The position numbers and the translations under genes were made by a program. Positions 1 through 64,000 of a DNA stretch of 64,000 bases are shown here, in pieces. The DNA comes from Metallumcola ferriviriculae (lineage in GTDB: Bacteria; Bacillota; JADQBR01), in contig NZ_CP121694.1 of the NCBI RefSeq assembly GCF_035573695.1, positions 2,456,501-2,520,500 on the forward strand. Reading direction: 5' to 3'. Each line of letters begins with the position of its first letter. The stretch's first letter is position 1. The notes beneath the pieces were generated by a model. That model was not told the DNA's origin. It saw only the letters and a list, made by a program, of their open reading frames with translations, and made no database searches.

Positions 1-691
1 AACCCCATGCCTCTCCTTTGGAAAATGCCAGCAGCAGGGTAAATAGCCCTACCGATGAAGTTAGGAAACCGATAAAGTCAAAGGGTTGAGGATCCGGTGA
101 ATCAAATTCGGGTAAGACGATTAAACAAAGGAAGAAACCTAAAATACCGATAGGAACATTAATATAGAAAATCAATCGCCAGTTAAGGTATTCCACCAGA
201 TAACCGCCCAATGTAGGCCCAAGAGCAGGTGCCACCAACAGCGCCATCCCCCAGAAGCCCATAGCGGTGCCCAGGCGGTTTTTCGGTACAATACGAAAGA
301 TAATGGACATAGTGGTGGGCATAATCATGCCCCCGCCCAAAGCTTGAATTACCCGGGCCGCTATCATCACATTTAAATTCCAGGCTAAGCCGCACAGTAT
401 CGACCCTATGGTAAAAGTAACCAGTGAAAGAATATAAAGCTTTTTGTAGCCCCATTTATCTCCCAACCAGCCGCTGGTAGGCACCACCACCCCTAGGGTG
501 AGCATATAAATAGTTACCACCCATTGAACCTCTTCGGTGCTAACTTCAAAAACGTGCATCAGCGTCGGGATAGCAATATTGATAATACTTGAATCAAGAA
601 TTGCCATAAAAGCACCTACTATAATAACGAGCATGGAAATTACCCAATGCTGCTCCACATTATTAGTTAAAGTTCTTGCCTGCGCTGTCAT
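1..691 (-). CDS. DHA2-family MFS multidrug exporter (EmrB/QacA type), partial
   Basis: This is the N-terminal 230 residues of a proton-driven inner-membrane drug exporter; the rest lies left of the window. The ATG at 691 follows the ribosome site GAAGAAGG. The start MTAQARTLTN leads into the first helix with the family motif LDSSIINIAIPT (residues 32-43). The loop motif GWLGDKWGYKK is at residues 74-84, and the motif-C region APALGPTLGGYL is at 154-165. The family normally has 14 helices and about 500 residues. It is the last gene of a MarR-adaptor-exporter operon, an order like B. subtilis yhbI-yhbJ-yhcA. The exported compound cannot be told from sequence. Confidence 0.9.
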   Translation of the reverse strand, partial: MTAQARTLTNNVEQHWVISMLVIIVGAFMAILDSSIINIAIPTLMHVFEVSTEEVQWVVTIYMLTLGVVVPTSGWLGDKWGYKKLYILSLVTFTIGSILCGLAWNLNVMIAARVIQALGGGMIMPTTMSIIFRIVPKNRLGTAMGFWGMALLVAPALGPTLGGYLVEYLNWRLIFYINVPIGILGFFLCLIVLPEFDSPDPQPFDFIGFLTSSVGLFTLLLAFSKGEAWG

Positions 692-728
692 AATTCACCT
701 TCTTCCGTTAGTAAACCTCGGCTCCAAA

Positions 729-1424
729 TTAGAGATGCACCTTCACTTTGGCATTCATGCCCGGAAGCACGCTCACGCCAGAATCGTCCGGCAAATTTAT
801 CCGTACAGGAATGACCCGAGTAACCTTGGTGAAGCTGCCGCCGCTGTTAGTATCCGGAAGCAAAGAAAATATAGAAGTAGCAGCAAGGCCAATGGACTGT
901 ACCTCCCCGTTCAAAACTACTCCGTCAGCTGCATCGAAGGTAACTTCTACCAGCTGACCCTTCGCTACTTCATTAATAAAAGTTTCCTTAATATTCGCTT
1001 CCACATAAAGATCATTCATATCCGTAAGCACCGCCAGCACCTGACCCGGTGCCACCGGTTTACCGACAGTGGCATCAGTCTTAATTACCGTGCCATCGGC
1101 CGGAGCCCGAAGGAGTTGAGTAACACTACTCCCCCCAGCGGTTACTTCGATACTGCCAATCACCTGGTTTTCCGTCACCTTTGAGCCGGTCTGCACCAGC
1201 CACTCATTAATCACGCCGGACCCGCCGGGAGCAATGTTTATCAATTCGCCGGTTACGTTGGCATTTTCCGTAACAATATAATGGCTGTTTTGGTAACTGT
1301 AATACCAAGCGATCCCTGCACCTCCCACTACTGCCAGCGCCAGGATAATACCGATAACCATCATCCTTTTGCCATTTCCCTTGCCCTTAATTTCCTGCGT
1401 CTTTTCCATCACTGTCTCAGCCAT
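729..1424 (-). CDS. HlyD/EmrA-family membrane fusion protein
   Basis: This is the periplasmic-adaptor-type partner of the adjacent exporter. A single membrane anchor (about residues 21-43, MMVIGIILALAVVGG) is followed by two biotinyl-lipoyl-like half domains (GGSGVINEWLVQTGSKV and LLRAPADGTVIKTDATVG) and a beta-barrel domain ending ...VLPGMNAKVKVHL. At 231 residues it is short and lacks the long coiled-coil hairpin of proteobacterial EmrA, as expected without an outer membrane. I chose the ATG at 1424 because AGAGGTGAG lies 6-8 nt upstream. A GTG at 1433 would leave no room for a ribosome site. The MarR stop is only 5 nt away, so the two are co-transcribed. Confidence 0.88.
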   Translation of the reverse strand: MAETVMEKTQEIKGKGNGKRMMVIGIILALAVVGGAGIAWYYSYQNSHYIVTENANVTGELINIAPGGSGVINEWLVQTGSKVTENQVIGSIEVTAGGSSVTQLLRAPADGTVIKTDATVGKPVAPGQVLAVLTDMNDLYVEANIKETFINEVAKGQLVEVTFDAADGVVLNGEVQSIGLAATSIFSLLPDTNSGGSFTKVTRVIPVRINLPDDSGVSVLPGMNAKVKVHL

Positions 1425-1429
1425 TGCTC

Positions 1430-1873
1430 TCACCTCTTGGGTTGAAGTTTTTGCGTAATAAATTCGAGATTTGCTGTTATTTCCTTTAATTTATCCGGTG
1501 ATATATCACCAAACACCAAGCTCAGTTCCCGAGCTAAAACCGTTTCAAATTCCTTTTTGACTTCGGCTGCTCCATCTTCCAACTGTACCAGTACGGCTCT
1601 CCGGTCATCAACGTGCCGCACCCTGCGAACCACGCCCTTAGCTTCCAGCCGATCTAAAATGCTGGTCATAGTGCTAGGGGGGATGCCCAACTTATCGCTG
1701 ATGTAGCTGGCCCTTGGCGATCCTTCTTCCTTCACCAATCGCACTACCATCATTTCCGTAACCGTAAGACTACCTTGTTGTTCCAGCCGAGGCTGTACCA
1801 AGCAGTGTAACCCCCGGTGAGCACGGCTAATCAACCTTGCCATTTGCAACAATTGCTCCTGATTAGTAGCCAA
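1430..1873 (-). CDS. MarR-family transcriptional repressor
   Basis: This is a 147-residue winged-helix regulator heading the exporter operon. The core SLTVTEMMVVRLVKEEG, helix-turn-helix RASYISDKLGIPPSTMTSILD and wing VVRRVRHVDDRRAVLVQL are all present. The TTG at 1873 is preferred because AGGAGGG precedes it by 6-7 nt. The frame stays open to 2008, but that extension runs across the promoter and operator and has no protein-like character. A perfect palindrome just upstream suggests autorepression that also controls the adaptor and exporter; the inducing ligand is unknown. Confidence 0.9.
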   Translation of the reverse strand: MATNQEQLLQMARLISRAHRGLHCLVQPRLEQQGSLTVTEMMVVRLVKEEGSPRASYISDKLGIPPSTMTSILDRLEAKGVVRRVRHVDDRRAVLVQLEDGAAEVKKEFETVLARELSLVFGDISPDKLKEITANLEFITQKLQPKR

Positions 1874-1900
1874 AAACGTCCCTCCTAAAGTTCCATCTCG

Positions 1901-1922
1901 AATATTTCCATATCGAAATATT
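1901..1922. promoter_or_regulatory. Probable MarR operator palindrome
   Basis: A perfect inverted repeat, AATATTTC, 6-nt spacer, GAAATATT, sits between the -10 box and the TTG start of the MarR gene. Its size and place fit a MarR dimer site acting by autorepression. The binding is inferred. Confidence 0.7.
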
Positions 1923-1931
1923 ACTTTATCT

Positions 1932-1960
1932 ATATTACCACTTGGTGTTCCTTGCGTCAA
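1932..1960 (-). promoter_or_regulatory. Sigma-A promoter of the MarR-EmrAB operon
   Basis: On the minus strand TTGACG (1955-1960) and TAATAT (1932-1937) are separated by 17 nt. The palindromic operator lies immediately downstream, over the expected transcription start. Confidence 0.75.
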
Positions 1961-2015
1961 CGAACAAAAAATAAGCAAAAATAAACACCTGCAGTGTGCC
2001 ATACACACCCAGATG

Positions 2016-3638
2016 TTAACTTATTGCATTTTTAAGTCCTATATCATTTATTTGCGACATTTCCAGCAAACTCTCTACTCTTATAAAAGCCTCCACGACC
2101 CCGGGGTCGAATTGGCTGCCGGCGTTGTGCCTAATTTCTGCCACAGCTTCGCGCCGGTCTTTCCGCCTCCGGTAAGCACGGTCTGAGGTCATGGCCTCGT
2201 AAGCATCAGCTACCGCAATGATACGGCCTGCCAAAGTTATATTTGCCCCGGCGATACCTGCGGGATAGCCCGTTCCGTCGAATTTTTCATGATGCTGTCC
2301 CACCCAAACCGCTTCCTCTTCAAGGCCGCTTACCCTCTTAATCAGTTCCTCACCCACAACCGGATGGGCCTTAATTAAGTTAAATTCTTCATCGTCTAGT
2401 TTGCCCGGCTTGTTGAGTACTGCATCGGCTATACCTACTTTACCGACATCATGCAATAGACTTGCTGTTTCGAGCTTCACCAATGCCTCTTTTTCAAACC
2501 CCAGTGCTTCACCTATCATCACCGCAATATTAGCCACCCGCTGAGAATGCTGATGGGTATAACGGTCTTTTAAATCTACCATTTTAGCAGCCATATGAAC
2601 AATTTCATCATTTTTTATCTCTAGCTTTGAAATATTATCAAGATTCTTCAGATAAACTGCCAATGCATGCCGTAATATCGCCAGCATCTCCATCTCTTCA
2701 GTACCAAAAGCATGGTGATGGTTACAATTGGCCACTACTATTAGGCCGTATATTTCGTCCCCATGAAGAATGGGGGAATACATGCAGCTTTTAAAATCTC
2801 CAATAAATTCCCTTAGGATAGGAATTTTCTCCGATACGACATACCATTTGTTAAAAAGGGGATTATCTCTGGTACTGCTGAGGCTTTCAACCCTGTCTGA
2901 AAGAAGCGCTTGATGCTGCAGAATAACCTCTCGACTAATGGCAAAACGCTTGGATACTGTCCTTTTAGTTTGGTCCTTTAAGTAGACAGCATAATCACCA
3001 TCTTGACCAGGCAGCGCAAAGACAACTTTCTCCGCATGGCCGATATACTTTAGATAGGAATCCATCAGCATCGATACCTCTTCTACATCTTTAAGGCCTG
3101 ACATAGCCGAAGCCAATCTGCTTAAAGACTCCATGGCTTTACGGTTTTTCCTCAGTCTGCCCGCTTGTATTTCCGGCATCAATTCCATTGACCTTTCCTG
3201 CTGGACTTTTGCCCTATGCCGGGCAATAAAGCCCACCAATATCGCGGTAGCGAAAGTGATACCAATCTGAAGCAGCGCCTTTAACAAATGTGGTCCGATA
3301 TACGATGCATAATAAAAACCTGCCGCAGCCAGCAACCCCGCTATAACCGTCTGAATCCGGCCATAAAAGTAACCCATTAAAATAAATTCCACTATGTAAA
3401 GAGGATGAAAGACGCTGCCTACCCCCCCGCTAACTTTGACTAAGGCGGAGATAAGAAAGATATCCGCGAACATCGCCGGATAGGGTTCAAAATTTATTAT
3501 AAACTTATTATCATAAGATTTCAGTGTTACGATAAGCATAAATGCAAAAAAACCCAACATCACGCTGGTGATAAGAATCATCCTAGCCCGAGGTTCAAGG
3601 AAAAATGATGCAATCAATGCTATGGAAAGTAAAATCAT
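2016..3638 (-). CDS. Membrane-anchored GAF/HD-GYP domain protein (putative c-di-GMP phosphodiesterase)
   Basis: The N-terminal part has about five membrane helices. A GAF-like sensor (SCMYSPILHGDEIYGLIVVAN) and a C-terminal HD-GYP domain follow. The metal and catalytic motifs are intact: HSQRVA, LLHDVGK, HPVVGEE and HHEKFDGTGYP. The family hydrolyses cyclic di-GMP at the inner face of the membrane. The ATG at 3638 has no ribosome site. A near-perfect GGGGGGAG (3691-3698) lies 7 nt before an in-frame ATC codon at 3683, and the frame between encodes KKLSRVHKWLQTYR. The real start may therefore be 3683, by AUC initiation or a mutated ATG. It is monocistronic with its own promoter. Confidence 0.88.
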   Translation of the reverse strand: MILLSIALIASFFLEPRARMILITSVMLGFFAFMLIVTLKSYDNKFIINFEPYPAMFADIFLISALVKVSGGVGSVFHPLYIVEFILMGYFYGRIQTVIAGLLAAAGFYYASYIGPHLLKALLQIGITFATAILVGFIARHRAKVQQERSMELMPEIQAGRLRKNRKAMESLSRLASAMSGLKDVEEVSMLMDSYLKYIGHAEKVVFALPGQDGDYAVYLKDQTKRTVSKRFAISREVILQHQALLSDRVESLSSTRDNPLFNKWYVVSEKIPILREFIGDFKSCMYSPILHGDEIYGLIVVANCNHHHAFGTEEMEMLAILRHALAVYLKNLDNISKLEIKNDEIVHMAAKMVDLKDRYTHQHSQRVANIAVMIGEALGFEKEALVKLETASLLHDVGKVGIADAVLNKPGKLDDEEFNLIKAHPVVGEELIKRVSGLEEEAVWVGQHHEKFDGTGYPAGIAGANITLAGRIIAVADAYEAMTSDRAYRRRKDRREAVAEIRHNAGSQFDPGVVEAFIRVESLLEMSQINDIGLKNAIS

Positions 3639-3721
3639 ACGATAGGTCTGCAGCCACTTGTGAACCCGACTAAGCTTTTTGATATAATCACTCCCCCCGA
3701 CAACAATTCGCGTACAGGGAA

Positions 3722-3750
3722 ATTATATCGCAGTTATACTGTACTCACAA
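3722..3750 (-). promoter_or_regulatory. Sigma-A promoter of the HD-GYP gene
   Basis: Minus-strand TTGTGA (3745-3750), 17-nt spacer and TATAAT (3722-3727). The predicted transcript starts about 3715, just ahead of the GGGGGGAG ribosome site at 3691-3698. Confidence 0.7.
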
Positions 3751-3779
3751 GGGCCCTTAGTCATAACTAACTTTTTAAG

Positions 3780-4169
3780 CTAATCAGCCAAACGGATCAT
3801 GGTGTAGTTAGTGACCACCACCCCATACGATATGAAGGCCACCAATGTAGAAATTACACTTAATGTTCCCTCATCCATCACCGGTGCTATCAAGGTTGAA
3901 GCACTGGCGATGGGCAGCACGACCACCCAAAGTGCCAGCCCGTACATGATACCAACGGACCACGGCCCCCACTGCTGCAGCCATTCAAAAAACTGAACCA
4001 AATAATACATTAGATATCCCAGCATCTGTCCGAATAACAGCACCAAAATCAGCCTTCCCGGCGTCATGGCCACTTCCAGCCGAGAAAAACCGGCAATCTC
4101 AGTCAAGGTAATAACCGCTAATGCTGTCAGTGTAGCAAAGAAATAGCCCACATGAATACTGCGGTTCAA
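3780..4169 (-). CDS. Small four-helix membrane protein of unknown function
   Basis: This 129-residue protein is almost entirely hydrophobic, with four predicted helices around residues 8-28, 38-62, 70-92 and 102-124. I do not recognise the family. There are no charged catalytic motifs, cysteines or histidine clusters. The start is a TTG at 4169 preceded by GGGGGATGATATGA. It sits alone between the promoter of the HD-GYP gene and the MFS gene, and only 56 nt separate it from the MFS stop codon, so it may be co-transcribed with that gene. Confidence 0.65.
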   Translation of the reverse strand: MNRSIHVGYFFATLTALAVITLTEIAGFSRLEVAMTPGRLILVLLFGQMLGYLMYYLVQFFEWLQQWGPWSVGIMYGLALWVVVLPIASASTLIAPVMDEGTLSVISTLVAFISYGVVVTNYTMIRLAD

Positions 4170-4225
4170 TCATATCATCCCCCGTCGGTTTGATGAAACT
4201 GTACCGCTAGTGTTTCCAGATTTAT

Positions 4226-5428
4226 TTAATTTAATGACCGAAGTGATTGTTTAACTGTGGACTGTTTCAAATTTCTCAATAATAACAGAGCGGCTATCAT
4301 TATCGCTGCGCCTGTGACGGCAAAAGATAGACCCATCCCTATCCAGTCCGCAGCAACACCGAAAATAAAGGAGCCAATACCAAAAAAACAGTCGATGGTA
4401 CTTTCCTGTACCGCCAGCACCGTGCCCCGCATTCTTTTGTCCGCCAGATCCACCAACCAGGCAATAGAGGTCAGAAGGGCACCGCCAAAGCCAAATCCTG
4501 CGAGGATACTGCTGACTATCAGTATCATTGCGGACAACGGGAGAAAAAAGAGTATCGCCGTACCAAGGCCCATTAATACCAGCTCCGGCAGCAGCACAGC
4601 AGCCCTGCCAAAGCGGTCGGAAAGAAAACCCACGGCCAGGTTAGCCGCGATTGCGGCCACGCCAAAGTAGGTAAAATAAAAGCCTGGATTGACTACCTGG
4701 GTCACCCGAGAAATATAAAGAGAAGTGAAGGTAAGCAGCACACCATAACTAATCGAAATTAAAGCGATACTGAAAAAAGCGGGGCGCAGGTTAATATTGG
4801 TAAGAACGGCTTTGAAGGAGGTCAAAGAACCGGAATGTTCCCACTTATCCACCGGCGGCGTCTTGATCACTGTCATCAAGATGACCGCCACGGCACCAGC
4901 TGCAAAAGCTACTTTAAACCATAAATCATAGCCGCTGTGATTAATTATTGCCATAGCAAGCGGCGGGCCACTTAATAGGGCCAAGGTGTTTACCAGCCGA
5001 TAGGCACCGATATAGCGCCCCATTTTTTCAGCCGGTGCCATATCCGCCACAAAGGAACTACCGCTGGATAAAAAAGCAGCCAAGCCGATGGCCTGATAAA
5101 TCCTGGCTAGTCCCAGCATCCATAAATTATCACTGATTAGGAAGAAAAACGGAGCAGTACCAAAGGCAATGGCACCGACCAATAAAGGTGCTTTTCTTCC
5201 CAGTCTGTCAGTCATCGGGCCAAAGTAAAAACGCATAACGATGGCCGCTAAGTAGAAAAGCACTGATTGAATCCCCGCAGTCATTTCCGAGCCGCCTAAA
5301 AACAATGTATACATGGGTAAGATAGTTATAGCCGTATAGAAGTTAAGAAACACCACATAGGCTACGCCAAAAAAAGCCAACAAATGTATCGAATTACCTG
5401 AAACCTTATTCTTTGTAACCTCTAACAT
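4226..5428 (-). CDS. MFS transporter, 12-helix
   Basis: This is a 400-residue major facilitator. Loop 2-3 carries the signature MTDRLGRKAPLLVGA, repeated in the second half as LSDRFGRAAVLLPEL. Twelve hydrophobic segments are evident. The closest recognisable group is the drug or sugar-efflux MFS clade; the substrate is unknown. The ATG at 5428 is preferred because GGAG lies 8 nt upstream. An in-frame GTG at 5437 overlaps the ribosome site. A strongly structured untranslated leader precedes the gene, so expression may be controlled at the RNA level. Confidence 0.85.
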   Translation of the reverse strand: MLEVTKNKVSGNSIHLLAFFGVAYVVFLNFYTAITILPMYTLFLGGSEMTAGIQSVLFYLAAIVMRFYFGPMTDRLGRKAPLLVGAIAFGTAPFFFLISDNLWMLGLARIYQAIGLAAFLSSGSSFVADMAPAEKMGRYIGAYRLVNTLALLSGPPLAMAIINHSGYDLWFKVAFAAGAVAVILMTVIKTPPVDKWEHSGSLTSFKAVLTNINLRPAFFSIALISISYGVLLTFTSLYISRVTQVVNPGFYFTYFGVAAIAANLAVGFLSDRFGRAAVLLPELVLMGLGTAILFFLPLSAMILIVSSILAGFGFGGALLTSIAWLVDLADKRMRGTVLAVQESTIDCFFGIGSFIFGVAADWIGMGLSFAVTGAAIMIAALLLLRNLKQSTVKQSLRSLN

Positions 5429-5437
5429 GGCTATCAC

Positions 5438-5590
5438 TCCAAACCATCATAAATAATAACTTGGCCCACGCCGAGTTATCTCTGTCCCCTGGGGCTGCCA
5501 CCCCTTCGGTGTCACTACGGAACTACCGACCCCGTAACGGTAAGGGATAATCTGCAGTAAAAGCTGCATCCTTAAGCAGCATAGCAATAC
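5438..5590 (-). other. Structured leader upstream of the MFS gene (possible cis-regulatory RNA)
   Basis: This segment is GC-rich and highly self-complementary, unlike neighbouring spacers. Complementary pairs are GGGG/CCCC at 5491-5494 and 5501-5504, TCGGT/ACCGA at 5506-5510 and 5525-5529, TTATC/GATAA at 5476-5480 and 5546-5550 enclosing both, and GCTGC/GCAGC at 5563-5567 and 5576-5580. The enclosed pair plus closing stem would form a three-way junction in the transcript leading into the MFS start. I could not match it to a riboswitch class I know. Confidence 0.4.
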
Positions 5591-5632
5591 CAAAATTCGA
5601 AAACAGAGGCAACCCAATAGGTGTTACCTCTG
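5591..5632 (-). terminator. Intrinsic terminator of the TRAP transporter operon
   Basis: Ten-base stem CAGAGGCAAC/GTTACCTCTG (5604-5613 with 5623-5632, one G-T pair). On the minus strand it is followed by TTTTCGAATTTTG. Confidence 0.75.
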
Positions 5633-5714
5633 CTTGATATCTTATTAAGAATATCTTATTTTAATTGTGTATTATACTCAATCTGCCAACAATTTACCAC
5701 TTCCCGATCAATCT

Positions 5715-6989
5715 TTATAACATACTGTTTGGCAGGAAGAGGGCAATTTGCGGGAAGAGCACTAACAAAACGTTTACAAAAAGAAGAATTAGAATAAACG
5801 GCAGCGCATGCCCAATTACCTCTAGATAGGGCCGTCGAAACACCAGTTGGGCGGTAAAAATATCACAACCAAATGGTGGCGTCGCCGAACCGATCGCTGC
5901 CTGAAGTGTGACAATGGTTCCCAATAAAACCGGATTGATTCCGGTGTGCAGTACGTATGGAGCAAAAACGGGGCTTAAAACATAAATTGCTACGATCGGA
6001 TCTACAAACATACAGGCAATAAAGTAGGCAATTGCAACCAAAACTATAACGCGTAATTGCGATGGGTCTGCTCCTATTATCCCCGGCAGTACCTCTTGAG
6101 GCAGCCTCAAAAAGCTAATCAACCAGGAAAATACTTGGCCTGCACCCACTAAAATAAAAACCACCCCGGTAATAAGTCCAGTTGCCAAAAATGCGTTGAC
6201 GAGAGTTTCTTTAGTAAGGCTGCGGTACATCACACCTTCAAGAAATATGGCATAAGCTACTCCCATTGCCGCCGCTTCAGTTGGGGTAAAAAATCCACCA
6301 TAAATACCGCCGACAATAATAGCGGGAAATCCAAGCACTAAAGCACCATCTTTAATCGCATCTTTACGCTCACTCCAGCTGGCTTTTTCAGCGTTTCCTA
6401 TCCCCTTTATCTTGGAGTAAGCATAGCAGTATAATGAGAATAAGAAGGCGATTAACAAGCCGGGGCCAATACCGGCAAGGAACAGCTTGCCAATTGAGGT
6501 TCCGGTCACTACTCCATAGACAATAAAGCCAATGCTGGGCGGGATCAGAAAGGCTATATCACTGGAATTAATAATCAGTCCCAGCGTAAATGAACTCGGA
6601 TACCCAGCCTTAAGCAGCATCGGCCGCATAGCCCCGCCAATTGCAGACACCGTAGCCTGAGTCGACCCGGAGACAGCGCCAAAAAGAGTGCAGCTTAAGT
6701 TCGTTGTAATTGGCAGACCACCGGGTATATGGCCTACAAATGACCTGATCATTCGAATAAGCTTTTGCGAGGACTTTCCGGAGGTGATGATTTCTGCCGC
6801 TAAGATAAACATAGGTACTGCCACCAAAGCCGGCGGACTTACCCCCGATATAATCTGCTGAACAACCACGTTCATATTGAAACCGGGCAAATAAATAAAG
6901 AAATATAATAATGTTGATCCCAACAAAGTTACCATAAATGGAAAACCCAGCAGTAACAGAATGATCATAGTTAAGAATACTAGTAGCAT
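5715..6989 (-). CDS. dctM: TRAP transporter large permease (DctM/UehC-like)
   Basis: This is the 12-helix membrane subunit that moves the solute in a sodium-dependent tripartite TRAP transporter. Typical DctM sequences are ALVAVPMFILAAEIITSG, FGAVSGSTQATVSAIGG, LIINSSDIAFLIPPSIGFIVYG and GGIYGGFFTPTEAAAMG. At 424 residues the length is normal. The ATG at 6989 lies one base after the DctQ stop, with AAGGG upstream. The gene belongs to a cluster of ectoine-catabolism-like enzymes, so a compatible solute or amino-acid derivative is a plausible substrate. Its binding-protein gene is broken, so transport by this system is doubtful. Confidence 0.93.
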   Translation of the reverse strand: MLLVFLTMIILLLLGFPFMVTLLGSTLLYFFIYLPGFNMNVVVQQIISGVSPPALVAVPMFILAAEIITSGKSSQKLIRMIRSFVGHIPGGLPITTNLSCTLFGAVSGSTQATVSAIGGAMRPMLLKAGYPSSFTLGLIINSSDIAFLIPPSIGFIVYGVVTGTSIGKLFLAGIGPGLLIAFLFSLYCYAYSKIKGIGNAEKASWSERKDAIKDGALVLGFPAIIVGGIYGGFFTPTEAAAMGVAYAIFLEGVMYRSLTKETLVNAFLATGLITGVVFILVGAGQVFSWLISFLRLPQEVLPGIIGADPSQLRVIVLVAIAYFIACMFVDPIVAIYVLSPVFAPYVLHTGINPVLLGTIVTLQAAIGSATPPFGCDIFTAQLVFRRPYLEVIGHALPFILILLFVNVLLVLFPQIALFLPNSML

Positions 6990-6990
6990 A

Positions 6991-7566
6991 CTATACTTCA
7001 CCCTTTACATTTTCGATTTCATACTCGCTTTTTTGCTGGGGCGATAGCCAAACATCTTTTTCAACAATGTTTTTAATTATTGTTCGAATATATTGGATTC
7101 CTGCCAAGAAAAAACCGATAGGAAGAACTGCCCAAAAAGTCCAGTAAGGCAGCCGTAATGCCGGTGTGGTGTGAGACATTGTCATACTTTCCATTGTATA
7201 TCCAAAAGAATATTTAAACATTAAAAACATCAGCACCATGCTTACACCGGAAATAATAAAAATTAGTACTTTCTGCAAGCGAGGACCCATCGCGTCAAAA
7301 ATAGCGCCCATACGAATATGCCGCGCCCTGCGAACTGCGTAGCTCAAACCGGTGAAGGTTATTAATAACACTAAGAACTGGGAAACCTCTTCAACAAAAT
7401 ATATACTGGTAAAAAAAGTACGAGCAATGACATTAACGATCCATAATGTGGTTAGTGCAAAAACCCCCGCGCTCAACGTCCAGTATTCAAGCCACTCAAC
7501 AATATTCGCTATTTGCTTGAAAAAGGACCATACAGTTTTTAGCGCGCCGCCACTTTTCTTTTCCAC
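6991..7566 (-). CDS. dctQ: TRAP transporter small permease (DctQ-like)
   Basis: This is the four-helix small membrane subunit that couples the binding protein to DctM. It carries the family features VARTFFTSIYFVEEVSQFLVL and LSYAVRRARHIRMGAIFD. I chose the GTG at 7566 because AAAGGGGG is 7 nt upstream; a TTG at 7569 is also possible. The stop overlaps the region just before the DctM start, indicating translational coupling. The N-terminus is cytoplasmic and charged, as is usual. Confidence 0.88.
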   Translation of the reverse strand: MEKKSGGALKTVWSFFKQIANIVEWLEYWTLSAGVFALTTLWIVNVIARTFFTSIYFVEEVSQFLVLLITFTGLSYAVRRARHIRMGAIFDAMGPRLQKVLIFIISGVSMVLMFLMFKYSFGYTMESMTMSHTTPALRLPYWTFWAVLPIGFFLAGIQYIRTIIKNIVEKDVWLSPQQKSEYEIENVKGEV

Positions 7567-7652
7567 CAAGATACCCCCTTTCGGAAACCCCGGCGGCGGG
7601 ATATTTCCCGCCGCGAAGTATCCCTGCTTCCGTCTGTTTGTGCCTTGTTGTT

Positions 7653-8777
7653 TTACTCTATACCCAGGGCTTCTTTAGCGTCTTTGATATCTTTTTGCAG
7701 TACCTGAAGGATCTCTTCTGCACCGTCGCCGCCAACTTCTAGGAATTTAGGATAAACTGTTTCTGCCTTTTCTTCCCACCTGGCAACTTCCTCATCACTA
7801 AGTTTGATTACCTTGAGCTCAGGCTTTTCTTCCAGCATTTTTTCTAAATCTGATTGGTTGCGATCTTCAATCCACTCAGCAGCCGGAATAACGGCATCCG
7901 CCCACCATTGCTTCATCTCTTCTTGCTTTTCCTTGGAGAGGGAGTCAAAGAACTTCTGATTAACCGTGGGAATCCCCAGGAAAGGTTCAGCATAGGTCTG
8001 GGTTAAAGATTCTTGTACTTCAAAGAAATTCATACTCTTAATGGCAAAGAGCGGGTTAATTTGACCCTCAATAGTGCCCATCTGCAGCCCACTGTATACT
8101 TCGCCATAGGACATGGGTGTCGGCACCATACCATAGGCCTTATAGTCTTCAACCAAAAGCTTAGAACCCATAATCCGAGCTTTAAAACCGTTCATGTCTT
8201 CTAAGGTTTCGATAGGCTCATTCGAGGAGATCCACTGCCATCCTTCAAACATTACACTTAAAGGTACCAGGCCGTTTTTCCGGAAAGCTTTTTCCAGGAC
8301 GTCCATGAATTCACCGTTCTTAACAACCTAATCCAATACTTCCGGCGTATTCTCTTTGGGCCACATGTAGTGAAGCGCCAACACTTGAGCTTCGGGCACA
8401 AAGGAACTGATCCAAGCAAAATCGGAGAAGACATATTCCACTACACCAAGCTGAGCTAATTCATTAATGTCACGAGTATCGCCCAATGTTCCATAGGGAT
8501 AAACCTCAATATCCAAATTGCCTTCTGAGGTCTCACGCATATCATCGGCAAATTTTTCTGCCCACACCGTCATAAAGTCGCCTTCAATTTCTTCAGAAAC
8601 AAATTTCGCCTCAATTTTCTCCGCCGGTTCTGTGCTTTCCTTACCAGATTCTGTGCTTTCCTTAGCAGGCTCTTGCTTACCCGCTTCCTTGTCACCTTCT
8701 GTTCCTGAAGAACCACAGCCGATTGCCAAAAGCCCAACCAACAAAATCACCGTAATAAGCATTAATTTCTTTTTCAT
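7653..8777 (-). pseudogene. dctP: TRAP solute-binding protein (DctP family), interrupted by an in-frame TAG
   Basis: A lipoprotein signal (MKKKLMLITVILLVGLLAIGC, Cys about 21) starts at 8777 behind AAAGGAGG. The mature DctP fold follows as far as ...NTPEVLD, then TAG at 8328-8330, then VVKNGEFMDVLEKAFRKNG in the same frame up to the natural stop at 7653. Read through, the product is about 374 residues, the normal DctP length, and the flanking sequence aligns with no gap. A single base change such as AAG to TAG explains it. Unless the stop is suppressed, the binding protein and hence the transporter are inactive. A sequencing error is possible. Confidence 0.87.
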
Positions 8778-8879
8778 GGTAATATATGACCTCCTTTAGC
8801 ACTCTTATTTTCTCTCCTGTTACATCCCAGTGCCAAGCCTTATTTTCTTGCCGGACCCCACCTCCTTGCCGAATGTTAT

Positions 8880-9961
8880 TTATTTAATGAATAGCTTCCG
8901 GGGGAAATTTGCCAATGTTTCCGCACCCTTTTCAGTTACTACAAAAGCCTCACTAATTTCCACGCCGAAGTTATCAAACCACATACCCGGGATACAGTGA
9001 AATGCCATGTTTGGCTTTAAGACGGTTTTGTCACCAGGCCTAATACTGGCAGTGTGCTCGCCCCAATCTGGCGGGTAGTTAAGGCCGCAGGCATAGCCGA
9101 TACGGGATTCCTTCTCTAGGCCGTACTTTTTCAGCACGCCTCTCCATGCCGCTTCAACTTCTTCACAGGTTACACCGTTCTGGACATGGGAGAGTGATAA
9201 CGCTGATAGCAGCCGGCAATCTCAATAATCACCGCTTCGTCCTCTTTGTATTTCTGGTCGGTCCAAGTGAGATGCGGCGCCCCTGTTTGGTCGCCGGACG
9301 GCATCAGCGGAACAATTGCCGGATAGTCCCCGCCGAACTCCTTAGTGCCGCTAATTTGAGCTTGATAAATGGCAGCTGCGGCGTCGCATTGTCTCACGCC
9401 AACATCGACACTATCAATCGCCACCTGCATTGACTTTTCTACTATTCTTGCTGCTCGCTTCATAAAAGCAAGTTCATTATCTGATTTAATAATACGTACC
9501 CAATTTACGACGTTAGTCCCATCCTGAAATTTGGCGTCGGGAAGGCCGTATTGTAATCTTTCGTAGGCTTTAGCGGAAAAATAGTACGCATCCATTTCCA
9601 CACCAAATGTCTTTTTACCGGCGCCTTTCTTCTTCATAATGTCAGCTAAACGGTCCATAGGATGCTTAATAGTGCTCTGAACGTAATCATCGCTGTAGGA
9701 CAGAATGTTTTCGTCCTTAATCCAGGTAGTTACCTTGGCTCCTACCAGTGCGTCTTGATAACGGCCAAACCAAATGGGTTCCTCTTCATCAGCCATTACC
9801 ACCACCATTTGATGTACATAAAACGACCAAGAATTGTAACCAGTCAAATAACACATATTAGCGGGGTCAGCTACCAACAGAACATCGATTCCCTTTTGAC
9901 TCATGCTTTCCTTTACTTTCCGGAGTCTGTCCAGGTATTCCGTCTTTTCAAAGGACAACAT
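8880..9961 (-). pseudogene. M24-family hydrolase resembling ectoine hydrolase DoeA/EutD, frameshifted by an internal deletion
   Basis: The N-terminal part (ATG 9961) carries strings I associate with ectoine hydrolases: DPANMCYLTGYNSWSFYVHQ, DDYVQSTIKHPMDRLA and GGDYPAIVPLMPSG. It breaks off at YHSPMSRTV, then TAA. The C-terminal part continues in another frame from GVTCEEVEAAWRGVLKKYG through NYPPDWGEHTASIRPGD to NFPRKLFIK. Comparison with the family suggests about 30 codons are missing at the join, out of frame. Both halves are otherwise well preserved, so the lesion looks recent. Intact relatives open the ectoine ring. The gene sits next to the TRAP genes, as in ectoine clusters. Confidence 0.85.
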
Positions 9962-10029
9962 TTTTTCCAAACCTCCCTGTTAAAGTATATTTGAATTACT
10001 TAAATTATAAATAAAGGCCATGCCCTTAT

Positions 10030-11205
10030 TTACCCCTCAAAAAATGCCAATGCTGTTCTCAAATGCATCTCCAATCCAGTGGCTAAAGTGTCTTCATCTA
10101 TGTTGAAACACGGGTGATGGTGCGGATAATTCGTTCCTTTTTCCTTATTGCCCGTACCTACAAAATAGAATGCACTGGGTATCCGTCTGCTGAACTCCGC
10201 AAAATCATCCCCGGCCATCACCAGTTCGGATACGACACTGCCGGGCGAGCCAAGGGTCTCTTCAGCAGCAGCAGCAACAATCTTCGCCATACCGACGTCA
10301 TTAATAATGGCGGGATTGCTGGGAATGTAGGTCAGCTTGTATTGCGCACCCATAGTAGTACAAACACTGCTTACTATTTCTTCGAATTTATTCTGAAGCC
10401 ACCTCTTACCTTCATCCTCGTTTTCATACAAGAACCTGATGGTACCGCCCATTTGCACCTGCTCCGGGATAATATTTCGTCCGGTTCCACCGTTTATCTT
10501 GCCAAACATTATGGTAGTCGGCTGCCGGGCATCCACCAACCTGGTTTGAATTACCTGCATGTTTTGCACAATTTGGCAGGCAGCCATGATCGGGTCTACA
10601 GCCGTTTGCGGGGTGGAGGTGTGACCACCCTTACCAATAATGGTCAGTTCAAATTCTTCACAAGCCGCCATCACCGGCCCCGGAACCACGCCAATTTTCC
10701 CACTGTCAATCGGCGCCCACAGATGCAGGCCCAAAGCAGCATCTACAGCCGGGTTTGTCAGGACACCTTCGTTAATCATAGCCATTGCTCCGGCCGTTTC
10801 TTCACAAGGTTCAAAGATAAACTTAATGTTACCCTTGATTAGCTCCTTGTGTTTCGCTAAAATTTTCGCTGCCACCAGCAGAATGGCAGTATGACCATCA
10901 TGCCCGCAAGCATGTGATGCTCCTTGATAGACAGACTTGAAGGGCAATTCCGTCATTTCCTGAACCGCCAGCGCATCAATATCAGCGCGAAGCATCAACG
11001 TTCGTCCCGAAGCACTACCTTTAAGTAATCCAACCACCCCTGTTTTAGCCACCTTTGCGGCCTCTATACCCAAGTCCTTAAGATACTGCACAATAATGTC
11101 AGAAGTCCGATATTCCTCAAACCCCAATTCAGGATGTTTGTGAAAATCTCTTCGTAATGCTACCAATTCATCAAAATGGCTTGTTACCTCCCGACTTATA
11201 TCCAC
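10030..11205 (-). CDS. M20-family metallo-amidohydrolase (N-acyl amino acid deacylase)
   Basis: This is a 391-residue zinc hydrolase of the IAA-amino-acid/hippurate hydrolase subgroup. It removes an acyl group from an amino acid. Metal-binding motifs are visible: HKHPELGFEE, SHACGHDGHTAILL, the glutamate motif EPCEET, HLWAP and the C-terminal YPHHHPCFNID. The dimerisation domain lies around residues 180-290 (GKGGHTSTP). The GTG at 11205 follows GGGGGAAG at 6 nt. In an ectoine-type pathway it could replace the usual AstE-type DoeB deacetylase acting on N-acetyl-diaminobutyrate. This is inference from position; a peptide or acyl amino acid is equally possible. Confidence 0.88.
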   Translation of the reverse strand: MDISREVTSHFDELVALRRDFHKHPELGFEEYRTSDIIVQYLKDLGIEAAKVAKTGVVGLLKGSASGRTLMLRADIDALAVQEMTELPFKSVYQGASHACGHDGHTAILLVAAKILAKHKELIKGNIKFIFEPCEETAGAMAMINEGVLTNPAVDAALGLHLWAPIDSGKIGVVPGPVMAACEEFELTIIGKGGHTSTPQTAVDPIMAACQIVQNMQVIQTRLVDARQPTTIMFGKINGGTGRNIIPEQVQMGGTIRFLYENEDEGKRWLQNKFEEIVSSVCTTMGAQYKLTYIPSNPAIINDVGMAKIVAAAAEETLGSPGSVVSELVMAGDDFAEFSRRIPSAFYFVGTGNKEKGTNYPHHHPCFNIDEDTLATGLEMHLRTALAFFEG

Positions 11206-11321
11206 GGTTCTTCCCCCTAAAATCTTTAGCATTACAATTCCGTTCTGCTTAAAGTAGTTTTATTAAAGATTAGACAGGACTATTTTTTCTAGACAAATTT
11301 CGCTTGATAATACATCGGCTG

Positions 11322-12053
11322 CTACATAAAGCCGGTAAATGGCCGCTTAATCAAAGCAGTGTATACATAGTTAATCATCGTAACATAATCAAAAACCGGA
11401 AGATTGACTGCCTTTTGCACTGCTGCACCATAAGGTGGCAGCATGCTGCATTCCAGCAAGATTGCCTTAACCTTAGGGTCTTGAGCCGTTAATTCTCGAG
11501 ACGCTGATACAACTTCCTGCTCAATTTTTTCCGCATCCAGCGTTCCTGTTTCTATAATTGCAGCCTGGTGGAAGTTTTTCTTATCCTCCAGCCCTTTAAT
11601 GCTAATGGGAATATCCTCAGTGACACCAACAGCATTAAGTAGGGTGCTGTTAAATGAGCCCGAATTTGCTACGATTATGCCTACCTTTTCATCCCTTTTA
11701 AGCATGCGGGAAATAAAAGGCACCTGCAGTAAGCTTGACAAAAACACCGGCACCTCAAGCTCGTTAGCCAACTGTTGTTGATAAAGAGCCATGTAACCGC
11801 AATCACCGGTTACGGCTTTTACCCCTTCATTTACCAATTCCCTGCCGGCTTCCATTAATGAATCAAGCACCGTCAAGTCATGATTAAAAATCCTCTCAGC
11901 AGTAAACCCCTTGACCACCTTATAACGAACAGGAAAAGAATAAGTAGACGCATTACCCACATCTCCGGGAATAAAGGGTGCGAAGGTATCGAGAAGCAGT
12001 ACCCCGATTGCCTCCCCGTAACTTACCTGGCCTGGTCTTGCTTCATAAATCAT
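11322..12053 (-). CDS. Asp/Glu racemase-superfamily protein
   Basis: This 243-residue protein has the two pseudo-symmetric cysteine motifs of the aspartate/glutamate/hydantoin racemase and arylmalonate decarboxylase superfamily: AVTGDCGYMALYQ and ILLECSMLPPYGAAV. Both catalytic cysteines are present. The ATG at 12053 follows GGAGGAGAAACTG; upstream in-frame starts overlap the next gene. Ectoine clusters in proteobacteria contain a member of this superfamily (EutA) next to a threonine-dehydratase-like EutB, as here. The substrate is not known; racemisation or epimerisation of the released amino acid is a reasonable guess. Confidence 0.75.
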   Translation of the reverse strand: MIYEARPGQVSYGEAIGVLLLDTFAPFIPGDVGNASTYSFPVRYKVVKGFTAERIFNHDLTVLDSLMEAGRELVNEGVKAVTGDCGYMALYQQQLANELEVPVFLSSLLQVPFISRMLKRDEKVGIIVANSGSFNSTLLNAVGVTEDIPISIKGLEDKKNFHQAAIIETGTLDAEKIEQEVVSASRELTAQDPKVKAILLECSMLPPYGAAVQKAVNLPVFDYVTMINYVYTALIKRPFTGFM

Positions 12054-12114
12054 CAGTTTCTCCTCCATTTTGCTGCTGTGGCTCACAACCCATTTTATTT
12101 GGAGCGATGTGTCA

Positions 12115-13110
12115 TTATAGGTACGGCTGGGTTGCGTCAATAAATGCTTCAGCATCAACGTTTCTTCCCGAGATAATCAACGCCGCCCTACTGCCGGGGG
12201 ATATCACTTTCTTCTCCCTCAGCGCGGCTACACAGGTAGCGGATGCGCCCTCTGCCACTAGGCGGTGCCATTTAAAAAGGTGTGCCATGCCGTCTGCAAT
12301 AGCGCTTTCGGAGACAAGCACGGTATCATCTACATACTGCCGAACCATCGGGAAGCTATATTGATTATTTGCACCGATACCGCCTAGCAGACTGTCAGCC
12401 AGCGTATCCACTTCATCCAGCACCACCGGTTTACCCTGCCGAATGCTGTGATACATTACTGCCCCCTCCTGCATGGAAACGCCAATGGTACGAATGTTTG
12501 CATCAGTGGCTTTAAGCGCCAAAGCCACCCCCGCTATTAATCCTCCGCCCGACAGCGGCACAACTACCGTATCCAAACCGGGGCAATCCTCAATTAATTC
12601 CAAGCCAATGGTTCCTTGTCCGGCAATTACATGCGGGTCATCAAAAGGTTCTATCACGCTAAGACCCTTTGCCGCAGCTAATTTATAACAGTACTCTCCG
12701 GCTTCATCCTGACTAATACCACTTATTTTTAAAATAGCCCCCATGCTCATCAGCGCCTTGACCTTGGCTTGAGGTACCCGGTTAGAAATAAATACGTAAG
12801 CCGGGATGCCCAGTTGTTTGGCAATATACGATACCGCCAGGCCGTGGTTGCCGGTGGAATATGTCGCTACCCCCCGCCGCTGCTGATCTATGGTCAGACT
12901 CAAAATTTTATTGGCAGCTCCACGAATTTTGAAAGCTCCGATTGGTTGATAGAGCTCTAATTTCAGATAAATTTCTGCATCAAATTCCTCTGATAACTCC
13001 GGGCACCGAACTAACGGTGTGCGTACCACACTGCCGCTGATTCTGCTGCGCGCAGCCCATACATCACGAATACCCGGAAGTTTCCCCATTGAATTCTCGC
13101 CGTTTGTCAT
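12115..13110 (-). CDS. Threonine dehydratase-like PLP enzyme (EutB-like)
   Basis: This 331-residue fold-type II PLP enzyme lacks the C-terminal ACT domain, like catabolic serine/threonine dehydratases and EutB. The PLP lysine motif is YQPIGAFKIRGAANK. The phosphate loop is PLSGGGLIAGVA and the substrate loop is STGNHGLAVSY. The expected reaction is elimination of water or ammonia to give an enamine and then a 2-oxo acid, consistent with the nearby RidA. The ATG at 13110 is 6 nt after GGAGGGAGG; an ATG at 13116 touches the ribosome site. It lies between the racemase-like gene and ridA in one orientation. Confidence 0.88.
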   Translation of the reverse strand: MTNGENSMGKLPGIRDVWAARSRISGSVVRTPLVRCPELSEEFDAEIYLKLELYQPIGAFKIRGAANKILSLTIDQQRRGVATYSTGNHGLAVSYIAKQLGIPAYVFISNRVPQAKVKALMSMGAILKISGISQDEAGEYCYKLAAAKGLSVIEPFDDPHVIAGQGTIGLELIEDCPGLDTVVVPLSGGGLIAGVALALKATDANIRTIGVSMQEGAVMYHSIRQGKPVVLDEVDTLADSLLGGIGANNQYSFPMVRQYVDDTVLVSESAIADGMAHLFKWHRLVAEGASATCVAALREKKVISPGSRAALIISGRNVDAEAFIDATQPYL

Positions 13111-13207
13111 ATCCATCCTCCCTCCGCAGTGGCTTACACTACCTGTTGTCCAACAAGCCTAAGCAGAGAATAGAAGCAATTTAAACATGCATATCAGTTT
13201 CAACATT

Positions 13208-13597
13208 CTACAATTTATCTAGCATGGCAATTACATCAATTTCCACAAGAGAACCGCCGGGAATACCACTTTCTACCGTAGTTCTGGCCGGAGCTGGAAT
13301 GTTAAAGTACTGCTTATAAACTTCGTTATAACCGTCAAAATCATTAATGTCCGCCAAGTGAGCACCAACCTTAACCACATCATCCATAGTGCAGTGCGCT
13401 GCGGCCAGGATGTTCTTGATATTTTCCATCACCTGTTTGGTCTGTACTTTTATATCGCCTTCCACCAACTCATCAGTACCGGGCTTTTCCGGGGTTTGGC
13501 CGCTGACAAATACAAACTGACCACATTTGACAGCCGGGCTGTATGCACCCGCCGGCACCGGCGCGTTTTCGGGATAAATACGTGTTTTATCTACCAT
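13208..13597 (-). CDS. ridA: RidA/YjgF/YER057c enamine-imine deaminase
   Basis: At 129 residues this is full length for the family, with the signature region ARTTVESGIPGGSLVEIDVIA (the conserved Arg and Glu are present) and QTPEKPG. RidA hydrolyses reactive 2-aminoacrylate-type enamines released by PLP dehydratases. Its place directly after a dehydratase gene supports joint function. The ATG at 13597 has AAAGGAG upstream. It may be one operon with the genes to its left. Confidence 0.93.
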   Translation of the reverse strand: MVDKTRIYPENAPVPAGAYSPAVKCGQFVFVSGQTPEKPGTDELVEGDIKVQTKQVMENIKNILAAAHCTMDDVVKVGAHLADINDFDGYNEVYKQYFNIPAPARTTVESGIPGGSLVEIDVIAMLDKL

Positions 13598-13640
13598 TTC
13601 TTTCTCAACTCCTTTGATGAAATCTTCGCTGCCCTTTTAC

Positions 13641-14456
13641 CTATTCAATACGGGCAGCTGCAGTTTCCCCGCTGGCACGTTCATGACCTAAATGAGCGGA
13701 AATCTTTTTAGTAACTTCTCGCAAATCATCTTTTATTTCCATGATTTTAGAAAAGCTCATCCGAAAGGAAGGACCAGTAACACTTATCGCCGCTACAATT
13801 TGACCGTTATAATTGCGGATTGGCATGGAAATACAGGATAGGCCAAAACAAAATTCCTCATTATCAATTGCGTACCCCTGTTCCCGCACTTTTTCCAATT
13901 CCTTAATGAACGCATCCGGTGAAGTAATTGTCTGGTTGGTATGGGCCTGCATTTCGCTTCCGAGAAGCGCTCTGACCTGCTGCTCATCCATCTCCGAAGT
14001 AAGCACTTTCCCTAAAGCCGTAGGATGTATCGGTTCTCGGGTACCTACCTCCAAGCTTGCTCTCAAAGCAGTTTCCGGGTTAACCTTAGAAATAATTACT
14101 ACCCCGTCACCCACTCTTACTCCCACATTCACTGTCTCCCCGTGCTTATCACACAAACCCTGCAAATCAGCAGCATCAATATTATTGAGACTACGCTGAT
14201 GCGGGACGGATGCTCCCAATTCAAATAAACGCCAGCTGAGCCGGTATTTATTTGCGGGGGTTTTTTCAACATAGCGGTATCCTGCCAGCGTATCCAAAAT
14301 TCTGTGGATAGTGCTCTTACCTATGCCCAGCCTTTTACTCAGTTCAGTAACTCCAAGCCCCTCTCCACCGTCAACTTTTGATAATATTTCTACGATATCC
14401 AGGGCCTTTTCTAAAGTCTGTACCGGGTATTTGGGGCTATGGGAATTTGAAGGCAT
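13641..14456 (-). CDS. IclR-family transcriptional regulator
   Basis: This 271-residue regulator has an N-terminal winged helix (ALDIVEILSKVDGGEGLGVTE, LSKRLGIGKSTIHRILDTL) and the C-terminal IclR effector domain (TALGKVLTSEMDEQQ; CISMPIRNYNGQIVAAISVTGP). The ATG at 14456 follows AGGTG. IclR proteins commonly control the catabolic genes they adjoin and respond to a small organic acid or amino-acid intermediate, so it is the likely regulator of the 5.7-13.6 kb catabolic genes. No clear operator was identified. Confidence 0.9.
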   Translation of the reverse strand: MPSNSHSPKYPVQTLEKALDIVEILSKVDGGEGLGVTELSKRLGIGKSTIHRILDTLAGYRYVEKTPANKYRLSWRLFELGASVPHQRSLNNIDAADLQGLCDKHGETVNVGVRVGDGVVIISKVNPETALRASLEVGTREPIHPTALGKVLTSEMDEQQVRALLGSEMQAHTNQTITSPDAFIKELEKVREQGYAIDNEEFCFGLSCISMPIRNYNGQIVAAISVTGPSFRMSFSKIMEIKDDLREVTKKISAHLGHERASGETAAARIE

Positions 14457-14591
14457 TTTTTTCACCTACCATTCTTGTTCTGTTATACAGAACTGTATTG
14501 TACTATTTATGACAATATTTCGACAAATGCATAGCAAACCCTTTTAATTGTTGAAAAGATTCAAAATACTTTTTTTGAGGGGGAGCCGGTT

Positions 14592-15827
14592 TTAGACCCA
14601 GCCCCTCATTTTTACTGCCGCACTGATCTTACGCAGAGCATTAATCCAGGCAGCGACACGTAAAGGTACATCAAATTCCTTAGCTGCAGCGATGGTTTCC
14701 CGATAAGCAGTCAGCATTCTTCCGTTTAATTTCTCTTTTACCTTATCCATGCTCCAATAATCATCAGTCAACCCTTGGATGCGCTCAAAGTGACAGGCAA
14801 TCGCGCCGCCTACATTGGTAACAACGTCCGGAACAATCATAATTCCTTTTTCCAAGAGAATTTTTTCCGCTGCAGTAGTCACCGGTCCGTTGGCACATTC
14901 TGCTATTAACTTCGCTTTAATACGGTCAGCATTTTCATCGTTAATGACACTCTGTACCGCGGCGGGAGCCAAGAGGTCCACGTCCATTTCCAGCAGTTCC
15001 TCATTGGAAATAGGCTTGGTACCGGCAAAGTCCACCACATAACCAGTTTCCTCTACGTGCTGCTCCAATGCGGCAATATCGATACCCTCGGCATTATAGA
15101 CAGCACCCTTAATATCGCTGACAGCTACCACTTTGAAACCCGCATCAAAGAGCAGTCTTGCGGCAGTGGCACCAACCTGGCCAAATCCCTGTACAGCTAC
15201 GGTGCATCCTACTTCCAACCCCGCATCTCTAACCGCTTCCATCATCACATAGAAGGCGCCCAGACCGGTAGCTTCGTGGCTGCCGACGGTACCATTTACT
15301 TCCGCCGGCTTATCATTAATAGCCGCTGGGCTATGGAAACCCATTATTTCCTCGTACTCATCCAGCATCCATGCTTGAGTCTGCGCACTGGTACCGATAT
15401 CCGCACCGGGCACATCCACCCAAGCACCCTTCAAAGGCAGCTTGCGCATATAGGCTCTGGTAAGTCTTTCTAATTCCCATTTGCTCATCGCGGACGGGTC
15501 ACAGATGATGCCGCCCTTGCCGCCGCCGGCAGGAATACCTCCTACGGCGTGCTTGATAGTCATCCAAAGAGCCAGGGCTTTTACTTCGTCTATAGTAAGG
15601 TTAGGCATAAAGCGGGTGCCGTCTTTTACCGGACCTAAAGCATCGTTACAGTGCACCCGGTAGGCAGTAAAAATTTCCACTTCGCCGTTATCCATACGCA
15701 TGGGAATGGTGAATTCCATAATCCGCTTGGGCTTGCTTAGCAGTTCAATCACCTTGGGGTCGATGCCGCCTTTTTCGCCGGCACTGCGCAGTGTGTTTAA
15801 GGCAGTTTCAAAAGGATTTCTACTCAT
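14592..15827 (-). CDS. Glutamate dehydrogenase (Glu/Leu/Phe/Val dehydrogenase family)
   Basis: This 411-residue NAD(P)-dependent dehydrogenase interconverts glutamate and 2-oxoglutarate plus ammonia. Visible motifs are the catalytic-lysine region GGIPAGGGKGGIICDP, the substrate region WVDVPGADIGTSAQTQAWM, the Rossmann loop VAVQGFGQVGATAARLLFDAG and the C-terminal IVPDVVTNVGGAIACHFE. GGAGGG precedes the ATG. Its position beside amino-acid catabolism genes suggests a role in disposing of amino groups during fermentation. Substrate preference within the family (Glu versus Leu/Val) cannot be fixed by eye. Confidence 0.93.
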   Translation of the reverse strand: MSRNPFETALNTLRSAGEKGGIDPKVIELLSKPKRIMEFTIPMRMDNGEVEIFTAYRVHCNDALGPVKDGTRFMPNLTIDEVKALALWMTIKHAVGGIPAGGGKGGIICDPSAMSKWELERLTRAYMRKLPLKGAWVDVPGADIGTSAQTQAWMLDEYEEIMGFHSPAAINDKPAEVNGTVGSHEATGLGAFYVMMEAVRDAGLEVGCTVAVQGFGQVGATAARLLFDAGFKVVAVSDIKGAVYNAEGIDIAALEQHVEETGYVVDFAGTKPISNEELLEMDVDLLAPAAVQSVINDENADRIKAKLIAECANGPVTTAAEKILLEKGIMIVPDVVTNVGGAIACHFERIQGLTDDYWSMDKVKEKLNGRMLTAYRETIAAAKEFDVPLRVAAWINALRKISAAVKMRGWV

Positions 15828-15930
15828 TGTTTCTTCCCTCCATTTTGTATATTTATCTTCATTATTACAAGCAGTTTAAGGATACAAGAGAGGAGCCACG
15901 AATTGCGACTCCTTCAACTGTGCCCGTCTA

Positions 15931-16881
15931 TTACGGCCGCGGTATGGACAGATCATCTTTGTAGTCATTCATCACGATATCCTGACCACTGCGTTCAACC
16001 CATTCTAAGATAATCTGCGCTAATTTAATTCTAGTTCTGGCCAAATTCGGCCCGTATTCGGGGTTCTGAGCATCAACGTAAGTATTGTAAAGGTCAGCTT
16101 CAGATTTACCCGGTTCAATCTTGAAGTATACCGGCGCAGCAATACGAGCAATTTCTGCAGCTTCATGGTATCTCTGGAAGCCGCCCATGGATTCCACTAA
16201 GCTCATGTATACATCCAAGGGAACGTCCACGCCGCCCTGGCGGATGGAAGCAAGCATGGGCAATGTTAGGTCCGCCAATGGGTTAAAGCTGTCAGCACCA
16301 AGATTCTGCAGCAGCTTTCCGCCGGCAGCCGTACCGTGACCAGCAAATACAGATACCTTAAACTTAACATCCTTAGGAATGATTCCGTCTTCCCTTAAGC
16401 CGTTGAGAATTGTCAAAGCTCCCTCGTCTGTTACCAGAAAGCCGCGAACACCACATTCGATACATCTTTCAATCTCTCTCAAGTAGTTGTTGAGCATGTC
16501 ATGTCCCCGCAGTCTCATACCGGAAACATAGCCTTCAGGTGTTGAAAACTGTCTGCCGTTGTCCCAACCCCTGCTCACTACCGGATTAACTAACAGCTCC
16601 AAGTTATTGTCAGCACCGATTTGGGCAAAATATTTCAGTTCTTGATTATCCAGCAGAGTAGCACCTTTTACCAGTGAAATAACACGGTGTACAGTAATGT
16701 TTCTTTTTTCTGCTTCGTCAACCATTGCTTCTAAGCTGGCAGGGTTTTCAATACCGGAAATTTCAATTCTGGCATGCGCTCCGCCTTCAAAACGCTTGTC
16801 TGAAGATGGCAGGTCATACTTGTCCCGCACCGGAAACCCAGTTTTTTCGTTAAGATACTTTTCCCATTTTTCAAAAGACAT
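15931..16881 (-). CDS. U32 peptidase-like TIM-barrel protein
   Basis: This is a 316-residue protein beginning MSFEKWEKYLNEKTGFPVRDK. The ATG at 16881 has a strong GGAGG. The frame stays open to 16962, but that part is encoded by the intergenic repeat and is not real protein. The middle and C-terminal parts look like a TIM barrel (GVRGFLVTDEGALTILNGL; VSVFAGHGTAAGGKLLQNLG; PVYFKIEPGKSEADL) and resemble proteins annotated as U32-family peptidases. I do not see a firm catalytic signature. It lies just downstream of panB on the same strand, so the two may be co-transcribed. Confidence 0.55.
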   Translation of the reverse strand: MSFEKWEKYLNEKTGFPVRDKYDLPSSDKRFEGGAHARIEISGIENPASLEAMVDEAEKRNITVHRVISLVKGATLLDNQELKYFAQIGADNNLELLVNPVVSRGWDNGRQFSTPEGYVSGMRLRGHDMLNNYLREIERCIECGVRGFLVTDEGALTILNGLREDGIIPKDVKFKVSVFAGHGTAAGGKLLQNLGADSFNPLADLTLPMLASIRQGGVDVPLDVYMSLVESMGGFQRYHEAAEIARIAAPVYFKIEPGKSEADLYNTYVDAQNPEYGPNLARTRIKLAQIILEWVERSGQDIVMNDYKDDLSIPRP

Positions 16882-16910
16882 TTTAAATATTCCTCCATTC
16901 GTTTTATGTT

Positions 16911-16977
16911 GGGGTGTCAGGCACCAATAAGTGACAAATAAGTGACAAACGGTGTCAGGCACCCATAAGTGACACTT
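16911..16977. repeat. Intergenic repeat, subfamily 2 (double-core copy)
   Basis: Two direct copies of GGTGTCAGGCACC, each followed by AATAAGTGACA or ATAAGTGACA, separated by one further AATAAGTGACA. It shares its core with the 47-bp family but has the other arm type. The copy lies between panB and the U32-like gene. Confidence 0.85.
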
Positions 16978-17000
16978 TTATAGCAAATATTACCCGTTAC

Positions 17001-17849
17001 TTACTCAAATTCTTTGAACAGGCTCTCGAAATCTTCGCCTTCTTTGACGTGGTAAACGTAATCGTCGTTGGGGAATTCTCCCTTTCTTACATCTTCAATA
17101 TATTCTTTAAAGGCTTCAACGGCGATTTCCGCGATATTGGCATATTTCTTCACAAATTTTGGCGTGAACGCTTGGAACATACCCAGCATGTCGCCACAGA
17201 TCAACAGTTGTCCATCGCACGGTTCACCGGCACCGATGGAATAAACAGGAATGTCCAGTTTTTTGGCTAGGAATTCAGTCAGTTCCGGCGGAATAGCTTC
17301 CACCAGGATCGCATAAGCTCCTGCTTCCTGAACCGCCAAGGCATCGTTAATCAAGTTCCTGGCTGTAACTACATCCCGGCCTGTTGCTCGGAAGCCGCCC
17401 AATTGACCGGAACTCTGCGGCGTCAGGCCGATGTGGCCGATAACCAGCATGCCGGCATCAACAATTGCCCGGATACGACTGGCAACACGTTGGCCGCCCT
17501 CCAGCTTGACACAGTCCACATCTGCTTCCTTATGAAAACGAACAGCATTCTCTACCGCGCCCTCATCGGAAATCTGATAAGAACCAAAAGGCATATCGCC
17601 TACTATCCATGTATTGGGTGCGCCGCGGCGTACTGCCTGGCAGTGAGAAATACAATCCTCCATGGTTACCGGAACGGTGCCATTATAACCAAGCACTACC
17701 ATCCCCAGAGAATCACCTACTAAAATCATGTCCATCCCTGCCTGTTCGGCAAAAGATGCCATAGGAAAATCATAGGCGGTAACCCATGTTGCCTTTTCCC
17801 CCTCCTTCTTCATCCGGATAAAGTCCAAGACGTTTTTCTTTTTTACCAT
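17001..17849 (-). CDS. panB: 3-methyl-2-oxobutanoate hydroxymethyltransferase (PanB)
   Basis: This 282-residue enzyme transfers a hydroxymethyl group from methylene-tetrahydrofolate to 2-oxoisovalerate, giving ketopantoate for CoA synthesis. The Mg-binding and catalytic residues are all present in their usual strings: VGDSLGMVVLGY, VGDMPFGSYQ, CVKLEGGQ and LVEAIPPELTEFLA, followed by SIGAGEPCDGQLLICGDMLG. No panC or panD is next to it. Its neighbours are amino-acid catabolism genes, which leaves open a specialised role, though the active site looks ordinary. Confidence 0.92.
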   Translation of the reverse strand: MVKKKNVLDFIRMKKEGEKATWVTAYDFPMASFAEQAGMDMILVGDSLGMVVLGYNGTVPVTMEDCISHCQAVRRGAPNTWIVGDMPFGSYQISDEGAVENAVRFHKEADVDCVKLEGGQRVASRIRAIVDAGMLVIGHIGLTPQSSGQLGGFRATGRDVVTARNLINDALAVQEAGAYAILVEAIPPELTEFLAKKLDIPVYSIGAGEPCDGQLLICGDMLGMFQAFTPKFVKKYANIAEIAVEAFKEYIEDVRKGEFPNDDYVYHVKEGEDFESLFKEFE

Positions 17850-18247
17850 TTGTATCCGCTCCTTCCTCTAACTTGAAAAATAATAGAACGTTTTTTCATT
17901 ATTAGGAACCTCCGGTCCCTTCCAATAAAAATACTTTCTCCAGCTTGCCACCTTCAACAAAATTTAGCAACGTATTTCTTGTCCTTGTTTATCATTTGGC
18001 GTTGCAATGTCGAAGTTTGTAGCCTTGTTGGCTTATTTATGCTCATTGTGAGCTTTCTACGTCTAATTATAATTTCCTGCTGGAATCTAATAATTTTTCT
18101 ATATTTTATTATGATGTATCACCTTTTAGAACAACTAACTATAATTCATGCATAAAATTGGTAGTTTCGGCTGTATTAGTGGCCCAAATGAAAAAATTTG
18201 CAAATTCGTTCTAGTATTTAGAACATAAGAAAGGCAAATTTCATCAA
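17850..18247. other. Gene-free stretch upstream of panB
   Basis: AT-rich spacer carrying the panB leader. It contains several short AT-rich inverted repeats and -10-like hexamers, but I see no convincing ORF, RNA gene or paired promoter. Confidence 0.4.
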
Positions 18248-18284
18248 AAAAACGCACAACGGGCACCTCCCGGCATGCGTTAAT
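18243..18284 (-). terminator. Intrinsic terminator of the UPF0173 hydrolase gene
   Basis: AACGCA/TGCGTT outer pairs with an inner GGG/CCC stem. On the minus strand they are followed by seven Ts. A second GC-rich hairpin (CCGGCCG/CGGCCGG, 18370-18396) between it and the gene has no T-run. Confidence 0.75.
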
Positions 18285-18425
18285 TGTACTGAAATAACTT
18301 AATACTTTCTGACCTGCGGTACGATACTCAATCTCTGCTGTGCTGCACCAGCGGCATAGCGTCTGCTAACCGGCCGCACAATTTAAAACGGCCGGCTTAC
18401 ACCGACCGTATTTCCTGACCGCCTG

Positions 18426-19142
18426 CTATTTTGAATCCAAATCGAAGTCATCCCCGGGCTTCATTACACGGCATTCCACATCCAATTCTTTCTCTACCTG
18501 CGCTTTAAATTTCTCTGCATCCTGCTTAATAACCGGAAAAGTATCATAATGCATCGGCACCACAATATCCGGATTTACCCAGCGAACCGCAGTAAAGGCA
18601 TCCTCCGGACCCATCACAAAATTATCACCAATGGGTACCAGCATGACATCAATTTTGCGGCCATGCAGCATGGTATCAGAAAGAATCCCCATATCACTGA
18701 AGAGCCCCGTATCGCCTGCATGGTAAATTACCTGGTCACCCATTTCAATCAAAAAGCCGCAAGGATTACCTAGGTAGGTGATGGTACCATCGTCATTGGG
18801 AAGACCTGAGCCGTGCAGCGCCTGAGTCAGCTTTACCCAGCCAAATTCAAATTGATATGCCCCGCCAATATGCATAGGATGTACCTTTGCACCCTGATTG
18901 CCGCAGTATGTAGCCAACTCAAATGGAGCTATGATAGTAGCGTCGCATTGTTTTGCTATCTCCACCGCATCTCCCAGGTGGTCAGAATGACCGTGAGTGA
19001 CCAGCACCGCATCAATTCCTTCCACCTCTTCCACAGTCATGTTTGCCGTCGGATTACCGGTAAGCCACGGATCGATGATTACCCGATATCTTTCACAACT
19101 GATACAAAAACACGAATGGCCATGAAAAGCAACTTTAATCAT
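18426..19142 (-). CDS. Metal-dependent hydrolase, UPF0173 / metallo-beta-lactamase fold
   Basis: This 238-residue protein carries the metal motif THGHSDHLGD (HxHxDH) about residue 50, with further ligands in HAGDTGLFSDM and VPMHYDTFPV. It opens MIKVAFHGHSCFCI, typical of the UPF0173 YtkL-like group. The reaction is unknown. The ATG at 19142 follows GGGAGG. It is monocistronic, with a terminator downstream. Confidence 0.88.
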   Translation of the reverse strand: MIKVAFHGHSCFCISCERYRVIIDPWLTGNPTANMTVEEVEGIDAVLVTHGHSDHLGDAVEIAKQCDATIIAPFELATYCGNQGAKVHPMHIGGAYQFEFGWVKLTQALHGSGLPNDDGTITYLGNPCGFLIEMGDQVIYHAGDTGLFSDMGILSDTMLHGRKIDVMLVPIGDNFVMGPEDAFTAVRWVNPDIVVPMHYDTFPVIKQDAEKFKAQVEKELDVECRVMKPGDDFDLDSK

Positions 19143-19336
19143 CAAAATACCTCCCTAAATCGTAAATTTAAGTTCCTCCAAGTATGACTATGCATGTATC
19201 CGAAAAAAATCCATCGTAAAGCCGCAAGAATTTTAAGACCAAGGCAACCCTTAAGGCACGGTGCACTAAACCGCCAAGTTGGGCATTTTATTATAATTTT
19301 CCCTAACGGGCACATTTAAAGACTATTTTTAGCAGG

Positions 19337-20023
19337 CTAACTCAGGTCAACCGGTACCCAAGGATAAGCAAATCCCGAATCAATAATCTCCCAGGCACCT
19401 TCCTTTTCACCCACTTCTAGATAAATAACATCGCCCTCCCGAACCAACCGGGCCGCTTCCAAGGGTATAGTTATCGGACCTATATCATAGTTATCAGTAA
19501 GGGTGCGCAGGCAAATGTCCGTACCTTCGCCCAGGTCAACCACCTTCATGTAGTCGGCGATTATGTCTTCATAATCACCGATGGCCCCCATCCTCTTAGC
19601 CCCTTCCTCGCCATAAGAGGCCACCGCATAGCGCAAATATTCCTGGCTCTTTATTGGACTGATCGCTGACTGGAGCGTCAGAACTCGCGGCAGTGCCTCC
19701 TTCAGTTCGTCCAATACCGGGCGGTATATGGGTAAAAGGTTGACATCATAACGCCGCAGGACAAAATTGCAGAAATCCTCCATCACCATCAATAAATGCC
19801 GTGCCATGGCGGGAGTAGGGCGGCATTTTCGAATGTACCACCAACCGAAGAATTCCTGAAAATGCATGGCACTAATCTGGGTCACTTTAGCCACCGGCAC
19901 CGCCGTCCAGTCATTCAAATAGTCCTGAAAAACCTTCATTCCGCGTTCAATGTCCGGGAACTCCGCCCTTTGCTCCCCTTCTTTCTCTGCCAAATACACG
20001 GCTATCACCTGAGTCAACTGCAT
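19337..20023 (-). CDS. Conserved-looking protein of unknown function
   Basis: This 228-residue soluble protein starts MQLTQVIAVYLAEKEGE at the ATG at 20023, behind GGGGGACG. An upstream in-frame start at 20092 would run through the intergenic repeat. No family is recognised. The N-terminal half is helical and rich in Trp and Phe (HFQEFFGWWYIRKCRPTPAMA). The C-terminal 70 residues look like a small beta barrel (DNYDIGPITIPLEAARLVRE; GDVIYLEVGEKEGAWEII). It lacks signal peptide and membrane segments. The gene stands alone between repeats. Confidence 0.65.
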   Translation of the reverse strand: MQLTQVIAVYLAEKEGEQRAEFPDIERGMKVFQDYLNDWTAVPVAKVTQISAMHFQEFFGWWYIRKCRPTPAMARHLLMVMEDFCNFVLRRYDVNLLPIYRPVLDELKEALPRVLTLQSAISPIKSQEYLRYAVASYGEEGAKRMGAIGDYEDIIADYMKVVDLGEGTDICLRTLTDNYDIGPITIPLEAARLVREGDVIYLEVGEKEGAWEIIDSGFAYPWVPVDLS

Positions 20024-20089
20024 ATTACGTCCCCCTTGATTTACTCTATTGCATAGTATTTCTTGATCCGCCCCTTCTATTCCTTCATG

Positions 20090-20136
20090 CAATAACTTGA
20101 CAAAATGGTGCCTGACACCATTTTGTCAAGTTATTG
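20090..20136. repeat. 47-bp palindromic intergenic repeat, subfamily 1 (perfect copy)
   Basis: The only copy in which both 21-nt arms (CAATAACTTGACAAAATGGTG and its complement) pair perfectly around a CCTGA loop. Confidence 0.92.
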
Positions 20137-20164
20137 CAGTAAAATGCTGTCCACCCACTGACAC

Positions 20165-20200
20165 CAAAAAGGCCGTTGAATTAATTCAACGGCCTTTAAG
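20165..20200. terminator. Terminator of the CoA-transferase/TRAP/acyl-CoA synthetase operon
   Basis: Perfect palindrome AAAGGCCGTTGAATT/AATTCAACGGCCTTT, with five Ts after it on the minus strand. It could also stop plus-strand transcription. Confidence 0.8.
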
Positions 20201-20226
20201 CGGTACTTATATTTGATTTAATTTCT

Positions 20227-21780
20227 TTAGGCCAAACTTTGGTACTTGTTTCTTAACTGAAATTTTTTCACTTTGCCGGACGGAGTACGGGGCAGCTCGT
20301 CGACAAATACAACATGCCGGGGCTTTTTAAATCCGGCCATATGCTGCTTGCAATAGTCCACAATATCTTCTTCCGTCACTTCGACGTCATCCTTGGGCAC
20401 AATCACTGCGCAGACAGTTTCCAGAAATGTTGGGTGTGGTAGGCCGATGATGGCAACGTTTTTTACCTTTGGATGGCGGTTTATCACATCTTCTAATTCA
20501 GACGGGTAGATGTTCTCACCGCCGCTTCTGATCATATCCTTCTTCCGGCCGGCAATGGCCAAGAAGCCGTCTTCATCAACGCGGCCCAAATCGCCGGTAC
20601 GGCACCAACCGTCAACAAATGTCTCTGCGGTAGCTTCCGGCCTGTTCCAATATTCACTTGACACCGAAGGACTCTTAATCCAAATTTCTTCCACCTCACC
20701 AACCCCCACAGGTATACCATCCTCACCAGCTACCTTAACTTCGGCAAATGGCAAAGGCTTGCCCACCGTATGACCTTTTTCCTTGGGGTCTTCAGGGTTA
20801 AGACAGGTACCGATAGGCGTACCCTCTGTCAGGCCGTAAATTTGAATCAGCCCTACATTGGGCAGTACTTCATTTAGCTTTTCTATTGCCCAGGGTAGTA
20901 CCGGGTCACCGCCGGATATAATAGCCTGCAGCGAGCTCAAGTCATATTGCTCCAGATCCGGCTGACTTAACATATCGTAGAGCATATAGGGAAACAGCAG
21001 CACGTGAGTCACTTTTTCCTGCTCCATTACCTTAAGTATCCGTCTGATGTCAAAGCTGCCGCTTTTGGTAACTATAGATCTTCCGCCTACTAATAATGTG
21101 GGCAGCAGCAGATCTTCCAAGGCCCCTACATGATAGAGCGGCCCGGTGGTCATGGAGACACATTTATTAGTCATCTGCCACTTAATGGCCTGCATCGCTG
21201 CAAACCATAATGTATTATCGTGAGTCCACAATGCCCCCTTAGGGCGGCCGGTGGTACCCGACGTATACATCAGCATCATCGAGTCGCTGCCGTCAATTTG
21301 GGTTTCGGAAACAAAGGAAGAAGAACCTTCTCCCAGCACAGCCCACGGTTTCACCCATACGGGCATCTCACTATCATCATCCTGTAAGCATAACCACTGA
21401 CTAACAGGTACTTTATCACGCACCTGTTCTAAACGCTCCAAAAACGATGAATGAAAGCAAAGAACCTTAGCACCAGAATCGTTCAAAGCGTACTCAAGTT
21501 CCTCCGGCACCAAACGGAAATTCAATCGTACCGCTATGGCACCGATTTTGGCTGCGGCAAAATATGCCGCCCAATATTCTAGGCAGTTATACATTAAAAT
21601 GCCTATGCGATCCCCCTTCATTACCCCTAAGCTGGAAAATATATCTGCATACTGATTGGAAATATTGTCAAACGCATCAAAGGTCCAGCTTTCATCGCTT
21701 TCCAATTGAAGTGCAATCTGACGCGGGTCGATATCTTTAGCTAATCCCTTGCTTCGGCGCAAAAAATATGCAGCATCCAA
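20227..21780 (-). CDS. AMP-forming acyl-CoA synthetase
   Basis: This 517-residue ANL-superfamily enzyme activates a carboxylic acid to its CoA thioester using ATP. Motifs in order are the P-loop MMLYTSGTTGRPKGA, YGLTEGTPIG, the hinge GWCRTGDLGRVDEDG and the C-terminal catalytic lysine in TPSGKVKKFQL. The TTG at 21780 lies 7 nt after AAGGAGGG; the ATG at 21846 would start within the spacer after dctM. It is the last gene of the TRAP operon, so it probably activates the acid imported by that transporter. The chain type is not evident. Confidence 0.92.
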   Translation of the reverse strand: MDAAYFLRRSKGLAKDIDPRQIALQLESDESWTFDAFDNISNQYADIFSSLGVMKGDRIGILMYNCLEYWAAYFAAAKIGAIAVRLNFRLVPEELEYALNDSGAKVLCFHSSFLERLEQVRDKVPVSQWLCLQDDDSEMPVWVKPWAVLGEGSSSFVSETQIDGSDSMMLMYTSGTTGRPKGALWTHDNTLWFAAMQAIKWQMTNKCVSMTTGPLYHVGALEDLLLPTLLVGGRSIVTKSGSFDIRRILKVMEQEKVTHVLLFPYMLYDMLSQPDLEQYDLSSLQAIISGGDPVLPWAIEKLNEVLPNVGLIQIYGLTEGTPIGTCLNPEDPKEKGHTVGKPLPFAEVKVAGEDGIPVGVGEVEEIWIKSPSVSSEYWNRPEATAETFVDGWCRTGDLGRVDEDGFLAIAGRKKDMIRSGGENIYPSELEDVINRHPKVKNVAIIGLPHPTFLETVCAVIVPKDDVEVTEEDIVDYCKQHMAGFKKPRHVVFVDELPRTPSGKVKKFQLRNKYQSLA

Positions 21781-21861
21781 GTTTAATCCCTCCTTCACCT
21801 GCTTGAAAGTAATGTTGCTTAGTCTAAAAATTCCAATTGGTATCAACTGCTGGTTAAATCA

Positions 21862-23184
21862 TCAGTTCATTAAACTGGGCAGCCAGAGAGCGATTTGCGG
21901 AAAAGCGGCAAGCAGTAATACCCCGACAATTTGCAAGAGAATAAAGGGTATCACACCGCGGTAGATATCGCCGGTGGTTACCTCAGGAGGCGCAATTCCT
22001 TTTAGGTAAAATATCGCATAAGCAAAAGGCGGCGTCAGGAAAGATGTCTGCATCACCACGATAAACATCATCGCAAACCAGATAGGGTCATAACCCATAG
22101 CTGCAGCAATGGGTGTAAACAGCGGTACACCAATCATCAGCGTGCCAATCCAGTCGATAAATGCGCCCAGAATAAATATTATAGTAAACATCACAAGCAG
22201 GATTCCCCAGTTTGGCAGGGGCAGCCCCAGTACAATGTTTTCCACTACTTTTCCGCCACCTAAGTTAAGAAATACAGCGGTAAAGAATCCCGCAGCAATC
22301 AATACGAGATAAATCATAGCACTGTAGGTCATGCTGCTATAAATGGCTTCTTTTAAATTCTTCCAGGTTAACTGCTTATAGCAGGCTGCCAAAATAAGTG
22401 ACGCAAAAGCACCCACCCCTGCAGCTTCGGTTGGTGCGGCAACACCAAAAAAGATGGAACCTAATACGGCTAATATCAATACCCCTACCGGTAAAATAGA
22501 TGTAGCAAAGAGGTAAAATTTCCTGCCAATGGACACATTAAAATCTGGATGGTCCGACGGCATAGACGGTGCAATATCCGGCTGTAAAAAGGAGCGAATC
22601 AAGACATAGCCTACATACAGCGAGGCCAACAATAAGCCCGGCATAAATGCTGCCATAAATAATCTACCCACAGATAACCCGGCCAACGGCCCATAGATTA
22701 ATATTAAAACGCTTGGGGGAATAAGAATTCCCAGCGTACCGCCGGCACATATTACGCCGGTAGCCAGTGGTTTGTCGTAGTTATACCGTATCATCGAGGG
22801 CAGAGCCATTAAACCCATTGTTACCACAGATGCACCGATAACGCCGGTAGCCGCAGCAAAAATTGTACACGTAATCAAAGTAGCTATGGCCAAGCCACCA
22901 CGCAGCCTACCTAAAATAACATACGCTGCATCGTAAAGCCGGGCTGCCAGCCCTGACTTTTCAATAACAACTCCCATAAATACAAAGAGCGGGATCGCCA
23001 GCAGGATGTAATCGCCCATTACGCCAAACAGCCTGAGCATAAACAAGTTACTTACCTCTGGACCGATGAAGATAAAGCCGAAAATGGACGCTAAGCCACC
23101 GAGGACAAAGGCCACCGGATAACCGAGAATAATTATACCAATTAACGAAGACAGCATTAGAAAGGTAATTAAAACTGGACTCAT
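21862..23184 (-). CDS. dctM: TRAP transporter large permease (DctM family)
   Basis: This 440-residue membrane subunit of a second TRAP system has typical strings YILLAIPLFVFMGVVIEKSG, GTLGILIPPSVLILIYGPLAG and GVAAPTEAAGVGAFASL. The ATG at 23184 overlaps the dctQ stop by four bases (ATGA) and follows GGAGGTGAG. Unlike the 5.7-8.8 kb system, all three subunits here are intact. Genes for a CoA-transferase and an acyl-CoA synthetase flank it, so an organic or fatty acid is the likely substrate. Confidence 0.93.
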   Translation of the reverse strand: MSPVLITFLMLSSLIGIIILGYPVAFVLGGLASIFGFIFIGPEVSNLFMLRLFGVMGDYILLAIPLFVFMGVVIEKSGLAARLYDAAYVILGRLRGGLAIATLITCTIFAAATGVIGASVVTMGLMALPSMIRYNYDKPLATGVICAGGTLGILIPPSVLILIYGPLAGLSVGRLFMAAFMPGLLLASLYVGYVLIRSFLQPDIAPSMPSDHPDFNVSIGRKFYLFATSILPVGVLILAVLGSIFFGVAAPTEAAGVGAFASLILAACYKQLTWKNLKEAIYSSMTYSAMIYLVLIAAGFFTAVFLNLGGGKVVENIVLGLPLPNWGILLVMFTIIFILGAFIDWIGTLMIGVPLFTPIAAAMGYDPIWFAMMFIVVMQTSFLTPPFAYAIFYLKGIAPPEVTTGDIYRGVIPFILLQIVGVLLLAAFPQIALWLPSLMN

Positions 23185-23696
23185 GGCCGCTCACCTCCAA
23201 TTAGTTCGACGATATCCCGGATGAATTCGGCAGTTCCCTGTAAAACCAGCATTATCGTACCAACGGTAACCCAGGTTTTAAACGGGTAAACGATGGGCTG
23301 CCAGGTGCCGACCCAACTACTCTCGTGTTTGGCCCATGAAAAAAGGGTATGCGGAATCATTACTTTCACCATCAACGCCCACAACGGGAAAAAGAGAACG
23401 ATAGTAAAGATAATATACATGATTAACTGTACCCGCCGAGAAAAGCGATTATAAATAAGGTCAATAGTTACATGGCCGCCTATCCTTAAGGTATAGGCCA
23501 TGCCAAAAATCAAAACCATACTCCCCAACATATAGCTGACGTCATAACTCCAGATGGTAGGTTTATTGAAGCCATACCGTGAAACTACCTCGTAGGTCAT
23601 GGTCAGTGTCAATAGCAGCATGGCCCAAGCAAAGATTTTAGCCATTTTTTCGTTAAACTTGTCAATATTATTTAAGACCGATTTTAGTACGTTCAC
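23181..23696 (-). CDS. dctQ: TRAP transporter small permease (DctQ family)
   Basis: This 171-residue subunit has four helices and a longer extracytoplasmic segment (HTLFSWAKHESSWVGTWQ), a feature of the mannitol/chloroaromatic-type TRAP-T small subunits. The start is a GTG at 23696 behind GTAGGAG. The stop overlaps the dctM start. Confidence 0.85.
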   Translation of the reverse strand: MNVLKSVLNNIDKFNEKMAKIFAWAMLLLTLTMTYEVVSRYGFNKPTIWSYDVSYMLGSMVLIFGMAYTLRIGGHVTIDLIYNRFSRRVQLIMYIIFTIVLFFPLWALMVKVMIPHTLFSWAKHESSWVGTWQPIVYPFKTWVTVGTIMLVLQGTAEFIRDIVELIGGERP

Positions 23697-23796
23697 CTAC
23701 TCCTACTCTCCTTTCCGAACAACCAAACAGGGAGGTATTGGGGGGCAAAAGAACCTGTGTGACTGCCCCCCCATATCAACCTTTAAACAACCTGTT

Positions 23797-24927
23797 CTAT
23801 TTATGAACTCTAATCGGCATCATAAATTCTTCGTAGTCGACAAACTCTTCACGATAGGTCTTCATGGAATCCCAAATTTCAGCGAAGATGCCGCCTTCTT
23901 CTTTTGCCTTGTCGTCTAGGTATTTAACAGTAATATCATACAGCTCTTCCTGCACCTCAGTATCCGCGTACACTGTTTCCATGCCTTCATCTTCCATCTC
24001 TTTAAGAGCCTTCATACTCTTATTCAAATCATCCATCCAACCCCACAGGGTTACCGATCTGGCTGTGGACGTTACTAACTCTTGCAGATCCGGGGGCAGC
24101 TCGTTCCAGCTGTCCTTATTAATTCCCATGGACAATAAAGTAGCTGGTTGGTGCATACCGGGACCGCTGAGATATTTAGTAACTTCGTCAAATCCCAACA
24201 CCTTGTTGTTATAAGGGGTACTAAATTCAGCAGCGTCAATTACTCCACGCTCCAAGGAAGGATAAACTTCAGCACCAGGGAGACTAGTTACTGCCACGCC
24301 AAATTCACGTAAAATGTCACCCCACCAGCCAACAGTACGATACTTCAGGCCCTGCCAATCTTCAAAAGTTTTCATCGGCTTATTCGACTGAGCCAAGATC
24401 TCGGGGTGAGTAATGCCCAGCGGGAATACCTTAACATTGTAGCCTGACTCATCATAAAGCTTCTGCCACAGTTCTAAACCGCCGCCCTCATAAATCCATG
24501 ATAGGTACATATCAGGCGAATCCATGAACATGGGTACATTAGCGAAGAAAGGTGCTGCCGGCATCTTACCAATCCAGTAACCGGTGTAATCATGATAACC
24601 ATCAATGGTACCAGAACTAGCTGCATCCAGCACTTCAGCAGCTCCCATCAAGGCACCAGAAGGATAAACCTCTACCTTCATGCGGCCGCCGCTGGCGGCG
24701 TTAATTATTTCACCAAACTTTTGCGGCATTTGATGCAATGTAATTGATTCCGGCCAAGTAGTAGCTATCTTTAGCGTATACACCTTGTCCGGTTTAGCCG
24801 CAACAGCTTTTGACCCATCATTATCTCCCGCTGTATCAGATGTAGTACCACAGCCGACTACCAAACCACCAATCAAAGCGACAATCATAGCCAATATCAC
24901 AAAACGTAATTTCTTATTGTTAACCAA
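23797..24927 (-). CDS. dctP: TRAP solute-binding lipoprotein (DctP family)
   Basis: This 376-residue binding protein has a lipobox (LIGGLVVGCG) after a short hydrophobic signal. The TTG at 24927 lies 8 nt after GGAGGAG; the more upstream in-frame TTG is inside the ribosome site. The family motif region SLPGAEVYPSLERGVIDAAEFS is complete, and no stop interrupts it. It captures a carboxylate outside the membrane for the adjacent permeases. Confidence 0.92.
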   Translation of the reverse strand: MVNNKKLRFVILAMIVALIGGLVVGCGTTSDTAGDNDGSKAVAAKPDKVYTLKIATTWPESITLHQMPQKFGEIINAASGGRMKVEVYPSGALMGAAEVLDAASSGTIDGYHDYTGYWIGKMPAAPFFANVPMFMDSPDMYLSWIYEGGGLELWQKLYDESGYNVKVFPLGITHPEILAQSNKPMKTFEDWQGLKYRTVGWWGDILREFGVAVTSLPGAEVYPSLERGVIDAAEFSTPYNNKVLGFDEVTKYLSGPGMHQPATLLSMGINKDSWNELPPDLQELVTSTARSVTLWGWMDDLNKSMKALKEMEDEGMETVYADTEVQEELYDITVKYLDDKAKEEGGIFAEIWDSMKTYREEFVDYEEFMMPIRVHK

Positions 24928-25071
24928 TATTCTCTCCTCCTTCAAATTAAAGCTCTGATAAAGTATAAGCAGCAGCTAATATTTGCGGCCTCACCTCCCA
25001 CAGATTAATCCCGTGCCCTTACATGCCAGCCAAAATTAGTTTAATTGGTTTACTGTGCATTGCTAAACACT

Positions 25072-26649
25072 TTATTCACCTGCAGTCTGAGCCATCTGCG
25101 CATCAAACCCCAGTAATTCCTCTTCAAATATCCTGCCGTCCATAAGTTTGATATCATTAGATACCATTGGTTGAAAACCGATCTGAGAAAAGATATCCCT
25201 TTCCATATCCACACCCGGCGCAACTTCAATTAATGTTAAGCCCTCCGATTTAAGCTCAAAGACAGCCCGTTCGGTTATATATAGAACTTTTTGGTCCTTC
25301 TCCAGCGAATAATCGCCACTAAAAGTTATCTGATCCACTTCCTGAACAAATTTTTGCTGCGCCCCTTCTTTGTTGATGAATAACTTCCCTTGAGATACCG
25401 CAACCTGCAGTCCGGATGCAGTAAAGGTACCGCAGTAAACCACCTTTTTGGCGGTCTGGGTAATATTAATAAATCCGCCGGCCCCGGCTATACGCGGCCC
25501 GAAACGACTGACATTCACATTACCCTTTGCGTCCACCTGAGCCATCCCTAAAAAAGCGATATCCAACCCGCCGCCATCATAAAAATCAAACTGATTTGGC
25601 TGGTCAATGATACAATCCGGGTTATAAGCAGCACCAAAGTTCAAGCCTCCGGCCGGTATACCGCCAATGGGACCCGCTTCGACGGTCAGAATCATCCGAT
25701 CAGAAAAGCCCTCCTCCGCCGCTACCGATGCCACACCTTCGGGCATGCCAATCCCCAGGTTAACCACCGCATTGGGAGTGAGCTCCATTGCCGCACGCCT
25801 GCCGATAATCTTTCGTTCATTTAAGGGCAGCGGCTGGATAGAATCCAGCGGTACGCGTATTTCACCGCTAAATGACGGATTATACTGTTCTGCAAAAGAC
25901 TGCATATGGTTAGCCGGCTGACCCACTACCACGGCATCCACCAGCATGCCTGGAATTTTTACCAGTTTCGGGTCTACTGTACCGTGACGTCGCAAACGTT
26001 CAACCTGAATGATAACTATACCGCCGCAGTTTCTCACCGCCTGGGCGATGGACAGGCCCTCTAAGGTCAACGCCTCTTTTTCCATAGAAATGTTGCCATA
26101 TTCATCCGCGCTGGTACCCCTTATCAAGGCGACATTCACCGGAAAACCTTTATAAAGCAGATATTCCTTATTGTGAATAGTAATCAGCTCTACTAAATCT
26201 TCAGTGGTGATACTGTTGAGCTTACCGCCCTCCCAGCGAGGATCAACAAAAGTCTTCAGTCCAATATGAGTGATAGTACCGGGCTTTCCTGCAGCAATAT
26301 CACGAAACAAATGAGTGACCACACCTTGAGGAAAATTGTAGGCCTCGATTTCATTGGCCATTGCCATATCCCCCAACTTAGGCGCTAAATTCCAATGCCC
26401 GCCTATTACTCGTTTAACCAGGCCCCGATGTGCAAGATGATTCATGCCTTTAGTTTGTCCGTCGCCCTGGCCGGCGGCATAGACTATGGTGAGATCCCGG
26501 GGGGTACCGTTTTCTAGAAATCTCTCTTCCAAAGCGATGGTTAGTTCTTCCGGATGCCCGTGCCCCACAAAGCCATCCACAACTACCGTACTTCCATCCT
26601 TAATCATTTCTACTGCTTGGTTTGGAGTTAGGAATTTGGGTTTCAACAT
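25072..26649 (-). CDS. Acyl-CoA:carboxylate CoA-transferase (YdiF/propionate CoA-transferase type)
   Basis: This is a 525-residue fused alpha-beta family I CoA-transferase. The alpha part has [20 protein letters not shown]. The beta part has [18 protein letters not shown] and the catalytic glutamate in [15 protein letters not shown]. It swaps CoA between acetyl-CoA or another short acyl-CoA and an incoming acid without using ATP. It is the first gene behind a consensus sigma-54 promoter, followed by the TRAP transporter and an acyl-CoA synthetase, forming an uptake-and-activation operon. Confidence 0.92.
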
Positions 26650-26709
26650 AGCCCTCCTTTCGATAAGTGTCTGTTTTTTTATAATTTTCTGAAACTTGAC
26701 TATATTTAG

Positions 26710-26725
26710 AGCAATAACTGTGCCA
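26710..26725 (-). promoter_or_regulatory. Sigma-54 promoter of the CoA-transferase/TRAP operon
   Basis: Minus-strand TGGCAC-AGTTA-TTGCT matches the consensus TGGCAC-N5-TTGCW exactly, with GG and GC separated by 10 nt. It is 61 nt upstream of the CoA-transferase start. A sigma-54 activator gene lies just beyond. Confidence 0.88.
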
Positions 26726-26824
26726 CCCGTCTAATTGCTTGTCCGATAGAACCAGTAAAGAAAGAAAAACCGACACCACTACTACGTTGGCACAGATTTT
26801 TCTTTTTATATTTTTCATATTTTA

Positions 26825-26864
26825 TGCGACATAATAAAATCTTTATCTGTCGCAATTAAGCGAC
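26825..26864. promoter_or_regulatory. Candidate enhancer (UAS) for the sigma-54 activator
   Basis: An inverted repeat TGCGACA, 16 nt, TGTCGCA (26825-26831 and 26848-26854) is followed by a further GCGAC at 26860. Another GCGACA occurs at 26931. The sites are 100-150 bp upstream of the -24/-12 promoter, the usual range for enhancer-binding proteins. Confidence 0.55.
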
Positions 26865-26948
26865 GACAAATATTGTCCCAGCGCCATTCGTTGCACACTT
26901 AGAACCCAAATGCATTCTTTCGCATTTGCGCGACATGTATCACTACTG

Positions 26949-28667
26949 CTACGCATCCAGTTGGTACTTTTCTAATTTACGATAAAGAGTGGCACGATGA
27001 ATGTTTAAAATTTTAGCGGCCTTAATTTTGTTACCTTCAGCATGCTTTAAAGCACGTTTGATGGCCCGCTTTTCAGCCAATTCCAACTCTTTTTCTAAAG
27101 TATCCGCCGCCGCTTGAGGACTGCCGGTCAGTTCATAGTCCTGAAGATAAATAGGCAGGTCCTTTAATTCAATTACAGAGCCCTCTATTACATTCATTGC
27201 CCGTTCCAAGACATTTTCCAGTTCACGGACATTACCGGGCCAATGGTAGCTTAATAATAATGTCTCCACCTCAGGGCTAACCCCGGTAACGGCAGTACCC
27301 AAATCAATGTTCAACTTGTCAATTAACTCCCCTGCCAATATCGGGATGTCTTGGGGATGCTCCCGTAACGGCGGCATAAAGATATTGACTACATTTAAGC
27401 GGTAATACAAATCCTTACGGTACTCACCTTCCACCACCATCTGCTGCAGGTCTTTATTAGTGGCAGCGATAACACGAATGTCCACTTTCTCGATTTCATT
27501 GCCGCCCAGTTTTTCTACTTCTCTTTCCTGCAGTACCCGCAGCAGTTTCATCTGCATTTCTATCGGCATATCGCCAACTTCATCAAGAAAAATGGTCCCC
27601 TTATGCGCCAGTTTTATTTTGCCCAGTTTGCCGCCCTTTTTAGCGCCGGTGAATGCCCCTTCGACATAACCAAAAAGCTCCGCTTCCAATAAATCTTTAG
27701 GAATTGCGGCACAATTAACCCGAATAAAAGCCTGGTCCTTTCTCGGACTGGCCCCATGAATGGCGTGGGCAATCAATTCCTTTCCCGTACCGCTTTCACC
27801 CTGAATCAATACCGTAGAAGGGCTTTTAGATACCCGTCGAGCCAATTCTTTTGCCAATGCCAGCTGTGGGCTCTCCCCCGCTATGTTTGAGAAATTGTAC
27901 CTGGACTGCTGCCATCTTTTATATTCCTGCTGGTAGTATTCAAGCTTGGTCTCCGCCAGATGGAGACGCTGAGCCAGCTTTTTTAAGTCCGAAATATCTT
28001 GAAACATTACCTGACCAATGCCGCCAATGACCTCACCATTGTTTTTAATGGGGATGCGCATCACCACAGTGTCCCTGCCCTTAATGCGTTGTATCTCCCC
28101 AATCTCCGCCTTACCCGTATTCAGTACAATATGCATGCGAGTGTTTTCAATTACTTGGGTTATGTGCCTGCCCATAACTTCATCATGATCCAAGCCAAGG
28201 AAACGGGCATAAGCATCCGTCATCATCGTGATACAGCCGTTCTTATCAACCATCACAATCCCGTCAGAGACGTGCTCCAAACCCGTCTCCAGCATCGCCA
28301 GCATATCACGGGTAGTGTGTAATTCCTGCAGTGCTTTCTGCAGTTCAGTGATATCCTGAAATACCGCCACCGCACCCACTATTTTCCCATCTCGCAAAAT
28401 TGGCGTGCGATTAGTAATAACATAACGCTCGCCGATGGTAAGCCGATTATGCAGTCGAGGCCTACCGTCTACCACCACTTGGTCCAATTGAGTGTTAGGT
28501 ACCACGTCTTTGATATGCTTGCCCAACATAGTCTCAGCAGAAACATTAATAATTTCACCCGCCGCTTGGTTGGAGAAAATAACCTTGCAATCTTCATTAA
28601 TAACTATAATAGCATTGTAGGTAGCATTAAGAGCCGCCTCAAATTGAAACGAACGAGTCCCCGGCAT
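26949..28667 (-). CDS. Sigma-54-dependent activator with two PAS domains (PAS-PAS-AAA-Fis)
   Basis: This 572-residue enhancer-binding protein has PAS domains at about residues 5-115 and 130-245, then the AAA+ ATPase with Walker A (GESGTGKE), the sigma-54 contact loop GAFTGA, Walker B (GTIFLDEVGDM) and a C-terminal Fis-type helix-turn-helix (NKIKAAKILNIHRATLYRKL). The ATG at 28667 follows CGGAGG. It lies immediately upstream of the CoA-transferase operon on the same strand and is the obvious candidate to switch on the sigma-54 promoter at 26715. The PAS ligand is unknown. Confidence 0.93.
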   Translation of the reverse strand: MPGTRSFQFEAALNATYNAIIVINEDCKVIFSNQAAGEIINVSAETMLGKHIKDVVPNTQLDQVVVDGRPRLHNRLTIGERYVITNRTPILRDGKIVGAVAVFQDITELQKALQELHTTRDMLAMLETGLEHVSDGIVMVDKNGCITMMTDAYARFLGLDHDEVMGRHITQVIENTRMHIVLNTGKAEIGEIQRIKGRDTVVMRIPIKNNGEVIGGIGQVMFQDISDLKKLAQRLHLAETKLEYYQQEYKRWQQSRYNFSNIAGESPQLALAKELARRVSKSPSTVLIQGESGTGKELIAHAIHGASPRKDQAFIRVNCAAIPKDLLEAELFGYVEGAFTGAKKGGKLGKIKLAHKGTIFLDEVGDMPIEMQMKLLRVLQEREVEKLGGNEIEKVDIRVIAATNKDLQQMVVEGEYRKDLYYRLNVVNIFMPPLREHPQDIPILAGELIDKLNIDLGTAVTGVSPEVETLLLSYHWPGNVRELENVLERAMNVIEGSVIELKDLPIYLQDYELTGSPQAAADTLEKELELAEKRAIKRALKHAEGNKIKAAKILNIHRATLYRKLEKYQLDA

Positions 28668-28709
28668 ACGACACCTCCAAAGTGCTGACTTGACGCAATT
28701 TATATGAAA

Positions 28710-28738
28710 ATCATATGACATAATATATCAACCGTCAA
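28710..28738 (-). promoter_or_regulatory. Sigma-A promoter of the PAS-type activator gene
   Basis: Minus-strand TTGACG (28733-28738), 17 nt, TATGAT (28710-28715). The -10 box overlaps a small palindrome ATATGA-AAA-TCATAT. The intergenic repeat begins 2 nt upstream of the -35 box. Confidence 0.7.
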
Positions 28739-28740
28739 CT

Positions 28741-28787
28741 CAATAACTTGACAAAATGGTGTCAGGCACCTTTTTGTCAAGTTATTG
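28741..28787. repeat. 47-bp palindromic intergenic repeat, subfamily 1
   Basis: CAATAACTTGACAAAA arms with core GGTGTCAGGCACC. The arms pair except for one T-T position beside the core. Confidence 0.92.
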
Positions 28788-28850
28788 AACCCGACCGGCG
28801 ATGCCCGCAAACGCGCAGATGCCACCGCGTCATACGAGTCGCGTGGCGCC

Positions 28851-28888
28851 AAAAAAAGGCGTCACATTTTCCCATGTGGCCGCCTTAC
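28851..28888 (-). terminator. Terminator after the 80-residue protein gene
   Basis: Minus-strand hairpin AAGGCG-CACAT/ATGTG-GCCTT followed by seven Ts. It closes the peroxiredoxin-like/UbiB/small-protein operon. Confidence 0.8.
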
Positions 28889-28892
28889 TAAA

Positions 28893-29135
28893 CTACTTAC
28901 AGTAATGATGTTTTTTGTGCATTTCCACAAACCTTTCATGCATAGCCTTGAAATGATTATGAGGACCCTGCATCCCAGCTGCGGATGCTTTTTTCTTGAA
29001 TTCCACAAACGCCAGCAGTGCTTCCAGCTGCTTCTTTAATTCTTCCTTATCGCCTTTAAACTCCAGTGCATAGCCGGCTTCGGTTTCCTTTAGTTCAACT
29101 TTAGAATCCATAAAAATCTGTTTGAAACCAAACAT
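28893..29135 (-). CDS. Small charged protein of unknown function (80 residues)
   Basis: This soluble 80-residue protein starts MFGFKQIFMDSKVELKETE behind GGGGGG. A short beta hairpin (KVELKETEAGYALEFKGDK) is followed by a helix (EELKKQLEALLAFVEFKKKA) and a His/Lys-rich tail (HNHFKAMHERFVEMHKKHHYCK). The tail, with seven histidines and one cysteine, suggests metal or haem contact, but this is a guess. It lies 20 nt downstream of the UbiB gene and just before a terminator, so it is the last gene of that operon. Confidence 0.65.
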   Translation of the reverse strand: MFGFKQIFMDSKVELKETEAGYALEFKGDKEELKKQLEALLAFVEFKKKASAAGMQGPHNHFKAMHERFVEMHKKHHYCK

Positions 29136-29155
29136 TTACATACCCCCCTTCTAAT

Positions 29156-30844
29156 TTATGGATGAAATTTTGGTTTTTCAATTCCAGGCAGCGCGCTTTT
29201 ACCCTCTCCCCTGCGCCTATGCCTACGCCTATCAATCCTGCGGGAGCGTGATTTGCTGTTAGCTTTACTGCCCATAAGGCTAATAAACAAGACGCCGCCA
29301 AAAACCACAGTTACTGCCCAACCTATTTCGGCACCGGGTTTGTCGTTGGTATACAGCACTACTGCGATAAGTCCACTGCCTGCAGTGAGCACGGCCCAAA
29401 GCATACTATATAGCAGTCCCTGTAAACGAACCATTTGTTCCTTTTGATGCTGTCCAAGACGTTTAATTTCTAGCGCTAATCCATCTAACCGTTTTGGAGT
29501 ATCGTATAGTTTCTTAAGACGTGATAGGATTTCGGACAACCCGCGCTGCAAATTGCTAAATCCAAAGCTGCTTTTTTCACCGCCGTCAATTCCCAAACCC
29601 TTAGTAACCTGATTCATGAAATCAAACCCATTATCAAGCCCGTAGCACACGCCCATCAAAGTGGAGAATGTTTTACCTAAGAAAAGTATATTTGCCGGCA
29701 GTTGAAAGGGTTGGCTGTATAAAAATTGCCGTACTTCTTCAGTAATCTCCTGGCCATTACCCATATCCTTAGCAGCAGCCAGCATAAATTCCATCGCCTG
29801 CTCCAACTGTTCTCTGGCTACTTCCCGGCGAACAAAACCAAGCTGATCAATATAGAATGAACACTTGGCACCATCACCTGCCATCAGCGCCGTCATCAAT
29901 TCAAACAGCTGCTGTTTTTGCTGGGACCCAATATTACCGACCATACCAAAATCCAGCAATATTAACTGACCACCTTGGTTAACAAAAATATTACCGGGAT
30001 GGGGGTCAGCATGAAAGAAACCAGTTTCCATCACCTGGTACCAAAATACCTGGAAAAGCTGTCCACTCAAATCCCGTTCCTTTACGTCCCATGCTGTCAA
30101 AATAGATTTATCCGTTATTTTGACTCCATCCATAAATTCCATAGTCAATACACGATTAGATGAATAATCCCAGTAGATTTTCGGCACCAGAACATTATCA
30201 AAGCCGCTTATGTCACGGCCAATCCGTTCTGCACTTAGCCCTTCCTGATGCAGGTCCAATTCCCGCTTGGTGGTTTCCTCAAATTCCCGATAAATTGACA
30301 CTAGATCATAGTCTTTTCCCCAAGCAGTAAAACGCCGAGCCGCGGCAGTCACCCACCGCAAAGCCAACAGGTCAGTAACAATTAACCGATCTATATCAGG
30401 TTTAAGCACCTTCACCGCCACAACATCCCCATCAGGCAATAATGCTTTATGCACTTGACCAAGCGAAGCAGAAGCCAGAGGCGTTTTCTCCAATACCCAA
30501 TCCTTATTTCCCAGCTCCATCTCGATAATGCGGCTGATATCACTGAATTCAGCTGCAGCAGCTGCATCCTGGAGATTAGCCAGCTCTTTAGTATATTCCT
30601 CGGGAAGTACATCCACGTGGACACTGATAAACTGTCCCAATTTTATTAAAAGCCCGCCCAAATCATTAGCTTTCTGACGAAAGCGCCGTGCCTGGGAAGC
30701 GTAAATTACCCGATAATCATTATCGTCTATTAGCCCCAGGTGCAGCTTCCTTTTTAGGCGCAAAACAGTAAAATCTTTAAAAAAGCCACCGAACATGGCC
30801 AAAACAATTAAAAAGCGCTTAATCAGGACTAATCTATTGACCAT
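29156..30844 (-). CDS. ABC1/UbiB/AarF-family atypical kinase
   Basis: This 562-residue protein-kinase-like family member has the signature KLGQFISVHVDVLPEEYTKELANLQD (KxGQ), VVAVKVLKPD for nucleotide binding and ADPHPGNIFVNQGG...LLDFGMVG for the catalytic and metal loops. Two hydrophobic segments near the C-terminus anchor it to the membrane. Relatives act in quinone or lipid homeostasis. The ATG at 30844 overlaps the stop of the upstream gene; the frame extends to 30943 but runs entirely inside that gene. It probably works on membrane quinones or lipids here; the substrate is not shown. Confidence 0.88.
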   Translation of the reverse strand: MVNRLVLIKRFLIVLAMFGGFFKDFTVLRLKRKLHLGLIDDNDYRVIYASQARRFRQKANDLGGLLIKLGQFISVHVDVLPEEYTKELANLQDAAAAAEFSDISRIIEMELGNKDWVLEKTPLASASLGQVHKALLPDGDVVAVKVLKPDIDRLIVTDLLALRWVTAAARRFTAWGKDYDLVSIYREFEETTKRELDLHQEGLSAERIGRDISGFDNVLVPKIYWDYSSNRVLTMEFMDGVKITDKSILTAWDVKERDLSGQLFQVFWYQVMETGFFHADPHPGNIFVNQGGQLILLDFGMVGNIGSQQKQQLFELMTALMAGDGAKCSFYIDQLGFVRREVAREQLEQAMEFMLAAAKDMGNGQEITEEVRQFLYSQPFQLPANILFLGKTFSTLMGVCYGLDNGFDFMNQVTKGLGIDGGEKSSFGFSNLQRGLSEILSRLKKLYDTPKRLDGLALEIKRLGQHQKEQMVRLQGLLYSMLWAVLTAGSGLIAVVLYTNDKPGAEIGWAVTVVFGGVLFISLMGSKANSKSRSRRIDRRRHRRRGEGKSALPGIEKPKFHP

Positions 30845-31319
30845 CGCAGTAATCACATCTCTTCTGAGGTAAATTATCAATGATATAATCAAGGTCAAAA
30901 TCAGTTTCTCGTGATTCGGAACAATAAGTGTAATCAACCTCACCTTGTCTGCCGATAGCTATAACTGCATCACATACTTTTGGACTGTAATCCGTGTCCC
31001 CTTCTAAGCGTAACCCCAGTTCATCGGACAGCTTTAGACTGTAATCACTAATTAACGGAAAATCGATATCCAATGACAGTGCCAAAAAATTCAAAGCAAA
31101 GATGTTCTCAGGACATACACCAATCGGCAGGTAATCCCACTCTCTCAAATCCTCCAACCGTGCCTGCAGTTGAGTGAGATTGACCACACTATTGGGCTCA
31201 AATGCAAAAGGAAAGAAGATCAACAATACATGATGCTGAGAAAGCTGGTCCCTTAGTATCAGATTACCGCCAACAGTACTGGGTATTTTTTTTGATAGTA
31301 TTTGTCTGGCAAGTTTCAT
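30834..31319 (-). CDS. Peroxiredoxin-like (AhpC/TSA fold) protein lacking the peroxidatic cysteine
   Basis: This 161-residue protein starts at the ATG at 31319 behind GGGGAGG. The fold is recognisable: DQLSQHHVLLIFFPFAFEP, DYLPIGVCPENIFALNFLAL, FPLISDYSLKLSDELGL, DAVIAIGRQGEVDYTYC. Where peroxiredoxins have PxxCT the sequence is EPNSVVNL, so the peroxidatic cysteine is missing. Four cysteines sit elsewhere, with a CDYC motif at the end. It may be a non-enzymatic or differently acting relative. The stop overlaps the UbiB start, so the two proteins are coupled. Confidence 0.7.
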   Translation of the reverse strand: MKLARQILSKKIPSTVGGNLILRDQLSQHHVLLIFFPFAFEPNSVVNLTQLQARLEDLREWDYLPIGVCPENIFALNFLALSLDIDFPLISDYSLKLSDELGLRLEGDTDYSPKVCDAVIAIGRQGEVDYTYCSESRETDFDLDYIIDNLPQKRCDYCDGQ

Positions 31320-31466
31320 TAAATACCTCCCCTTATTGCAATATCCAGCTAGCGATAGTATAGTAATAGTAAACATATTTTAGTGTAATTAACATTATCA
31401 TACCATAATTATTAATAACATCAATATTTTTTCAGTAATTGCAAACTAATTAGGCGGAGGTAAATA

Positions 31467-32024
31467 ATGACAGTTGGACAAAGAATTAAAACCAGACGAA
31501 AAGAAATGAATTTTACCATCCCAAAACTTTGCGAATTAACCGGTCTTTCCCAGGGGTTCATTAGTCAAGTAGAGAATGATAAAGCATCGCTGTCGTTGGA
31601 TAGTCTGCAAAAGATCTGCTTAGCGTTGGAAACACCTGCGAAAATACTGTTGGGTGATGATGGCTTTGCCCCAGAGCTAATAAAAAAAGATGCACGCCCC
31701 AAGATCAGAATAGGTAATCAACCGGACCTTGAAATCCTTTCTACCCCATTTGGCCGCAATCTTCAAGTGATGCAGGCCCTGCTTCCCGCCGGCTACCAGG
31801 CAGGCAACTGCGCTCACACCCATGAAGGAGAAGAGTGGATTTTAGTACTTGAGGGCCAGGTAAAAGTCACCCAGGGCGATTTCGAAGCGATATTATCTGA
31901 AGGCGACAGCATTCATCTCGACGGTACCAAACCCCACCTCTGTCAAAACGCATCTGATGACCCCGCTACAATCATCGTTGCTGTAACCCCACCAGCAATG
32001 CTGCCCTTATCAAAAATAACTTGA
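31467..32024 (+). CDS. XRE-family regulator with cupin domain
   Basis: This 185-residue transcription factor has an N-terminal helix-turn-helix (GQRIKTRRKEMNFTIPKLCE; LTGLSQGFISQVENDKASLSLDSL) and a C-terminal cupin (CAHTHEGEEWILVLEGQVKVTQGD; GDSIHLDGTKPHLCQN). GGCGGAGG precedes the ATG. Such regulators often sense a small metabolite in the cupin pocket and control amino-acid or polyamine genes. The last codons and TGA stop (32022-32024) lie inside an intergenic repeat, so the C-terminus was set by that repeat's arrival. It diverges from the peroxiredoxin-like/UbiB operon. Confidence 0.9.
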   Translation: MTVGQRIKTRRKEMNFTIPKLCELTGLSQGFISQVENDKASLSLDSLQKICLALETPAKILLGDDGFAPELIKKDARPKIRIGNQPDLEILSTPFGRNLQVMQALLPAGYQAGNCAHTHEGEEWILVLEGQVKVTQGDFEAILSEGDSIHLDGTKPHLCQNASDDPATIIVAVTPPAMLPLSKIT

Positions 32025-32060
32025 CAAAATGGTGTCAGGCACCTTTTTGTCAAGTTATTG
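32014..32060. repeat. 47-bp palindromic intergenic repeat, overlapping the XRE/cupin stop codon
   Basis: AAATAACTTGACAAAA arms and core GGTGTCAGGCACC. ACT-TGA within the left arm encodes the last Thr and the stop of the regulator. Confidence 0.92.
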
Positions 32061-32253
32061 AAAACCACCAGCATTGCCATCGAATAGCGTAGATGCGGTC
32101 GGCCCATCAAGGTTTCACGCAAACTACCGAAATAAATAACTGTTTGGTTAAGAGTAATTATGTCTCCTTAATAATTGCCAATATGTCTGGGGCGCGGGAA
32201 TAATGGGCAGCAACGCAGCACCATAGTTCTCCCATGCATACACAATAGCGCGC
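32061..32253. other. Intergenic stretch without recognised features
   Basis: Roughly 190 bp between the repeat and the selenoprotein terminator. No ORF with a ribosome site or RNA structure was recognised. Confidence 0.4.
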
Positions 32254-32289
32254 AAAAAACAAAAACCCGGTTGACCTTTATCAACCGGG
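32254..32289 (-). terminator. Terminator of the selenoprotein gene
   Basis: Perfect stem CCCGGTTGA/TCAACCGGG followed on the minus strand by TTTTTGTTTTTTG. Confidence 0.85.
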
Positions 32290-32306
32290 CATATTACTAA
32301 CTATTA

Positions 32307-32600
32307 TTAAGCTCTTATCCCACCCACTACCAACTGCCGCAGGATACTTATCCCTTTCAGGGAAATATGAATTCCCTCGGGAGCCGTTTTTACATTTTTG
32401 GGCAGGTACACCGCAATGTCTTCGGCGGAAAACCGTGTATATGATGTATTTTTCCCTTTATCTGGAGCGCCTACAATCACGGTAGGCTCATAAGAAACAC
32501 CACATCAACCACCACCAATTCTTACCAATCCGATGGTAATCGCGCCTCCCTTTTTCTGGATATAATCCTTGGCCTTAGCCGTGAATTTCACTTCAGACAT
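32307..32600 (-). CDS. CC/Se-motif (HesB-like) selenoprotein, Sec encoded by in-frame TGA
   Basis: A continuous 97-residue frame runs from the ATG at 32600 (ribosome site AAAGGGTGG) to TAA at 32307, interrupted only by TGA at 32505-32507 (codon 32). The protein reads KKGGAITIGLVRIGGG-U-CGVSYEPTVIVGAP, matching small HesB/IscA-fold CC/Se proteins in which a Sec-Cys or Cys-Cys pair follows a Gly-rich turn. The downstream part ends SLKGISILRQLVVGGIRA, also typical. A hairpin starts 15 nt after the TGA, as bacterial SECIS elements do. It has its own promoter and terminator. The function is unknown; iron-sulfur or redox chemistry is likely. Standard ORF calling would miss it. Confidence 0.85.
32465..32489 (-). 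promoter_or_regulatory. Putative bacterial SECIS element
   Basis: Within the coding mRNA, GAGCCUAC and GUAGGCGCUC pair (five base pairs, a 2-nt bulge, three base pairs) around a CGUGAUU loop containing GU. The stem begins 15 nt after the UGA. Confidence 0.6.
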
Positions 32601-32637
32601 ATAATCCACCCTTTCGCTATAGATCATTCTAATAAAA

Positions 32638-32666
32638 ATTATGATGTATTATATGTGAAATGTCAA
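32638..32666 (-). promoter_or_regulatory. Sigma-A promoter of the selenoprotein gene
   Basis: Minus-strand TTGACA (32661-32666), 17 nt, CATAAT (32638-32643), about 40 nt ahead of the start codon. Confidence 0.75.
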
Positions 32667-32698
32667 CCGTTTACTAGTACTGTTTTTATCCGTTTTTG

Positions 32699-32745
32699 TA
32701 ATAACTTGACAAAAAGGTGCCTGGCACGATTTTGTCAAGTTATTG
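32699..32745. repeat. 47-bp palindromic intergenic repeat, supplying the acyl-CoA dehydrogenase stop codon
   Basis: Core variant GGTGCCTGGCACG. The right arm TTATTG, read on the minus strand, provides CAA-TAA, the last Gln and the stop of the dehydrogenase. Confidence 0.9.
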
Positions 32746-33882
32746 GAGACTGCGGCCGATTACTTCTTTCATGATTTCGTTGGAGCCGGCGTAAATGGTA
32801 GCTACGCGAATATCACGATACCAGCGGGCAATCTTATACTCCTCCATGTAGCCGTAACCGCCGTGAAGCTGCAGGCAGTCATAAGCCACTCTGTTGGCCA
32901 TATCGGAGACCCACCACTTGGCCATGGCGCCTTCCACGGTAATATCCTCACCCTGAATAACTCTGTCGATGAGGCGGTCGACAAACACCCGACCAAGTTC
33001 TATTTCGGTGGCGATTTCCGCCAATTTGAAGCGGGTATGTTGGAATTCTTGGATAGGTTTACCGAAGGCACTGCGTACCCGGGTGAATTCCAGGGTTTCT
33101 TTGAGCATTTCTTCCGCCGCCGCCTGGCAGCCCACAGCCACCACCAATCGTTCGTGAGGCAGCTTCTTCATCATATATTTAAAGCCTTCTCCCTCAGTGC
33201 CTACCAGGTTAGCGGCAGGTACGCGGCACTCTTCAAAGAACAGCTCCGCGGTATCCTGACTATGCATGCCTATTTTGTCTAGTTGACGCCCGCGGATGAA
33301 GCCGGGGGTATCCCGTTCCACCATAATCAGACTAATACCGCGGTAGCCCGGCTGAGCTTTAGGGTCCGTCTTGCAAGCTACCAGTACCAAATCAGCGGAT
33401 ATGCCGTTGGAGATGAATGTTTTCTGGCCATTAAGCACGTAGGAATCGCCGTCTTTAATAGCAGTGGTTTTAATTGACTGCAGATCACTACCGGCCCCTG
33501 GTTCCGTCATGGCGATAGCAAGGATTGCTTTCCCAGACGCACATTTGGGCAGCCATTGCCGTTTTTGTGCTTCATTACAGTACATTTGCAAGTAAGGCGC
33601 AATAATATCGTTATGCAGGGGTACGCCCAAAGTGCCCATGGCAACCTTCGCCAGTTCTTCATTGATGATGATATTGTACCGAAAATCTGCACCCATACCG
33701 CCGTACTTCTCCTCTAACTGTGGACAAAGGTAGCCCTGGGACCCCATTTGAAGCCAAAACTCCCGGGGCACGATACGCTTTTCTTCCCATTTATCATAAT
33801 GGGGTAAAACATCCTTTTTAATGAAGCTCTGAAAAGCACTGCGAAAAATACGATGTTCTTCTTGGAAAATATTCCGATCCAA
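32740..33882 (-). CDS. Acyl-CoA dehydrogenase
   Basis: This 380-residue flavoenzyme oxidises an acyl-CoA to the 2-enoyl-CoA. Signatures are AIAMTEPGAGSDLQSIKTTA, the FAD region YVLNGQKTFISNGISADLVLV, LQLHGGYGYMEEYKIARWYRD and the C-terminal TIYAGSNEIMKEVIGRSLQ. The catalytic Glu is expected near the end (YAGSNEI has a Glu). The TTG at 33882 lies 5 nt after GGGGGGTG and gives the usual family length. It is the third gene of a thiolase operon, a single nucleotide from its neighbour. Its stop codon is part of an intergenic repeat. Confidence 0.93.
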   Translation of the reverse strand: MDRNIFQEEHRIFRSAFQSFIKKDVLPHYDKWEEKRIVPREFWLQMGSQGYLCPQLEEKYGGMGADFRYNIIINEELAKVAMGTLGVPLHNDIIAPYLQMYCNEAQKRQWLPKCASGKAILAIAMTEPGAGSDLQSIKTTAIKDGDSYVLNGQKTFISNGISADLVLVACKTDPKAQPGYRGISLIMVERDTPGFIRGRQLDKIGMHSQDTAELFFEECRVPAANLVGTEGEGFKYMMKKLPHERLVVAVGCQAAAEEMLKETLEFTRVRSAFGKPIQEFQHTRFKLAEIATEIELGRVFVDRLIDRVIQGEDITVEGAMAKWWVSDMANRVAYDCLQLHGGYGYMEEYKIARWYRDIRVATIYAGSNEIMKEVIGRSLQ

Positions 33883-33883
33883 G

Positions 33884-35077
33884 CTAACACCCCCCAGGGG
33901 ATAACTCATTGCCAACAATAGAGATAAAGCAAACGCACTGCCAGGGAAAGCCGCCCAAATTATGAGTCAAGGCAAGCTTAGCGTCCGGGAGCTGCCGTTG
34001 GCCTGCCCGGCCCTGGAGTTGGAGGTGCGCCTCATACAGCATCCTAAGGCCGCTGGCACCGATTGGGTGGCCAAATGATTTAAGGCCGCCATCGGGATTA
34101 ACCGGTAGTTCTCCTTCCAAATCAAAGACACCGTTGAGTACATCTTGCCAGCCCTTACCCCGGGCACTAAAGCCCAAGTCTTCGTAAATTACCAATTCCG
34201 TCGGCGTAAAACAATCATGCACCTCTGCCATACTCAATTCCTTCCGGGGATCGGTAATCCCGGCCTGGGAATAGGCATCCTTAGCAGCGGCACAATTTTC
34301 CGGAATGGAAGTAAAATCAAATTCCGGATAAAGGATACCGGTGCCGGGACCGCTGGATACTGCCAGTGCTTTAACGTAGGTAGGATTTTTGACATACTTT
34401 TTCGCATCCTCAGCCCGAACAATTATAGCTGCCGCCGCACCATCCGCTACGCCGGAACAGTCCAACACGCCTAAGGGCGATGCCACCATAGGCGAGGCAC
34501 AGATTTTTTCCAGCGGTATTTCCGCTCGATATTGGGCCTTAGGGTTAAGGGCACCGTTTTTATGATTTTTCCAGGCAATTCTCCCCAATACTTCTTTACC
34601 TTTTTCCTGCTCCAGCCCATATCTATTAAAATATGCCGGGGCCAGCAGCGAAAAAGCCGCAGGTGCCGTGATGTCCGGTCTGGTACCGTCGTCAGCGGGT
34701 TCCGTCAGCGTCAACCCGCTGTAGCCTGAATCCTTTAGTTTTTCCACACCCACCGCCATCACCACGTCATATGCCCCGCTGGCTACCGCATAACAAGCAT
34801 TTCGAAAAGCCTCCGAACCAGTCGCACACATATTCTCAACCCTGGTTACCGGCTTGTATTGCGACTTGAGCGGCCCGGAAAGGAAGAAGCCCGCCAGGCC
34901 TGATTGCATAGTGCCGAGCCAGTATGCATCCACCTGGTCCGGCTGAATACCGGCATCATTATATGCCTCGTATGCGGCATCAACCATCAGATCAGCGGCA
35001 CTTTTATCCCAGTGCTCACCAAATTGGGTGCAACCCATACCGATAACGGCTACCTGATCTTTAATTCCCTTACTCAT
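33884..35077 (-). CDS. Thiolase (SCP-x/acetyl-CoA acetyltransferase family)
   Basis: This 397-residue thiolase-fold enzyme has its nucleophilic Cys84 in ENMCATGSEAF. VHDCFTPTE and the C-terminal SFGHPIGASGLRMLYEAH carry the other active-site residues. It cleaves a 3-ketoacyl-CoA with CoA. The ATG at 35077 overlaps the stop of the upstream HMG-CoA-synthase-like gene by eight bases. Thiolases of this group often need a DUF35 partner, and the neighbouring protein carries such a domain. Confidence 0.9.
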   Translation of the reverse strand: MSKGIKDQVAVIGMGCTQFGEHWDKSAADLMVDAAYEAYNDAGIQPDQVDAYWLGTMQSGLAGFFLSGPLKSQYKPVTRVENMCATGSEAFRNACYAVASGAYDVVMAVGVEKLKDSGYSGLTLTEPADDGTRPDITAPAAFSLLAPAYFNRYGLEQEKGKEVLGRIAWKNHKNGALNPKAQYRAEIPLEKICASPMVASPLGVLDCSGVADGAAAAIIVRAEDAKKYVKNPTYVKALAVSSGPGTGILYPEFDFTSIPENCAAAKDAYSQAGITDPRKELSMAEVHDCFTPTELVIYEDLGFSARGKGWQDVLNGVFDLEGELPVNPDGGLKSFGHPIGASGLRMLYEAHLQLQGRAGQRQLPDAKLALTHNLGGFPWQCVCFISIVGNELSPGGC

Positions 35078-36491
35078 TGACCTCACCTCGCTTTGGCACT
35101 GCCTTCCAGAAGTAATTGCTGACGCCGCCAACGCTGTAAAGACGCCGGAAAGTAAACTGCACCCGCTCACCAATTTTCACCTGCTGCTCGGGACAGTCAG
35201 TCACCTCCGCTAACATCCTGCCGCCGCCATCAAAGTCTACCACAGCAAAAATGCTTGGCGGCGCCGGAGACGCAGCCAGGTAGTCCGCCGTAAAGGTCAC
35301 TACCTTACCGTCCTTACCACGAAATGAATATTCCTCCATCTCATCCTTAGCCCGACAATGTACACAAACCCGTTGTTTCGGGAATTGGGCCGTGCCGCAG
35401 TTGGTACAGCGGCAGCCCTCGAAGCCAAGATTTTGCTGATTGTTTCGATAGAGCGCTGGCTGCGACGGCACCTGTGTTTCCGGCCGCCGTGGCGGCTCAG
35501 TATCTATCAGACCCCGCCATTTGAGATAGGCGGTATACTGCAGTTGGTCATCCTTTTGAGCCAACTGTTCTGCCAAAGTATGACGCGGGTCATATTTAGC
35601 GATATTGTCCGTTACTTTCATTGTGACAATATCACACCCCTCGCCAAAGGCCACAACTAAGATACGATCGCCGCTTTTTGCTTCACTTAAGCCCTTGGCC
35701 AGCATCATGGACGCAGCTGCAGCACCGGTGTGCCCAACCATTTCCAAAATACCGCTTACAAGCTGCTCCCTATCCAATCCCAGCATCTTAGCCACTGTCA
35801 GCTGCAGTTTAGGTGTCGGGGCATCGATAATCACCTTTTGAAAATCCCCGACACTAATGCTATGCTCAGTGGCAAACTGACCCAGTGCCGATACTACTAT
35901 TTTTGCATATTTGCTGCCGGAAAAGCGGTCCTCGGCAGTTTGTAAAAATTTATCCTCATTCCCCCGCCAGTAGCCCTGCAGTTCCTGATTGAAGCTTTCG
36001 CAGTGCTCAATTTCGGCGATTACATCTTTATCATCCAACAAAAACGCACAGCCGCCATCGCCAAGCACCTGTTCATAAGCACTCTGAGGCGCAGCCAGAC
36101 GGCAGTCCGCTGATGTAACCAATACCCTTTTACCACCCGCAGCCAAATCAAAACCAGTGATTAAAGCCGCTATGCCTGACCGAAGACTTCCGCCCATTTC
36201 AATAGTACGAACATCCTGCCGTAGCCCCAACGCGGCCGCCATGGTACCACCCGATCCCTTTTCCCGATACGGCGCCGTGGTGGTGGCAAAGAACAGCGCG
36301 TCAATATCTCTAGCATCATTACCGGGCAGACAATTCATGCCTGCGTTTACCGCCATGGAGACACTATCCTCATCGAAATTCGCTACCGCTCTTTCACCTC
36401 TACCCGTGGGCATCCCCCAGGCACCGCTGATGTTTTCCCTTTTCATCCGGAAATAAGGAACCCATGTTCCATATCCACTAATACCGGTCAT
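35070..36491 (-). CDS. HMG-CoA synthase-like protein fused to a C-terminal zinc-ribbon/OB-fold (DUF35) domain, no active-site cysteine
   Basis: This 473-residue fusion has thiolase-superfamily residues of HMG-CoA-synthase type over the first 310 (FFATTTAPYREKGSGGTMAAAL; EMVGHTGAAAASMMLAKGL). The C-terminal domain has a four-cysteine ribbon (CRCTNCG...RVCVHC) and an OB-fold (VVTFTADYLAASPAPPSIFA). The segment aligning with the catalytic NACYGGTAAL reads GSLRSGIAAL, and no Cys occurs from residue 55 to 129. It probably serves as a partner or non-condensing module for the coupled thiolase. The domain set resembles the BbsA/BbsB pairing of benzylsuccinate beta-oxidation. Confidence 0.85.
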   Translation of the reverse strand: MTGISGYGTWVPYFRMKRENISGAWGMPTGRGERAVANFDEDSVSMAVNAGMNCLPGNDARDIDALFFATTTAPYREKGSGGTMAAALGLRQDVRTIEMGGSLRSGIAALITGFDLAAGGKRVLVTSADCRLAAPQSAYEQVLGDGGCAFLLDDKDVIAEIEHCESFNQELQGYWRGNEDKFLQTAEDRFSGSKYAKIVVSALGQFATEHSISVGDFQKVIIDAPTPKLQLTVAKMLGLDREQLVSGILEMVGHTGAAAASMMLAKGLSEAKSGDRILVVAFGEGCDIVTMKVTDNIAKYDPRHTLAEQLAQKDDQLQYTAYLKWRGLIDTEPPRRPETQVPSQPALYRNNQQNLGFEGCRCTNCGTAQFPKQRVCVHCRAKDEMEEYSFRGKDGKVVTFTADYLAASPAPPSIFAVVDFDGGGRMLAEVTDCPEQQVKIGERVQFTFRRLYSVGGVSNYFWKAVPKRGEVNE

Positions 36492-36549
36492 TCCTACCTT
36501 CCCCCCCTTTTATTTAGTTCTGAAAGCTTATTTCTATTACTAATGCGAG

Positions 36550-36613
36550 TTATCCATACGTTATCCATACGTTATCCATATGTTATCCAAAGGTTATCCA
36601 CACGTTATTCACA
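36550..36613 (+). repeat. Array of six DnaA-box-like nonamers at exact 11-bp spacing
   Basis: Nonamers at 36550, 36561, 36572 (TTATCCATA, three times), 36583 (TTATCCAAA), 36594 (TTATCCACA, a consensus DnaA box) and 36605 (TTATTCACA, also within TTATNCACA). All run head-to-tail and share one helical face. Flanks are AT-rich. The array lies 59-122 nt upstream of the HMG-CoA-synthase-like start. Confidence 0.8.
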
Positions 36614-36677
36614 AACCATTTAGAATAAAGTTAATAAGTCAAAAATCAGAACAGCTTTGTTGAATCGACTGAATAAT

Positions 36678-36724
36678 GAATAACTTGACAAAAAGGTGCC
36701 TGACACCATTTTGTCAAGTTATTG
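36678..36724. repeat. 47-bp palindromic intergenic repeat, subfamily 1
   Basis: Core orientation GGTGCCTGACACC. It ends one base before the SDR stop codon. Confidence 0.92.
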
Positions 36725-36725
36725 C

Positions 36726-37538
36726 TTAAGCGTAGAAACCGCCGTCTACTTTTAGCACTTCACCGTTGACGTAATCGGAAAAGGGTGAGGCCAGGTAGAA
36801 GATGCCGGAGGCGGCCTCTTCGACGCTGCCGGGGCGGCGCTGAGGGACCATCTTCAGCATCATGGAACGTATCTGGTCTGGGATGCCGACTGCTTTGCCG
36901 TCTACGGTCTCGCCCTGTTCTTTAGGACGCGTGAGACGAGTATCCACGATACCGAAGGCTACGGCATTGCAGTTAATGTTAAATGCGCCCCATTCCTTAG
37001 CTACGGTCTTGGTAAGTCCGACTAGTCCAGCCTTGGCTGCTGAGTAATTGGCCTGACCCACGTTACCCATTAGGCCGGCAACTGAAGTGACATTGACTAT
37101 CTTGCGCTGGACTGTTTCCCCCCGGGCGATCTCTTCCCGGGCCTGGTCACGCATGTAGGGTGCTGCCGCTCTGATCAGACGAAAGGGTGCCAAAAGATGT
37201 ATATCCAACATGGCCTGAAACTGTTGGTCATCCATTTTGTGCACCATACCGTCCCAGGTATAACCGGCATTATTAACTAAAATATCCAGTCGGCCAAAAG
37301 AAGAAATGGCAGTCTCCACTAATTTGGCTGGAAAGTCCGGTTGGGTGATGTCGCCGGCCAATACCGCTGCCTCAGCGCCCGCCGCTTTTGCTGCAGCCGC
37401 TGCTTCGTTTGCTGGCTCTTGGTCCTTATCGGCAATTACTACCCTAGCCCCTTCCCGGGCAAACATTTCCGCCACCGCTCGGCCGATACCTCGTCCGGAC
37501 CCGGTGACTATTGCGACTTTATTATCTAAATATCCCAT
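36726..37538 (-). CDS. Short-chain dehydrogenase/reductase (3-hydroxyacyl-CoA dehydrogenase type)
   Basis: This 270-residue Rossmann enzyme has cofactor motif VTGSGRGIGRAVAEMFAREG, NNAGYTW and active site NVTSVAGLMGNVGQANYSAAKAGLVG (Ser, Tyr, Lys present). DKDQEP after beta-2 suggests NAD(H). The ATG at 37538 follows AAGGAGG. Next to two MaoC hydratase genes it most likely oxidises the 3-hydroxyacyl-CoA of a beta-oxidation sequence. It is the last gene of the operon from 38462. Confidence 0.9.
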   Translation of the reverse strand: MGYLDNKVAIVTGSGRGIGRAVAEMFAREGARVVIADKDQEPANEAAAAAKAAGAEAAVLAGDITQPDFPAKLVETAISSFGRLDILVNNAGYTWDGMVHKMDDQQFQAMLDIHLLAPFRLIRAAAPYMRDQAREEIARGETVQRKIVNVTSVAGLMGNVGQANYSAAKAGLVGLTKTVAKEWGAFNINCNAVAFGIVDTRLTRPKEQGETVDGKAVGIPDQIRSMMLKMVPQRRPGSVEEAASGIFYLASPFSDYVNGEVLKVDGGFYA

Positions 37539-37589
37539 CTGTATAACCTCCTTGAAACTCAATGTTACTTTCATTCATTACATATAGCG

Positions 37590-38000
37590 TTAATTCTGCA
37601 CCAACGCCTCGAAATAACCGCCGATCTTCACCTTACCCGCTTGGTCTGCCGCAGTGACCTCACATTTAAGGTATACGCCTGTTTCTCTTTGATCTACCCC
37701 TACTATTTTACTGCTGATGGTTATCACATCGCCGGGATAGGTCATACCCTTAAAACGGACGGATAATTTCTTTAAAGACTTTCTGGGCACCCAGCGGTTT
37801 ACAGCTTCTCCCACCATACCCATCACCAGCATTCCGTGAGCAATAACGCCGCCGGTACCGGCCTTTTTACCAATACTGTCATCGTAATGCAGGGGATTAA
37901 AATCTCCGGATGCACCGGCAAACCGGACCAATTGTTCCCGAGTAATGGGGGGTTTTTCTAACGGTGGAAAGGACTCCCCCGTTTTATATTCAATAGCCAT
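37590..38000 (-). CDS. MaoC-like (R)-hydratase, catalytic subunit
   Basis: This 136-residue hot-dog protein has the hydratase-2 motif FAGASGDFNPLHYDDSIGKKAG (Asp and His dyad) and GGVIAHGMLVMGM. It hydrates a 2-enoyl-CoA. The ATG at 38000 follows AGGAGG. It lies 12 nt after the stop of the second MaoC-type gene. In many bacteria such small proteins pair as a heterodimer. Confidence 0.88.
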   Translation of the reverse strand: MAIEYKTGESFPPLEKPPITREQLVRFAGASGDFNPLHYDDSIGKKAGTGGVIAHGMLVMGMVGEAVNRWVPRKSLKKLSVRFKGMTYPGDVITISSKIVGVDQRETGVYLKCEVTAADQAGKVKIGGYFEALVQN

Positions 38001-38012
38001 ACCTGTCACCTC

Positions 38013-38462
38013 CTAAAAACGTTCGATAATTTTGGTCCGGCTGACCATCACCGGTTGGTCGTGCTGATTATGATACATAGTTTCCAATTGGATAATATTC
38101 ATGCCGCCGGACGATCCCTTTTTCGTACGAATATCCACCACCTGACAGCTGCCGGTGATTTCGTCCCCCGGATAAACATCTCCCAAATACTCGTATTCCT
38201 GCTCACCGTGCAGTATCATTACCGGATTAATCTCCAATTGCTCACATTGGGTCATAAAATCCGGTCCGGACCACATATCCGCTACCTGCATAAAGGTGGG
38301 CGGTATGGTGGTATCTTGAAATCCCGCCTCTTCGGCCGCCTGCACATTGGTATATATGGGGGAATCATCACCTACGGCCCTGATAAACTCCCGAATTTTC
38401 CCCCGCTCTATGGTCATAGTGAATTCGGGGAACTTAAAGCCCTTTTTCTCCTGTAAACCCAT
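38013..38462 (-). CDS. MaoC-like N-terminal hot-dog protein (hydratase partner)
   Basis: This 149-residue protein resembles the FAS1_DH/MaoC_dehydrat_N family: MTIERGKIREFIRAVGDDSPIY, IPPTFMQVADMW, HGEQEYEYLGDVYPGDEITG. It lacks the catalytic D-x-N-P-x-H motif of its neighbour, so it probably forms the non-catalytic half of a heterodimeric hydratase. The ATG at 38462 gives better spacing from GAGGAGG than the ATG at 38468. It is the first gene behind the sigma-54-like promoter at 38571-38586. Confidence 0.82.
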   Translation of the reverse strand: MGLQEKKGFKFPEFTMTIERGKIREFIRAVGDDSPIYTNVQAAEEAGFQDTTIPPTFMQVADMWSGPDFMTQCEQLEINPVMILHGEQEYEYLGDVYPGDEITGSCQVVDIRTKKGSSGGMNIIQLETMYHNQHDQPVMVSRTKIIERF

Positions 38463-38570
38463 CGTCATTCCTCCTCTGTCTATTGGTTCGTAACCAAGGC
38501 CCCTTATTTCGCTTTCGGCCCGAAATACGTTTCACCTCCGGCTTTATATTTCTTATACTTACGCCTATAG

Positions 38571-38586
38571 TGCAAATACGATGCCA
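38571..38586 (-). promoter_or_regulatory. Sigma-54 promoter of the MaoC/SDR operon
   Basis: Minus-strand TGGCAT-CGTAT-TTGCA, one mismatch from consensus, with 10 nt between GG and GC. A sigma-54 activator gene is encoded directly upstream. Confidence 0.78.
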
Positions 38587-38619
38587 ACAATCGCACACCC
38601 ACTGTAGCGGCAGATAAAT

Positions 38620-38656
38620 TTAAAGGGCTGTACGGTATCCCGCACAGCCCCTTCTA
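38620..38656 (-). terminator. Terminator of the CBS-type activator gene
   Basis: Hairpin GGGCTGT-CGG/CCCG-ACAGCCC followed by a weak T-rich stretch on the minus strand. Confidence 0.6.
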
Positions 38657-38734
38657 TTTAATGTCTGTCTCCTGTACAACTGCCAAAAGAAAAGCCCCAG
38701 CGAAATGCCGCGGCCCTTCGTACCTAACTAAATA

Positions 38735-40168
38735 TCAGCAGCTAATATCAAACTTTCTTATTTTCTCATAGAGCGTGGAGCGGCTCATGCCTAACAGCTT
38801 AGCAGCACGAGATTTATTGCCCTCAGCATTTTCCAGCGCTTCGATGATTATCTCCCGTTCCTTACGCTCCACCACCGCCATCATATTGACCACAGCACCG
38901 GGGCCCCGATTTGGCACAGACTGCAATTTGTCAGGCAGGTCTGTTTGCGTTATTTTACCAGACTCAGCAAAAATCATCGCCCGCTCCATAATATTTCTCA
39001 GCTCACGAATATTACCCGGCAAACGATAGCCCATCAGAATCCCCAGAGCATCGTCGCTAATGCCTGTCACCCCTGTATTGAGTGTTTGATTCAATTCCTT
39101 GATAAAATAGTCAATTAGGCTGGGAATATCCTCCCGCCGGTCCCTTAACGGGGGCATGGTAAAGTTAACCACATTGAGGCGGTAAAACAAGTCCTCCCGA
39201 AATTTTTTCTGAGCCACCAGAGTTTCTAACGGCTGGTTCGTAGCGGCAATTACCCGCACATCTACAAAGACCTTTTCCGTGCCGCCCACCCGGTAAAATT
39301 CTTTCTCCTGCAGCACCCTCAGTATCTTTGACTGCAGTGAGGGCGACATATCGCCGATTTCATCCAAGAAGAGCGTGCCGCCGTGAGCCATGTCCAGCTT
39401 ACCGAACTTACCCTTTTTACTGGCACCGGTAAATGCACCCTCATCATAGCCAAAAAACTCAGATTCCAACAAATGCTCCGGTATTGCGGCGCAATTGACC
39501 GTAATAAAAGGTCCGCCAGCCCTTTGGCTGGCCTTATGCAGGGCATGGGCAAACCACTCCTTGCCAGTACCGCTTTCCCCCTGAATCAAGATAGTAGAAC
39601 TCTGACGCGCTGCCTTTTGGGCCATGGTTACCATCCGAGAAACCGAAGGTGTGCTGTCCAATAATTCTCGAAACGAGTACTTAGAATGCTGCTTCAATTT
39701 CACCCGGCGAAGTTCTTCCTGAGTCGCCTCTAAAGCCGCCTCTAAGCGTTTCTTAAGCTTAAAAGACTCGCCCATTAAGTACTGGATTAAACCTTCCTTC
39801 GTTACCACACCGGAAAGATATTCCCCACTCTTATCTGTAACAATGACCGTGCTGATTTTCCCGAAGTTAGTGTTACGCTTGGTGCCTAAAAATTCACCGA
39901 AGAGCTTCTCCACATCGTAAAACTCATCCTCAGGCACCGTCACCACCTGACGATAAAAATGCGGCTTAATTTCCGTATCCAGCGGCTTTCTTTCCCTTAC
40001 CAAGTTAAGCAGCATGGAACGAGTAAAAATCCCCAGCAAACGTCCCCCGGCATCAGTTACCGGCAGAATATTTAAGCGGCATTTGCTCATCGCTTTAATA
40101 GCTGTATCCAGAGTGCTGTCTGGGTGTATAGTGGCCTGGAACGGTTCCATAATATCCTTGGGTTTCAT
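38735..40168 (-). CDS. Sigma-54-dependent activator with N-terminal CBS pair
   Basis: This 477-residue enhancer-binding protein has two CBS motifs in the first 135 residues (DIMEPFQATIHPDSTLDTAI; VIVTDKSGEYLSGVVTKEGL). A short coiled linker, the AAA+ domain with GESGTGKE, GAFTGA and GGTLFLDEIGDM, and a Fis helix-turn-helix (NKSRAAKLLGMSRSTLYEKI) follow. CBS pairs usually bind adenine nucleotides or CoA-type ligands, so energy or acyl-CoA status could be the signal. AAGGAGG precedes the ATG. The gene lies directly upstream of the sigma-54 promoter at 38.58 kb, its likely target. Confidence 0.92.
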   Translation of the reverse strand: MKPKDIMEPFQATIHPDSTLDTAIKAMSKCRLNILPVTDAGGRLLGIFTRSMLLNLVRERKPLDTEIKPHFYRQVVTVPEDEFYDVEKLFGEFLGTKRNTNFGKISTVIVTDKSGEYLSGVVTKEGLIQYLMGESFKLKKRLEAALEATQEELRRVKLKQHSKYSFRELLDSTPSVSRMVTMAQKAARQSSTILIQGESGTGKEWFAHALHKASQRAGGPFITVNCAAIPEHLLESEFFGYDEGAFTGASKKGKFGKLDMAHGGTLFLDEIGDMSPSLQSKILRVLQEKEFYRVGGTEKVFVDVRVIAATNQPLETLVAQKKFREDLFYRLNVVNFTMPPLRDRREDIPSLIDYFIKELNQTLNTGVTGISDDALGILMGYRLPGNIRELRNIMERAMIFAESGKITQTDLPDKLQSVPNRGPGAVVNMMAVVERKEREIIIEALENAEGNKSRAAKLLGMSRSTLYEKIRKFDISC

Positions 40169-40254
40169 AGCACACCTCCTTCGTTGAGAATATTCAGTAT
40201 AATATTTGTATTCTCCTTTTCCAAGATTTTTCCTGCCTGAAAATCGGACAATTG

Positions 40255-41370
40255 TCAGGAATTGGTGTTATTTTCGCCCCAGCCCGGCGGCAGCGTATCC
40301 TCGGTCTCCGGTGCACCGGGAAATTTGATCGGATTGGCCGTTACTTTTACCTGCCCAGCCTTCGGGTGAGGCATATTCTTGAGCAGACCCCGATGGGCCA
40401 CCTGGGGATGCGCGGCCACCTCGTTAATATCAAGCACCGGTTCACAACAGACATCCTGACCAGCGAACACTTCTGACCATTCTGCACGAGTCCTGCCGAC
40501 AAAAATGGCTGCCACCTCAGCCCTGGCGGAAGGATCAGCATCAAACTGCCGCGGTATCAAATCCTCCCGGCCCACAGTCCCGCAAAATACCCGCCAAAAT
40601 TTCTCTTCCAAAGCACCCAAGCTCATATATTTATCATCCTTGGTCTTATAGACATTGTAGCAGGGCATACCACCGTTAAGCATGGAGGCACCCCGAGCCA
40701 GCGTCGGGTCGCCGGCAGCATGCTGCATCATCAGCATCGCCATCCAGGACACCACCCCATCCATCATGGAAATATCTATGTAACGTCCTTCACCGGTATT
40801 AAGCTTTTCCACATATGCCGCCAATATCCCCACCGCCGCCATCAGACCGCCGCCGCCTATATCCGCCACCTGCACCGCCGGCACCACCGGCGGGCCGTCC
40901 TGGTGACCGCTTAGTCCCAGCGCCCCGGCGATGGCATTATAATTAATGTCATGCCCGGCCCGTTCCCGATAGGGCCCGTCCTGGCCATAACCGCTAATGG
41001 CGCACATTATTATGCCCGAGTTAACCTCCTTAAGCTTATCGTAGCCAAGACCCAATTTATCCATCACCCCAGGCCGAAAGCCCTCCAGCACCACGTCATA
41101 TTGTCGCACCAGCTCGAGAAACTTGCTCTTCCCGGCGTCACTTTTTAAATCAAGCTTGATGCTTTCTTTATTTCGGTTTAATCCCCAAAACAGCGCACTG
41201 TCCTTCGTCCCCGGAAAGTGCGGCTTCATCCAGCGCATATAATCCCCCTGCACCGTATCCTCCACCTTCAGCACCTCAGCACCCATATCAGCTAACAACT
41301 GCGTCGCATACGGCCCCGGCAGCAGCCGCGTCAGATCCAAAATACGCAAACCCTTCAACACTTGATACAA
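40255..41370 (-). CDS. CaiB/BaiF family III CoA-transferase
   Basis: This 371-residue enzyme moves CoA between carboxylic acids. Family features include LKGLRILDLTRLLPGPYATQLLADMGAEVLKVED at the N-terminus, the catalytic Asp region AGHDINYNAIAGALG and the C-terminal FPGAPETEDTLPPGWGENN. The start is a TTG at 41370, 8 nt after GGAGG. It may activate the substrate of the adjacent beta-oxidation genes, using a pathway product acyl-CoA as donor. It appears monocistronic. Confidence 0.92.
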   Translation of the reverse strand: MYQVLKGLRILDLTRLLPGPYATQLLADMGAEVLKVEDTVQGDYMRWMKPHFPGTKDSALFWGLNRNKESIKLDLKSDAGKSKFLELVRQYDVVLEGFRPGVMDKLGLGYDKLKEVNSGIIMCAISGYGQDGPYRERAGHDINYNAIAGALGLSGHQDGPPVVPAVQVADIGGGGLMAAVGILAAYVEKLNTGEGRYIDISMMDGVVSWMAMLMMQHAAGDPTLARGASMLNGGMPCYNVYKTKDDKYMSLGALEEKFWRVFCGTVGREDLIPRQFDADPSARAEVAAIFVGRTRAEWSEVFAGQDVCCEPVLDINEVAAHPQVAHRGLLKNMPHPKAGQVKVTANPIKFPGAPETEDTLPPGWGENNTNS

Positions 41371-41439
41371 CTACGCCACCTCCAAATTTAGAAAAGTCAC
41401 ACAATTACTTATTTCTGCGCACCGCCGCTCTTTCCCTTT

Positions 41440-41470
41440 TGGTGTCAGGCACCTTTTTGTCAAGTTATTG
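41440..41470. repeat. Half copy of the 47-bp intergenic repeat
   Basis: Core GGTGTCAGGCACC plus the right arm only. The left arm is missing. Confidence 0.85.
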
Positions 41471-41471
41471 C

Positions 41472-41598
41472 AGCCAACTCTTGCGACCAACTCTTCCAGC
41501 CACTATTCCAGCGAACTATTCAGGCTAACTTTTCCAGCCACTACTCAAGCCACTATTCAAGCGAACTTCAAATCAACTATTCAAGTCAACTATTTTTA
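41472..41598. repeat. Degenerate 12-13 bp tandem repeat
   Basis: About ten imperfect units of the form CCAACTATTCAAG or CCACTATTCCAG, running directly on from the half palindrome. The unit length varies between 11 and 13 and no frame is kept, so it is not coding. Confidence 0.75.
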
Positions 41599-41802
41599 TT
41601 ATAGCGAGTTTTCATTAACTGACGCTCGCACCAAATCAAAATTTTAGTGTACGCCCGGTCACACACCGTCCGACAAACCGACGACCAATTACCAACTACC
41701 TTTTTCGTTTAACAGCTAAGGACAAGACTGAGCATCCACTCACTTACTCCTTTACCCCTTTAAAGCATGAAATTTATCCTTTTGGCTGTGTTTAGATCTT
41801 TC

Positions 41803-41826
41803 AGGTGCATTATTTGCATTTATAAT
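41803..41826 (+). promoter_or_regulatory. Possible promoter of the plus-strand acyl-CoA synthetase
   Basis: AGGTGC-ATTAT-TTGCA (41803-41818) fits the sigma-54 GG-N10-GC geometry, with changes in the -24 box. A TATAAT at 41821-41826 could be a sigma-A -10 box, but no -35 box is 17 nt upstream. Confidence 0.4.
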
Positions 41827-41854
41827 AGAAAAGTTTATTAGGAGGAATGTCTTT

Positions 41855-43477
41855 ATGATGAAATTTGATCTTACCCTACGCGTTTTGCTGGAAAGAGCCA
41901 ACCAACTGTTCCCCAAGAAGGAGATTATTACCCGGGACTATTCTGGAACATTTCGGTATACCTACGCCGATTTCTACAAAAGGGTAAACCGCCTGGCCAA
42001 TACCCTTAAAGAATTAGGCGTAAAGCCTGGCGACCGGGTAGGCACCCTGGCTTGGAATCATCACCGGCATCTGGAGCTTTATTTCGGCGTTCCCTGCAGC
42101 GGTGCAGTGCTGCACACCTTGAATCTGCGTCTCTCACCGGATCAGCTGGCCTATGTCATCAACCACGGCGAGGATAAAGTAATCTTTGTAGACAAGGACC
42201 TTGTTCCCTTAGCTGAAGCAGTAAAAGAGAAGCTCACCACTGTGAAACATTTTGTGGTAATGTCAGACACCGAAGAACTGCCTGCAAGCCACTTATCACC
42301 TGCTGCTTCTTATGAGGCGCTGCTTTCTAAAGCCAGCGACCAGTATGATTTCCCTGACATAGATGAATGGTCCACTGCTGCCATGTGCTACACCACTGCC
42401 ACCACCGGCAACCCCAAAGGCGTCGAATACACCCACCGCGGGCTGGTTCTGCACAGCTATACCGCGGCTCTACCCGATGCCTTAAATATCTCTGAAAGTG
42501 ACAGGATTATGCCCTTCGTACCCATGTTTCACGCTAATGCGTGGGGCCTGCCTTTTGTCTGCACCTTTCTGGGCACCACCCAGGTATTTCCCGGACCACG
42601 GCCGACACCCGAAGACATTTGTGCAGTAATTGACGAACATAAGGTTACCCTAGCTGCCGGGGTACCCACCATCTGGATGGGCACTTTAAATGTCTGGGAG
42701 ACAGGCCGCTATGACCATACTAGTCTCAGGGCCTTAATCTGTGGCGGCTCAGCCGTACCTAGAGCCCTGCACAAGGCATATCTGGATAAGCTAGGCCTTC
42801 CCATCATCCATGCCTACGGCATGACCGAGACCACCCCGGTAGTGTTAGTGTGTAATCCCAAAAGCTATATGCAGGATATGAATGAAGATGATAAGTTAGA
42901 CCTGGCGTCCAAACAGGGGATTTTGGTACCGGGTTTGGAAATGAAAGTAGTAAATGAAGATGGCAATGAGGTCCCCTGGGACGGGCGCAGCATGGGGGAA
43001 CTCTTGGTACGCGGGCCTTGGATTGCCAAAGAATACTATAAAGAACCGGAAAGAAGCAAACCCGCTTTCGCGGACGGTTGGCTCCATACCGGCGATATCG
43101 TTAATGTTGACCCGGAAGGATACTGCTTTATCGTAGATCGAGCCAAAGATTTGATTAAAAGCGGCGGTGAATGGATCTCCTCCATTGACCTTGAAAATAC
43201 CATCATGGCCCATCCGGCTGTACTAGAGGCAGCAGTTATCGCCATGCCGCATGATAAATGGGTAGAACGCCCTCTGGCCTGTGTTGTGCTAAAGGAGGAC
43301 CACCGCGGCAGTACTACCGCCGATGAGATTATCCATTTTCTCACTGACCAGGTGCCGAAGATCTGGCTCCCGGATAGGGTTGAATTTATTGAGGAAATTC
43401 CCAAGACCAGCGTCGGGAAGTTTGATAAGAAGGAATTAAGACAAATATATGCCGATGTAGCAGCCGTTGAGGCATAA
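41855..43477 (+). CDS. AMP-forming long-chain-type acyl-CoA synthetase
   Basis: This 540-residue ANL enzyme has the P-loop MCYTTATTGNPKGVEYTHRG (the usual TSGTTG is TTATTG), AYGMTETTPVV, the hinge GWLHTGDIVNVDPEGY and the C-terminal lysine in TSVGKFDKKELRQI. GGAGG precedes the ATG. It resembles medium/long-chain fatty acyl or aryl CoA ligases of the FadD3-like group. It is divergent from the CaiB gene and separated from it by a repeat-rich spacer. It probably supplies an acyl-CoA to the beta-oxidation module. Confidence 0.92.
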   Translation: MMKFDLTLRVLLERANQLFPKKEIITRDYSGTFRYTYADFYKRVNRLANTLKELGVKPGDRVGTLAWNHHRHLELYFGVPCSGAVLHTLNLRLSPDQLAYVINHGEDKVIFVDKDLVPLAEAVKEKLTTVKHFVVMSDTEELPASHLSPAASYEALLSKASDQYDFPDIDEWSTAAMCYTTATTGNPKGVEYTHRGLVLHSYTAALPDALNISESDRIMPFVPMFHANAWGLPFVCTFLGTTQVFPGPRPTPEDICAVIDEHKVTLAAGVPTIWMGTLNVWETGRYDHTSLRALICGGSAVPRALHKAYLDKLGLPIIHAYGMTETTPVVLVCNPKSYMQDMNEDDKLDLASKQGILVPGLEMKVVNEDGNEVPWDGRSMGELLVRGPWIAKEYYKEPERSKPAFADGWLHTGDIVNVDPEGYCFIVDRAKDLIKSGGEWISSIDLENTIMAHPAVLEAAVIAMPHDKWVERPLACVVLKEDHRGSTTADEIIHFLTDQVPKIWLPDRVEFIEEIPKTSVGKFDKKELRQIYADVAAVEA

Positions 43478-43547
43478 AAATACACGCCATGTTTCACGTC
43501 ACGGCGCCAACTTTATGAGAAAGTAAATTTCCTCCATTGACATAGTT

Positions 43548-43579
43548 AAAGGTGATGGTATTTGATACCATCACCTTTG
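43548..43579. terminator. Convergent-gene terminator
   Basis: Perfect stem AAAGGTGATGGTAT/ATACCATCACCTTT between the synthetase and the LysM gene, serving either strand. Confidence 0.65.
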
Positions 43580-43584
43580 ACTTA

Positions 43585-44160
43585 TTATGCGGGCACGAAA
43601 ATTATCTGCCCTGGGAATATCACATTTGGGTTGGTGATCTGCGGATTTGCGTTTAATATTGCCTGAACGGTCGTATTGAACCGCTGCGCAATCAAAAACA
43701 GCGTATCTCCGCGCTGCACCACATACCGTATAAATCCGGGAGGCGGTGTAGGCGTCGGTGTTGGTGTTGGTGTTGGTGTGGGTGTAGGTGTAGGTGTTGG
43801 AGTTGGAGTTGGTGTGGGCGTTGGACCGACAGGTATTACGATTATCTGCCCTGGGAAAATCAGATTAGGGTTGGTGATCTGAGGGTTTACTGCAAGTATT
43901 GCCTGCACCGTGGTATTAAATTGTCTGGCAATAATCGTCAATGTATCGCTCCGCTGCACCACATATGTCACCTGACCCGGCGGTGGCGGCGGTGGTGCTG
44001 TTGGCCCCGGCGGGCTGACCGGAATCGTGATTACCTGCCCCACAAAAATGAGGTTAGCGTTAGTAATGCGCGGGTTTGCCGCAAGTATTGCCGCAACCGT
44101 GGTTCCAAACCTTTGGGCAATAAGGAAAAGAGTATCGCCACGTTGAATAACGTACTGCAC
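43585..44160 (-). CDS. Triple-LysM protein with (Pro-Thr)n linker
   Basis: This 191-residue protein has three LysM modules, each of the form YVVQRGDTLFLIAQRFNTTV...ILNANPQITNPN...IFPGQIIFVP, at about residues 2-48, 65-111 and 145-190. A linker of about twelve Pro-Thr pairs separates the last two. There is no signal peptide, as in spore-coat or intracellular LysM proteins of sporeformers. LysM binds peptidoglycan or chitin-type glycans. The start is a GTG at 44160 behind GAAAGGAGG. It is cotranscribed with the small single-LysM gene just upstream. The repetitive linker DNA is prone to length change. Confidence 0.9.
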   Translation of the reverse strand: MQYVIQRGDTLFLIAQRFGTTVAAILAANPRITNANLIFVGQVITIPVSPPGPTAPPPPPPGQVTYVVQRSDTLTIIARQFNTTVQAILAVNPQITNPNLIFPGQIIVIPVGPTPTPTPTPTPTPTPTPTPTPTPTPTPPPGFIRYVVQRGDTLFLIAQRFNTTVQAILNANPQITNPNVIFPGQIIFVPA

Positions 44161-44190
44161 AGTTACTACCTCCTTTCATCAATCTTCAAG

Positions 44191-44349
44191 TTAACTTCCT
44201 GACGCAGGAATGCGTAAGACTAAACCCGGAATTAAATAGTGTTCTTGGCCTTTTAAATTACTGGCTCGGAGAATGGCATCCTTACTTACCCCAAAATCGG
44301 ATGCAATTTTATCCAAGGTATCCCTTTTTTGAAAAATGTATTCAACCAC
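44191..44349 (-). CDS. Small single-LysM protein (52 residues)
   Basis: A short frame from the GTG at 44349 (ribosome site AAAGGGGG) to TAA at 44191 encodes a single LysM: VEYIFQKRDTLDKIASDFG, then VSKDAILRASNLKGQEHYL and IPGLVLRIPASGS. It is 30 nt upstream of the triple-LysM gene on the same strand, so the two form an operon. It looks like a complete minimal LysM protein rather than a fragment because the ribosome site, start and stop are well placed. Confidence 0.8.
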   Translation of the reverse strand: MVEYIFQKRDTLDKIASDFGVSKDAILRASNLKGQEHYLIPGLVLRIPASGS

Positions 44350-44554
44350 TTTCCCGTCCCCCTTTAACAACTACTTTCCTATATTCTATGCTCCGTGCAG
44401 AAAAGGGTGTCCATAATCAGGAGGAAAGGTCTTCTATCCCAGCGTAAAGAGTGTTCCATTTTCCACATCTGAAGGAAAATCTGACGGGTGGCGAACGGCG
44501 GGTTTGACTGGTGGAAGGTTCTGGTACTGGGTCACGGGAAAGTTCGTTAAAAAG

Positions 44555-44601
44555 CAATAACTTGACAAAATGGTGTCAGGCACCTTTTTGTCAAGTTATT
44601 G
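44555..44601. repeat. 47-bp palindromic intergenic repeat, subfamily 1
   Basis: Full copy with core GGTGTCAGGCACC, immediately downstream of the aminotransferase terminator. Confidence 0.92.
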
Positions 44602-44604
44602 CAT

Positions 44605-44639
44605 CAAAAAAAGACGGTACTTATGATGAAGTACCGTCC
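44605..44639 (-). terminator. Terminator of the aminotransferase gene
   Basis: Stem GACGGTACTT/AAGTACCGTC with seven Ts after it on the minus strand. Confidence 0.85.
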
Positions 44640-44670
44640 ATTCGTTTATGCTACTGATTCGTTTATGCTA

Positions 44671-45915
44671 CTAATCTGTGAGGCTTTCTTTTATTTTTGC
44701 GGCCAGGCCGGGCATTTGTGCGGTGGGTATAGAGCATACCGCTAGGCGTATGCCTTTATTAAGCGGTACGGCGAAGATTTTCTCTTGCTGGAGGCGCTCT
44801 ACCACCGCTTCAGGGTTATCGCAGGGGATGGCGATGAAAAAGCCTGCATAATAAGGGCAAATTTCCAGTCCCGACTCCCGGGCCTCTGTTAAAAATAACT
44901 GACCCCTTTGCTCCACTAATTTACGAAACCCTTCTCTTTCGCTGTATACATCAGCTAACATACTTTCATTGTTATAAAGCTCTACCAACAGTTCCTGGGG
45001 CAAATGGTTGACGTTAGACCAGTTAGCCCGGGAAGAATAAGCTGATACATCTACAAACTCATCAACAACCTCTTTACTCGAACTGAGGCCAATCAGGGCA
45101 CCACAACGCATGCCGTAGGCCAAGAATGATTTAGACATGCTTGATGCTACTGTCACCAGGATATTTTCGGGCAGACCGCCAAAGAGGGTAAAGAATTTCC
45201 TCACTTCTTCAAATTCCCCAGCATAATCTATGTAAGCTATATCCAGCAGTGTGATAATATTTTTACTCTTATCCTCAGCCGCCTCCCGCAGAATAGTGAG
45301 GATACCTTCCCATTCAGCCGTAGAAATAGTGAAGCCGGTGGGGTTGTGGGCAGGTGTATTAAATATAATCACCAGGTTATCCTGCTGCTTGAGGTTTGCG
45401 GTCACTTTTTTCTTAAATTCTACCAGGTTAAACTTGAAATCCTCGGTAAAAATGCTGTACATGTCTATTTTACGGCCAAATTCTTTGGCTATTACTTTAT
45501 ATGGTCCCCAATGCCAATCAGGTATCAGGACATTGCTATTGTCATCAGCATAATTGTAAATAACCTGGCGTATTGCTCCGGTACCTCCCGGCGTAGCAAT
45601 AGCCGCTAGATGACCCTCGGGCCTTGAGCTGCCAAAGGTAAAATTTAGCGCCGCCTCTTCAAAACCAGCTATACCCTTAATGGGTGCATAACTCATTATC
45701 CTTTCCGGAGCAAAGCTTCTCACCAATTCCGTTACTTTGTCCAGAGTGGCCAGATGGCCATCATCATCCTGGATGCTGCCGATGGTGGCGTTGACCACCT
45801 TTTCCTCCCCATACTCGGCCGCTGCCTCTTTAGCTTTCGCCAAGATAGAAAAAACAGGGTCCACCAGTTTCTTACCGCGGGATTGTCTGGATGCCATTGA
45901 AGTCTTGTCTTGCAT
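44671..45915 (-). CDS. Class I/II PLP aminotransferase (aspartate/aromatic type)
   Basis: This 414-residue fold-type I aminotransferase has FNTPAHNPTGFTIS (the NPTG motif), LLDIAYIDYAGEF (the Asp and Tyr that contact PLP) and the lysine motif VTVASSMSKSFLAYGMRCGALIG. It transfers an amino group between an amino acid, probably aspartate or an aromatic one, and a 2-oxo acid. AGAGGAGG precedes the ATG at 45915. A small ORF once ended 13 nt upstream; an insertion element now separates the gene from its former upstream region, so its present promoter is uncertain. Confidence 0.9.
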   Translation of the reverse strand: MQDKTSMASRQSRGKKLVDPVFSILAKAKEAAAEYGEEKVVNATIGSIQDDDGHLATLDKVTELVRSFAPERIMSYAPIKGIAGFEEAALNFTFGSSRPEGHLAAIATPGGTGAIRQVIYNYADDNSNVLIPDWHWGPYKVIAKEFGRKIDMYSIFTEDFKFNLVEFKKKVTANLKQQDNLVIIFNTPAHNPTGFTISTAEWEGILTILREAAEDKSKNIITLLDIAYIDYAGEFEEVRKFFTLFGGLPENILVTVASSMSKSFLAYGMRCGALIGLSSSKEVVDEFVDVSAYSSRANWSNVNHLPQELLVELYNNESMLADVYSEREGFRKLVEQRGQLFLTEARESGLEICPYYAGFFIAIPCDNPEAVVERLQQEKIFAVPLNKGIRLAVCSIPTAQMPGLAAKIKESLTD

Positions 45916-45933
45916 AATAAACCTCCTCTTACC

Positions 45934-45947
45934 ACTTTTCTATAATA
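45934..45947. repeat. Left target-site duplication of the IS element
   Basis: ACTTTTCTATAATA, repeated exactly at 47661-47674 on the other side of the element. Confidence 0.75.
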
Positions 45948-47660
45948 GGCGTTTGCAAAACGCCGCAACCCTTGCAAATTCTATCTTTTTTCTTGCTTAG
46001 TTATATAGAACTCCTCACTTGTCTTGTGTAAAATATAGTTAACAGGCAATATCTACATTCAACAAGAAAGGAGATCTATTCTGTGAAATTTAAACAATTA
46101 TCCCTATCTGATATTTATGACGGTTGTCTTGATTTCGTTGATAAGGATAAACCTCGGTTTCTAGCGCTTCTTGAAGAGCATATTCAACTTTCAGAGTATA
46201 TTTCGCTGAGTTTCTATCAGGCTTTTTACAAGCACTTTGGTCGCAAACGAAAATTTAAGCTTGAGTCTTTTCTTTATGCACTCATCATTCAGAGAATCTT
46301 TTCTATTCCTACAGATGCGCTTCTGATTATTTTTTTGAATTTTTCCAAGGAAATCCGTGAATTCTGTGGTTTTTCTAAAGTACCTGATGCATCAAAATTT
46401 ACACGATTTAAGCAAGATTTTTCTAAACATCTTCAAACACTTTTTGATAACCTTGTTGATCAAACTGAACCTATTTGTGAGCAAATTAACTCAGAACTTG
46501 CTTCATATCTCGTCTTTGATACCTCTGGCGTTGAAGCTTACGTTACTGAGAATAATCCTAAGTTTATCAATCGCTTAATCAAGCAGCTTAAGTCTCAATA
46601 CAAAGGCAACTCTTCTGTTGACCCATACAAAATGGCATACGGCATTATGCCTTCCTGCGCATCATCAAATCCAAATGTCAAACAGCTTTACATCAATGGC
46701 CATTTTTGCTATGTCTATAAATTTGGTATGCTCACAAATGGCCTTGGTATAGTCAGAAATATTTCCTTTTTTGATGAAGACTTTATAAATGCACACCCTG
46801 AAATCCCAATAGAGAAAAAGTCTGATTCCCCTGATGAAGATAAATCCTTATCCGATTCTAAAGCACTTAAACCTGTTCTGCGCGACTTTTTTAAAACACA
46901 TACTCATTTTAAACCCAGCACGTTTATTGGCGATGCTGCTTTTGATACAAACGATTCCTATAACTTTTTATTGAAGGATTGTCACTTTTTAAAAACAGTC
47001 ATTCCTCTGAACGAACGAGGTTCTAAGAACCTCCCTGAACCCGGGTTCAACGAATCTGGACAACCTCTGTGTCCGTTAGATTCTTCTTTACCCATGAAAT
47101 ATGAAGGTAAAGCGCCCTTAAGGAGTGGCGTTGTTAGAGATAAATGGGTTTGCCCAAAAATGAAGTGGAAAGGTTCTAAACGCATTACTTTATGTGAACA
47201 TCCTTGCTCCGACTCTCCTTCTGGTAGAATGTTTTATACCTATCCTGAAAAAGACTTAAGACTTTATCCTGGCATTATTAGAGACACCCCTGAATGGATT
47301 GATATCTACAAAAATCGTTGCGTTATTGAGCAAACCATTCAACACTTTAAATCCAATTTTGGCGTCGCCAACAGAAAAACTACAAATGCTTTAACCATTA
47401 AGGCTGACTTACTCCTTGCAGGAATTACTCAACTGCTTACCGTTATTCTTGCAGACAAACTCCATAAACACGAACTCATCAGAAGCCTTAAACCTCTTTT
47501 GGCTTAGCAAATCCTTTATACTTGCTCTTTCAACCCGCAAAATACTTGCGGTTATTTGTGCCGAATTTTTTCTGTCCAACCTCTGCTTAAAATTTTCTGT
47601 CCTCTTTATTAAACTTTCTGATTAGCTGCCTACGTTAAATTTTGAATTTCGCAATTACCT
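45948..47660 (+). mobile_element. IS1182-like insertion sequence, about 1.7 kb
   Basis: The element has one transposase gene, imperfect terminal inverted repeats (AGGCGTTTGCAAAA on the left against AGGTAATTGCGAAA on the right, 10 of 14 matching) and a 13-14 bp direct duplication outside. The left end carries a GGCGTTT-GCA-AAACGCC hairpin, as insertion sequences often do to block read-in transcription. Its base composition is clearly more AT-rich than the flanks, a sign of foreign origin. Confidence 0.8.
46083..47507 (+). CDS. DDE transposase (IS1182/IS4-superfamily)
   Basis: This 474-residue transposase has an N-terminal DUF772-type region (LSEYISLSFYQAFYKHFGRK...LESFLYALIIQRIFSIPTD) and a DDE catalytic domain: YLVFDTSGVEAYV (first Asp), FIGDAAFDTNDSYN (second Asp) and NRCVIEQTIQHFKSNFG (Glu). 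The start is GTG at 46083 behind AAAGGAG. The frame is intact, so the copy may be active. The family is assigned from overall layout and the long variable duplication; a fine subgroup cannot be given. Confidence 0.88.
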   Translation: MKFKQLSLSDIYDGCLDFVDKDKPRFLALLEEHIQLSEYISLSFYQAFYKHFGRKRKFKLESFLYALIIQRIFSIPTDALLIIFLNFSKEIREFCGFSKVPDASKFTRFKQDFSKHLQTLFDNLVDQTEPICEQINSELASYLVFDTSGVEAYVTENNPKFINRLIKQLKSQYKGNSSVDPYKMAYGIMPSCASSNPNVKQLYINGHFCYVYKFGMLTNGLGIVRNISFFDEDFINAHPEIPIEKKSDSPDEDKSLSDSKALKPVLRDFFKTHTHFKPSTFIGDAAFDTNDSYNFLLKDCHFLKTVIPLNERGSKNLPEPGFNESGQPLCPLDSSLPMKYEGKAPLRSGVVRDKWVCPKMKWKGSKRITLCEHPCSDSPSGRMFYTYPEKDLRLYPGIIRDTPEWIDIYKNRCVIEQTIQHFKSNFGVANRKTTNALTIKADLLLAGITQLLTVILADKLHKHELIRSLKPLLA

Positions 47661-47763
47661 ACTTTTCTATAATATTACCCATATCCAGCCATTTATCGTA
47701 TATTTCGTCGGTAATTATACCACAACCTTTTGCGAAACTCATTCCGTCGTTGCAAGTATACAT
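47659..47763 (-). pseudogene. Small ORF truncated at its last codon by the IS element
   Basis: The frame starts MYTCNDGMSFAKGCG at the ATG at 47763 and continues IITDEIYDKWLDMGNIIEK, then stops at a TAG created by the IS end. Joining across the element at the target duplication restores NIIEKW and then TAA at 45929-45931. The original ORF was therefore 35 codons and ended 13 nt before the aminotransferase ATG, an operon-like spacing. I do not recognise the product. With only one residue lost it might still function, but it is now cut off from the aminotransferase. Confidence 0.55.
47661..47674. repeat. Right target-site duplication of the IS element
   Basis: Exact copy of the 45934-45947 sequence. 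Confidence 0.75.
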
Positions 47764-47774
47764 AATTCATTTAC

Positions 47775-47866
47775 CCTTTTTTTCTCCGAGTTTCCCCGGG
47801 CAGTGCCTGTTCCAAAAATTCCTTCGTTGCTGGAGCAAGAGGTTCAAGACGCAAATGCTTTCAACC
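47775..47866 (-). pseudogene. Possible 3' remnant of an upstream gene
   Basis: On the minus strand KHLRLEPLAPATKEFLEQAL...RRKKG reads to a TAA just before the 35-codon ORF. It is preceded in frame by a TGA and a tandem-repeat region without an initiation site. The amphipathic, helical look suggests a decayed gene end. The family is unknown. Confidence 0.3.
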
Positions 47867-47876
47867 AAGGGCATCA

Positions 47877-48033
47877 ATCTCGACTAAGACAATAAGCGGG
47901 CAAGTCTTTTTTGGTTCTGAAGCCAGCGTTCTCTTGGAGGCACAAGTGCGACTAAGCCACAAAACAGCCAAGTCTTCTATGCACTCAAGAGCACAAGTGC
48001 GACTAAGCCACAAAACAGGCAAGTCTTCTATGC
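47877..48033. repeat. Tandem repeat of about 51 bp, two good units and one degenerate
   Basis: CACAAGTGCGACTAAGCCAC followed by AAAACAGCCAAGTCTTCTAT occurs at 47941-47981 and again, with one change, at 47992-48032. A weaker version (CGACTAAGACAATAAGCGGG...AAGTCTT) starts at 47877. Confidence 0.8.
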
Positions 48034-48117
48034 CTACCGGTGGACTTTTTAAACATCCTTACCTTAACAGAAAACAGTTAACACCGAGGTGTAGTTACAA
48101 TAACCTACACTAACTTA

Positions 48118-48149
48118 CAATAACTTGACAAAAAGGTGCCTGACACCAT
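48118..48149. repeat. Truncated copy of the 47-bp intergenic repeat
   Basis: Left arm and core GGTGCCTGACACC only; the right arm is replaced by TATAAAACAAG. Confidence 0.85.
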
Positions 48150-48233
48150 ATAAAACAAGCCGGTTCCTAAGAAATAATCCTTAGAAATCCGGCTTTTAGC
48201 TGCTGCCAACCATTCAAAGAGATAAATTGTTTC

Positions 48234-49451
48234 CTACACGTGTGTTTCTAAGCTCTGTTTGACCGCCTTTAAAAATTCTTCGGTATTAACAATATTTTTA
48301 TCCGCCAGCTCGGATAACTGGGCCAAATCCTTGGTCATAGTCCCCTGCTCAATAGTCTTAATGGAGGCTTGTTCCAGTTTATCGGCAAATTCAATCAGTT
48401 CGTCAATGCCATCTATTTCGCCCCGCTTTTTTAATGCCCCGGTCCAGGCAAAAAGCGTAGCCATGGAATTTGTCGAGGTCTCTTCGCCCTTAAGGTGCCT
48501 GTAATAGTGCCGGGTTACCGTCCCATGGGCTGCCTCAAACTCATAATAGCCCTCAGGGGAAGCCAAGACCGATGTCATCATTGCCAAACTGCCAAATGCA
48601 GTGGCCACCATGTCAGACATAACATCACCGTCATAATTCTTACATGCCCAAACCATGCCGCCTTCGGAGCGTATCACCCGGGCCACGGCATCATCGATAA
48701 GTGTGTAGAAGTACTCTATCTCTGCTTCTTGGAACTTTTGCTCGTATTCCGCCTCATATATTTCCTGGAAGATATCTTTAAAGGCGTGGTCATACTGTTT
48801 GGATATGGTATCTTTAGTGGAAAACCACAAGTCTTGTTTTTCATCCAGGGCATAGTTGAAGCAGGCGCGGGCAAAGCTTTCTATCGAACGATCAAGATTA
48901 TGCATCCCAAGCATTACACCTTTGCCTTGGAAATCTAAAATGGTCTGCCGATTTTCTTCCCCGTCCGCTGAAGTAAAAACCATTTCAGCCTTGCCGGGGC
49001 CCTCCACACGGTATTCCACATCCTTATAAACATCTCCATAAGCATGCCGGGCTATGGTAATTGGTTTCTTCCAGGTGCGTACAAAGGGATTAATGCCCTC
49101 AACTATAATAGGCGAGCGAAAAACCGTACCGTCCAAGATGGCCCTGATAGTGCCATTAGGGCTTTTCCACATTTCTTTTAAATCATACTCCTCCATCCGT
49201 TGACCGTTTGGAGTGATGGTGGCACACTTGACTGCCACCCCATATTTTTTAGTAGCTTCGGCAGCATCTACCGTGATTTGGTCGTCGGTTTCGTCCCGAT
49301 TTTTTAGACCCAGGTCATAGTACTCCGTCTTAAGGTCAATGTATGGTTCAAGCAGCATCTCTTTAATCATCTTCCAAATTACCCTGGTCATCTCGTCCCC
49401 ATCCATTTCTACCACAGGGACATTCATTTGAATTTTCGCCAACGCAAACAT
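48234..49451 (-). CDS. icd: NADP-dependent isocitrate dehydrogenase (homodimeric, eukaryote-like subfamily)
   Basis: This 405-residue enzyme oxidises isocitrate to 2-oxoglutarate and CO2. Substrate and metal motifs are [42 protein letters not shown] and [20 protein letters not shown]. The short C-terminus and lack of the E. coli phosphorylation segment place it in the type II subfamily. The start may be the ATG at 49451 or a TTG at 49442 (the usual family start MAKIQMNVP), both behind AAGGGAG. It stands alone and links the window's carbon metabolism to 2-oxoglutarate and glutamate. Confidence 0.94.
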
Positions 49452-49599
49452 TCTCCCTTCTGCTTATTAACATTTTGTCCTAGTTAGCCCTAGCATTTTG
49501 TTTCTTCATCCAGCTCAAACATTCCTCCTACAGCGAGGATGCTTCTCTGCGAGGTTAAACTTCAGCATCCCACCTTGAAGTTTACCGTTAACTCCTATG

Positions 49600-50853
49600 T
49601 TATTTCATCCTGTTTAAATTTATCCTGGACCTCATGACACCTTTTTCCCGATACATCCTGTCCTCAGCTATTTTAAGCACTTCATGGATATCCTGATTAC
49701 TACTCTCTTTCACTGCAGATCCTAACGCAATTGATAGCGGCACCGGCTTATTCCCTGCCTCTTTGCAGGCCTGCCTTATCCTGCTGCAGATTACGTCAGC
49801 ACCCTTTTGCGGTGTCTGGGGCAGGAGTATCACAAACTCATCACCGCCCCAACGAGCAATAATGTCTTCCTTGCGGCAGGATTTCTGTAATGCCTTAACG
49901 ATTTGAACCAGTAACTTATCCCCTTCATAATGACCGTACGTGTCATTCACCAGTTTAAGGTCGTTGGCATCTCCCATGATGATGCTGATGGGAAGCTGTC
50001 TTTCCGTATCGAGCCTGGCCAGTTCTTCTTCAAAATAGGTACGGTTATAAAGTCCTGTCAGCTGATCATGAAAGCTTAAGAAGGTCAGCTTTTCCTCCAA
50101 AGCCTTTTGTTTGGTAATATCCACATACATTGCATAACCGCCGGACAAGTCTCCGTCAATGATGATAGGTATGCCCCTAATCAAGCATTCCACCGGATTT
50201 CCTGATTTATCATAGCGGGTACCTTCCGTTTCCACACTATTTCCTGCTAAAATCCTTTCGGTTGCCTGCCTGTCTGCAGTATTTGGTTTTCCTCTATCCA
50301 ATACCTCGTCAATATGCTGGCCCTTTATTTCTTCGATTTTGTATTTAAAAATCTTCTCCGCCTGTTTATTCATATCTACCACAGAAAAAGTTTTCCCGAA
50401 AAGAAATATCGGTTCAGTGGCATTTTCAAATAAAGCTTTCAGCCATTTATTATGCTCCTGAAGCGTCTCTTTTACCCTTTTAAGCTCGAGATGAGTCTCT
50501 ATCCTGGCCATAACTTCCTGCTCCTGAAAGGGTTTGGTAATATAGTCCACCCCGCCACACTCAAAGGCCATTACCTTATTTTCAACCTTCTGCAGCGCAC
50601 TGATAAAGATAACGGGGATCTCCTTGGTACTATCCTTCTTTTTCAACCTTCCGCATACTTCAAAACCATCCATCCCCGGCATCATTATGTCCAACAGTAT
50701 TAAATCGGGGCGCCGCTTTTCCGCCAGCGCCAGCGCCTCTTCACCACTGTGTACCGCTACAACCTGGTAGTTATGCTTTTTTAACATATCACCTAAAACC
50801 ATGATATTAAGTTTCGTATCATCAATTATTAAGATCAACGGGGCTTTTCTCAT
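49600..50853 (-). CDS. REC-PAS-GGDEF response regulator (diguanylate cyclase)
   Basis: This 417-residue protein has a receiver domain (phosphoacceptor Asp in LILLDIMMPGMDGFEV; Lys in FQEQEV/YITKPF), a PAS domain (ALFENATEPIFLFGKTFSVVD) and a GGDEF domain with the intact active-site string RWGGDEFVILLP. It makes cyclic di-GMP, presumably when phosphorylated by an unlinked kinase. GGGGGAGG precedes the ATG. It is the synthesis counterpart of the HD-GYP protein at 2-3.6 kb. Confidence 0.92.
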   Translation of the reverse strand: MRKAPLILIIDDTKLNIMVLGDMLKKHNYQVVAVHSGEEALALAEKRRPDLILLDIMMPGMDGFEVCGRLKKKDSTKEIPVIFISALQKVENKVMAFECGGVDYITKPFQEQEVMARIETHLELKRVKETLQEHNKWLKALFENATEPIFLFGKTFSVVDMNKQAEKIFKYKIEEIKGQHIDEVLDRGKPNTADRQATERILAGNSVETEGTRYDKSGNPVECLIRGIPIIIDGDLSGGYAMYVDITKQKALEEKLTFLSFHDQLTGLYNRTYFEEELARLDTERQLPISIIMGDANDLKLVNDTYGHYEGDKLLVQIVKALQKSCRKEDIIARWGGDEFVILLPQTPQKGADVICSRIRQACKEAGNKPVPLSIALGSAVKESSNQDIHEVLKIAEDRMYREKGVMRSRINLNRMK

Positions 50854-50993
50854 CTTCCATCCTCCCCCTCCTGCCAGAAAAACTTTACCAGGCGACTTAA
50901 TTAATAATTAGCTAAATCTTTGCTGTTATCCTTTTTTTTAACTCTTCTTCCTTTAAAAACCACCTTAAAATTTCTTTTAGCAATGATTTTACA

Positions 50994-51040
50994 AAATAAC
51001 TTGACAAAATGGTGTCAGGCACCTTTTTGTCAAGTTATTT
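50994..51040. repeat. 47-bp palindromic intergenic repeat, subfamily 1
   Basis: Full copy with core GGTGTCAGGCACC between the GGDEF and EamA genes. Confidence 0.92.
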
Positions 51041-51124
51041 TAATGCCATCACTCTTTTTGGTTATCTAAGATTCACTTCTTCCGGCTGAGACCCTCGTAT
51101 GTTTTCAGGAGGTACTTCTGCTTT

Positions 51125-52066
51125 TCAACTCTCAGTTATTTTCTTAACAGAAACGCTTTTTAGTGGTTCCGGAGCTGCTTTCTTAGAGCGCGACGAATAA
51201 TATACTCCCGCTAAAATCAAGGCCCCGCCTACTAGTTGAAAAGGGTATACTTTCTCTCCCAGAAATATAACTGCCATAATGATTCCGAAAAAAGGTATCA
51301 AATTATAATAATTAGCGGCACGAGCGCCGCCAAGCTTGTCAATTCCGTAGAACCAAAAATATAAGGCCACGAAAGATGAAAAAATGCCTAAATACAAGAC
51401 CGTAATGATTGTCTCCCAACCAAGGTCGATGCTGGAAGTGAAGTGAAGCTCCACTATAGAAACAGGAATTAAAAAGATTACGCCGGTGAAAAGAGCAAGG
51501 GCGGCCGCCTCCATCGCCGGTATCTTTTGCATCACCAGTTTGGCCAAGTTTGAGTAATATGCCCAGAAAAAAGCCGCTATCAAAATGAAGACATCTCCCG
51601 GATTAAATTGGATATTGACAATATTATTGAGCTTACCGTGGGACTCAATCCAAAGTATACCACTGACGGAAATAATCAGCCCGATTATCTGCCGGTGGGT
51701 GATCTTATCCTTAAGCCAGACCACGCTGAGTAAAGCCACTAAGACCGGATTTAAGGAATTAATCAGCGTAGCATTGATTGCACTGGTGTGTCGGAGCCCC
51801 ATATATAAGAAGCTGTTAAAGAGAAACACCCCGAAAAAACCCAAAAGAACCAGTCTTACCAACAGCTGTCTATCCTTCAGTGCAGAAAAGGATCCCTTTT
51901 TCAACATCCAGGGCAGTAAAACAATTAAAGCAGTTGAAAACCTCCCCAGACTTAAAGTAAAAGGCGGAAGAGATTCAATGATGTTCTTCGAAAACACGAT
52001 AGTACCAGCCCAAAATACGGCGGACAGGGTCAAAAGTAGATGAGGCGAATCGGGCTTAAAGGACAA
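51125..52066 (-). CDS. EamA-family (DMT) transporter
   Basis: This 313-residue protein has ten membrane helices as two EamA repeats, with conserved stretches LFNSFLYMGLRHTSAINATLINSLNPV and LYLGIFSSFVALYFWFYGIDKLG. Such carriers export amino acids or other metabolites. The start is a TTG at 52066, 9 nt after AAAGGGG. The substrate is unknown. Confidence 0.88.
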   Translation of the reverse strand: MSFKPDSPHLLLTLSAVFWAGTIVFSKNIIESLPPFTLSLGRFSTALIVLLPWMLKKGSFSALKDRQLLVRLVLLGFFGVFLFNSFLYMGLRHTSAINATLINSLNPVLVALLSVVWLKDKITHRQIIGLIISVSGILWIESHGKLNNIVNIQFNPGDVFILIAAFFWAYYSNLAKLVMQKIPAMEAAALALFTGVIFLIPVSIVELHFTSSIDLGWETIITVLYLGIFSSFVALYFWFYGIDKLGGARAANYYNLIPFFGIIMAVIFLGEKVYPFQLVGGALILAGVYYSSRSKKAAPEPLKSVSVKKITES

Positions 52067-52251
52067 TTAGTGCAACCCCTTTACAAGAAATGATTATTTG
52101 ACATTTTGACATAGCAGCATCTAATCCGGGGAATATGCCCAATAAAGGTCCCTTACCCTCGAATTTTTTTACTTTTACCTATAATATCATATTTTACGGT
52201 AGCTGCATTAAAATATTATTAAACGTCCAGCTAAAGCGCAATATGTGACAA

Positions 52252-52300
52252 AATAAGTGACACCCCACTCGGTGTCAGGCACCAATAGGGTGTCACTTAT
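52252..52300. repeat. Intergenic repeat, subfamily 2 (AATAAGTGACACC arms)
   Basis: AATAAGTGACACC and GGTGTCACTTAT arms around GGTGTCAGGCACC. It abuts the nitrilase gene. Confidence 0.85.
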
Positions 52301-52321
52301 CAGCAGAAACAATATACTATT

Positions 52322-53116
52322 CTATAACAACTTGCCAAATAGGTCTGTCCTTCTGTCTTTGATTACATCGTTGTGTGTTGTTATCAATTTGTCGTCCGCC
52401 AAAGCCGGGTCTATTTCTACTATTTCCAGCCCCTCGCTTACTTCACCCATTGTCAGCATGACCTCACCTTTAGGATTAATCACTTGGCTCATACCTGTGA
52501 AATCAAGCTCTTCCTCCTTGCGTTTTTCTATGCCGACTCGGTTACAAGTGATTGAAAAACACCTATTTTCAATGGATCGGCTAATCATAGTGCTTTGGCA
52601 GTAAGGCAATACCAAATTTGCCGGTTGACAGATGATCTGGGCACCCTTTAAGGCCAAAATCCTGCTCACCTCCGGAAACACCCAGTCAAAACAAATCATC
52701 AAGCCAATCTTCGCTTTACCGATATCAAACACAGGAAACTCTATATCCCCCGGCGTAAACCAGAACTTTTCCTCGTAAAAGAGGTGGGCTTTTCGATACC
52801 TGCCCACAAATCCCTTCGGGCCGATTAAGACAGCGGAGTTGTAGTAATTCTCCCCGCCCTTTTCAGCCATACCTGCAACGATGAATATATTCTTTTCCCG
52901 GGCCGCCTCACTAAGCTTTTCGCAGGTGAAACCGTTGGGCACTTCTTCCGCCAGTTCCATGACCTCTTCTTTGTTAACAAACTGATAGCCGGTACTAAAC
53001 AGCTCCGGAAGCACCAGCAAATCAGCATCGGCCTTGTCCATCAACCCTAATGCCTTTTCCACATTGACCTTGACGTCACCAAATACCGGTGCCATCTGTA
53101 CCACTCCGACTTTCAT
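52322..53116 (-). CDS. Carbon-nitrogen hydrolase (nitrilase superfamily amidase)
   Basis: This 264-residue enzyme has the catalytic triad in place: Glu in LLVLPELFSTGYQF, Lys in GRYRKAHLFYEEKF and Cys in LMICFDWVFPEVSR. The family hydrolyses amides, omega-amides or N-carbamoyl compounds; the exact substrate is uncertain. The ATG at 53116 has GGCGGTGAG upstream; an in-frame GTG at 53122 overlaps it. It lies between the EamA carrier and the AbfD-like enzyme, but repeats and a terminator separate them. Confidence 0.9.
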   Translation of the reverse strand: MKVGVVQMAPVFGDVKVNVEKALGLMDKADADLLVLPELFSTGYQFVNKEEVMELAEEVPNGFTCEKLSEAAREKNIFIVAGMAEKGGENYYNSAVLIGPKGFVGRYRKAHLFYEEKFWFTPGDIEFPVFDIGKAKIGLMICFDWVFPEVSRILALKGAQIICQPANLVLPYCQSTMISRSIENRCFSITCNRVGIEKRKEEELDFTGMSQVINPKGEVMLTMGEVSEGLEIVEIDPALADDKLITTHNDVIKDRRTDLFGKLL

Positions 53117-53144
53117 ACTCACTCACCGCCCTAAAAATAGTTTG

Positions 53145-53191
53145 CAATAACTTGACAAAAAGGTGCCTGACACCATTTTGTCAAGTTATTA
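53145..53191. repeat. 47-bp palindromic intergenic repeat, subfamily 1
   Basis: Core orientation GGTGCCTGACACC, full length. Confidence 0.92.
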
Positions 53192-53208
53192 TTTTTCCAC
53201 TATTGTCA

Positions 53209-53251
53209 CCAAAAATGAAAACCATAGCTTGGGCAACGCCATGGTTTTCAT
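53209..53251 (-). terminator. Terminator of the AbfD-family gene
   Basis: Stem TGAAAACCATGGC/GC-ATGGTTTTCA with a TTTTTGG tail on the minus strand. The stem has one unpaired base. Confidence 0.75.
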
Positions 53252-53368
53252 ATCAAGGCTAGTTCCCTTTATTGCTTCAATCTGCCTATTTGGTGCGAAA
53301 TTGCAAGTATCGGTGTGCGTCTGCACCGGCCTGATGCTTACCTTGGGTAGCTGCGTCCTCGCTAGAAC

Positions 53369-54844
53369 CTATTTCTTTTTCCTCGGTGTCATTCCAGCTA
53401 AATCTCTGACGATATCCTTTTTGGATTCTATATCGTATTGCGTAGTGATGGCTATCTGCTCCATAATTGGGGAACCGCCGCCGTGGTACGCACCATAAAG
53501 CATAGAGCCGGCAGAACCGGAGAGACCGAAGTCGATAAAGTTTAACCAGAACTTGATTTGGTCTTCGATAGCGATATTGGGGTTGCGGGTAATGTATTTC
53601 TCCAGCAGCGCCCTGGTTTCGGGGTTTTTCAAATCATTCTCGTAAGGGAAGGTCGCCGGTAAACCGCCCGCGATATTACACAGGATTTCCTGCTCGTGGA
53701 ATACGGCCTCACCACTTAAGCACCTGCCCACGTTGCAATAGATGGAATTCGGAATATAGCTGCCGGGGCCATAGGGCACAAATCCCATTCCGGGCATATA
53801 AACTTCTGCCTTGCCCAAATCCGATGCCGTATATCCTGCTGCGTACCCCAACTCACCGGTCATAATCAGCTCGGATAGCATCTCCCGTACATGAGGAGTC
53901 TTTTCGATGCCGTTGATCTCAGCAGCCATACCTGCCAAGCCAATTACGTAATCAAGCATAGCGGGCTTACAGCCGGAGTAGGAGTGACGATGGAACAGGG
54001 CAAACAGCAGCGCCGCAACACCACCGTGCTGGGTTTCCCCACATAGGAATACGCGTTCCCATGGAATGAAGCAATCATCAAAGATTACATAAGAGTCACT
54101 ATAACCGAAATTTTTTCCATTATCAAAGTGGTCACGTTTACGAGTATTATGGTAATGGACCACCTGTTTTACACCTTCATAATCCGAGGGAACTGCGAAA
54201 CAAAGTGCATACTCTTCTTCACCCTTTTTGAGAGCACGGTTCGGTACTACCAGTATCTCGTCAGAAATGGATGCTTCAGAGATGTGGACCTTTGAACCAC
54301 GGACGACGATACCGTCACTCCGCTCTTCCACTACGTGAACATACATATCCGGGTCAGTCTGCTGTGCCGGACGCTTCAATCTTTCACCTTTGACGTCTGT
54401 TTGTGCACAGCTCGCTACCAAATCCTCCTTCTGAAAACGTTCCAGCCACTTCAACCAGTTCTCATGATAAGCTGTCTTGGCCTTAGGGGACTTCTGAGCT
54501 TCATAGGAAACCGCGTGGACTGCGTTAGCAGCATCAATACCCATGCACCGCTGGATGCACTGGCCGACCTTGTTGCATAATGTCCGAGTCATGTCCTGCT
54601 TCTTGTGCAAATCCTCAGCACTCTGATGGATGTGGTTAAAACGGTTAATGGTTTCTCCGGTAATATGCGATGTGGCCGTGCAGATGTCCTTGGTTTCCGG
54701 GTCCCACACTGCGTCAAAAGTCAGACCCATTACGTTAATAGCACCTTCTTGGCGCTCATCAAGCCTGCCGATCTTCTCACCGTTTGTGTAAAGGTTATGT
54801 CTCATTTTGCCTAGTCTTTCCATATACTGCGCTTTTGTTCTCAT
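53369..54844 (-). CDS. 4-hydroxybutyryl-CoA dehydratase family enzyme (AbfD-like)
   Basis: This 491-residue flavin and [4Fe-4S] enzyme is related to AbfD of gamma-aminobutyrate fermenters and, more distantly, HpaB hydroxylases. The iron-sulfur ligands known in AbfD (C-x3-C and H-x6-C) are all found: Cys96 and Cys100 in GQCIQRCMG, and His285 and Cys292 in FHRHSYSGCKP. This favours an oxygen-sensitive dehydratase over a monooxygenase. AAGGAG precedes the ATG. No 4-hydroxybutyrate dehydrogenase is adjacent, so the true substrate may be another 4-hydroxyacyl-CoA. Confidence 0.85.
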   Translation of the reverse strand: MRTKAQYMERLGKMRHNLYTNGEKIGRLDERQEGAINVMGLTFDAVWDPETKDICTATSHITGETINRFNHIHQSAEDLHKKQDMTRTLCNKVGQCIQRCMGIDAANAVHAVSYEAQKSPKAKTAYHENWLKWLERFQKEDLVASCAQTDVKGERLKRPAQQTDPDMYVHVVEERSDGIVVRGSKVHISEASISDEILVVPNRALKKGEEEYALCFAVPSDYEGVKQVVHYHNTRKRDHFDNGKNFGYSDSYVIFDDCFIPWERVFLCGETQHGGVAALLFALFHRHSYSGCKPAMLDYVIGLAGMAAEINGIEKTPHVREMLSELIMTGELGYAAGYTASDLGKAEVYMPGMGFVPYGPGSYIPNSIYCNVGRCLSGEAVFHEQEILCNIAGGLPATFPYENDLKNPETRALLEKYITRNPNIAIEDQIKFWLNFIDFGLSGSAGSMLYGAYHGGGSPIMEQIAITTQYDIESKKDIVRDLAGMTPRKKK

Positions 54845-55017
54845 GTTTAATCTCCTTTCGTTTTTAAATAAAGATTATTAAAAAAAAGTGAATTTCCCCT
54901 CCTCTACTGCCGTTTGTTTTTTAGCAACAAGTCTTAGTAATCTCCCGAAAAATAAAATGTTTAAATTTTCAATATACTTATATTACAATTTGCAAGTTTT
55001 ATGCCATCGAATAAATC

Positions 55018-55065
55018 AAATAAGTGACACCCTCGGTGTCAGGCACCGAAAGGTGTCACTTATTT
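55018..55065. repeat. Intergenic repeat, subfamily 2
   Basis: AAATAAGTGACACC and GGTGTCACTTATTT arms around core GGTGTCAGGCACC. Confidence 0.88.
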
Positions 55066-55096
55066 GTTTACCATTCTTACCTAGCACAGTGACAAT

Positions 55097-55792
55097 CTAA
55101 CGAAATATTTCGTCTAACCCTTTCACCTCATAATTAACGTAAAGATTTAACTGCGCTTTAGTAGACTCTATATGCTCCTCCATCTTCTTGACAGCTGTAT
55201 CTGTATCCTTTTCTGCCAAAGCATATAAGATATCTCTATGCTGACCGGGAGTACGATACTTTTTGTTTAGTTCCGGATCATTTAATACATAAAAAATATT
55301 GTAAACATCTGTTTTGATAATAATCTCATTAATATAGTTAATCAGGCAATCATTTTCAGTAATTTTAGAAATCAAAATATGAAAATTTGCTCCATCTTCA
55401 TACGCTTCTGCCCTTTCCCTAGCTTCATATGCCTGCTTTTCCCTAGCCAGGATATTTTCCATTTGCCTAATATTGTCATCAGTTATTTTTTCTGCAGCCA
55501 GGCGTACTGAAAGTTTTTCCAGTTCTACTCTGACAGTAAATGCATTCTTAATTTGATTAAAAGATCGCCTGGTAACACAGGCACCTTTATTGGGAACTAT
55601 TGCAATCAAACCGTCACGTTCTAACAGCTTTAAAGCTGTATGGACCGGCGTGCGGCTGACATTCAATATTTTCGCTATCTCACTTTCAACCAACTGATAA
55701 TTAGGAGGCAAATTATTTCTAAGAATTCCATTTTTCAATTTTTCGTAAACAATGTCATCAAGTGCCTTCTTTTTCTTTTCTATGTACACCAT
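55097..55792 (-). CDS. GntR-family regulator (FCD/FadR subfamily)
   Basis: This 231-residue regulator has an N-terminal winged helix (YEKLKNGILRNNLPPNYQLVE; VSRTPVHTALKLLERDGLIAI) and an all-helical FCD effector domain with candidate metal ligands (FHILISK; QHRDILYALAEKD). It is the last gene after the ABC transporter genes, 17 nt from dppF, so it probably regulates that operon. The effector is unknown. Confidence 0.9.
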   Translation of the reverse strand: MVYIEKKKKALDDIVYEKLKNGILRNNLPPNYQLVESEIAKILNVSRTPVHTALKLLERDGLIAIVPNKGACVTRRSFNQIKNAFTVRVELEKLSVRLAAEKITDDNIRQMENILAREKQAYEARERAEAYEDGANFHILISKITENDCLINYINEIIIKTDVYNIFYVLNDPELNKKYRTPGQHRDILYALAEKDTDTAVKKMEEHIESTKAQLNLYVNYEVKGLDEIFR

Positions 55793-55809
55793 TCAGCCCT
55801 CCACCGAAA

Positions 55810-56781
55810 TTAGTCATAAACATGGCAAGCCACCCAATGCCCATTGGTCAGCATTCTAAGCTGAGGAACAATATTATTGCAAATATCCATTGCCTGTGGA
55901 CATCGAGTATGAAAAGTACAACCTTCAGGCGGATTCAATGGATTAGGTATTTCTCCTTCTAATACAATATGCTCTTTTCGCATCCGTGGATTAGGGTCAG
56001 GCACCGATGACAAGAGAGCTTTTGTATATGGATGAAATGGCTCCTTATAAATCCGATTACAATCCCCCATTTCTACAATCTTACCCAAATACATAACACC
56101 TACTCTATCACTAACGTATTTTACCACACTTAGGTCATGAGAAATAAATATATAAGTCAAACCGAAATCCTTTTGCAGCTGCTTGAGGAGGTTTAATATC
56201 TGTGCTTGAACCGAAACATCAAGAGCAGAAACTGCCTCATCACAAATTACAAGCTTAGGGTTCAGCGTTAAAGCACGGGCAATCCCAATCCTCTGTCGCT
56301 GCCCGCCGCTAAATTCATGGGGAAAACGACCGTAATGCGCCTTACTCAATCCTACAATTTCCAGAAGTTCCTCTACCCGCTTTTTCTTTTCCTGATCCGT
56401 GGATACTAGATTATATACAATCAGCGGTTCGCCAATGATGTTTCCTATCTTCATTTTGGGATTTAATGATGCATATGGATCCTGAAAAATGATTTGGAAA
56501 TAACGTCTGAAATCCCTCATCTTTTTTGAATTCAACTGATAGATATTAGTTCCTTCAAAAAAAGTTTCACCGGCGGTAGGTGTAATCAGGCGTAATAACA
56601 AGCGGCCTAAAGTACTTTTGCCGCATCCGCTTTCCCCGACCAGCCCAAAAGTTTCTCCGGATTGTACCTTAATTGAGACACCATCTACTGCCTTAACATA
56701 CCCGCGAACTTTGGAAAAAACACCTGCACGCATAGGAAAGTATTTTTTTAGCTCCGTCGCTTCCAGAATGGTCTGGGTCAT
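55810..56781 (-). CDS. dppF: Peptide/nickel-type ABC transporter ATP-binding protein (DppF/OppF)
   Basis: This 323-residue ATPase has Walker A (GLVGESGCGKSTLGR), the signature HEFSGGQRQRIGIARAL and Walker B (KLVICDEAVSALDVSVQ). A C-terminal OppD/F region (PNPLNPPEGCTFHTRCPQAMDIC) may bind an Fe-S cluster. It energises uptake with DppD. The ATG overlaps the dppD stop (TAATG). Confidence 0.93.
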   Translation of the reverse strand: MTQTILEATELKKYFPMRAGVFSKVRGYVKAVDGVSIKVQSGETFGLVGESGCGKSTLGRLLLRLITPTAGETFFEGTNIYQLNSKKMRDFRRYFQIIFQDPYASLNPKMKIGNIIGEPLIVYNLVSTDQEKKKRVEELLEIVGLSKAHYGRFPHEFSGGQRQRIGIARALTLNPKLVICDEAVSALDVSVQAQILNLLKQLQKDFGLTYIFISHDLSVVKYVSDRVGVMYLGKIVEMGDCNRIYKEPFHPYTKALLSSVPDPNPRMRKEHIVLEGEIPNPLNPPEGCTFHTRCPQAMDICNNIVPQLRMLTNGHWVACHVYD

Positions 56782-57773
56782 TAGTTGTCACCTCGATTAC
56801 CATGTTTAAATGCGTACAGACACCTAACTCGATGATTAGGCGCAACTTCGACGAGTACCGGCTCCATATTATTGCACTTAGCATCAGAAATTGTACAGCG
56901 TGGGGAGAACTTGCATCCAACAGGTAAATTAAACGGATCCGGCGGATTTCCTTTTATTGATTCCAATACTTTGTCGTCGCCTTCCAAAGTAGGAATTGAG
57001 TTCAGCAAAGCCTTTGTATACGGGTGCCTGGGCCGTTCGAAAATCGTCAGTACGTCCGCCTCTTCCATTATCCTTCCCGCATACATTACACAAACCCGAT
57101 GACACATATCCGCCACTACACCAAGGTCGTGAGTAATGAGCAGTATGGAGGTATTAGATTCTTCATTAATGTCCCGCATGAGCCTTAGAATTTGCGCCTG
57201 AATAGTAACATCCAGCGCTGTAGTGGGTTCATCCGCAATTAAAAGTTCTGGTTTACACGCCAGTGCAATGGCAATCATTACCCGCTGCCGCATACCGCCG
57301 GAAAATTGATGCGGATAATCATTGACCCTTTTAGCTGCCGAAGGAATACCAACCACATCAAGCATTTCCAATACCGCTTGATTGTTGTCCGCAACTTTTT
57401 TGTTAGAATGGGAAGTATATGCCTCCGCAATTTGATTACCAATAGTATAAACCGGATTTAGAGAAGTCATAGGTTCCTGAAATATCATTGATATTTCATT
57501 GCCTCTGATATGCCTCATATTCTCTTTTGATTTATCAAGAAGGTCTTCACCTTTGAACAATACCTGCCCATTACTGATTTTTCCTGGAGGATTCGGTATT
57601 AGACGCATTATGGATAAAGAAGAGACACTTTTACCACTACCGCTCTCCCCCACCAAGCCCAACACTTCTCCCTTATTGATGGAAAACGACACCTTATCCA
57701 CCGCCTTAATTCTACCGCGGTCAGTGTTAAATTCAGTAATTAAGTTTTTAACTTCCAGTAATGGATTATCCAT
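56781..57773 (-). CDS. dppD: Peptide/nickel-type ABC transporter ATP-binding protein (DppD/OppD)
   Basis: This 330-residue ATPase has Walker A ([15 protein letters not shown]), the signature [17 protein letters not shown], Walker B ([16 protein letters not shown]) and the C-terminal cysteine motif [16 protein letters not shown]. The ATG at 57773 follows GGGAG; the in-frame extension to 57791 runs into the spacer. It is coupled to dppF. Confidence 0.93.
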
Positions 57774-57793
57774 ACTAATACCCACTCCCACAT

Positions 57794-58720
57794 CTAATCC
57801 TTAGCATCAAATCTGATCCTCGGGTCCAAGTACGAGTATAGTAGGTCCGTAAATAAGTTAACCGCAACGAAAGTAATGGCCAAAATTACAACAACTGTTT
57901 GAACGACAGTAAAATCTCTTTGGTTAATTGCCGCAATTGCAAGCTTACCCACCCCGGGCCATTCAAAAACCATCTCGGTCACAATAGCTCCACCCAGCAG
58001 TTTACCAAATTGCAAGCCGATCACCGTAACCAGAGGAATCAAACTGTTTTTCAATCCATGTTTTATAATTACAAGAGATTCCTTTACTCCCTTAGCCCTT
58101 GCAGTCCGGATATAATCTTCTTCCAGAATTTCCAGCAATCCGGCCCGGGTCAGGCGGCTGATCATTGCTAAATAGAAAGTACCCAACGTGATGGTCGGTA
58201 GTACTAATTGCTGCCACGTGCCCCTGCCTGAAGTGGGAAATACATGGAATTTTACGGAAAATAACATTACCAGCATAATTCCAAGCCAGAAAGTAGGGAT
58301 GGACTGACCTCCCAAAGTAAACAGCATTGTCAGGTAATCGTACCAACTGTTTCTTTTAAGCGCAGAAATTACCCCCGTAGGTATGGCAATAATCACCGCA
58401 AATAGCATGGCCGCCACCGATAATTCCAAAGTAGCCGGAAGCCTCTCAGTGACCAGCTGAAATGCCGATTTGCGATGAACCATAGACATCCCGAAATCTC
58501 CCCTAACTGCGCCTTTTAGAAAATCTAAATATTGAATGTAGACAGGCCTGTCATATCCCAAAGCATGACTGAATGCTTGTATCTCCGCTTCAGTAGCTTC
58601 CGGCGGCAGTAGTAACTGGGCAGGGTTACCGGACAAATGCATGACAAAAAATGAGATAAATGACACGCCTAATATAACTATTATCGTTTGTGGAATTTTC
58701 TTTATAAAGTATCCCAGCAT
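57794..58720 (-). CDS. dppB: Peptide-type ABC transporter permease (DppB)
   Basis: This 308-residue permease has six helices. It starts MLGYFIKKIPQTIIVILGVSF, with the coupling-loop motif YIRTARAKGVKESLVIIKHGLKNS (EAA-type) and the end LYSYLDPRIRF. All are usual for DppB. It pairs with the DppC permease, which is encoded before the binding-protein gene, an uncommon split order. Confidence 0.93.
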   Translation of the reverse strand: MLGYFIKKIPQTIIVILGVSFISFFVMHLSGNPAQLLLPPEATEAEIQAFSHALGYDRPVYIQYLDFLKGAVRGDFGMSMVHRKSAFQLVTERLPATLELSVAAMLFAVIIAIPTGVISALKRNSWYDYLTMLFTLGGQSIPTFWLGIMLVMLFSVKFHVFPTSGRGTWQQLVLPTITLGTFYLAMISRLTRAGLLEILEEDYIRTARAKGVKESLVIIKHGLKNSLIPLVTVIGLQFGKLLGGAIVTEMVFEWPGVGKLAIAAINQRDFTVVQTVVVILAITFVAVNLFTDLLYSYLDPRIRFDAKD

Positions 58721-58771
58721 TACTTACACTCCTAAGCTCTCGCCCGTTTTTTCAAAACCCTTAAAAAGTTA

Positions 58772-58798
58772 CGGTTAGGGGCTAAGCCCCTAACCTCT
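58772..58798. terminator. Intercistronic hairpin between binding protein and permease
   Basis: Perfect stem GGTTAGGGGC/GCCCCTAACC with a 3-nt loop. A weak T-run follows on the minus strand. Such hairpins stabilise binding-protein mRNA and reduce read-through. Confidence 0.6.
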
Positions 58799-58821
58799 AT
58801 TAAGGAACTACTATTACTTAA

Positions 58822-60402
58822 CTACTCATCTTTCTCTGCATTGTACATAAACATTATCCCATCCACAGGTGCCTCATAATCTACATTAGCGCGGATGCCA
58901 TAATATGCTTCCTGGTTATAGAGAAAACCCCAAGGTGCATCCTCATAAAGAAGTTTGTGCACTTCATTATAGACGTCTTCCCGAGCTTCTTGGTCCATAG
59001 TGGAGCGCCCCTCATCCAGAAGTGCATCTACCTGCTCGTTCTTATAGTAATACCCCCGAGCTTGAGAATGGAACAGAGAGTACAAATATCTATCCGGCTC
59101 AACTTGTGTATCCCAGGTAAAGAGATACGCCTGGAACTCCTTGTTCTTATATCTCTCAAATTGTGTAGCTGGGTCAGTAATATCTAAAGTCACCTTAATT
59201 CCCACCTCACCCAACTGAGCGCCAATAGCCTGGGCAACTTCCATAGTATTGGTTGTTCCTTCCACACCCTGAGGAGGCGTAGACAGTTTCAACTCAAAAC
59301 CATTCTCATAGCCCGCTTCCTTAAGAAGCTGTTTGGCTTTTTCTATGTCATGGGGATAAGGTTTGATATCCTCGTTAAATCCTTTAGTTGCCCTAAACGC
59401 GGGACCGGCCATGGGTCGAGCTGTTCCTAAAAGAATGCTATCAGTAATCGCCTGAACATCCAAAGCATAGTTAACAGCCTGTCTCACCTTGACATTATCA
59501 AGCGGCGGATTAAAAGTATCCAACCCCATGTAAAGCATGATCCCAGTTTTGGCGGACGTGTTAACATCCTGGTTTTTCTTCAAATCGTCCAACCTGTTGG
59601 GTGGGACAGAACCGATAATATCAACTTCCCCTGTTTCCAGAGCTGCCACCCGTGTAGAAGCTTCAGAAATAGGTCTGAATACTAGCTTGTCAATTTTCGG
59701 AGCACCTTTCCAATAGTTTTCATTGGCCAGTAGGACAACTTCCTCACCAGAGACAAATTTTTCAAATACAAAAGGTCCTGACCCAATGGGATTTTGTGCA
59801 AAATTTTCATTGCCCATTTCTTCTACAGCACCAGGCGGTACCACAAACATCAATGTCATTATGTTAATTAATGCCGCATATGGCTCCTTGGTCTTGACCA
59901 CCACAGTATTGGCATCCGGAGTTTCAACTTTGTCCACTAGTTTAAGTCGCCACGCCTGCGGGGACTTAACTTCCGGATCCATAATTCTCTCCAGCGAGTA
60001 TTTCACAGCCTCCGCATTAACAGGCTCCCCATTTGTAAACTCGATACCATCACGCAGATGGAAAATCCAGGTGTTCGGGTCCGGATTATCCCAGGATTTG
60101 GCCAACCAGGGTACGTAATTATAGTTTTCATCAAGTCTGACCAGCGTGTCAAAAATATTGCTGGACATGTTCAAAGTCTCCGTCTGGGCGGCCAATGCAT
60201 AATCAAGTGATGTAACATCCCTCGTTTGGGCAACCACCAGTACAACTTCCTTATCCGTCTCTTCCTCCGGACTGCTTTTTACATCAGGCTTTTCAGCAGT
60301 CTCTTTCTGGTCTTCCTTTGGCTCGGGATTGGACGAACACCCAATAGCAAACAAGGCAACAGCCATGCTCATTACCAATAACAAAATAACAATCTTTTTC
60401 AA
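58822..60402 (-). CDS. dppA: Family 5 solute-binding lipoprotein (DppA/OppA type)
   Basis: This 526-residue binding protein has signal and lipobox KKIVILLLVMSMAVALFAIGCSS. A Glu/Lys-rich linker is followed by the SBP_bac_5 signature AKSWDNPDPNTWIFHLRDGIEFTNGEP. The TTG at 60402 lies 8 nt after AGGAGGAG; the frame extends to 60603 but overlaps the preceding gene's end. Family members bind di- and oligopeptides, opines, nickel or other ligands. The gene order with an alanine-dehydrogenase-like gene leaves an opine-type ligand open. Confidence 0.93.
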   Translation of the reverse strand: MKKIVILLLVMSMAVALFAIGCSSNPEPKEDQKETAEKPDVKSSPEEETDKEVVLVVAQTRDVTSLDYALAAQTETLNMSSNIFDTLVRLDENYNYVPWLAKSWDNPDPNTWIFHLRDGIEFTNGEPVNAEAVKYSLERIMDPEVKSPQAWRLKLVDKVETPDANTVVVKTKEPYAALINIMTLMFVVPPGAVEEMGNENFAQNPIGSGPFVFEKFVSGEEVVLLANENYWKGAPKIDKLVFRPISEASTRVAALETGEVDIIGSVPPNRLDDLKKNQDVNTSAKTGIMLYMGLDTFNPPLDNVKVRQAVNYALDVQAITDSILLGTARPMAGPAFRATKGFNEDIKPYPHDIEKAKQLLKEAGYENGFELKLSTPPQGVEGTTNTMEVAQAIGAQLGEVGIKVTLDITDPATQFERYKNKEFQAYLFTWDTQVEPDRYLYSLFHSQARGYYYKNEQVDALLDEGRSTMDQEAREDVYNEVHKLLYEDAPWGFLYNQEAYYGIRANVDYEAPVDGIMFMYNAEKDE

Positions 60403-60482
60403 ATTTAACTCCTCCTTAGTAAAGATTTTTTCGGGCAACGGATTATCTACATCATGACACTTCACCCTCCCCACCTTTTCGA

Positions 60483-61331
60483 TCATTCTATCTTTTCGGT
60501 TGACAGTTTTGGATCGTAGGCATCTCTTAGACCATCGCCAAATAAATTTACTCCAAGCACCGTCAGCATAATTGCAAGCCCGGGAAATGTAGCCACCCAC
60601 CAACCGTCATAAAGATATTGCCTTCCTTCACTGAGCATTCCGCCCCAGGTGGGTTTCGGCGGGGGAACACCAAGGCCGAGGAAACTTAAAGAAGATTCTG
60701 AAATAATAATGCCTGCCAAAGAAAGTGTGGCTATCACAATGATGGGCGCGCAGATATTTGGGAAGATATGATATATGATTATCCGACTATCACTGCACCC
60801 GGCTGCTCTGGATCCCTCTACATACTCTTTTTCCTTTACTGACAATACAGCACCGCGGGCTACTCTAGCATAGACCACCCAATTAGCAATGCCAAACACG
60901 ATAATAAGATTGAGGGTGCTAGCACCCAGCACCGCTATCACCGCAATTGAGAGCAATATTAAAGGAAATGCCAGTTGAATATCTCCCAACCTTGTAATCA
61001 CCGTATCCAGCGTTCCGCCATAATAACCAGAAATTAGGCCCAAAATCACTCCCAAAACGCACGAAATAACAGTAGCCAAAAAACTAACCAAAATGGATTT
61101 TTGCGAACCAAAAATAATCCTGCTCAGTACATCCCTCCCCAAGCTGTCGGTTCCTAAAGGATAATTTAAAGACCCATTCTCCAGCCAAAATGGTGGTTTT
61201 AATCTTAGAGCCAATTCAACCTTTTCCGGATCATGCGGAGCAACATACGGAGCAAATATGGCCATTAATATTACAGCGACGGTAATCAGCAAACCAACCA
61301 CTGCGGTTTTTCGTTTAAATAATTTTTTCAT
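60483..61331 (-). CDS. dppC: Peptide-type ABC transporter permease (DppC)
   Basis: This 282-residue permease has KRKTAVVGLLITVAVILMAIFAPYVAPHDP at its N-terminus, LGTDSLGRDVLSRIIFGSQKS and the coupling motif YVEGSRAAGCSDSRIIIYHIFPN. The end NLFGDGLRDAYDPKL is typical of DppC. It follows the dehydrogenase-like gene by 38 nt. Confidence 0.93.
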   Translation of the reverse strand: MKKLFKRKTAVVGLLITVAVILMAIFAPYVAPHDPEKVELALRLKPPFWLENGSLNYPLGTDSLGRDVLSRIIFGSQKSILVSFLATVISCVLGVILGLISGYYGGTLDTVITRLGDIQLAFPLILLSIAVIAVLGASTLNLIIVFGIANWVVYARVARGAVLSVKEKEYVEGSRAAGCSDSRIIIYHIFPNICAPIIVIATLSLAGIIISESSLSFLGLGVPPPKPTWGGMLSEGRQYLYDGWWVATFPGLAIMLTVLGVNLFGDGLRDAYDPKLSTEKIE

Positions 61332-61369
61332 TGCATTAATCCCCCATTGGTTTAACCTTGCTGGAACAG

Positions 61370-62494
61370 CTACTGTTGATTATTTATGAAATACGGGATA
61401 CTAGCCCTGACCAGCGTCCGTTCATAGTCATTATCACTGTCCAGCGAAAGCTGAAAACCCTTTCGCAGTAATACATCCAAGTGCGGCCTTAATTGGTCCT
61501 CATACTTTTTCATGACAGCCTCAGGAAATACACCAGGCCATGCATTGCAGCTGATGCTGACCCGCCTTTGATCCTTCTTTACCCCTGTCGGGATCATGTC
61601 ATATTCATCATCATCAACCTCAAAAACATATTTATCCAGAGTGCCATAAGGTATTCCTTCAATAGCCTTAACCTGGATTGGGTCACAGGACACGTCGTAG
61701 GGGTCTGCAGTTAGATCCAATATCACAGCATCTTCCTTCAAACAGCCGATCAAATCATTGGCTACAATTGACTTGGTAAAATCCCGACGCTTGCTGGCAT
61801 CAATAAGAAGGTCTGTATTGGCAAAAATCCTTCTGAGATTATCTGTTAAATGTGTGGTATCCTTTTCCACATAAACAACCACCACTCCGGGGATTGATTC
61901 ATTTAGAAATCTTGAAGCAATTTTTTCATCCCCATATCGGAAGCATGCCCGGCCTGCTGCTATTCCCAAGTTACCCATCCCGATAATTGTTACCTGATAT
62001 GGGCTCCTGTTTCTATTAAAAAAGTCATGGCACCTTTTCGCCATTTCTTGAAAGGCAACCCGCACACCCGCTCCCGCAGTCCCTTCATATGTAACGATCA
62101 CCCGTTCCCCATTGTCATTCACCATGGAATCAAGAGAAAATACGTTAATCTTTTGCTCAATTAACCTTTTAGTTAGTTCAGGCTTACTGTCATAGTGCAG
62201 CATTGATATTAACCCTGCAGATTTTTTCATATGATCAATCTCAACATCACTTGGCGCCCTTAACACTAATACCATATCCTGCTGATATACCTCCACAGAG
62301 TCTGTAAAAACAACCCTCTTGTTTTCCGAAAGGTAATCCTCTTTTGAGAAGCCAAGCTTTTCACCGTACCCATTTTCTAGATAAACGTCAACATCATACT
62401 TAGACAAGAACGCCGCCAAGCTAGGCAAAAATGCCCTTCTTTCCCCTGCCTCCCTATTCATAACCGGCAGCCCGATGCTCTTAACCACTGTCAC
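61370..62494 (-). CDS. Alanine dehydrogenase/transhydrogenase-fold enzyme (possible opine-type dehydrogenase)
   Basis: This 374-residue protein has an AlaDh/PNT N-terminal domain (SIGLPVMNREAGERRAFLP; VYLENGYGEKLGFSKEDY) and a Rossmann domain with the nucleotide loop VTIIGMGNLGIAAGRACFRYG. It diverges from true alanine dehydrogenase and could be a relative such as N5-(carboxyethyl)ornithine synthase. The GTG at 62494 follows GGGGGGAG. It heads the ABC transporter operon, suggesting that it converts the imported compound. The substrate is inferred only from context. Confidence 0.7.
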   Translation of the reverse strand: MTVVKSIGLPVMNREAGERRAFLPSLAAFLSKYDVDVYLENGYGEKLGFSKEDYLSENKRVVFTDSVEVYQQDMVLVLRAPSDVEIDHMKKSAGLISMLHYDSKPELTKRLIEQKINVFSLDSMVNDNGERVIVTYEGTAGAGVRVAFQEMAKRCHDFFNRNRSPYQVTIIGMGNLGIAAGRACFRYGDEKIASRFLNESIPGVVVVYVEKDTTHLTDNLRRIFANTDLLIDASKRRDFTKSIVANDLIGCLKEDAVILDLTADPYDVSCDPIQVKAIEGIPYGTLDKYVFEVDDDEYDMIPTGVKKDQRRVSISCNAWPGVFPEAVMKKYEDQLRPHLDVLLRKGFQLSLDSDNDYERTLVRASIPYFINNQQ

Positions 62495-62732
62495 ATTACT
62501 CCCCCCGTATACATAATAGAATGTACCATTGCATGCAATAGTGTATTTAAGACTATATTCAACCAAACCACAACTATTCCTGCTTAATTTCATAATTGTT
62601 TGAAAAATAGCAAAATAAAAATAACAGCCGTATTTTGGCATCACGACTGCTCCTTAATTGTCTCACTGTGCCAGGCACTACCTTAGTTCTTTAAAATACT
62701 GAAATACGAAAGCGTCCCCCACAACCCTTATG

Positions 62733-62762
62733 CAATAACTTGACAAAAAGGTGCCTGGCACC
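62733..62762. repeat. Half copy of the 47-bp intergenic repeat
   Basis: Left arm plus core GGTGCCTGGCACC. The right arm is absent. A bare degenerate core (GTGCCAGGCAC) occurs at 62668-62678. Confidence 0.82.
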
Positions 62763-62799
62763 ACAAAAAACAACACCCCCGGTAGTACCGAAGGTGTTG
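62763..62799 (-). terminator. Terminator of the AbrB-family transporter gene
   Basis: AACACC/GGTGTT outer stem with inner CGGTA/TACCG pairing. On the minus strand GTTGTTTTTTG follows. Confidence 0.75.
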
Positions 62800-62845
62800 G
62801 CTAATAACCTAATATTTACCCCATATCGCAATAAGGTAATACCAG

Positions 62846-63880
62846 TTAATTGAGATACCACTGATAGATCTGGTTGATAATTAAATAGATCGTTAGCAGC
62901 CGTATCAAATGGAAGTAAGTAACTTTTATCAAATCAGCTTTTATATCAGCGGCGACCAGTATCATCTGAGAAATTCCTGCCGGGGCAGAACATACCATGC
63001 AGGTAGCCAAATCCCAATTGGTCAACCTCTTTATCGAAAAGGCTAGGAGTACACCGCTTATTACCATTAATAAGGAAAAAATCAAACTAGGAACCATCAG
63101 CTGCCCAAAGGCGGTAAGCGTATCATGTCGAAACCGCATACCTATAATCAGTCCTATTCCCATCTGGGCAATACGTACTCCAAAGACTGGTACATTTACC
63201 CTGCTATTTAAGATAATGCTTGTTGCCCCAACTCCGATAGAGCCGCCGATAATGCCACCGGCAGGCAGGCCGAAGTAGGTAAAAGCACCGCCAACGATCA
63301 AACCACTGCCAATGATTATATACGTTTTGGCTTTATCTTTGGTTTGTTCCGGCTGCTGTTCATCTTGTGCAGCGGCCGCCTCATCTTTGGCCACGCTCCG
63401 AAATCTTACGGCAATCATGGGAATTATGGTAATTACCATAATCAATCGTAAGAATTGCAGCAAGCTGACAATGGCCACGTCCGCTCCGTAATTCATGGAA
63501 ACTATGCTCATCTCGGCAATTCCGCCGGGCGTTGCACCAAATAATATTGTGGCTATATCGAGGTTAGTCAACCGTATCAGCACCGCTGAGGAAATTATCG
63601 CCGACAGAATGGTCCAGAATACTACCATTAAAGTTGGGACAGCCATGCCGCTTTTCAAGAACTCCACTTTCTCCCGGTCGATTTTAACCCCGACAAAAAT
63701 ACCCAGTATTATTTGCAAAATACTTGTTACCAGCGGCGGAAACGGTGTCAGACCTATTCCTGCTATATTAGCTATCCCTACAAAAAGCATTGGTCCTAAT
63801 AAGGCTGCTGCCGGCAGCTTAATGATTTGCATAGCCTTCCAGCCGGCAATTGCTAGTATTAATGAGATGATGTAACCCAT
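62846..63880 (-). CDS. AbrB-family membrane transporter
   Basis: This 344-residue protein has two internally repeated halves of about five helices. Each contains the family Gly/Pro motif: ILFGATPGGIAEMSIVSMNYGAD in the first and MVCSAPAGISQMILVAADIKAD in the second. The halves are separated by an acidic linker (DEAAAAQDEQQPEQTKDK). The family (PF05145 type, unrelated to the AbrB regulator) is thought to transport small organic solutes, but is poorly characterised. AAAGGA precedes the ATG. It is the rightmost complete gene; nothing was recognised from 63881 to the window end. Confidence 0.85.
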   Translation of the reverse strand: MGYIISLILAIAGWKAMQIIKLPAAALLGPMLFVGIANIAGIGLTPFPPLVTSILQIILGIFVGVKIDREKVEFLKSGMAVPTLMVVFWTILSAIISSAVLIRLTNLDIATILFGATPGGIAEMSIVSMNYGADVAIVSLLQFLRLIMVITIIPMIAVRFRSVAKDEAAAAQDEQQPEQTKDKAKTYIIIGSGLIVGGAFTYFGLPAGGIIGGSIGVGATSIILNSRVNVPVFGVRIAQMGIGLIIGMRFRHDTLTAFGQLMVPSLIFSLLMVISGVLLAFSIKRLTNWDLATCMVCSAPAGISQMILVAADIKADLIKVTYFHLIRLLTIYLIINQIYQWYLN

Positions 63881-64000
63881 GATTGTTCCTTTCTAAATGC
63901 AATTTATTTAACTTAAGTTCTGAGTATCGGGCTTCAATTATTTCCCCTAGAAATACGCAGATTCAACAGACCGAATTTTCCATCCCACTGAGGACGATAC

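Follow-up and report, generated by a model that had tools for sequence, protein, structure and literature searches.

A tandem array of six DnaA-box-like nonamers in a lineage-specific block of an acyl-CoA operon of Metallumcola ferriviriculae: a candidate DnaA-binding site

Structure of the locus

The analysed window (64,000 nucleotides, C1:2456501-2520500 of the single 3.72-Mb contig of Metallumcola ferriviriculae, G000) contains an operon encoded entirely on the - strand, in which genes for two MaoC proteins, a short-chain dehydrogenase (SDR), an HMG-CoA-synthase-like protein, a thiolase and an acyl-CoA dehydrogenase follow one another (MaoC and acyl-CoA dehydrogenase were named from sequence alone, without a domain scan). 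The SDR and synthase genes are separated by a block that harbors six nonamers, an AT-rich spacer and a palindrome:

35070..36491, - strand: HMG-CoA-synthase/KAS III-like gene fused to a ChsH2-type zinc ribbon and OB domain; immediately downstream
36492..36725, unstranded: 234-bp block between the SDR and synthase genes; 17 bp at this place in the relative G001
36550..36558, + strand: DnaA-like box 1, TTATCCATA, one mismatch (sequence, pattern search)
36561..36569, + strand: DnaA-like box 2, TTATCCATA, one mismatch (sequence, pattern search)
36572..36580, + strand: DnaA-like box 3, TTATCCATA, one mismatch (sequence, pattern search)
36583..36591, + strand: DnaA-like box 4, TTATCCAAA, one mismatch (sequence, pattern search)
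36594..36602, + strand: DnaA box 5, TTATCCACA, perfect; identical to the 9-mer of this genome's oriC boxes
36605..36613, + strand: DnaA box 6, TTATTCACA, perfect to TTATNCACA (sequence, pattern search)
36614..36678, unstranded: AT-rich spacer from array to palindrome, 27% G+C
36679..36725, unstranded: interspersed palindrome of REP-like type, AACTTGACAAAAA-GGTGCCTGACACC-ATTTTGTCAAGTT; adjoins the SDR stop codon on its downstream side; 13-nt core with 106 genomic copies
36726..37574, - strand: SDR gene, immediately upstream, same operon

The nonamers are located on the same (+) strand and start at 36550, 36561, 36572, 36583, 36594 and 36605, i.e. at a pitch of exactly 11 bp; compared with TTATNCACA, two are perfect and four deviate by one mismatch, at position 8, and the spacers are 2 bp throughout (CG, CG, TG, GG and CG). 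The array was called independently by TRF (period 11, 5.5 copies, 89% match); the six unidirectional nonamers of 11-bp period and the two exact consensus matches (boxes 5 and 6) reported by a first-pass annotation of this DNA are thereby confirmed. Its description of the flanks as AT-rich applies strongly to the right one (27% G+C), but not to the same degree to the left one (38%; window 45.6%). From left to right, the units read GTTATCCATAC, GTTATCCATAC, GTTATCCATAT, GTTATCCAAAG, GTTATCCACAC and GTTATTCACAA; the two leftmost are identical and the rightmost are the most diverged from them. Judged by these sequences, the boxes are plainly copies of one unit and, hence, do not represent six independent observations; the identity of copies 1 and 2 fits recent slippage.

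A distance of 58 bp separates the array from the synthase start codon downstream of it. Regular direct repeats of one helical turn at such a distance, together with the gene of a sigma-54-type activator close to the array (38735-40168), could point to the operator of another transcription factor that reads 11-bp direct repeats in an iteron-like manner; however, no second copy exists elsewhere in the genome and nothing ties a regulator to the array, which makes this alternative hardly credible.

Comparison with relatives

In G001, the nearest relative with the operon, the gene order is the same, the synthase is ~57% identical and the gap between the SDR and synthase genes comprises 17 bp. An alignment-based scan for the synthase yielded 76 loci, of which only L344 carried this operon with a similar degree of identity (SDR 73%, synthase 56% identical, 17-bp gap); these figures match those of L071, so that L344 probably derives from the same species as G001 and is not a second independent relative. 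No DnaA boxes were found at the SDR-synthase junction in G001/L344, and the position of the array is thus not conserved there (one relative compared). The first-pass annotation had made its reading depend on the retention of the array in close relatives; the array is absent from G001, the one relative compared, which is not a congener.

Its further proposal that the array occupies the promoter region of the operon is not supported by the short, box-free gap in G001 and by the search for a sigma-70-like promoter on the operon strand, which found none. According to this comparison, the array and the surrounding block are lineage-specific and not a conserved promoter; as the nearest relative has no such block, conservation offers no argument for a function. 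Since palindrome copies are numerous in this genome, gain of the block in M. ferriviriculae is a simpler reading than its loss in G001 (one relative only).

Read on the operon (-) strand, the palindrome at 36679-36725 has the appearance of an intrinsic terminator, and it resembles REP/RAYT-type palindromes in being short and present in >100 genomic copies. An Rfam search with it gave sub-threshold miRNA matches only, which were rejected, and no family name for its core was found in the literature, where matches to the core were unrelated. Two sub-families share the core GGTGCCTGACACC and differ in their arms (AATAACTTGACAAAA or AATAAGTGACA); copies are dense at ~2.36-3.0 Mb, often in tandem, and the cores in the window are positioned at 16913, 20107, 36695, 41441, 44572, 48135 and other sites. 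The DnaA-like array does not belong to this repeated element, since the other palindrome copies are not accompanied by it. For this reason, and because the co-location of array and palindrome carries little weight given the intergenic preference, an origin of the array by REP insertion was rejected.

Host DnaA, oriC and chromosomal position

The genome contains a single DnaA_C match, at 313 kb. This DnaA possesses all canonical domains, including a domain IV with the box-reading motif GGRDHTTVIHA, and the rpmH-dnaA intergenic region (oriC) carries four TTATCCACA boxes. The nonamers of the array match the specificity of the cognate DnaA, with two of the six being perfect, and their geometry would suit a DnaA oligomer; the DnaA-like character assigned to them beforehand is thus supported, as is the absence of a nearby dnaA or rep gene. 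No initiator or helicase-loader gene adjoins the array, the neighboring genes examined being metabolic or regulatory.

The sampled GC skew changes sign between 280 and 380 kb, where the origin and dnaA are located, and at 2.18-2.26 Mb (terminus). It is constant across the locus (-0.145 in the stretch before, -0.155 in the window, -0.156 in the stretch after), and no switch was found at the array. The suggestion of a cryptic origin, or of a relic one acquired, e.g., from a phage or plasmid, is therefore unsupported: similar arrays do exist in Escherichia phage P483 and in a microvirus, in the latter beside a replication-initiator gene, but a plasmid search with the 234-bp block gave no DNA match, the phage matches were array-sized only, and the surrounding genes constitute one metabolic operon common to the relative, with DnaA encoded elsewhere. 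We regard an origin, active or relic, as highly improbable.

Box clusters in the genome and in the phylum

Isolated nonamers of this type showed no excess in the window (15 seen versus 14.1 expected), so that the signal to be explained is their tandem arrangement. The six-box array is unique in the 3.72-Mb chromosome. Outside of it, a box pair at the exact 11-bp pitch was found only at C1:191684 in the whole genome (a few more with one mismatch allowed), and two perfect same-direction boxes within 39 bp exist only in the array and at 3,488,404, in a cluster 3' of tsaD. With its two perfect and four one-mismatch boxes within ~200 bp outside oriC, the array stands well above genome background. 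In 1.264 Mb (34% of the chromosome, sampled as stretches for the cluster ranking and the survey of tandem units), the highest cluster score was that of the tsaD 3' flank (22), followed by the array and oriC (10 each) and by a cluster at 191.5 kb (9). A scan for other clusters, as the first-pass annotation had advised, thus left the array unique and level with oriC in the 34% sample, but outscored by the tsaD-3' cluster. The fourth-ranked cluster of the sample (C1:191554-191880, L423) consists of two near-identical repeats, each with AAATTATCCACAACCCATAATTTCCTA, and a TTATTCATA/TTATTCACA pair between them.

The tsaD-3' cluster of this genome (G000 C1:3488271-3488421; L459, L420) comprises 8 strict TTWTNCACA boxes. 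In the 420 bp at and after the tsaD stop codon of 30 phylum genomes (L463-L492), the mean was 2.3 strict boxes, compared with 0.065 per 420 bp elsewhere in these loci; at least three strict boxes, nearly all in one orientation, were present in 13 of the 30 sampled genomes, and the clusters often carry the pair TTATCCACATTATCCACA. In Bacillus subtilis, a DnaA-box cluster lies downstream of gcp and ydiF (PMC4447404). The tsaD-3' cluster looks like a phylum-wide counterpart of this site, and it is a better candidate than the array for a conserved off-origin DnaA locus. Same-direction box triples with spacers of 0-8 bp were detected in 46 of 398 phylum genomes versus 3 for a reversed-pattern control; among the 30 triple loci fetched, those placeable by homology are situated 3' of tsaD or at oriC. 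Another case of six units at strict 11-bp pitch was absent from the matches listed for the 398 genomes.

These data also bear on the proposal that the array titrates DnaA or controls its activity in the manner of datA, DARS or DBC sites and thereby tunes replication initiation. Loci of the datA/DARS type combine DnaA boxes with IHF or Fis sites and control the nucleotide state of DnaA. Indeed, few box clusters of the sampled genome are as dense as the array, and deletion of all six off-oriC DnaA-box clusters of B. subtilis affects initiation (PMC5295017); however, located at 2.493 Mb, i.e. ~1.54 Mb from oriC and ~0.25-0.3 Mb from the skew-inferred terminus, the array is late-replicating, it is not conserved, and the genome already has the conserved-type tsaD-3' cluster. 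A titration or activity-control site is thus improbable. In sum, the roles of promoter element, origin and titration site are weakly supported or contradicted.

Tandem duplication and DnaA likeness

A close rival to a DnaA-box array is a neutral short tandem repeat, in which replication slippage duplicated the unit GTTATCCATAC within the AT-rich intergenic block beside the REP-like palindrome and the DnaA likeness is incidental; it retains a substantial share of probability, short of an even chance. The near-identical, head-to-tail copies (89% match, copies 1 and 2 identical), their absence from G001 and the lineage-specific nature of the block are what such a repeat would display. Furthermore, short tandem arrays recur beside GGTGCCTGACACC palindromes (41487-41594, 48095-48131 and others), with about one third of the sampled array calls within 90 bp of a core, compared with 1.3% of the sample within 100 bp of one, and the genome G180 offers a parallel in four exact TTATCCAAAGA copies that also adjoin an inverted repeat. 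Against this, several arrays next to REPs themselves consist of REP arms, and arrays and palindromes alike are found preferentially between genes, which leaves the association weak for the array in question; moreover, two of its copies are perfect boxes, one being exactly the oriC 9-mer. Two other repeats of the window were recorded: an array of 13-bp period at 41487-41594 (CCAACTATTCAAG, 8.7 copies, 73% match, 33 bp from a palindrome core) and a GGTGTT-type 6-bp repeat at 43745-43824 (13 copies, 36-bp higher-order period).

When the 22 listed short tandem units (period 8-22, from 1.26 Mb) were shuffled, 0.245 DnaA-like arrays, defined by a unit that differs from a DnaA box at no more than one position, were expected by chance, and one was seen; none of the other 21 listed units came within one mismatch. 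The DnaA resemblance of the array is accordingly suggestive, statistically short of overwhelming. With a relaxed DnaA box, all 5 minimal inter-copy changes fell in tolerated columns or in the spacer (chance 0.006, post hoc), while the strict consensus gave a non-significant 0.129; the outcome of this constraint test hinges on the consensus chosen.

Comparison with known DnaA-box arrays

Like the array, the off-origin DnaA-box clusters (DBCs) of B. subtilis (e.g. gcp/ydiF, ywcI/vpr, sda) are intergenic multi-box clusters away from oriC, and some of them regulate neighboring genes (PMC4447404, PMC5295017). In contrast, the DBCs are bound in vivo, and that at gcp (tsaD) has phylum counterparts, whereas the array is lineage-specific, predicted from sequence and composed of weak boxes in four of six positions. 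The finding that only 8 of 269 B. subtilis regions bound by DnaA in vitro were bound in vivo (PMC4447404) counts against the DnaA-box reading.

The low-affinity arrays of Escherichia coli oriC and boxes 3-5 of Thermotoga maritima share with the array the same-direction arrangement of strong and weak boxes (PMC10316083, PMC4285127). In E. coli oriC, strong boxes are the nucleating ones and the weak boxes between them serve as a scaffold (PMC4285127); in T. maritima, DnaA pairing was maximal when same-direction boxes were separated by 2 bp (PMC10316083). Unlike these, the array is positioned off the origin, an unwinding element alongside is not demonstrated, and its six almost identical units point to tandem duplication.

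Phage arrays (Escherichia phage P483, microvirus PQ006258 and many IMG/VR contigs) likewise consist of 3-6 same-direction boxes with mostly 2-3 bp spacers; both spacers were 2 or 3 bp in 82 of the 100 same-direction triples examined in viral contigs. A viral control pattern, TATTNACA, was discarded because it overlaps TTATTCACA, and the reversed-pattern control was used instead. The phage boxes, however, are nearly all strict TTATNCACA, stand in a phage context and have no flanking sequence in common with the array; nearly all keep the C at position 8 that four of the six array boxes do not have, which counts against a DnaA reading of the latter. The tandem arrays of P483 and of the microvirus with the adjacent initiator gene (L461, 390-457; L462, 417-474) are unannotated.

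Four same-direction DnaA-type boxes of mixed strength were also observed in the yabQ-divIC intergenic region of G076 (L109, ~1500-1545), a sporulation/division neighborhood. They resemble the array in combining weak boxes (TTATCCATA, TTATCCAGA) with two TTATCCACA at 2-3 bp spacers off oriC, and differ in the adjacent genes, the unrelated surroundings, the number of boxes and the lack of regularity over six units.

Proposed model and implications

The exact oriC 9-mer at box 5, the 2-bp geometry and the recurrence of such arrangements in phages and in G076 favor the reading as a DnaA site; on sequence grounds, binding of DnaA is plausible. With moderate confidence, we propose a mixed-affinity DnaA-box array that arose by tandem duplication, is probably bound by DnaA and has at most a local transcriptional effect. 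The array would have grown by local duplication inside the lineage-specific intergenic block that split the acyl-CoA operon, resulting in a compact cluster of four weaker boxes and, to their right, two strong ones, all oriented alike and one per 11 bp. DnaA-ATP would most likely occupy the two strong boxes first and then spread head-to-tail onto the weak ones. A filament that stops 58 bp before the synthase start codon may hinder transcription of the synthase, thiolase and dehydrogenase genes when DnaA-ATP is high; the consequence of the array, if any, would thus most likely be local. A more far-reaching version, in which a lineage-specific DnaA filament site was inserted into a catabolic acyl-CoA operon and the DnaA-ATP level (cell-cycle or energy state) sets the expression of its downstream half, appears rather unlikely.

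If the array is not bound, it would warn that a DnaA cluster can be imitated by a short tandem repeat. If it is bound, its six sites would form a clean natural ladder on which to test how DnaA, at 2-bp spacing, advances from strong boxes onto weak ones, and it would exemplify the de novo origin of a DnaA operator through tandem duplication within an operon. Should the filament site indeed govern the downstream genes, DnaA-box arrays of 11-bp pitch would represent evolvable regulatory modules, with tandem duplication as their mode of growth.
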